DNA from: a virus
IMG/VR virus record: IMGVR_UViG_3300042691_012179
Span: 1-20,786 of that record
Reading direction: 5' to 3' (one strand)
DNA length: 20,786 nt
The stretch's first letter is position 1; every line of letters begins with the position of its first letter. The notes under the pieces were generated by a model, which searched no databases, was not told the origin of the DNA, and saw only the letters and a program-made list of their open reading frames with translations. The translations under genes and the position numbers were made by a program. Shown one piece after another: positions 1-20,786 of this stretch.

Positions 1-2
1 AG

Positions 3-2882
3 AAGGATAGAATTACTTCATACTTAAGTACACCTGAAAGCGAATTACAGAAGCAATTCCAGACACAATCATTTACAAGATTCATGATAAACATTCTAAA
101 TTCTGGTTTAAGAACCAGTATGTTAATGAATGATCTTGATAAACCGATCGAAGGTATTGTGTTTAAGTTTATTACACCGGGTGAAAGTGAGGTATACACA
201 GCACGTCTTATAGACCCTATATTTCATCAGCATTCTATGAATGTTACAACGCCTGTTAGTAGAATGGCTAATGACATGTATCAGATTGCGATGTTAGACA
301 TTATTGAATTTATGGAGGTATACGATATAAGTTCAATACAACTTAATGGAGAAGCTCCAGATGAAAGATACATCGAGCTCATGTCGATCATATTCAATGA
401 CTATATCCAGAAAAATGGACATAAATATATTGGTGTAGATTTTGAAACACCAGATTTTGCAAAGAAGCCAGAGTTCGATATTAACCTGGCCACTATACCA
501 AATGAAAGAACCAGAGAGATACTTAAAAATAGTAAGCTTAACGATCTTTTCAAAATCATCATCAGTTCATTTAGAAAATTTAGAAAGAACACAACTCCTA
601 TATTGACAAAGCAAATAGTAGATGTTCTAAACGATATCATTACAAAAATCCAAGGTAAAGTAGAGCTTATGCCAGAGGAGAATCAGGTATTAGATTTCAA
701 TAATTACTTAAAGAGATCTCAGATTGAAAATGTATCTTCTATATTTGAAAGCATTGTAGATATTAACGAGGCACTTAAACTTAATACAACCGAAAGAGGT
801 ACAAAAAAGGTAAACATATTAGCAGGTAGATTCCAGCCGTTTACTGAAGGTCATATGAAAGTTGTAGAGCAATTGTATAAAGCAAACGGCTTACCAACAT
901 TTATACTTGTAGTAAGAGGTGGTAAAGCAGATCCTGTTAAGAATCCTTTTGATGAAGATACACAATTAGCAATGATCGGTGCTATACAAGATCATAACAA
1001 AATGGTTGAAGGAGCTGCAGTAATCGGTACAGCAGGTATCGATACAATATACAATGCCCTTAGACCTGCTTACGAACCTGTTCTATGGGGTGCAGGTACA
1101 GATAGACTTAAAGCATATAAATATCAAATCGATAAGTATAAAGAAGAGTTGAATGCTCTTCCTGAATTAGATGCACATGAAATTAAAAGATCTGATGAAG
1201 ATATTAGTGCTACTAAGGTCAGAGAAGCTTTAAAGATAGATGATGAGGCGACATTTAAGAAGATGACACCGAAAGGTATGCACAAGATGTATGATCAGCT
1301 TAAAACTATCATGCAGGAAGTTAAAGAAAATTCAGGTTACGCGCTACTTTCGTTTAATGACTTTATTGTAGAAAAGAATGAACCTATTTTTGAAGCATCG
1401 GCTCCTAAAAAGGAAAGAGACGAATGGGGTACATTATATGATGCATGGGTTAAGGGTACAACATTAACCGGTGTTAAGGTAAGTGCAGATGAAGGCGAAG
1501 TACTTAAAGCTGTATTTGGAGGAACCGAATCTGCGATTGAAAACATTAAAGCAATGTTAACAACCATAGGTATATCAGAAAGGGAATACATCATAGAAGG
1601 TTTTGCGCCAGGTGATCAAAGACCTAAATACTCAGGTACGTTTTGGGCGTATCATATAAAATTCAAGAAAGGTGTTACAGTAGGCGGTATAGATTATAAA
1701 AGAGGTGATGGAATAGTTATTGTAGATAAGACACCTGAAAAGAAAGGAGGCGGAGGAGTCGCAGTAATAGGCAAAAAGGATACGACACCGGATAGACTAC
1801 AGTTAGCAAAACCGGGTGCTTCATACCCAAGGGTTGAAGATTTAATTGGAGCATCTAAGGGTGCAATCAACTCACTTAAAATACCTGCTAATTATAAAGC
1901 ATTTGCTATAGGTTTAATGGAAACCATCAAGAACAATACTACAAACTCTGATGCATATGGTAATATAGATAAATTCTTAGAGGCATGTATATCAGGTAAC
2001 CAGAAGCACTCATACTCGATCGATCCTAAACTAACAGCAGGTATTGATCAGATTTCTATCAATAACTTTGCAAATGATTTCGGTGAGATTTTAGGTGCTA
2101 TTCATTTATTCAACGTAATTAAAGATAACACGTCAGGTACTGTATACCCATCTGCATCAAATGCTAAGCTTGTTGACTTTTATTTTGATGGTGCTAACAT
2201 TTCATCAAAGGCAGGCACTAAAGGCGGCACAGCTTCAGCAAGCGGTTTTGTAGAAGCCCTTAAATTACAAGTAGATGCAGGTACAATTATTCCAACCAAA
2301 GATGAGAAATACGTATATGATAATGTCCTATTACCTATTGTTGAACTAAGTTCACTCGACTTTTATACAGACATGTCAAACAAGTTCTTGTATAAAAAAG
2401 GTACAGGTTGGTATTACTTTTTACAAGAGTCTAAATTAGACCCAAATACAGGTGTAACAAAAAGCGCAGTAATAGAATTTTTATATAACCTACATAAAAA
2501 TAAGGCTAAATTTATTAAATTCTATAAAGAACTTTGGGCAGCCTGTGATAACTTCACTTCAAAATCTACAACACCTGAATCACTATACAAGGACTGGGAT
2601 AGCTTAAGTGATCAAGTTGTTTTCTCATGTGTAATGTACCCTTTATCTACAATGGTTGTTAAACACCTTAATCAAACGTATTCGGAGCCTATTTCTAATC
2701 TAATTAGACTTTCAGTAGATACAGTTCAAGCTTATTTAATAATGGAAGTTAAAAAGAATGAAATAATATTCATTAACAAATCTCTAGGTACAGCACACTA
2801 TCATTTTGAACCTAAGGGTGATACAAATAATGCTTACTCATCCGGTATCGGACTTTCATCAGGTGCCGTGTCAAAGAGATAA
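3..2882 (+). CDS. Large multidomain protein with internal NadM-like nucleotidyltransferase (5' partial)
   Basis: The frame is open from position 3 to the stop at 2880-2882, so the ATG at 84 is probably internal and the gene begins left of the window. Numbering from that Met, 932 residues are visible. Residues 20-45 include DKPIEGIVFKF, reminiscent of motif IV of ATP-dependent ligases (weak). Residues 243-412 form a NadM-type adenylyltransferase: GRFQPFTEGH (248-257), KNPF (286-289) and ISATKVR (374-380). The usual HxGH reads TxGH, as in phosphopantetheine adenylyltransferase, so activity is plausible. Candidate prohead-protease sites flank this domain. Residues 664-715 carry FGEILGA, DFYFDG and ISSKAG, a spacing compatible with a PD-(D/E)xK nuclease fold but unproven. 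The C-terminal 200 residues are unassigned. The gene sits directly upstream of two small genes with the same putative targeting motif, suggesting a virion-associated product. The domain call is firm; the role of the whole protein is inference. Confidence 0.85.
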   Translation, partial: KDRITSYLSTPESELQKQFQTQSFTRFMINILNSGLRTSMLMNDLDKPIEGIVFKFITPGESEVYTARLIDPIFHQHSMNVTTPVSRMANDMYQIAMLDIIEFMEVYDISSIQLNGEAPDERYIELMSIIFNDYIQKNGHKYIGVDFETPDFAKKPEFDINLATIPNERTREILKNSKLNDLFKIIISSFRKFRKNTTPILTKQIVDVLNDIITKIQGKVELMPEENQVLDFNNYLKRSQIENVSSIFESIVDINEALKLNTTERGTKKVNILAGRFQPFTEGHMKVVEQLYKANGLPTFILVVRGGKADPVKNPFDEDTQLAMIGAIQDHNKMVEGAAVIGTAGIDTIYNALRPAYEPVLWGAGTDRLKAYKYQIDKYKEELNALPELDAHEIKRSDEDISATKVREALKIDDEATFKKMTPKGMHKMYDQLKTIMQEVKENSGYALLSFNDFIVEKNEPIFEASAPKKERDEWGTLYDAWVKGTTLTGVKVSADEGEVLKAVFGGTESAIENIKAMLTTIGISEREYIIEGFAPGDQRPKYSGTFWAYHIKFKKGVTVGGIDYKRGDGIVIVDKTPEKKGGGGVAVIGKKDTTPDRLQLAKPGASYPRVEDLIGASKGAINSLKIPANYKAFAIGLMETIKNNTTNSDAYGNIDKFLEACISGNQKHSYSIDPKLTAGIDQISINNFANDFGEILGAIHLFNVIKDNTSGTVYPSASNAKLVDFYFDGANISSKAGTKGGTASASGFVEALKLQVDAGTIIPTKDEKYVYDNVLLPIVELSSLDFYTDMSNKFLYKKGTGWYYFLQESKLDPNTGVTKSAVIEFLYNLHKNKAKFIKFYKELWAACDNFTSKSTTPESLYKDWDSLSDQVVFSCVMYPLSTMVVKHLNQTYSEPISNLIRLSVDTVQAYLIMEVKKNEIIFINKSLGTAHYHFEPKGDTNNAYSSGIGLSSGAVSKR
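741..773 (+). other. Candidate prohead-protease site cluster, left of NadM domain
   Basis: The encoded peptide SIFESIVDINEA contains two matches to the T4 gp21 recognition rule: IFE|S (residues 220-223) and INE|A (227-230). It lies at the junction between an unassigned N-terminal region and the nucleotidyltransferase domain, where a processing site would be expected. Supported only by pattern. Confidence 0.35.
771..1394 (+). other. Predicted released fragment carrying the NadM-like domain
   Basis: This stretch encodes residues 230-437 (numbered from the Met at 84) of the large protein. It is bounded by INE|A at its start and IFE|A at its end, both fitting the T4 gp21 rule of I/L-x-E followed by a small residue. 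The roughly 208-residue fragment would contain the whole nucleotidyltransferase domain and little else. NadM-type enzymes join NMN and ATP to make NAD. Substrate identity and cleavage are both inferred; no protease gene is visible in the window. Confidence 0.4.
1362..1397 (+). other. Candidate prohead-protease site cluster, right of NadM domain
   Basis: The encoded peptide FIVEKNEPIFEA (residues 427-438), preceded by SFND, contains FIVE|K and IFE|A. The SFNDFIVE part matches the motif at the N-terminus of the gene at 2904 and in the middle of the gene at 3347. Supported only by pattern and position at a domain boundary. Confidence 0.35.
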
Positions 2883-2885
2883 ATA
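2878..2885 (+). promoter_or_regulatory. Candidate late promoter box GATAAATA
   Basis: GATAAATA differs at one base from the T4 late promoter consensus TATAAATA. It ends 18 bases before the start codon at 2904, similar to the spacing of the other promoter candidates here. It overlaps the stop codon of the upstream gene. A gp55-like late sigma factor is encoded at 18492. In such AT-rich DNA a one-mismatch box is not rare, so confidence is limited. Confidence 0.3.
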
Positions 2886-2903
2886 CTAAAAGAACAATAT
2901 AAA

Positions 2904-3347
2904 ATGAAAAATTACCCAACATTTGAACAATTCGTAAATGAAAACTTCCAAATAAATGAAGGTAAAGTAGTTTATAAAAGAGCTTACACTGATAAGTACC
3001 CAGCAAGATCTGCTAATGAAAAGGCTGCTATCAGAAATAAAATACTTGATGCTATTCAAGATGGTGTCCTCACTGAAGACGAGTTTAACTCTATCATAGC
3101 AGAGACCGGTGCTCACAGTAGATGGTCTTCTAGAAACGGCCAGTACTTTACTGTTACTAAAGAGGGTATTAAACTTTCTAATTACGGTCTTAAAGTTTGG
3201 GAAAAGATTAAAAGCAACGGTATGGTTAGCGAAGGTAATGCTTTCTTATTAGCTCTTAAAGAAGCTAGAGAGAAAGGTGAAAAAACCTTTGAGTTTAACG
3301 GTAAGACATATACAGTTAAGCAAAGTAAATTAAACGAAGACAAATAA
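2904..3347 (+). CDS. Small protein with capsid-targeting-like N-terminus
   Basis: A 147-residue protein of no recognised family. Its N-terminus, MKNYPTFEQFVNENFQINEG, resembles the capsid-targeting sequence of T4 internal protein III (MKTYQEFIAE). It offers two candidate cleavage sites, VNE|N (residues 11-13) and INE|G (17-19). The remainder is charged and looks soluble, with a helical middle and a C-terminal stretch FEFNGKTYTVK. It has no membrane segment or signal peptide. The leader is A-rich with no Shine-Dalgarno. Its stop overlaps the next start by one base (TAATG), implying translational coupling. A packaged internal head or scaffold-core protein is the favoured reading, by analogy only. 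Confidence 0.85.
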   Translation: MKNYPTFEQFVNENFQINEGKVVYKRAYTDKYPARSANEKAAIRNKILDAIQDGVLTEDEFNSIIAETGAHSRWSSRNGQYFTVTKEGIKLSNYGLKVWEKIKSNGMVSEGNAFLLALKEAREKGEKTFEFNGKTYTVKQSKLNEDK

Positions 3348-3787
3348 TGCCAGCACAGAGTAAAGCCCAACAACGTTTAATGGGTCAAGCATATGCTGTT
3401 AAGACGGGTAAGAAAGATCCAGATGAGGTAAGCGATAAAATAGCTAAATTAGCACAAGGCATGACTAAGAAGCAACTTAAAGACTTTGCTTCAACTAAAC
3501 ATAAGGGTCTACCTGAAACTAAAGAGAACTTTGTACCTACATTTGAAAGCTTTCTAAACGAAGACTATGCCAGAGTACATCCAAATCCAGGTATGAACGT
3601 TGGCGGTATGGGTCCAATTGTTGTACCAGAAGTAGGTCCATATGGCACAGTAGGTTCTGGCGATGTTCCAGCTCCATATTCCGCAAAGGATAAGAAACTT
3701 ATGAAGATGGGTAAGAAAAAAGGCGTAACCGCAATTTCATTTACACCAAACAAGTTCGACGAGTTTCTTAAACAATCTGACAAATAA
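3347..3787 (+). CDS. DUF3008-like protein with internal capsid-targeting-like motif
   Basis: A 146-residue protein. Residues 1-57 match what I recall of the DUF3008 family: N-terminal MPAQSKAQQRLMGQAY, then a helical lysine-rich segment, then DFASTKHKGLP. That family is of unknown function and frequent in phages. Residues 63-73, VPTFESFLNED, repeat almost exactly the motif of the preceding gene (YPTFEQFVNEN), giving a candidate cleavage after E72. The following part is rich in Gly, Pro and Val (residues 77-110) and then basic. The C-terminus, KFDEFLKQSDK, contains a weaker F-x-x-F echo. The start codon shares its A with the stop of the gene at 2904. A two-part precursor, with a DUF3008 head and a packaged tail peptide, is possible. 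Confidence 0.85.
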   Translation: MPAQSKAQQRLMGQAYAVKTGKKDPDEVSDKIAKLAQGMTKKQLKDFASTKHKGLPETKENFVPTFESFLNEDYARVHPNPGMNVGGMGPIVVPEVGPYGTVGSGDVPAPYSAKDKKLMKMGKKKGVTAISFTPNKFDEFLKQSDK

Positions 3788-3810
3788 CAAAACATAGGCA
3801 CTGATATCTG

Positions 3811-3816
3811 TATAAT
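3811..3816 (+). promoter_or_regulatory. Candidate -10 box TATAAT before dUTPase
   Basis: A perfect TATAAT lies in the 44-base gap before the dUTPase gene and ends 15 bases from its start codon, a spacing like that of the stronger promoters in the window. The base positions 18 upstream do not resemble TTGAAA, so this is a weak candidate. Confidence 0.25.
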
Positions 3817-3831
3817 TTCATAAAAGAGATT

Positions 3832-4275
3832 ATGAAGATATTTAAAGTAAGAGAGGTTAAAACTCCAACAAGAGCCCATTCGAATGACGCAGGTATAGAT
3901 CTATATGTACCTGAAGATTTTCTTCCACAAGTATTAGAACCAGGCCAATCTGTTTTGATTCCATCAGGAGTTAAGGCTAGAGTACCTGAAGGACATGCAC
4001 TAATCGCATTCAACAAATCAGGGGTTGCTGCAAAGAAAAATCTATTAGTAGGTGCATGTGTAATTGACGAATCATATCAGGGTGAAATTCACATTGACAT
4101 TAAAAACGTGGGTACATCACCTCAAGTTATTCAACCAGCCGACAAGATTATCCAGCTACTTTGTATACAAATGAATTATGTGCCTGTAGAACTAGCACAT
4201 AGTGAAGAGGAGCTTTTTGCAGATATGCAATCTGATAGAGGTGAAGGCGGATTTGGTTCAACTGATTCAAAATAA
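3832..4275 (+). CDS. dut: dUTPase (dUTP pyrophosphatase)
   Basis: A 147-residue trimeric-type dUTPase that hydrolyses dUTP to dUMP and pyrophosphate, keeping uracil out of DNA and supplying dUMP for dTMP synthesis. All five family motifs are visible in order: SNDAGIDLY (motif 1), NKSGVA (motif 2), GACVIDESYQGEI (motif 3), ADKIIQLL (motif 4) and RGEGGFGSTDSK (motif 5, the flexible C-terminal arm that closes over the substrate). The length is typical for the family. It is followed after five bases by the polymerase gene and lies near ribonucleotide reductase, so it belongs to a DNA-precursor and replication cluster. Its leader contains AAAAGAG but no clear Shine-Dalgarno. Confidence 0.96.
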   Translation: MKIFKVREVKTPTRAHSNDAGIDLYVPEDFLPQVLEPGQSVLIPSGVKARVPEGHALIAFNKSGVAAKKNLLVGACVIDESYQGEIHIDIKNVGTSPQVIQPADKIIQLLCIQMNYVPVELAHSEEELFADMQSDRGEGGFGSTDSK

Positions 4276-4280
4276 TAAGT

Positions 4281-5684
4281 ATGCTTTTAGATATCGAACA
4301 ACTTGAGTATCAAGTTACATTTAGTTTTTTCAATGAGAATGGTGATGTTGAATTAAAAACATACGACACCACTCAATTCCCAAACTGGTATACCTGTGAA
4401 GATACAGATAAGCGTAGAAGCGTCCATAATATAAATTGGGATGGTAAGCCAGTAAGAGCATCATATGAAAAGAAGATATCTAAACATGGTTTGATTGAAT
4501 TTATCGAAAGACTTCCACAGGAAGATAGTGAAAAGATCTTCGGGTATAACTTCCCGAAGACTTTTTTCTTTGATATCGAAACTGAAGTAACGGATGGTTT
4601 CCCAGAGCCTGAGTTAGCAAATAATAAAATTTTAACAATCTCTGTAGTTACACCAAATCAACAGGTTATTGTGTTGGGTCTAAAAGACTTTGATCAGAAA
4701 GCGCAAGAAAAGGTTAAAGCTGATACCAACAAATACTTTGAGAAATTCGGTATTAACTGGGAAATCAAATACATTAAGTTCAATACTGAATATGATCTAG
4801 TCTATACGTTCATCAATAAGTTTATGCCAAAGTTTCCAATGCTCAGCGGTTGGAACTGTATCAACTTTGACTGGAAATATATTGTAAACAGATGTAAGCG
4901 CCTACAGATTGATCCTGCTGAAGCATCGCCAACTGGCACTCTAACAAGAGATGGTCTGCCGTACCATATAGGTATTGTCGATTACATGGATCTATATTCT
5001 AACTGGGATCGAAGCATCGCTGTTAAAGAAAACAATCAGTTGAATACCGCAGCAATGCAAACAATCGGAGTTGGTAAAATTAAATACGACGGTGGCTTAC
5101 AGCAGCTGTATGAAGATGACTATCAAAAGTATCTTTACTATAATGCAGTAGACAGTATTCTAGTATACTTGATGGACCAAAAGCTTAAGACATTACAAGT
5201 AGTACTCACACTTTCTAATATCTGTAAGATCAGTTTCTATAAAGCAGGTTCTCCTGTAGCGATTACTGAATCTCTTATTGCAAGAAATCTTCTTGCTGAA
5301 GGTAAAGTAATGGCAGTTAAGCCATATCAAAAAGAGAAAGAAAAGAATGAGCAATATACAGGTGCATTCGTTAAGCAGCCAGTTGTTGGTAAACATAGAG
5401 CAGTAGCATGTTTTGACTTTGCCTCTCTATACCCATCTATTATGCGTCAATTTAATATATCGCCAGATTCTTATGTTGATATGGTACCCCAGAGTAAAGC
5501 TGATGAATATGATAAAGAAAAATTTACAGTCACTTCAGCAGGTGGTGTCTATGTAAAAGAACCATCAATTCTTAAGCGCGTACTTACTGATCTATATGCA
5601 AAGAGACGTGAATATAAGAAAAAGATGTTTGAATACAAAATGGAATTAGAAAAGATTTCGGAAAAACTGAAAGAAACGACTTAA
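4281..5684 (+). CDS. 43A: DNA polymerase family B, N-terminal part (gp43A): exonuclease and motif A
   Basis: A 467-residue N-terminal portion of a T4 gp43-like replicative polymerase. Exonuclease motifs are intact: Exo I FFFDIETE (D98, E100), Exo II GWNCINFD (D197) and Exo III YNAVD (Y287, D291). Palm motif A is DFASLYPS (379-386), including the first catalytic aspartate. The protein ends 88 residues after motif A in a charged helix (YAKRREYKKKMFEYKMELEK) that corresponds to the fingers. Motifs B and C are absent and are supplied by the gene at 8687. Together the two are 851 residues, against 898 for T4 gp43 (known length). The stop lies within the tip of the fingers, a tolerant site. No intein or intron signature is seen at the break. 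A terminator-like hairpin lies inside the gene at 4531-4567. Confidence 0.95.
   Translation: MLLDIEQLEYQVTFSFFNENGDVELKTYDTTQFPNWYTCEDTDKRRSVHNINWDGKPVRASYEKKISKHGLIEFIERLPQEDSEKIFGYNFPKTFFFDIETEVTDGFPEPELANNKILTISVVTPNQQVIVLGLKDFDQKAQEKVKADTNKYFEKFGINWEIKYIKFNTEYDLVYTFINKFMPKFPMLSGWNCINFDWKYIVNRCKRLQIDPAEASPTGTLTRDGLPYHIGIVDYMDLYSNWDRSIAVKENNQLNTAAMQTIGVGKIKYDGGLQQLYEDDYQKYLYYNAVDSILVYLMDQKLKTLQVVLTLSNICKISFYKAGSPVAITESLIARNLLAEGKVMAVKPYQKEKEKNEQYTGAFVKQPVVGKHRAVACFDFASLYPSIMRQFNISPDSYVDMVPQSKADEYDKEKFTVTSAGGVYVKEPSILKRVLTDLYAKRREYKKKMFEYKMELEKISEKLKETT
4531..4567 (+). other. Terminator-like hairpin inside polymerase gene
   Basis: The left arm AAAAG-A-TCTTCGGG (4531-4544, A4536 bulged) pairs with CCCGAAGACTTTT (4553-4565) across an 8-base loop. 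That gives 13 base pairs with one bulge, followed by a run of T (4562-4567). The shape is that of an intrinsic terminator although it lies in coding sequence, just before Exo motif I. It could cause attenuation or be an mRNA processing or stability element. No function is demonstrated. Confidence 0.5.
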
Positions 5685-5742
5685 TTCCACTGGAAAAAAA
5701 TTATATACCCTACAAAATAAACTAAAAAAAGACAGAATTTTT

Positions 5743-7599
5743 ATGGAATTATCCAATGAGATCCTCAGTGACATTACGGTGCACATGAAATACTCAAGGT
5801 ACCTACCTGAGTTTGAGAGAAGAGAAACATGGGAAGAGTTAGTAACTCGTAACATGGAGATGCACATCAAGAAGTACCCAGCGCTTGAAGATGAGATCAG
5901 AGAAAAGTACAAAGCTGTATACGGTAAAATGGTTCTACCGTCAATGAGATCTTTACAATTCGGCGGTAAGCCAATTGAAATTTCACCAAATAGAATTTAC
6001 AACTGTGCGTATCTACCTGTAGATGACTGGCGCTCATTTGGTGAGGTGATGTTCCTATTGCTAGGCGGAACTGGTGTAGGTTTCAGTGTTCAGAAACATC
6101 ACGTTGAAGATCTACCTGAAATCAACAGACCTAATCCAAATCGTAAAAGAAGATTTCTAGTTGCAGACAGCATCGAGGGTTGGGCCGATTCAATCAAGGT
6201 ATTGATGAAGTCTTATTTTCACGGTGGCTCAACTATTGAATTTGACTTTAGAGATATTCGACCAAAGGGTGCTAAACTTATCACATCAGGTGGTAAAGCA
6301 CCAGGCCCGCAACCTCTTAAAGAGTGCTTAATTAAAATCGAAGGTATTTTATCACAAAAGCAAAACAATGATAAGCTTACAACAATTCAGGTACACGATA
6401 TTATATGCCATATTGCAGATGCAGTACTTGCAGGAGGTATTCGTAGAGCAGCTCTTATTAGCCTGTTTAGTGCTGATGACGAAGATATGATTTCATGTAA
6501 GTCTGGTAGCTGGTGGGAATTAAACTCACAAAGAGGTCGTGCTAATAACTCTGCAGTTCTTGTTAGAAACAAAGTTACTAAAGAGTTTTTCCTAGATCTA
6601 TGGAAGAAAATTGAGGCTTCAGGATCAGGCGAGCCAGGTATCTACTTTACTAATGATAAAGATTGGGGTACTAATCCTTGTTGTGAAATTGCACTACGTC
6701 CTTATCAGTTCTGTAACCTAACTGAAGTAAACGTATCAGATGTTGAATCACAAGAAGATCTTAATGCACGTGTAACAGCTGCTACATTTATTGGTACATT
6801 ACAAGCCGGTTACACAGACTTCCATTATTTACGTCCAATATGGCAACGTACTACTGAGAAAGACGCACTTGTAGGTATCGGTTTAACCGGTATCGGTAGT
6901 GGTAAAGCTCAGAAGTTCTCTTTAAAAGAGGCCGCAGATTGCGCCAAAACTGAAAACGCTAGAGTAGCAGATCTACTTGGTATCAATAAAGCTGCACGTG
7001 TTACAACTATCAAACCAGCAGGTACAAGTTCTTTGACACTAGGCTGCTCATCTGGTATACATGCATGGCATAATGATTTCTATATGCGCCGAATCAGAGT
7101 AGGTAAAAATGAAGCAATCTATCAATATCTTTCTATTTACCATCCTGAATTAGTAGAAGATGAGTACTTCAGACCTCATGATACGGCTGTTATCTCTATT
7201 CCACAGAAAGCTCCTGCGGGTTCTATCATTAGACATGAATCAGCATACGATCTATTAGAAAGAGTTAAATGGTTCTACAATAACTGGATCAAGCCTGGCC
7301 ATAGAGGTGGAATGAATACCCATAATATCTCAGCTACTGTAAGTATCAAGCAAGACGAATGGGACGGAGTTGGTGAATGGATGTGGGAAAATAGAAACTG
7401 TTACAACGGACTTTCTGTATTACCATATGATGGCGGCACTTACATACAAGCTCCTTTCGAAGACTGTACTGAAGAGAAATACAATGAAATGATGAAATCT
7501 TTAACAAAGGTTGATCTATCTAAAATCATTGAAATAGAAGACAATACAGATCTTAAAGGTGAAGTAGCCTGTGCAGGAGGTGCATGTGAAATAAAATAA
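5743..7599 (+). CDS. nrdJ: Adenosylcobalamin-dependent (class II, monomeric) ribonucleotide reductase
   Basis: A 618-residue enzyme reducing ribonucleotides to deoxyribonucleotides using coenzyme B12 to generate the active-site thiyl radical. By comparison with the Lactobacillus leichmannii enzyme (739 residues), C88 (NCAY) and C324 (FCNL) would be the reducing pair. N311, C313 and E315 (NPCCE) are the radical cysteine and its partners; the C313-to-C324 spacing of 11 equals C408-C419 there. The C-terminal CAGGAC (C610, C615) reproduces the C731/C736 redox shuttle spacing. No ATP-cone precedes the catalytic barrel. A phosphate-binding segment KPAGTSS (424-430) is present. Arg codons include many CGT, unlike the AGA-dominated neighbours. 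It is the first gene of the block separating the two polymerase halves, together with the histone-like gene and the clamp. Class II reduction needs B12 from the host but no oxygen. Confidence 0.93.
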   Translation: MELSNEILSDITVHMKYSRYLPEFERRETWEELVTRNMEMHIKKYPALEDEIREKYKAVYGKMVLPSMRSLQFGGKPIEISPNRIYNCAYLPVDDWRSFGEVMFLLLGGTGVGFSVQKHHVEDLPEINRPNPNRKRRFLVADSIEGWADSIKVLMKSYFHGGSTIEFDFRDIRPKGAKLITSGGKAPGPQPLKECLIKIEGILSQKQNNDKLTTIQVHDIICHIADAVLAGGIRRAALISLFSADDEDMISCKSGSWWELNSQRGRANNSAVLVRNKVTKEFFLDLWKKIEASGSGEPGIYFTNDKDWGTNPCCEIALRPYQFCNLTEVNVSDVESQEDLNARVTAATFIGTLQAGYTDFHYLRPIWQRTTEKDALVGIGLTGIGSGKAQKFSLKEAADCAKTENARVADLLGINKAARVTTIKPAGTSSLTLGCSSGIHAWHNDFYMRRIRVGKNEAIYQYLSIYHPELVEDEYFRPHDTAVISIPQKAPAGSIIRHESAYDLLERVKWFYNNWIKPGHRGGMNTHNISATVSIKQDEWDGVGEWMWENRNCYNGLSVLPYDGGTYIQAPFEDCTEEKYNEMMKSLTKVDLSKIIEIEDNTDLKGEVACAGGACEIK

Positions 7600-7600
7600 A

Positions 7601-7630
7601 TTGAAACATAATAAATCATAACAATATAAA
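7601..7630 (+). promoter_or_regulatory. Promoter P1, TTGAAA-N18-TATAAA
   Basis: TTGAAA at 7601-7606 and TATAAA at 7625-7630 are separated by exactly 18 bases, the same arrangement as at 7886 and 18448. It starts directly after the reductase stop codon and ends 17 bases before the start codon of the histone-like gene. The -10 box extended is TATAAATC, one base from the T4 late consensus. Confidence 0.7.
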
Positions 7631-7647
7631 TCTAAAATCTAATAAAA

Positions 7648-7830
7648 ATGGAAAAGTTTACTAACATCAAATCTTTGTTAGAGTCAGTTGAAAAAGACGC
7701 TGAATCTTTCTACACAAAAGGTAACAAGTCTGCAGGTACCCGTCTTCGCGGTGCAATGCAAACTTTGAAACAAATGGCACAAGAAGTTCGTTCTGAAGTG
7801 CAAGAAATCAAGAACAGCGAAAAAGCTTAA
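7648..7830 (+). CDS. Histone H1-like (Hc1-type) DNA-binding protein of Bacteroidetes type
   Basis: A 60-residue lysine-rich, wholly helical protein. The pattern (aromatic N-terminus, a helix with LLESVEKDAESFY, then GNKSAGTRLRGAMQ and a helix ending VRSEVQEIKNSEK) closely resembles the small histone H1-like proteins that I know from Bacteroidetes genomes. These are typically of similar size and have a G-N-K/Q-x-A-G-T-R core. Such proteins bind DNA nonspecifically and compact it. Here it could organise replicating or packaged phage DNA, or interfere with the host nucleoid. It stands alone between promoter P1 and a strong terminator, so it is a monocistronic unit, probably highly expressed. CGT and CGC Arg codons are favoured, unlike most neighbours, consistent with host origin or strong expression. 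Family assignment is from memory of the pattern, without a search. Confidence 0.82.
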   Translation: MEKFTNIKSLLESVEKDAESFYTKGNKSAGTRLRGAMQTLKQMAQEVRSEVQEIKNSEKA

Positions 7831-7849
7831 TACTGATTTTACTGGTTAT

Positions 7850-7881
7850 AAAAAGGCCTCTGCTTCTGTAGAGGCTTTTTT
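7850..7881 (+). terminator. Intrinsic terminator after histone-like gene
   Basis: The arm AAAAAGGCCTCT (7850-7861) pairs with AGAGGCTTTTTT (7870-7881) over an 8-base loop, with one G-T pair, and ends in six T. It lies 20 bases after the stop codon of the histone-like gene and just before promoter P2. Confidence 0.88.
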
Positions 7882-7885
7882 ATGT

Positions 7886-7915
7886 TTGAAACTATTAAAT
7901 ACTGTTTAGTATAAT
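7886..7915 (+). promoter_or_regulatory. Promoter P2, TTGAAA-N18-TATAAT
   Basis: TTGAAA at 7886-7891 and TATAAT at 7910-7915 are 18 bases apart. It begins five bases after the terminator's T-run and ends 17 bases before the clamp start codon. It shares the longer string TTTGAAACT with the promoter at 18448. It probably drives the replication operon from the clamp onward. Confidence 0.75.
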
Positions 7916-7932
7916 ATCTAAAGCAATTTTAT

Positions 7933-8694
7933 ATGAAAATAAATCTAACAAGAATCGATGCTGAAGCGATGATATCCTTTATATCGAAACTTACGTCAAT
8001 CGACAAATTCGTTTACCTAAAGGTAGCAGATGAAAATCTAGTGTCTAGTGTTTACTTGCCTGAAAGGGATGCAGTTAAAGTGCAGTCTGTTCTATTTAAT
8101 GAAATCTTTTCATTTGAAAATAAACCTGATAAAGATTTGAAGATATCGTTTTTCAATGGTTCTAAAGTTCTAGAAGCATTAAGAAACTTTAGCAATGTTG
8201 ACAATGACGAGCTTACTGGTGAAATTGAGTGTGCAGAAATCGAAGGTGAATACATTGCAACAAAAATAAGCATACAGAGCTCCAATCTTAGAATTACTGT
8301 TGCATGTAGCGATCCTACTTTAGGTTTCATGGATCTATCAACAGATCAAATCAAGGCTATCTTTAATAAGAAAGATGTTATGTTTGATTTTGATCTAGAA
8401 CCATTTATGCAATCTAAGATCAGTTCACTTTTTAATCTAGATAAAGACTCTGATACGTTCAAGATCCAGTATACACATGATGCAGTAAGAATCAAAGGTG
8501 ACTCTTATGATGCTAAAATTACACAGACCGATGCATCAGCTGTCGAAAGCGGTGTTGAAGTAATGTTGTATAAAAAATACTTCAGCCTCTTAGATAAAGA
8601 AGCATACACAGTTTCTGTCTGTCCTAATAAACTAATTTTCAAATCAAAAGATAGCAATACATTATTGACAGTATCAGTTTGTTCAAATGACTAA
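7933..8694 (+). CDS. 45: Probable sliding clamp (gp45-like)
   Basis: A 253-residue acidic protein without catalytic motifs or membrane segments. It consists of alternating beta strands and short helices, as expected of a processivity clamp, for example VYLKVADENLVSSVYLP near the N-terminus. The C-terminal pattern YTVSVCPNKLIFKSKDSN resembles the closing strands of a clamp. The T4 clamp has 228 residues. The strongest support is context: it immediately precedes the C-terminal polymerase half, overlapping it by eight bases, and it opens the replication operon behind promoter P2. A trimeric clamp in T4 also tethers the late sigma factor gp55, a homologue of which is at 18492. Sequence similarity to T4 gp45 is weak by eye, so the call rests partly on position. 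Confidence 0.62.
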   Translation: MKINLTRIDAEAMISFISKLTSIDKFVYLKVADENLVSSVYLPERDAVKVQSVLFNEIFSFENKPDKDLKISFFNGSKVLEALRNFSNVDNDELTGEIECAEIEGEYIATKISIQSSNLRITVACSDPTLGFMDLSTDQIKAIFNKKDVMFDFDLEPFMQSKISSLFNLDKDSDTFKIQYTHDAVRIKGDSYDAKITQTDASAVESGVEVMLYKKYFSLLDKEAYTVSVCPNKLIFKSKDSNTLLTVSVCSND

Positions 8695-9841
8695 TATGAA
8701 TTTAGACGAATTAACAGCAGAAGAGCTTAAGCAAAAATACAAAGATACTGAAGATTTAATTAACCAATTCTTTAATCAAGAACAGTCTGTTAAGCGAATC
8801 CTTAATTCTATCTACGGCGCCTTCGGTAATGAGTACTTTTATTTCTTCAATATCAATATTGCAGAAAGTATTACTCTGCAAGGCCAGAATGCGATCCTTT
8901 ACACAGAAAAGATGGTGAACACTTATTTTACCGAGTTCTGGCATAAAGACAAGGAGCTACATGAAAAGCTTGGTATTGAAGTTAAGGGTCAAGTTCTTAA
9001 GCCTGTTGTAATCTATATCGATACCGATTCCTGCTACTTATCATTTGAGGAAGCTATTACTAAATCAACATGGGTCGGCTCTGAAAAGGATTTCATCAGT
9101 GACATTTACAAATACCGTCTGAACGACTATATTAAGAAAGTACTTCAGAAATATGCTGATGGTTATGCTACAGAAAATTTCTTAGACTTTGAGCTTGAGT
9201 CAATTGCTAAAAATGCAATATGGTTAGCTAAGAAAAAATACATCCAGAATATTGTATGGGCCGATCCTGGTAATCATTATGACCCATTGACAAAAATCAA
9301 GACTAAAGGTTTTGAGATTATTCAATCATCGACACCGTTATTTGCAAGAAAGCGACTTAATGATGCTATCAAGCTCATACTCGGTAAAGATGACCTAGAG
9401 CTTTCTGAAATTGTACAATTTCTAAAAGAAGCAAAGAAAGAATTTAAGGTTGCAAACATTGAAGATATTTGCTATAATCTTAAAATGAATAACTATCAAA
9501 AATATATCGTCAGCGATTTTGATACTTTTGAATTTGCTTCTGGGTGCCCAATGACCGTAAGATCTGCAGGTTATTATAACTTCTTACTTAACGGTTCGAA
9601 GTTTAAGAATAAGTATCAATTGATTGATAACGCCGAGAAGTTAAAGATGTATCATACTACTGATAAAGACTGTAATGTATTTGCATTCAAAGCCGGATCA
9701 CATCCATATGAATTTGCACCTCCTATTGATTATGAAGAGCAATTTGAAAAATGTATGATCGATCCTCTTAATCGTGTACTGTCAGCAATCGGCATGAAAA
9801 CATTAGATAGAAATTTGATATATTCTACAGCATTATTCTAA
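8687..9841 (+). CDS. 43B: DNA polymerase family B, C-terminal part (gp43B): motifs B and C
   Basis: A 384-residue C-terminal portion of the gp43-like polymerase. Motif B reads QSVKRILNSIYGAFGN (K36, N40, Y43, G44), with the same spacing as T4 K560, N564 and Y567. Motif C is YIDTDS (D112, D114), supplying the second catalytic aspartate. The rest is the thumb, ending AIGMKTLDRNLIYST. The first 30 residues form a charged helix (DELTAEELKQKYKDTEDL) that could pair with the C-terminal helix of gp43A and rebuild the fingers. The start at 8687 overlaps the clamp stop; an alternative Met lies at 8696. Without the first half it lacks motif A and could not polymerise alone, so the two must assemble. 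Confidence 0.95.
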   Translation: MTNMNLDELTAEELKQKYKDTEDLINQFFNQEQSVKRILNSIYGAFGNEYFYFFNINIAESITLQGQNAILYTEKMVNTYFTEFWHKDKELHEKLGIEVKGQVLKPVVIYIDTDSCYLSFEEAITKSTWVGSEKDFISDIYKYRLNDYIKKVLQKYADGYATENFLDFELESIAKNAIWLAKKKYIQNIVWADPGNHYDPLTKIKTKGFEIIQSSTPLFARKRLNDAIKLILGKDDLELSEIVQFLKEAKKEFKVANIEDICYNLKMNNYQKYIVSDFDTFEFASGCPMTVRSAGYYNFLLNGSKFKNKYQLIDNAEKLKMYHTTDKDCNVFAFKAGSHPYEFAPPIDYEEQFEKCMIDPLNRVLSAIGMKTLDRNLIYSTALF

Positions 9842-9854
9842 AATAAAATATAAA

Positions 9855-11105
9855 ATGGCAAAAACAACAAAAGCAAAAGGCGAATTTAGTTTTGACGATC
9901 TAAATAAAGAACTTGCAAAAACAAGTTCACTCGGTTCAGTAATGGAAATTAGTGAATTTAGTGAAATCGATAGATTTATACACAGTGGTAATTACCATCT
10001 GAATGCATGTCTTACCGGTTCATTACGTAAGGGATATCCTAGCAATCGTTCAATAGCATTAGCAGGACCATCAGGTACTGGTAAAACATACCTAATCTTG
10101 AATACTGTTAAGCATCACATTACAGAAGGTTACTATGTAATCTATTTCGACTCAGAAAACGCAGTTGATAAAGAGCAGATGGTTAAATTCGGTATTGATA
10201 CCAGTAAAGTTCGTTACGAACCAATCGGTACAGTTGAAGAGTTTAGAACTATTGTAACTCAAACATGTCAAACACTTATCGATGCAAAGAGAGGCGGTTA
10301 TGAAATTCCACGTATCCTATTTGTATTAGACTCAGCAGGTAACCTTGCTTCTAAGAAAGAGGTTGATGATGCAATTTCGGGTTCTGATAAGGCAGATATG
10401 TCTAGATCTAAGAAAATGAAGTCTATCTTCCGTATCATCATGAATAAGATGGCAGAGATCAAGGCAACGTTTATCTTTAGCAACCACGTCTATATGACAC
10501 AGGACTTTTATCCAGAAGCAAAAGCAGGTGGTGGTACAGGTCCAGAATACGCAGCATCTATTATCCTATTCTTAAGCAAAGCAAAATTAAAAGAGGTTAA
10601 GAAAGTAGATGGTAAGAAAGTAACTGAACAGACTGGTATCATCGTAACAGCACGTCCAAATAAAAACCGATTTGCTAAACCAACCTCAATTAAATTCCAA
10701 ATACCTTTCAATAAAGGCATGAATGAATATGTTGGCCTAGAGAATTACATTTCATGGGACACATGTGGAATCCAGAAAGGATATGTATATTCTGAAAAGG
10801 AATACGGTAAGCTTAAAGAAAAGGATCAGATCGGTTTAGTACCATTTTCATATACAGATACTGAAACTGGTGAAATCACTACTAAGTATTTCGAACCATC
10901 TGATTCATCTAATAAAATTGTAGTACGTCATTTAGGTAGAACAGTAGACGGTACAGAGTTCTTTACAGACACTGTATTTACACCGGAAGTTATTGATGCA
11001 ATCGATGCACACATACAACCTATGTTTAATTACGGAATAGAAGACGCAGGTATTGATGATTTTGATATCGATGAAGAAACTATTTTTGAAGATGACTCAG
11101 AATAA
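9855..11105 (+). CDS. uvsX: UvsX/RecA-like recombinase
   Basis: A 416-residue strand-exchange protein of the T4 UvsX type (391 residues in T4). The Walker A is GPSGTGKT (71-78). FDSENAVD (98-105) carries the catalytic glutamate. Walker B is LFVLD (155-159). A DNA-binding loop 2 region follows, FSNHVYMTQDF and AGGGTGPEYAAS (208-235). The C-terminus is strongly acidic (DDFDIDEETIFEDDSE), as in UvsX where the tail modulates DNA binding. It coats single-stranded DNA with ATP and drives invasion for recombination-dependent replication and repair, acting with gp46/47 and gp41 from the same operon. Its leader is AAAATATAAAATG without a Shine-Dalgarno. The stop overlaps the next start (TAATG). Confidence 0.95.
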   Translation: MAKTTKAKGEFSFDDLNKELAKTSSLGSVMEISEFSEIDRFIHSGNYHLNACLTGSLRKGYPSNRSIALAGPSGTGKTYLILNTVKHHITEGYYVIYFDSENAVDKEQMVKFGIDTSKVRYEPIGTVEEFRTIVTQTCQTLIDAKRGGYEIPRILFVLDSAGNLASKKEVDDAISGSDKADMSRSKKMKSIFRIIMNKMAEIKATFIFSNHVYMTQDFYPEAKAGGGTGPEYAASIILFLSKAKLKEVKKVDGKKVTEQTGIIVTARPNKNRFAKPTSIKFQIPFNKGMNEYVGLENYISWDTCGIQKGYVYSEKEYGKLKEKDQIGLVPFSYTDTETGEITTKYFEPSDSSNKIVVRHLGRTVDGTEFFTDTVFTPEVIDAIDAHIQPMFNYGIEDAGIDDFDIDEETIFEDDSE

Positions 11106-11398
11106 TGTTTAACACAAGCAAAATAAAACTCAAGTATATCCTAGGCATGCACAAAGACATGCCAGGATATCCTACGGGTGAAGATATCTTATACTTTATT
11201 ATTAAGCGTCATTACGAGAAAGAGGGAACTGGTGAGATAACGTTTACTGATAACTTTGTTGTCAAGAAACTAGGTCAAGAGTATCTAGACACTATCATTG
11301 GATCACTTAATAGTTTAGTGCATGATGGTTACGTTAATGTAACAAGAGAAACAAAGGATAGCACTACATATAAAGTACTTAAAAACGATTTCATTTAA
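11105..11398 (+). CDS. Small winged-helix-like protein between uvsX and gp41
   Basis: A 97-residue protein of no recognised family. Residues 25-97 suggest a winged helix: a first helix GEDILYFIIKRHYEK, a strand ITFTD, a recognition-like helix LDTIIGSLNSLVHDG, then a two-stranded wing YVNVTRETKDSTTYKVL. In T4 the uvsX-40-41 order places the small gp40 here, but I see no convincing similarity. A role in loading or regulating helicase or recombinase would suit the position. Its start shares a base with the uvsX stop, so it is probably translationally coupled. A strong hairpin lies in codons 11-22. Confidence 0.8.
   Translation: MFNTSKIKLKYILGMHKDMPGYPTGEDILYFIIKRHYEKEGTGEITFTDNFVVKKLGQEYLDTIIGSLNSLVHDGYVNVTRETKDSTTYKVLKNDFI
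11136..11170 (+). other. Strong intragenic hairpin with bulged A
   Basis: The arm ATATCCT-A-GGCATG (11136-11149, A11143 unpaired) pairs with CATGCCAGGATAT (11158-11170) across an 8-base loop. This gives 13 base pairs, starting 31 bases into the gene at 11105. It is not followed by a T-run. It could act as an mRNA processing, stability or translational control element. The architecture matches the hairpin at 4531. Confidence 0.5.
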
Positions 11399-11399
11399 T

Positions 11400-12707
11400 A
11401 TGCAGTTCAATTCCAATTATGAAAAATTATTCTTTAATTTTTGCATAAAGCAACCCAAGTATTTACCTATCGTCAAAGAAGGTTTTTTTACTAACCCTGA
11501 CATTGACATCATGGCCTTTTTGGCCCAGAAGTTTTATGAGAAATTTAATGAGACACCATCTCAATCTCAAATGAAATTACTGGTTCAGAACTCAAAGAAA
11601 GCCAAGGATAAAGTTACAGACAATATAATTGAAACCGTATATGATGTTAACCTAAGCGACTATGATGAAGACTGGTTGGAATCAACTGCTGAGTCATGGA
11701 TTAAATGGAGAAACTTTGATAAGAGTCTTATAGATGGTATCGAATATGTTAAGACCGCAAATGTCTCTCCAGATAATGTTGAATCTATTATTTCAAAGTT
11801 TAGAGAAACTATCAATGATAGAAACAAAATCAACTTTGATAAAGATCTTGGTCTAGACTTCTTTAACCCTGAACATCACGTACAACATACATCAGATAAG
11901 ATATCTTCAGGATACGCATTTATCGATAGAGTAACGAATGGTGGATATGACCCATGTTCACTTATAGTTTATGCAGGTGAGCAGAACGTTGGTAAATCTA
12001 TTTGGTTGGCTAATGAAGCTGCTAACTATGTAAGACTTGGTTACAACACTGTATTTATAACAGCTGAAATGGCTGGCCATAAGGTTATTAAAAGGGTCGG
12101 TGCAAACCTCCTTAATATCAGTATGTCTGAATACGACACCAAGTCTAAAGATCCAGTATACTTAAAAAGAAAACTTGAAACTGTCGGTGATGGTCTGCTG
12201 CCACCTGGTAAATTATTCGTTAAGAAGTTTCCTACAAGTCAAGCAACTGTGCCTGATATTGAGAACTATTTACTAGACCTTGAGGAAACAAGTGGTATCA
12301 AGCTAAGAGCAATAGTAATCGACTACATCAATATTTTATCTAACTACAGAAATCCAAATAGTGAGAACACGTATTTGAAAATCAAGCAAATCGCCGAAGA
12401 CTTAAGGGCAATGGCTGATAGAAATAAATGGTTAATAGTTACTGCAACGCAGATTAAAAGAGGTGCTTATAACTCAACTGACATTGGAATGGAAGACATA
12501 TCTGAATCAGCAGGTCTTGCACATACTGCAGATATGATATATGCTATCATACAAGACGAGTTAATGCATTCTGAGTTTGAGTACTGGCTCAAGATCTTAA
12601 AGATAAGAGACGGAGAAGGTAAAAACTTAAAGTGTAAATTCACTATAAACTATGATTATATGAGATTGAATGAGACTAATGAAACTTCAAGCTCTGGAAT
12701 AAACTAA
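11400..12707 (+). CDS. 41: Replicative DNA helicase, gp41/DnaB family
   Basis: A 435-residue hexameric 5'-3' helicase that unwinds DNA ahead of the polymerase and partners primase; T4 gp41 has 475 residues. The N-terminal 150 residues form the helical collar domain. The RecA-like motor carries Walker A GEQNVGKS (193-200), a TAEM motif (221-224), Walker B AIVIDY (304-309), and the sensor and arginine-finger region around TATQIKRGAYNS. The following MEDISESAGLAHTADM closely resembles the T4 gp41 helix after the motor core. It starts one base after the stop of the preceding gene, in a replication and recombination operon. No primase (gp61) gene is seen in the window. Confidence 0.94.
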   Translation: MQFNSNYEKLFFNFCIKQPKYLPIVKEGFFTNPDIDIMAFLAQKFYEKFNETPSQSQMKLLVQNSKKAKDKVTDNIIETVYDVNLSDYDEDWLESTAESWIKWRNFDKSLIDGIEYVKTANVSPDNVESIISKFRETINDRNKINFDKDLGLDFFNPEHHVQHTSDKISSGYAFIDRVTNGGYDPCSLIVYAGEQNVGKSIWLANEAANYVRLGYNTVFITAEMAGHKVIKRVGANLLNISMSEYDTKSKDPVYLKRKLETVGDGLLPPGKLFVKKFPTSQATVPDIENYLLDLEETSGIKLRAIVIDYINILSNYRNPNSENTYLKIKQIAEDLRAMADRNKWLIVTATQIKRGAYNSTDIGMEDISESAGLAHTADMIYAIIQDELMHSEFEYWLKILKIRDGEGKNLKCKFTINYDYMRLNETNETSSSGIN

Positions 12708-12710
12708 AAT

Positions 12711-13145
12711 ATGAGAACAAAAAGAGATAAGATATTTGATAATAAATTCGAGGAGTCTGAATATGAAACTCAATCAATAAATTTTAAAGTTGAGTCAACA
12801 TATGAAACCGACGAGGGTATAGATGATAGCATACACAGTGCAATTCTATTTGAAAAAATAGAAGTCTTAATCAAGAACAGTAAATATTCAGATTTTGCTA
12901 CATACTCTGAAGCGAATGATGAAAAATTAAGTAAGTCTGGTATAAATGAAATATATTTGTACATTAGCCAAAATATAAAAGGATATAGTAAAACAGAAAT
13001 TTTTTCTACACTGTCTGATTTTTTAGATGTTGCACCGAATAAATTTTATAATTCCTTGAGCAATGCAGCTAAAGAAGAGTTGATACTGGAACTGGATAAG
13101 AAATTAAATATCTTAGATAAAAAGGGTATTCGTAAATTATTCTAA
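12711..13145 (+). CDS. Unknown acidic protein between gp41 and gp47
   Basis: A 144-residue acidic protein that I do not recognise. The first 40 residues are polar and probably disordered. Residues 45-144 look all-helical, with a middle NIKGYSKTEIFSTLSDFLDVAP and a C-terminus DKKGIRKLF. There is a faint resemblance in layout to the T4 late co-activator gp33: a helical pair around a Y-x-x-x-E-I/A-x-x-x-L/F-x-D/E-F-L segment and a hydrophobic last residue pair that could dock on the clamp. This is too weak for an assignment. Its spacing to both neighbours is nearly zero, so it is cotranscribed with the replication genes. Confidence 0.82.
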   Translation: MRTKRDKIFDNKFEESEYETQSINFKVESTYETDEGIDDSIHSAILFEKIEVLIKNSKYSDFATYSEANDEKLSKSGINEIYLYISQNIKGYSKTEIFSTLSDFLDVAPNKFYNSLSNAAKEELILELDKKLNILDKKGIRKLF

Positions 13146-14231
13146 ATGGCAAAACGCATATTCATTCTAGGTGATATACATTTTGGTATAAGAGCCAGTA
13201 GTATGGAATGGTTCGAAATAACCAAAAGCTACTTTGAGGATTTTTTTATACCTATGCTCAAAGAGCACTATCGACCAGGCGATGTATTTGTACAACTGGG
13301 TGATGTGTTCGATAACAGACAGTCCGTTAACCTTAAGTTTAATAACTATGCGATAGATGTATTTTCAAGGATCTCTGAGATTATTGAAACACATATTATC
13401 GTAGGCAACCATGATATTTATTACAAACACAGTAATGATGTATCATCACTTGATAGCTTTAAGTTTATTCCAAATCTTACTGTATACAAATCACCACATG
13501 TTATAGATTTTGGTAAGGCTAAAGCGCTTATGTTACCATGGTGTTCAACGCCAGAAGTAGAAGCAGAGTATCTAGATAAGTACTCAGGTAAAGCTGACTA
13601 TATCTTTTCACATAGTGAAATGAAAGGTCTAATGCTTAATAAGAAATCAGTGCAGGATCATGGTACACCTGTCGGTAAATTTGCTGCATATAAAAGAGTT
13701 TACTCTGGTCATATACACTATGCACAGAAAAACAAAAACGTAGTTATGGTAGGTAATGCCTATCAGATGACAAGATCCGATGGTGATAACCCAAAGGGTT
13801 TCTATATCCTGGATCTTGAAACAGGTGACCATCAATTCATTGAAAACAACTATACACCTAAATTCGTTAAACTGAATCTTGTTAAAATACTCGATAAGAC
13901 TATCGATGAAATAAAGGAGATGATGAAAAATAATTTCGTTGATCTCTATATTGCATCAGATATTCCAATTAAATATAATCTTTCTGGTTTTATGTCCATG
14001 GTACAGGCTGAAGCCAGAAAAATTGAGCCAAACATATATGATGAGAAAACGTATATTGACATTGACTCAATTTCAGAAGAGATACAAAACGGTTATAAGA
14101 ACTTTAATGTCTTAAACCTTTGTAACAAATTCGTCGAGGGTATGAACATCGATGAAAGTGATCGACAAAGGCTTAATACAATGCTAGACAAACTATACAC
14201 AGATTGCACCAACAAATATAAAGCAGAATGA
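13146..14231 (+). CDS. 47: Recombination nuclease subunit gp47 (SbcD/Mre11-like)
   Basis: A 361-residue metallophosphoesterase, nuclease subunit of the gp46/47 (Rad50/Mre11-type) complex that resects DNA ends for UvsX. T4 gp47 has 339 residues. Phosphoesterase motifs appear in order: DIH (10-12), GDVFDNR (52-58), GNHD (87-90), SHSE with H156, and GHIH (188-191), giving the full two-metal site. The C-terminal 120 residues would form the capping and gp46-binding regions. Its last four bases overlap the start of gp46 (ATGA), the usual coupling for this pair, ensuring stoichiometric synthesis. Confidence 0.95.
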   Translation: MAKRIFILGDIHFGIRASSMEWFEITKSYFEDFFIPMLKEHYRPGDVFVQLGDVFDNRQSVNLKFNNYAIDVFSRISEIIETHIIVGNHDIYYKHSNDVSSLDSFKFIPNLTVYKSPHVIDFGKAKALMLPWCSTPEVEAEYLDKYSGKADYIFSHSEMKGLMLNKKSVQDHGTPVGKFAAYKRVYSGHIHYAQKNKNVVMVGNAYQMTRSDGDNPKGFYILDLETGDHQFIENNYTPKFVKLNLVKILDKTIDEIKEMMKNNFVDLYIASDIPIKYNLSGFMSMVQAEARKIEPNIYDEKTYIDIDSISEEIQNGYKNFNVLNLCNKFVEGMNIDESDRQRLNTMLDKLYTDCTNKYKAE

Positions 14232-15901
14232 AGATAGAGGAAATATCATTTAAGAACTTTGCCTCATATGGTAACCAGATACAAACTTTAGAATTTGATA
14301 AAAATAGAAGTTCATTGTATCTAGTACTTGGCGGTAATGGGTATGGTAAATCTACTATAGCCAATGCAATTATCTATGGGCTTTACGGTAAACTTGAAGA
14401 CTTTAATCTACCTGATTTGCCTAATAGAATTAACAAGAATCTTTGGGTCAGAATCAAATTAAAGTGCGGTAATAAGAGTGTAATAGTTGAAAGAGGTATT
14501 GCCCCAAAGCTTTTTAATGTATCTGTAGATGGCATTGAGCTGGACCAAGCAGGTATGAGTAACATTCAAGACTATCTTGAAAATGAAGTCTATGAAATAC
14601 CATACCATGTATTTAAGAACATTATCATTCTTTCAGTAAATGACTTTAAGTCTTTCTTAACAATGAGCCCTAAGGATAAGAGAAATATTGTCGATAAGTT
14701 ATTCGGCTTTTCTATTATCAATGACATGTATGGCAGGGTTAAGGATATCAAAAAGGAAATAAAGGATGAGATAAAAACTATCGAAGATGAGTTGAGAGCA
14801 ATTGATGCTTCAATAGTATCTGCACAAAACAAGATAGAAGAGCTTGAAAAAATATCTGCAGACGAAAACAAAGAAAAGATAGAACAGCTTAAGAAAGAGA
14901 TTTTATCACTTACTACAGATCAGAAAAAATTAAACGATGCACAGGGTAAAATTGTAAAACTACAAGAAGACCTTGAATCTAAAATCGAGGAAAAGTCCGC
15001 AGACTTTAATAAGAGCAATGAGGTTTTGAATAATGCAAAACGCAAGTTAAAGCTTTATGAAAATAAAAAGTGCCCAACTTGTGAATCAGCCCTAGACGAG
15101 GGTATACATCTTCATATAAAGCAACAGAACGAGGATATAGCCGTATCAATGCCTGCTGTACTTTCACAATTACAAGAAGATGTAAACAATCTAAAGCAAG
15201 AATTTAACGATAGTAGAAAAAAACAGAGTGCTGTAACTAGTAAACTATGGGAATTATCCTCACGTATAAATGCAATCAAGTCTGAACTAACTTCTTTAGC
15301 TAAAGGTGTTGATAAAAATGGCCAGTTCACTCAGCTGACCAGCCTAGTAGATGAGTTTTCTAAAACAAGGCAACAAAAGGCATTAGTCGGCATGACAAGA
15401 TATGACGACGACAATTTCATGTCCTTAATGGAAATGATTCTCGGTGATGATGGTGTTAAGAACCTGGCAGTTAAGACAATTCTGCCAGGTCTTAATACCT
15501 CTATAGCCCAAATGGTATCTGAAATGCACTTAAGCTTCCATATTAGATTTGACGATAAGTTTAATTGCTTAATCAATCATTTAGGTGAAGACGTTAACCC
15601 AAAGACATTAAGTACAGGTGAAAGAAAGAAGGCCGATTTTATTATAGTTATTGCTATCATCAAGTTATTAAAGCTTAGATTTCCTCAACTTAACATATTG
15701 TTTCTAGATGAGATATTCAGTTCAGTGGATGCTGACGGTGTCTATAGTATCTTAAAGATATTGAACGGTGTCATTAAGGAGAATAATCTTAATACTTTTG
15801 TTATCAATCACACCGTTCTGCCTCAAGAGATATTTGATAAAAAGATAGAAATTTATAAAGACAATGGCTTCAGTAAGTTTACAGTTGAGACAATCAACTA
15901 G
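14228..15901 (+). CDS. 46: Recombination ATPase subunit gp46 (SbcC/Rad50-like)
   Basis: A 557-residue ABC-type ATPase of the SMC/Rad50 class; T4 gp46 has 560. Walker A is GGNGYGKS (35-42). Two charged coiled-coil arms flank a zinc-hook CPTC (282-285). The signature motif is LSTGERKK (461-468) and Walker B is LFLDEIFSSVD (from residue 491). The arms are short, as in T4. It forms a heterotetramer with gp47 and opens DNA ends in an ATP-dependent way. A 9-bp inverted repeat lies within its coding sequence at 15458-15493. The gene starts four bases inside gp47. Confidence 0.95.
   Translation: MKIEEISFKNFASYGNQIQTLEFDKNRSSLYLVLGGNGYGKSTIANAIIYGLYGKLEDFNLPDLPNRINKNLWVRIKLKCGNKSVIVERGIAPKLFNVSVDGIELDQAGMSNIQDYLENEVYEIPYHVFKNIIILSVNDFKSFLTMSPKDKRNIVDKLFGFSIINDMYGRVKDIKKEIKDEIKTIEDELRAIDASIVSAQNKIEELEKISADENKEKIEQLKKEILSLTTDQKKLNDAQGKIVKLQEDLESKIEEKSADFNKSNEVLNNAKRKLKLYENKKCPTCESALDEGIHLHIKQQNEDIAVSMPAVLSQLQEDVNNLKQEFNDSRKKQSAVTSKLWELSSRINAIKSELTSLAKGVDKNGQFTQLTSLVDEFSKTRQQKALVGMTRYDDDNFMSLMEMILGDDGVKNLAVKTILPGLNTSIAQMVSEMHLSFHIRFDDKFNCLINHLGEDVNPKTLSTGERKKADFIIVIAIIKLLKLRFPQLNILFLDEIFSSVDADGVYSILKILNGVIKENNLNTFVINHTVLPQEIFDKKIEIYKDNGFSKFTVETIN
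15458..15493 (+). other. Inverted repeat inside gp46 gene
   Basis: ACCTGGCAG (15462-15470) and CTGCCAGGT (15482-15490) form a 9-bp perfect stem over an 11-base loop, extended by AAG/CTT past a bulged A at 15461. No T-run follows. It may be incidental to the coding sequence. Confidence 0.35.
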
Positions 15902-15916
15902 AATATATAGCCCATA

Positions 15917-16708
15917 ATGGCTACGTATAATCTGAAATTCAACAAGGATGACAGTGTCATCCGACATATCATAGTTGGTTTATTAGCCGACTTGAATAAC
16001 AAGGTTTTTTACCATATACAAAGAACTGAAGATAATAGAGAGTTAGTTAAAATACCTTTTCACTATGCAGTGACTGGTAGCGAAGCTTTTTTATATGATA
16101 ACTTTCTGCAAGATGTTTTACTAGACCCTGATAATCAAAGGGCAATGGGTAACTATAATAAACTACCCATAGGCATAGTTAACATGACGAGCTTAAATGT
16201 AGACTCTGCATCACTTCTAAATAAGTATGTTAGAGGTACTTATGTTAAGGAAATGCCCGATCAAACCGTAAGATCATTTATCTCACAATTTCAAATGATA
16301 CCTGTGACTATAAACTTCGATTGCACAATCAAGGTTGATAGTAATTTAGATCAATTTAAGATAGCAGAATCATTGCTCAAAACACTCTATAAGAATAATC
16401 AATTTAATGTGGATGTCGGTGCATTACAGGAAGGTACATTTAGATTAGCTTCATATTACAAATTCCCGGAAGATCAAGCATTAGAAAGGCCAATGCAATT
16501 TGGCTTTACAGATGAAAAGATTTATACTATTACTTTCTCAATTGAGATGCTTTCATTTATCCCATCCTTTGAAAAGAGCGATGAACAGTTCAATGGTAAT
16601 AGAATGTTTAGTATACCAAACGAGGTATATGTTGTGCCAAACATCGAGAAAGATAAGGGTTTAATCATACAAGATGCGGATGATGCATTCAATAGAACTA
16701 ACTCGTAA
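15917..16708 (+). CDS. 15: Tail sheath stabiliser/completion protein, gp15-like
   Basis: A 263-residue protein matching T4 gp15 (272 residues) in layout. The N-terminal helix ends in IRHIIVGLLADLNNKV and is followed by ELVKIPFHYAVTGSEAF, where T4 has ATLMGDLFSNI followed by RVPITYASKEHF. Later come PVTINFDCTIKVDSNLDQFK (T4 PIKMIYELSIFTRYEDDMFQ) and a strand pattern FGFTDEKIYTITFSIEMLSFIP near the C-terminus. In T4, gp15 forms a hexameric ring capping the contracted-tail tube and sheath and joining tail to head. It lies 15 bases after gp46, so a structural gene is embedded in the replication operon, unlike the T4 arrangement. Similarity is moderate but colinear over most of the length. Confidence 0.78.
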   Translation: MATYNLKFNKDDSVIRHIIVGLLADLNNKVFYHIQRTEDNRELVKIPFHYAVTGSEAFLYDNFLQDVLLDPDNQRAMGNYNKLPIGIVNMTSLNVDSASLLNKYVRGTYVKEMPDQTVRSFISQFQMIPVTINFDCTIKVDSNLDQFKIAESLLKTLYKNNQFNVDVGALQEGTFRLASYYKFPEDQALERPMQFGFTDEKIYTITFSIEMLSFIPSFEKSDEQFNGNRMFSIPNEVYVVPNIEKDKGLIIQDADDAFNRTNS

Positions 16709-16717
16709 CACGCAATA

Positions 16718-16725
16718 TATAATAA
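16718..16725 (+). promoter_or_regulatory. Candidate late promoter box TATAATAA
   Basis: TATAATAA lies in the 33-base gap before the gene at 16742 and ends 16 bases from its start. It matches six of eight bases of TATAAATA and contains a perfect TATAAT, but no TTGAAA lies 18 bases upstream. Weak support. Confidence 0.25.
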
Positions 16726-16741
16726 AAATTATAGGTTTAAC

Positions 16742-18391
16742 ATGTCTAATACAAACGAAGGCTTAAATTTAGCATATACTAACCCAGCTGATAACTTTGG
16801 GTCAAATAATCTTAGAGACCTTATCTTAGTACTCCATGAGTCAGGTAAGAATCAAGAAACTATCTATAACGTTCTTAATATGATCGGTGTAGATAAACAA
16901 AAGGCTTATGAAGCTATTGAATGCTATATACCAAAACAAACACAAAATACAGTTATAAAAATGGAACTAAAAGAAGAATTAGAAGCCAGCAAAGAGGTAT
17001 TAAATAAATTAGATGCCCTTTCATCAGAAGATGAGTCTCTCAAGAAGACAGTAAAAGAACTTTCTGAAAACATTGACATGCTTATTGGTAAACAAAAGGC
17101 AAAATCAATGAAAGAAAACTCTAAGAATACAGAGATGAAATTAGATCTTAAGGGTAAATTAAAAGATCTTAAGACTATTACTGAAGGCATGTCTAGCTCA
17201 TTTCATACATCTTCACTTAAGTCAATTATTGAAAAGTATATGACAATTGCAAATAGTTCTAATTACTCACACCCTGTAATCGCAAAAGGTCTAATCAACG
17301 AGACTAAAGATTACATGTGGATGGAGCCTATATCTAAAGTAATAAATGAAGTTACAGCATTCTTAAACGAAAATGTAATTACAATTCAATTGGACGAAGC
17401 CTATACTAAGTTAAAGACTTCTAATAGAAATGCATATTTCTCTCAAGCGTATCCAGTAATGGAAGAGCTTATGGGTCTTACTGAATCTGAAATCAGAGAA
17501 GCTGTTAAATATAAATTGGCTTCACATACATGGATCCCAGAAATTAAAGCTATCGTTGAGCACGTTAACAGTTTAACTATTACTGGTAATTCAACAACTG
17601 AACATTTAGTAGTTAAGAAATTTTCTCCAGTAATAGAAAATGAAGGTGGTCATGTATTCCATGTATCAGGTTCTACTTTCAAATTACATGACGGTCAAAT
17701 TTCTAAAATTGATGCACGTCAAATCGGAGCAGCTTATCTTACAATGATTGCCGTAGAAGAGAATGCTAAATTTTCTGAAAACAAAATGACTTTCTATAAA
17801 GGTAAACACACATATGAAATTCAACTAAATGAAAACGGTAGAAACTTTTTAGTAGATGGTCGCGAATTAGCATTCAGTGAAAAGTCACAGCTTAAAAATC
17901 TTCTAGTATCAACATGTCATTTTGATCTAAATGAAATGCATAAAACAGATTTGCTAGTAGCAGCTTATGAGCATGCTGACAAATTTGTAGAACTTGATTT
18001 CGTAAACAGCATTGAACATAGACATAAGAAAGGTTTAAGTGCTAATATCATGAGAATCGGAGAAAGTATCTACATTAATAAGATAAACAAAGCAATGGCT
18101 TTAAATGAGTTTTTCAAAGTTGAAAATGCTACAAAGGCGGTTGAAATAGTAAAAGAGTTTATCAATTATGATATAACACCACTTGTTGAAGATCTGTTGT
18201 CTGAAGAAATTAAAACACAAAGAGTAGTAGAATCAAAGAAAAATGATTTACTTGATAGAATTAACTTCCTTAAGGAAGAGCGTAATAATCTAGGTAAATT
18301 AGATAATAAGAATGAATATATTACTGAGGCACACAATCTTCTTACTGAAGAAATCGAAAAATTCCAGAAAGAATTTAACACACTTCTTTAA
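16742..18391 (+). CDS. Unknown 549-residue protein, probable virion component
   Basis: I do not recognise this family. Residues 22-63 look like a small helical module (LRDLILVLHESGKNQETIYN, then MIGVDKQKAYEAI), of a kind seen in helix-turn-helix or UBA-like folds. Residues 70-130 are a charged coiled coil. Residues 300-390 are beta-rich, with repeated short hairpins such as GSTFKLHDGQISKID and KHTYEIQLNENGRNF. The C-terminal 70 residues form another coiled coil (LLDRINFLKEERNNL, then LLTEEIEKFQKEFNTLL). It has no signal peptide, membrane segment or catalytic motif. It follows the gp15-like gene and is the last gene before a terminator, and a possible late box precedes it. A structural or scaffolding role is plausible, by context only. 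Confidence 0.85.
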   Translation: MSNTNEGLNLAYTNPADNFGSNNLRDLILVLHESGKNQETIYNVLNMIGVDKQKAYEAIECYIPKQTQNTVIKMELKEELEASKEVLNKLDALSSEDESLKKTVKELSENIDMLIGKQKAKSMKENSKNTEMKLDLKGKLKDLKTITEGMSSSFHTSSLKSIIEKYMTIANSSNYSHPVIAKGLINETKDYMWMEPISKVINEVTAFLNENVITIQLDEAYTKLKTSNRNAYFSQAYPVMEELMGLTESEIREAVKYKLASHTWIPEIKAIVEHVNSLTITGNSTTEHLVVKKFSPVIENEGGHVFHVSGSTFKLHDGQISKIDARQIGAAYLTMIAVEENAKFSENKMTFYKGKHTYEIQLNENGRNFLVDGRELAFSEKSQLKNLLVSTCHFDLNEMHKTDLLVAAYEHADKFVELDFVNSIEHRHKKGLSANIMRIGESIYINKINKAMALNEFFKVENATKAVEIVKEFINYDITPLVEDLLSEEIKTQRVVESKKNDLLDRINFLKEERNNLGKLDNKNEYITEAHNLLTEEIEKFQKEFNTLL

Positions 18392-18419
18392 TCTATCAGG
18401 ATTAGAATAATTTTCAAAT

Positions 18420-18442
18420 AGCGGACTATATGTCCGCTTTTT
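18420..18442 (+). terminator. Intrinsic terminator after the 549-residue gene
   Basis: AGCGGAC (18420-18426) pairs with GTCCGCT (18432-18438) across a TATAT loop, followed by five T (18438-18442). It lies about 28 bases after the stop codon at 18391 and just before promoter P3. Confidence 0.88.
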
Positions 18443-18447
18443 GTGTT

Positions 18448-18477
18448 TTGAAACTTACCCTTATATAGGTGTATAAA
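18448..18477 (+). promoter_or_regulatory. Promoter P3, TTGAAA-N18-TATAAA
   Basis: TTGAAA at 18448-18453 and TATAAA at 18472-18477 are 18 bases apart, as at 7601 and 7886. It begins six bases after the terminator and ends 14 bases before the start codon of the gp55-like gene. It would drive late sigma factor synthesis independently of the upstream operon. Confidence 0.75.
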
Positions 18478-18491
18478 ATAAGATAAATTAA

Positions 18492-18956
18492 ATGATTGAA
18501 TTACAAGACGGATTAGAAAGTCATGATAAACCAATAAATATGATAGCACTAGAAATTGAACAGGAGATTAAATCTAAACAGGTTAAGCCGAAATCAAAAA
18601 GGAAAAAAGATTATCTTAATAACAAAGACTTCTATGACGAGATTGTAAAATCAAAGGAACAGGACAAGCTTACACCTACTGCTGAAAAAATGCTAATGCT
18701 TTTAGCAGAGCGTGCTATCACAAAAATGAAATATGTTGATCAAGATGATAAGAAAGACTGTCTTGCTTTTGCAATGCTAGATCTCTTAAAATACTGGAGA
18801 GGTTTCAATCCTAAATATAAAAATGCTTTCGCGTACTTTACTGAAATTGCTAAAAAGGGATACGCTAAAGGCTGGAATAAATTATATCCTAAGAAATACA
18901 GTGGTACAATTAGTATCAATGGTGGTATGGATTCTGAAGGCATATATTCAATCTAA
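18492..18956 (+). CDS. 55: Late-transcription sigma factor, gp55-like
   Basis: A 154-residue protein resembling T4 gp55 (185 residues), the phage sigma factor that directs host RNA polymerase to TATAAATA late promoters with the clamp and gp33. Residues 41-54 (YLNNKDFYDEIVKS) align with the T4 segment beginning YVNNKELLQAIIDW. Residues 60-133 form the sigma region-2-like helices, including KKDCLAFAMLDLLKYWRGFN and NAFAYFTEIAKKGYAKGW, where T4 has KYKNPHAYITQACFNAF. The lysine-rich 40-residue N-terminus is probably unstructured. The C-terminus (MDSEGIYSI) is shorter than in T4, and the clamp-binding end is not obvious. It heads a unit with gp4 and the portal gene and has its own promoter. Confidence 0.85.
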   Translation: MIELQDGLESHDKPINMIALEIEQEIKSKQVKPKSKRKKDYLNNKDFYDEIVKSKEQDKLTPTAEKMLMLLAERAITKMKYVDQDDKKDCLAFAMLDLLKYWRGFNPKYKNAFAYFTEIAKKGYAKGWNKLYPKKYSGTISINGGMDSEGIYSI

Positions 18957-19426
18957 TGTCAATCAAAAACTTAAAACCTAAAAGAGGTCAGTTTAAACAA
19001 GGTTTCTACGAGGAACTTAATGGTAAATATATTGGACCAAAACCAATAATATACAGATCTAGCTGGGAGTATAAGTTTATGGTTTACTGTGATAAAAATA
19101 CGGATGTTTTAAGCTGGAGTTCAGAAGCCGTTAAAATCAAGTATTATAACCCAATCACTAAAAAGTTCCATAACTATTACATAGACTTTTTTATGAAGGT
19201 TAAAACTAAAGACGGCCTTGAAAAAAAGTACCTAGTTGAAATTAAACCATCTTCTCTATTAAGAGCCCCTACTGCGCCGAAGAGAGTTACAGAAAAGGCA
19301 CTTAATAATTACAAGTACGCAGCAAATGAATTTGTAAAAAACAAATACAAGGCCGAAGCAGCCAAGAAAGTTGCAGAAAGTATAGGAATGGAATACATAA
19401 TACTAACTGAAAAATCACTTAAATAA
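18956..19426 (+). CDS. 4: Head completion protein, gp4-like
   Basis: A 156-residue protein closely following T4 gp4 (also called gp50/65), needed to complete filled heads before tail attachment. Conserved points are PIIYRSSWEYKF (30-41), WSSEAVKIKYY (54-64), NYYIDFFMKV (73-82) and KYLVEIKPSS (91-100), ending GMEYIILTEKSLK like the T4 sequence. E38, D77 and E95-x-K97 have the order of a PD-(D/E)xK nuclease site, consistent with the nuclease-like fold inferred for this family. It may trim DNA at the head portal. The start overlaps the gp55 stop (TAATG), and its own stop overlaps the next start the same way. Confidence 0.92.
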   Translation: MSIKNLKPKRGQFKQGFYEELNGKYIGPKPIIYRSSWEYKFMVYCDKNTDVLSWSSEAVKIKYYNPITKKFHNYYIDFFMKVKTKDGLEKKYLVEIKPSSLLRAPTAPKRVTEKALNNYKYAANEFVKNKYKAEAAKKVAESIGMEYIILTEKSLK

Positions 19427-20034
19427 TGGGTCAGCTTTCAGATGAGGTTAAGAACTTTGTACAAAATGCTAGAGGTCTAGACAATGCTAGAATGGCCGCT
19501 GACGAATGGTATAAAACTGTAGGTAAAAGTAGTGGCGATAAAAGTATACAATCTACATCAGGCCCCTTTCAACCCGGTAAAATTTACATATTTAGATATG
19601 AACATCCGGTTACTATGGAAAGATTAGAACAATGGGATGCAAATCCAGTAGTATTAAGTCTAGGCAGAGTAGATGGTAACGATGTAGGTATTAACCTTAA
19701 TTATTTACCACAGAAGGTAAAGTTACAAGTTTTAGATAAGATATACAAAAACTTTCTATCTAAAATACAAGAGCAGGAGGCTAAAGCACCTGGTCAGGCA
19801 AAGAAACAAAAACCTATTCTATCTTTTAATGCTGACACTATATTAGCATTTCTAAATAAAGCAGGTCTTGGATATGCAATTAAAAGATATGTAACTAATC
19901 AAAGAAAAAACACAAAGGCAGTCTCGGCTGAGGGTTGGAAGTATGTACCGCTTCTTAATTTAGCACAAATAAAGAAGACGGACATCAGAAAGGTAGAGTC
20001 TGGGTATAGCAAATATATAAACAAGAAAAAGTAA
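19426..20034 (+). CDS. Unknown 202-residue protein between gp4 and portal
   Basis: A basic protein that I cannot name with certainty. The first 45 residues are polar and helical. Residues 51-105 contain GKIYIFRYEHPVTMERLEQW, DANPVVLSLG and VGINLNYLPQKVKLQVLD. The string from NPVVL to LNYLP resembles a P-L/V-V-x-x-L ... G-x-N-x-H-Y-L-P pattern that I recall from small conserved proteins of marine T4-like phages. The C-terminal 60 residues are rich in Lys and Tyr (YAIKRYVTNQRKN, SGYSKYINKKK). Position between gp4 and gp20, coupled to gp4 by a TAATG overlap, suggests a head, neck or baseplate protein. T4 has gp53 after gp4, but no similarity to gp53 is visible. Confidence 0.85.
   Translation: MGQLSDEVKNFVQNARGLDNARMAADEWYKTVGKSSGDKSIQSTSGPFQPGKIYIFRYEHPVTMERLEQWDANPVVLSLGRVDGNDVGINLNYLPQKVKLQVLDKIYKNFLSKIQEQEAKAPGQAKKQKPILSFNADTILAFLNKAGLGYAIKRYVTNQRKNTKAVSAEGWKYVPLLNLAQIKKTDIRKVESGYSKYINKKK
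20016..20023 (+). promoter_or_regulatory. Candidate late promoter box TATAAACA before portal gene
   Basis: TATAAACA matches seven of eight bases of the T4 late consensus TATAAATA and ends 15 bases before the portal start codon, inside the end of the preceding gene. A late promoter before gp20 makes biological sense, but the match is to a short AT-rich string. Confidence 0.3.
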
Positions 20035-20038
20035 TTAG

Positions 20039-20786
20039 ATGGCAGGATTTCTAGACAGATTTGGACCCTTTAGTAGAAGATTCTCGATTTCAAAATCGTT
20101 ACAGAATCTTAGTAGTTTAGGGATGAAGTATGACGATATGATTATCCGTAACTCACAAGCAATTGGTGTTACAGAGGATCGTTTCGGTTATACCATGATT
20201 AACCCGTACGGTCTAGAAAACGAAGACTACTGGTACCCATTCGCAGCATTATCAATGGCTGATACAACTCTTAAAAAGAGTATCAGTTTTTTCATACAAC
20301 AATATCCACAGAAAAGAATTGAGCTTAGAAAATTCGCTACTCAAGATGAGATCGAAGATATTCTAGATACATTATGTGATGAAGCGGTTGTATACGATAG
20401 TAAAAACTATTTTGCGTATCCAGATGCATCACATTTAGGTCTATCTGAAGACGTTCAAAAATATATTGTTACAGCATACAATCAAATCTATCAATACTTT
20501 GGTTTTACTCAAGACCAATCAGGTTGGTATTATTTCCGCAAATGGTTGATTGATGGTTACTTATCATTTGAAATTATCTATAATGACGACCAGTCTGAGA
20601 TTATTGGTTTCAAAGAAATTGATCCAGTTACCCTAATGCCTGCTGTCGATAAAGAGACAAATAAGAAAATCTGGTATCAACATAAGAACGATCCAGTTAA
20701 ACAAAGAAAGCTTTACGATTCACAAGTAATCTATCTCTCTTATTCATCAGTCGCCACAAACGAAAGAGTATCTTACGTAGAGCGCC
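20039..20786 (+). CDS. 20: Portal vertex protein gp20, N-terminal part (3' partial)
   Basis: An open frame starts with ATG at 20039, four bases after the preceding stop, and runs without a stop for 249 codons to the window edge; T4 gp20 has 524 residues. Similarity to T4 gp20 is colinear. DEAVVYDS matches SDAIVYED. FRKWLIDGYLSFEIIYND matches FRRWYVDSRIFFHKIID. IIGFKEIDPVTLMP matches IKELRRLDPRQVQY. The dodecameric portal is the DNA entry channel, the nucleus for prohead assembly and the docking site for terminase and neck. The N-terminus (MAGFLDRFGPFSRRFSIS) is basic and phage-specific. Confidence 0.92.
   Translation, partial: MAGFLDRFGPFSRRFSISKSLQNLSSLGMKYDDMIIRNSQAIGVTEDRFGYTMINPYGLENEDYWYPFAALSMADTTLKKSISFFIQQYPQKRIELRKFATQDEIEDILDTLCDEAVVYDSKNYFAYPDASHLGLSEDVQKYIVTAYNQIYQYFGFTQDQSGWYYFRKWLIDGYLSFEIIYNDDQSEIIGFKEIDPVTLMPAVDKETNKKIWYQHKNDPVKQRKLYDSQVIYLSYSSVATNERVSYVER

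Follow-up and report, generated by a model that had tools for sequence, protein, structure and literature searches.

The window analysed here, a stretch of 20,786 nucleotides of viral DNA, begins inside a gene for a large polyprotein and ends inside the gp20 portal gene (Table 1). By comparison with the homologous locus L004, 959 of about 1122 polyprotein codons lie within the window. The first-pass annotation had described a NadM-like domain embedded in a gene of at least 959 codons, between IFE/S and INE/A on its left and FIVE/K and IFE/A on its right (the slash marks the predicted cut), and this arrangement is confirmed in the reading frame: gp21-type L/I-x-E precedes the cut at all four joint sites (IFE, INE, IVE, IFE). 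A fragment of roughly 23 kDa had also been predicted, and the computed masses are 22.6 kDa for residues 257-457 and 23.4 kDa for residues 257-464. All motif counts reported below come from our own ORF calls, not from annotations.

Table 1. Features of the window (CTS, capsid targeting sequence; residues are those encoded within the window).
Feature	Position	Strand	Remarks
Polyprotein gene	3..2882	+	Open at the window's 5' end; 959 residues encoded
N-terminal RNA-ligase-fold domain, C-terminal part	3..731	+	Contains IEGIVFKF; motif I lies outside the window
IFE/S, outer left gp21-type site	741..749	+	Residue after the cut is 250
INE/A, inner left gp21-type site	762..770	+	Residue after the cut is 257, base 771; predicted N-terminus of the NadM fragment
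NadM/NMNAT-like nucleotidyltransferase domain	771..1373	+	Profile and structure matches
CTS-like FNDFIVE, joint between NadM and C-terminal domain	1353..1373	+	Residues 451-457; residue after the FIVE/K cut is 458
IFE/A, outer right gp21-type site	1386..1394	+	Residue after the cut is 465, base 1395
C-terminal domain	1395..2882	+	No family match in Pfam, PHROG or NCBIfam
147-aa protein	2904..3347	+	N-terminal CTS-like FEQFVNE, residues 7-13
DUF3008 protein	3347..3787	+	Internal CTS-like FESFLNE, then a capsid-protein-N-arm-like stretch
gp20 portal	20039..20785	+	Cut by the window end

In G001 and G003, both close relatives, the gene immediately after the portal gene encodes a gp21-type protease/scaffold protein. 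Such a protease is present in 5 of the 11 records of one set, the other six being fragments of 13 to 123 kb, and in all 10 records of another. A PF03420 search of the window's own record, a 20.8 kb fragment, found no protease; the prohead protease that the first-pass annotation called for is present in relatives.

The N-terminal domain of L004 resembles T4 RNA ligase 2 (Foldseek, E 8.1e-8), and Pfam RNA_ligase matches the domain weakly (E 0.057). This fold assignment relies on Foldseek because VIA-align barely tested the domain. The structure model of the C-terminal domain is unusable (pLDDT 53).

The NadM-like domain and its flanking sites

NadM-type enzymes carry motifs such as GRFxPxHxGH and ISxTxxR. 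The window protein has GRFQPFTEGH from residue 275 (base 825), together with KNPF and ISATKVR, so that Thr replaces the first His of HxGH and the second motif is kept. The domain matches Pfam CTP_transf_like (E 9.1e-8) and a PHROG cytidyltransferase (E 2.2e-17). An NCBIfam NadM/Nudix match (2.5e-8) lies far under the curated cut-off, and the equivalog test failed, the best score being 33.5 bits against a cut-off of 409 and that of TIGR01527 26.6 against 181.2. The NadM-like nucleotidyltransferase proposed by the first-pass annotation agrees with the predicted structure of L004, whose domain superimposes on the archaeal NMNAT 1f9a (Z 16.2, 2.7 Å over 156 residues). The domain is a probable NAD-making enzyme of NMNAT type.

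In the window protein, I/L-x-E occurs 12 times, compared with 10.4 in shuffled sequences. Such sites are thus at chance density and mean little in one sequence, so we rejected them as proof of processing when taken alone; conservation in relatives carries the case. The narrower pattern [ILVM].E[AGS] occurs 7 times versus 3.0 in shuffles, and the CTS pattern [FY]..[FY][ILV].E once versus 0.1.

Conservation of the flanking sites in homologues, which the earlier proposal required, was found on the left in nearly all loci and on the right in the majority of those that share the window's architecture. Of 83 loci, 81 have a left site, [ILVM].E[AGS] within 40 amino acids before NadM, or 71 if only I or L is allowed; 15 of 18 clusters have it too. 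L001 and L119 lack the left site and have TFE instead. The outer left IFE/S is kept as [IV]FES in G001, G003 and G006. On the outer right, I-x-E/[AGS] is retained in L004, L005, L006, L009 and L139 and is absent in L119. Lys after FIVE in the window is unusual beside the A, S or G seen elsewhere. In the L004 model, pLDDT is below 50 at the right motif and also at the inner of the two left sites.

A capsid-targeting-like motif in T4, relatives and cyanophage virions

In T4 IPIII, residues 4 and 7 are reported to act in targeting, and processing involves residues 8 and 10 (PMC9026906). Our CTS motif, built from the start of IPIII, matches 2 of 241 predicted T4 proteins, which are ipII and ipIII. 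FNDFIVE at the right joint fits this motif, with aromatics three apart followed by hydrophobic-x-Glu, and is internal, whereas a CTS lies at the extreme N-terminus. Read as CTS-like, the right-hand site offers a candidate targeting step that the first-pass annotation lacked. As in IPII and IPIII, head-protein genes are nearby and relatives encode a gp21-type protease; unlike in those proteins, the motif lies within the chain, where two of three domains join, and an enzyme is the cargo. The motif also matches at residue 17 of a 618-aa ORF at 5743 and at residue 22 of a dUTPase-like ORF of G003 and G006, in both cases probably by chance.

Relatives share the architecture [RNA-ligase-fold domain]-IxE-[NadM]-F..FIxE-[further domain]. 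Where a further domain follows, the residue before the Glu of the right motif varies. Among the ligase-NadM loci in which another domain comes after NadM, 9 of 10 have the strict right motif, the window included (L118 is the miss). Of the loci whose N-terminal part is short and which also continue into another domain, none of 35 has it; some show a looser L..F..NE. A general rule that a following domain goes with the Glu was therefore rejected. The stand-alone protein L010 opens with FEQFIFE/A. Tag-like motifs occur at the N-terminus, at a joint or at the C-terminus, depending on architecture.

NadM-like proteins were detected by virion mass spectrometry in S-SM1 (T4-GC190; PMC3037559), S-CREM2 (ORF154; PMC10665884) and S-SCSM1 (ORF91; PMC9602691), and each of the three has a CTS-like tag at its start. 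The S-PM2 copy carries no tag and is given as undetected in the S-PM2 virion data of PMC3037559, which may reflect low sensitivity because other structural proteins were missed too. Authors of such studies allow for carry-over of abundant proteins (PMC10665884, PMC9602691). All 80 cyanophage loci counted, the 80 best of 420, carry the tag MK[KS]F[SN]AFLxEA. Among 196 ORFs of S-CREM2, 3 have the strict motif, and each of these is on the virion list (p 0.016); with ATG-preferred starts the count is only two of two (p 0.067), and 2 of the 52 virion ORFs are missing from the ORF set used. One of two strict matches in S-SCSM1 is a 2OG-Fe(II) oxygenase without virion annotation.

Cyanophage homologues are about 25-29% identical. 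The three virion proteins share with the window protein a homologous domain and a CTS-like tag, and in L002 a DUF6267 neighbour, but their tag is N-terminal and they have no ligase-fold domain. Since NadM-like proteins appear in published virion data, the literature already covers packaging for this type of enzyme: a packaged NAD enzyme has been proposed for cyanophages, anticipating the novelty of the earlier suggestion. What is added here is a likely targeting signal, a polyprotein whose joints look cleavable, and a larger group of tagged proteins, one of them a Tad3 (anti-Thoeris). Among the papers listed by a literature search on capsid targeting, NMNAT and virions, none mentioned capsid targeting; one on cytidyltransferases in cyanophage virions found nothing, and one on capsid targeting in cyanophages found only one review.

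Proposed packaging and cutting, and possible roles

We infer packaging, cutting and ejection from the anatomy of the gene, its conservation, the relatives' protease and the homologues' tag. With a probability of about 0.7, the gene's product is a polyprotein of the head core of a T4-like marine phage, and this polyprotein is targeted through a CTS-like motif, cut by a gp21-type protease, and the source of a NadM fragment ejected with the DNA. The protein would consist of an RNA-ligase-fold domain at its N-terminus, then an adenylyltransferase of NMNAT type, and a C-terminal domain that is variable, and CTS-like F..F motifs would bring it into the prohead core. The phage's gp21-type protease would then cut the joints at I/L-x-E, and the roughly 23 kDa NadM fragment would be released, retained in the head and ejected together with the DNA. 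The likeliest role of this fragment, to which we assign somewhat less than even odds, would be to replenish NAD, or to maintain its level, from the first minutes after infection onward, perhaps countering defences that deplete NAD.

A packaged and cut protein might instead serve as an RNA-repair or adenylyl-transfer kit, made up of NadM, the RNA-ligase-fold domain and a DUF6267-like NTase, although we consider this unlikely. The N-terminal likeness to T4 RNA ligase 2 favours such a kit, as do gene neighbourhoods: a DUF6267 gene adjoins NadM in cyanophage L002, and a KTDGQ-bearing gene, which in our reading resembles DUF6267 and has no Pfam match, adjoins the polyprotein in G001 and G006. TxGH instead of HxGH occurs in PPAT, and by Foldseek E-value PPATs come ahead of NMNATs. 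However, the top 12 structural matches of the L004 model by Z are NMNATs or NadM, with PPATs near 14 to 15, and the close relatives no longer have the ligase Lys (L004, L005, L006 and L009 read EQ). Of 15 records searched, moreover, 5 also have NadV. The search for NAD-pathway genes put forward in the first-pass annotation gave no NadV in three partial close relatives (G001, G003, G006), nor was any found in cyanophage records W02, G015 and G016. Co-packaging of NadV was rejected, as NadV of G009, G011, G013 and W01 has no tag-like N-terminus.

More doubtful still is packaging of the whole, uncut polyprotein, with F..F motifs used for targeting only and a multidomain effector delivered in the manner of "polyvalent" proteins. 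In T4, Asp at CTS position 10 is reported to stop processing while still allowing targeting (PMC9026906). All 16 proteins that end soon after a C-terminal F..F have no cleavage Glu, in a 24-protein comparison set that we selected and whose members are mutually related (L006, L007 and L008 are one protein, and L112-L117 repeat L004-L009); in a larger set, 29 of 30 ligase-NadM loci ending there have F..F without the strict motif. Polyvalent proteins are likewise large and multidomain, and are described as packaged in some phages (Iyer 2017, PMC5512222), but those described there carry MPTase, ART and similar domains, whereas the window protein has cleavage-type joints and CTS-like motifs. Retention of Glu in nine of ten ligase-NadM loci with a further domain, and of the left site in 81 of 83 loci, argues for cutting. 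An ordinary cytoplasmic fusion enzyme, whose sites and motif are incidental or elements of the fold, is improbable: chance density of I/L-x-E, an EAL segment adjoining a conserved NadM stretch, the 35 short-type loci without the strict motif and the untagged NadM of HTVC008M, S-PM2 and Menderavirus Ps15 are in its favour, but tag-like motifs recur at different positions across architectures and NadM-like homologues are reported in virions.

The proposed head-core polyprotein can be compared with other NAD-related phage systems. T4 Alt has a fold unrelated to the NadM-type domain and consumes NAD, and its N-terminus has no motif match. It is nevertheless an NAD-related enzyme that is reported to be packaged, injected and processed at both ends (PMC9026906). 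Phage NadM/NadV salvage and NARP1 would share with the window protein the NMNAT step of NAD salvage, but the partial close relatives yielded no NadV, and NARP1 is described as using other enzymes (PMC12774641).

A wider set of tagged proteins

A T4-IPIII-like N-terminal tag is found on 15 to 24 proteins, for the most part unrelated to one another, in each of the three largest relatives examined. They include a Thoeris inhibitor (Tad3), kinases and acetyltransferases. Three of 54 were left out of our table because they cross locus ends, and PADLOC gave one weak match among the remaining 51, to E1-E2 in one member. Acb1-like matches were set aside as weak; L031, scanned alone, was below the cut-off. 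Neither of the two papers listed by a literature search on Tad3, Thoeris and injection from phage heads mentions Tad3.

There is perhaps an even chance that the heads of T4-like marine phages are loaded with a large arsenal defined by the tag, with Tad3, kinases, acetyltransferases and a polyprotein-derived NMNAT among its members. If so, counter-defence, including NAD restoration, would be delivered ahead of any phage gene expression, and the tag would let pre-loaded counter-defence be read from sequence alone. Authors of cyanophage virion studies were unable to distinguish packaged proteins from abundant ones carried over. With a short motif that is consistent with T4 genetics and matches the non-structural portion of a published virion list, the matter becomes a prediction for uncultured phages. 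By this motif, NAD metabolism and a known family of anti-defence proteins would be among the cargo loaded in advance, and the polyprotein form allows direct testing of how several enzymes might be targeted and released together by T4-like phages.

Domain structure of the polyprotein

In family searches the 20.8-kb window matches the gp20 portal, head closure (gp4), DNA end protector (gp2), tail sheath stabiliser (gp15) and late sigma factor families, and its source is a T4-like phage. As the first-pass annotation had described, a NadM-type domain lies within a polyprotein between cleavage-type sites, and its motifs and flanking sites are all where they had been placed in a 5'-truncated gene of 959 codons, which lacks the start of the N-terminal domain. 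The fragment of ~23 kDa that had been predicted corresponds to residues 257-457 or 257-464, with computed masses of 22.6 or 23.4 kDa. Relatives encoded at six IMG/VR loci, three of which specify the same protein, share 85-92% identity with the window protein across the NadM part. Full-length relatives have 1114-1122 residues from the first Met, comprising an N-terminal domain of ~405 residues, NadM, and then ~500 residues.

In the structure model of one relative (L004), the N-terminal domain has the T4 RNA ligase 2 fold (Foldseek E 8.1e-8). The best match of its NadM domain by Z is the archaeal NMNAT 1f9a (Z 16.2, 2.7 A, 156 residues). NMNAT or NadM structures fill the first 12 places, and a PPAT first appears at Z 14.9. 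Foldseek E-values give a different order, with PPATs first (3.1e-6, versus 3.4e-5 for 1f9a), although the target-normalised TM-score of 1f9a, 0.73, is above theirs. In this model pLDDT is below 50 over residues 414-419 (inner left site) and 606-642 (right motif), as well as in a third stretch (245-253) away from any joint. For the C-terminal domain, family searches gave no match and the structure model was unusable.

In an alignment of 24 selected related proteins, the EK of ligase motif I is kept in 16 of the 23 that have a ligase-fold part. It is replaced by EQ in L004, L005, L006 and L009, by EM in L119 and L139, and by EN in L001; because the motif I Lys is lost, the ligase-fold domain of these relatives is probably not an active ligase. 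The domains also occur in other arrangements. In locus L010, NadM is a stand-alone gene of 198 residues starting MNHFKTFEQFIFE followed by Ala. The next gene encodes the ligase-fold domain, with 68-69% identity over 414-417 residues, then a joint ending INE before Ala, and its C-terminal part has no BLAST match to the window-type C-terminal part. LR756500.1 (L001), from a 462 kb phage, has the ligase-fold domain and NadM without the third domain.

Cleavage-type sites and a targeting-like motif at the joints

Flanking I/L-x-E sites had been put forward as evidence of processing, but the window protein has 12 against 10.4 in shuffles; with counts so near expectation, cleavage-type sites alone are no evidence. 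There are seven [ILVM].E[AGS] sites (3.0 in shuffles) and one [FY]..[FY][ILV].E (0.1), a strict motif resembling the T4 capsid targeting sequence (CTS). Three of the seven, those in joints, are kept in the window and the related records G001, G003 and G006; G003 and G006 have lost the pair at residues 533 and 810, in the C-terminal domain, and the remaining two are part of NadM's own conserved sequence.

Conservation of the left site is borne out. It is present at most 40 residues before NadM in 81 of 83 loci (71 with I or L only; the window, L001, L010 and 80 further homologous loci), in 22 of the 24 aligned proteins, and in 15 of 18 clusters formed by 164 homologues, against 16.4% of background 40-residue windows; these counts, like those for the right joint, come from mutually related proteins and are not independent events. 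The three clusters lacking it are those of L001, of L119 and of cyanophage L002; in L002 the site lies further upstream.

Conservation of the right site stands only for one architecture. The strict motif (FNDFIVE in the window) is present in nine of ten ligase-NadM loci with a further domain, including the window, the miss being L118 and three of the nine encoding the same protein. It is absent from all 35 loci that combine a short N-terminal part with a further domain, some of which have looser L..F..NE forms, and these argue against a T4-like reading of the right joint. Ligase-NadM proteins ending at this joint have F..F in 29 of 30 cases and the strict motif in none, and the cleavage Glu is missing from all 16 such proteins in the alignment. 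In T4 IPIII, according to excerpts of PMC9026906, residues 4 and 7 serve targeting and residues 8 and 10 processing, and Asp at position 10 stops processing while leaving targeting intact. A Glu present with a further domain and missing where the ligase-NadM protein ends fits these genetics.

A gp21-type protease, which processing would call for, is found in relatives: PF03420 is present in 5 of 11 records, plus 10 of 10 other records. In G001 and G003 the protease gene comes after the portal gene, and a scaffold-like region fused to the protease repeats the [FY]..[FY][ILV].E motif, which N-terminal tags may imitate. CTS-like motifs are also carried by the downstream 147-aa gene and DUF3008 gene, in the window and relatives, and by a gene upstream of the polyprotein in G001, G003 and G006 that is absent from the window and appears to resemble DUF6267 proteins. 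The DUF3008 sequence after the motif resembles VYNYVHMNPGMNVPGMGP, the stretch after an LNE-S site of the presumed capsid protein of G001 and G003 (assigned by gene order and sequence reading).

Coordinates of the polyprotein gene and of features in the window and related records
Feature	Position	Remark
Polyprotein gene	window 3-2882 (+)	
DUF3008 protein	window 3347-3787	post-motif sequence DYARVHPNPGMNVGGMGP
Protease and scaffold-like region	G001 3117-4736; G003 43568-45331	five or six CTS-like motifs, at intervals of mostly 28 or 14 residues
Family B DNA polymerase, seemingly in two genes	window 4281-5684 and 8687-9841	named by sequence reading; separate ORFs in G001 and G003 as well
RNR-like ORF between polymerase halves	window 5743-7599	named by sequence reading
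Clamp-like ORF between polymerase halves	window 7933-8694	named by sequence reading
DUF6267-like gene upstream of NadM, seemingly split by intein	L010:6378-8955	Pfam Intein_splicing, E 1e-10; followed by a homing-endonuclease-like ORF (label by sequence reading only)
Tad3-family Thoeris inhibitor with CTS-like tag start	L204:681-1439 (G009 180681-181439)	
ORF with tagged start similar to that of the G009 Tad3 protein	G011 199513-200277	
13 clustered CTS-tagged ORFs, ~7 kb	G011 193196-200277	mostly L223

Tagged N-termini and published virion proteins

In T4, the strict motif starts within the first 14 residues of 2 of 241 predicted proteins, ipII and ipIII (shuffle mean 0.40); ipI and Alt are not matched. 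For S-CREM2 we compared N-termini with the virion proteins in Table 3 of PMC10665884. With ATG-preferred starts, both strict matches are virion-detected (p 0.067), as are four of six with a looser motif (p 0.041). A recount admitting all start codons, made after the kinase was seen to start with GTG, gives three strict matches among 196 ORFs, all virion-detected (p 0.016): an APH/ChoK-like kinase, a SAM hydrolase and the NMNAT-like ORF154. Relaxations picked after the N-termini had been seen give 4/4 when Met or Phe is admitted at the hydrophobic position (p 0.0039), and 5/6 when the motif may lie up to 24 residues in, adding a Cas9-annotated protein (p 0.0045). Among the virion-detected proteins of S-CREM2 (OR473000), the SAM hydrolase, the Cas9-annotated protein, the kinase and their small neighbours (ORFs 6, 12, 13, 14 and 15) have CTS-like starts or close variants.

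S-SCSM1 has two strict matches among 248 ORFs. One is the virion NMNAT and the other a 2OG-Fe(II) oxygenase without virion annotation; admitting Met or Phe adds a small hypothetical protein. S-8S29 has it in the NadM-like protein and one other. Excerpts of PMC3037559 report T4-GC190 in S-SM1 virions, and the S-SM1 protein begins MKKFSAFLNE, then Ala; S-PM2 encodes GC190, yet these excerpts report none detected in its virion, and its GC190 has no tag-like start.

The start M-K-[KS]-F-[SN]-A-F-L-x-E-A is found in all 80 cyanophage loci that were the best 80 of 420, and similar starts occur in P-SSM2, ACG-2014f, S-CRM01 and S-SSM7; the HTVC008M NadM start has no such tag. Most short-N-terminal-part loci of the L120-L169 set encode NadM proteins whose starts resemble the tag more loosely, for example MDNLKNIQDFITEK, where an aliphatic residue replaces the first aromatic. 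N-terminal motif counts (shuffle means in brackets) are 1/21 (0.05) in the window, 4/43 (0.07) in G001, 5/57 (0.11) in G003, 15/155 (0.24) in G006, 15/218 (0.44) in G009, 24/308 (0.56) in G011 and 2/184 (0.24) in S-8S29. G009, G011 and G006 together have 54 tagged proteins, of which we compared 51, some of them counterparts between these records. Mean column identity is 7%, and little is common beyond an N-terminal consensus MKxxKLFExFxxE. Most have no Pfam match; the tagged proteins, searched alone, include one Tad3 (E 9e-22, 77.5 bits, cut-off 27), Zeta-toxin-like kinases, GNAT, ATP-grasp, 2H phosphoesterases and weak Acb1-like matches. The G011 cluster is possibly a cassette of packaged proteins.

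A possible route into the host, and NAD

The domains, joints and motif, the protease in relatives and the motif on homologues found in virions outline a route in which F..F motifs would target the polyprotein to the head core and gp21 would cut it at the joints. NadM would be retained in the head, then ejected, and would adenylylate NMN, supporting NAD in the host. The first-pass observation holds, and its interpretation is supported in part, by the anatomy, the joint conservation and the protease in relatives; packaging, cutting, ejection and NAD synthesis are steps that we infer. That NMNAT-like proteins ride in the virion and enter the host had already been proposed, with carry-over allowed for, in excerpts of PMC10665884 and PMC9602691, and a packaged NMNAT-like protein in cyanophages is already known. 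As far as the literature was searched, a polyprotein whose joints are of cleavage type, and a CTS-like tag as the explanation, are new.

The distribution of NadV counts against a simple salvage role for NadM. Of 15 records, 5 carry NadV; those lacking it include the partial close relatives, the cyanophage records W02, G015 and G016, and also G010, G012, G014 and G017. In G009, G011, G013 and W01 the N-terminus of NadV has no tag. The excerpt of Iyer 2022 (PMC9503650) places NadV in every NadM phage, a rule that fails for W02, G015 and G016, provided that the protein of these cyanophages is taken to be NadM. The enzyme might then draw on host NMN, or its true reaction may differ.
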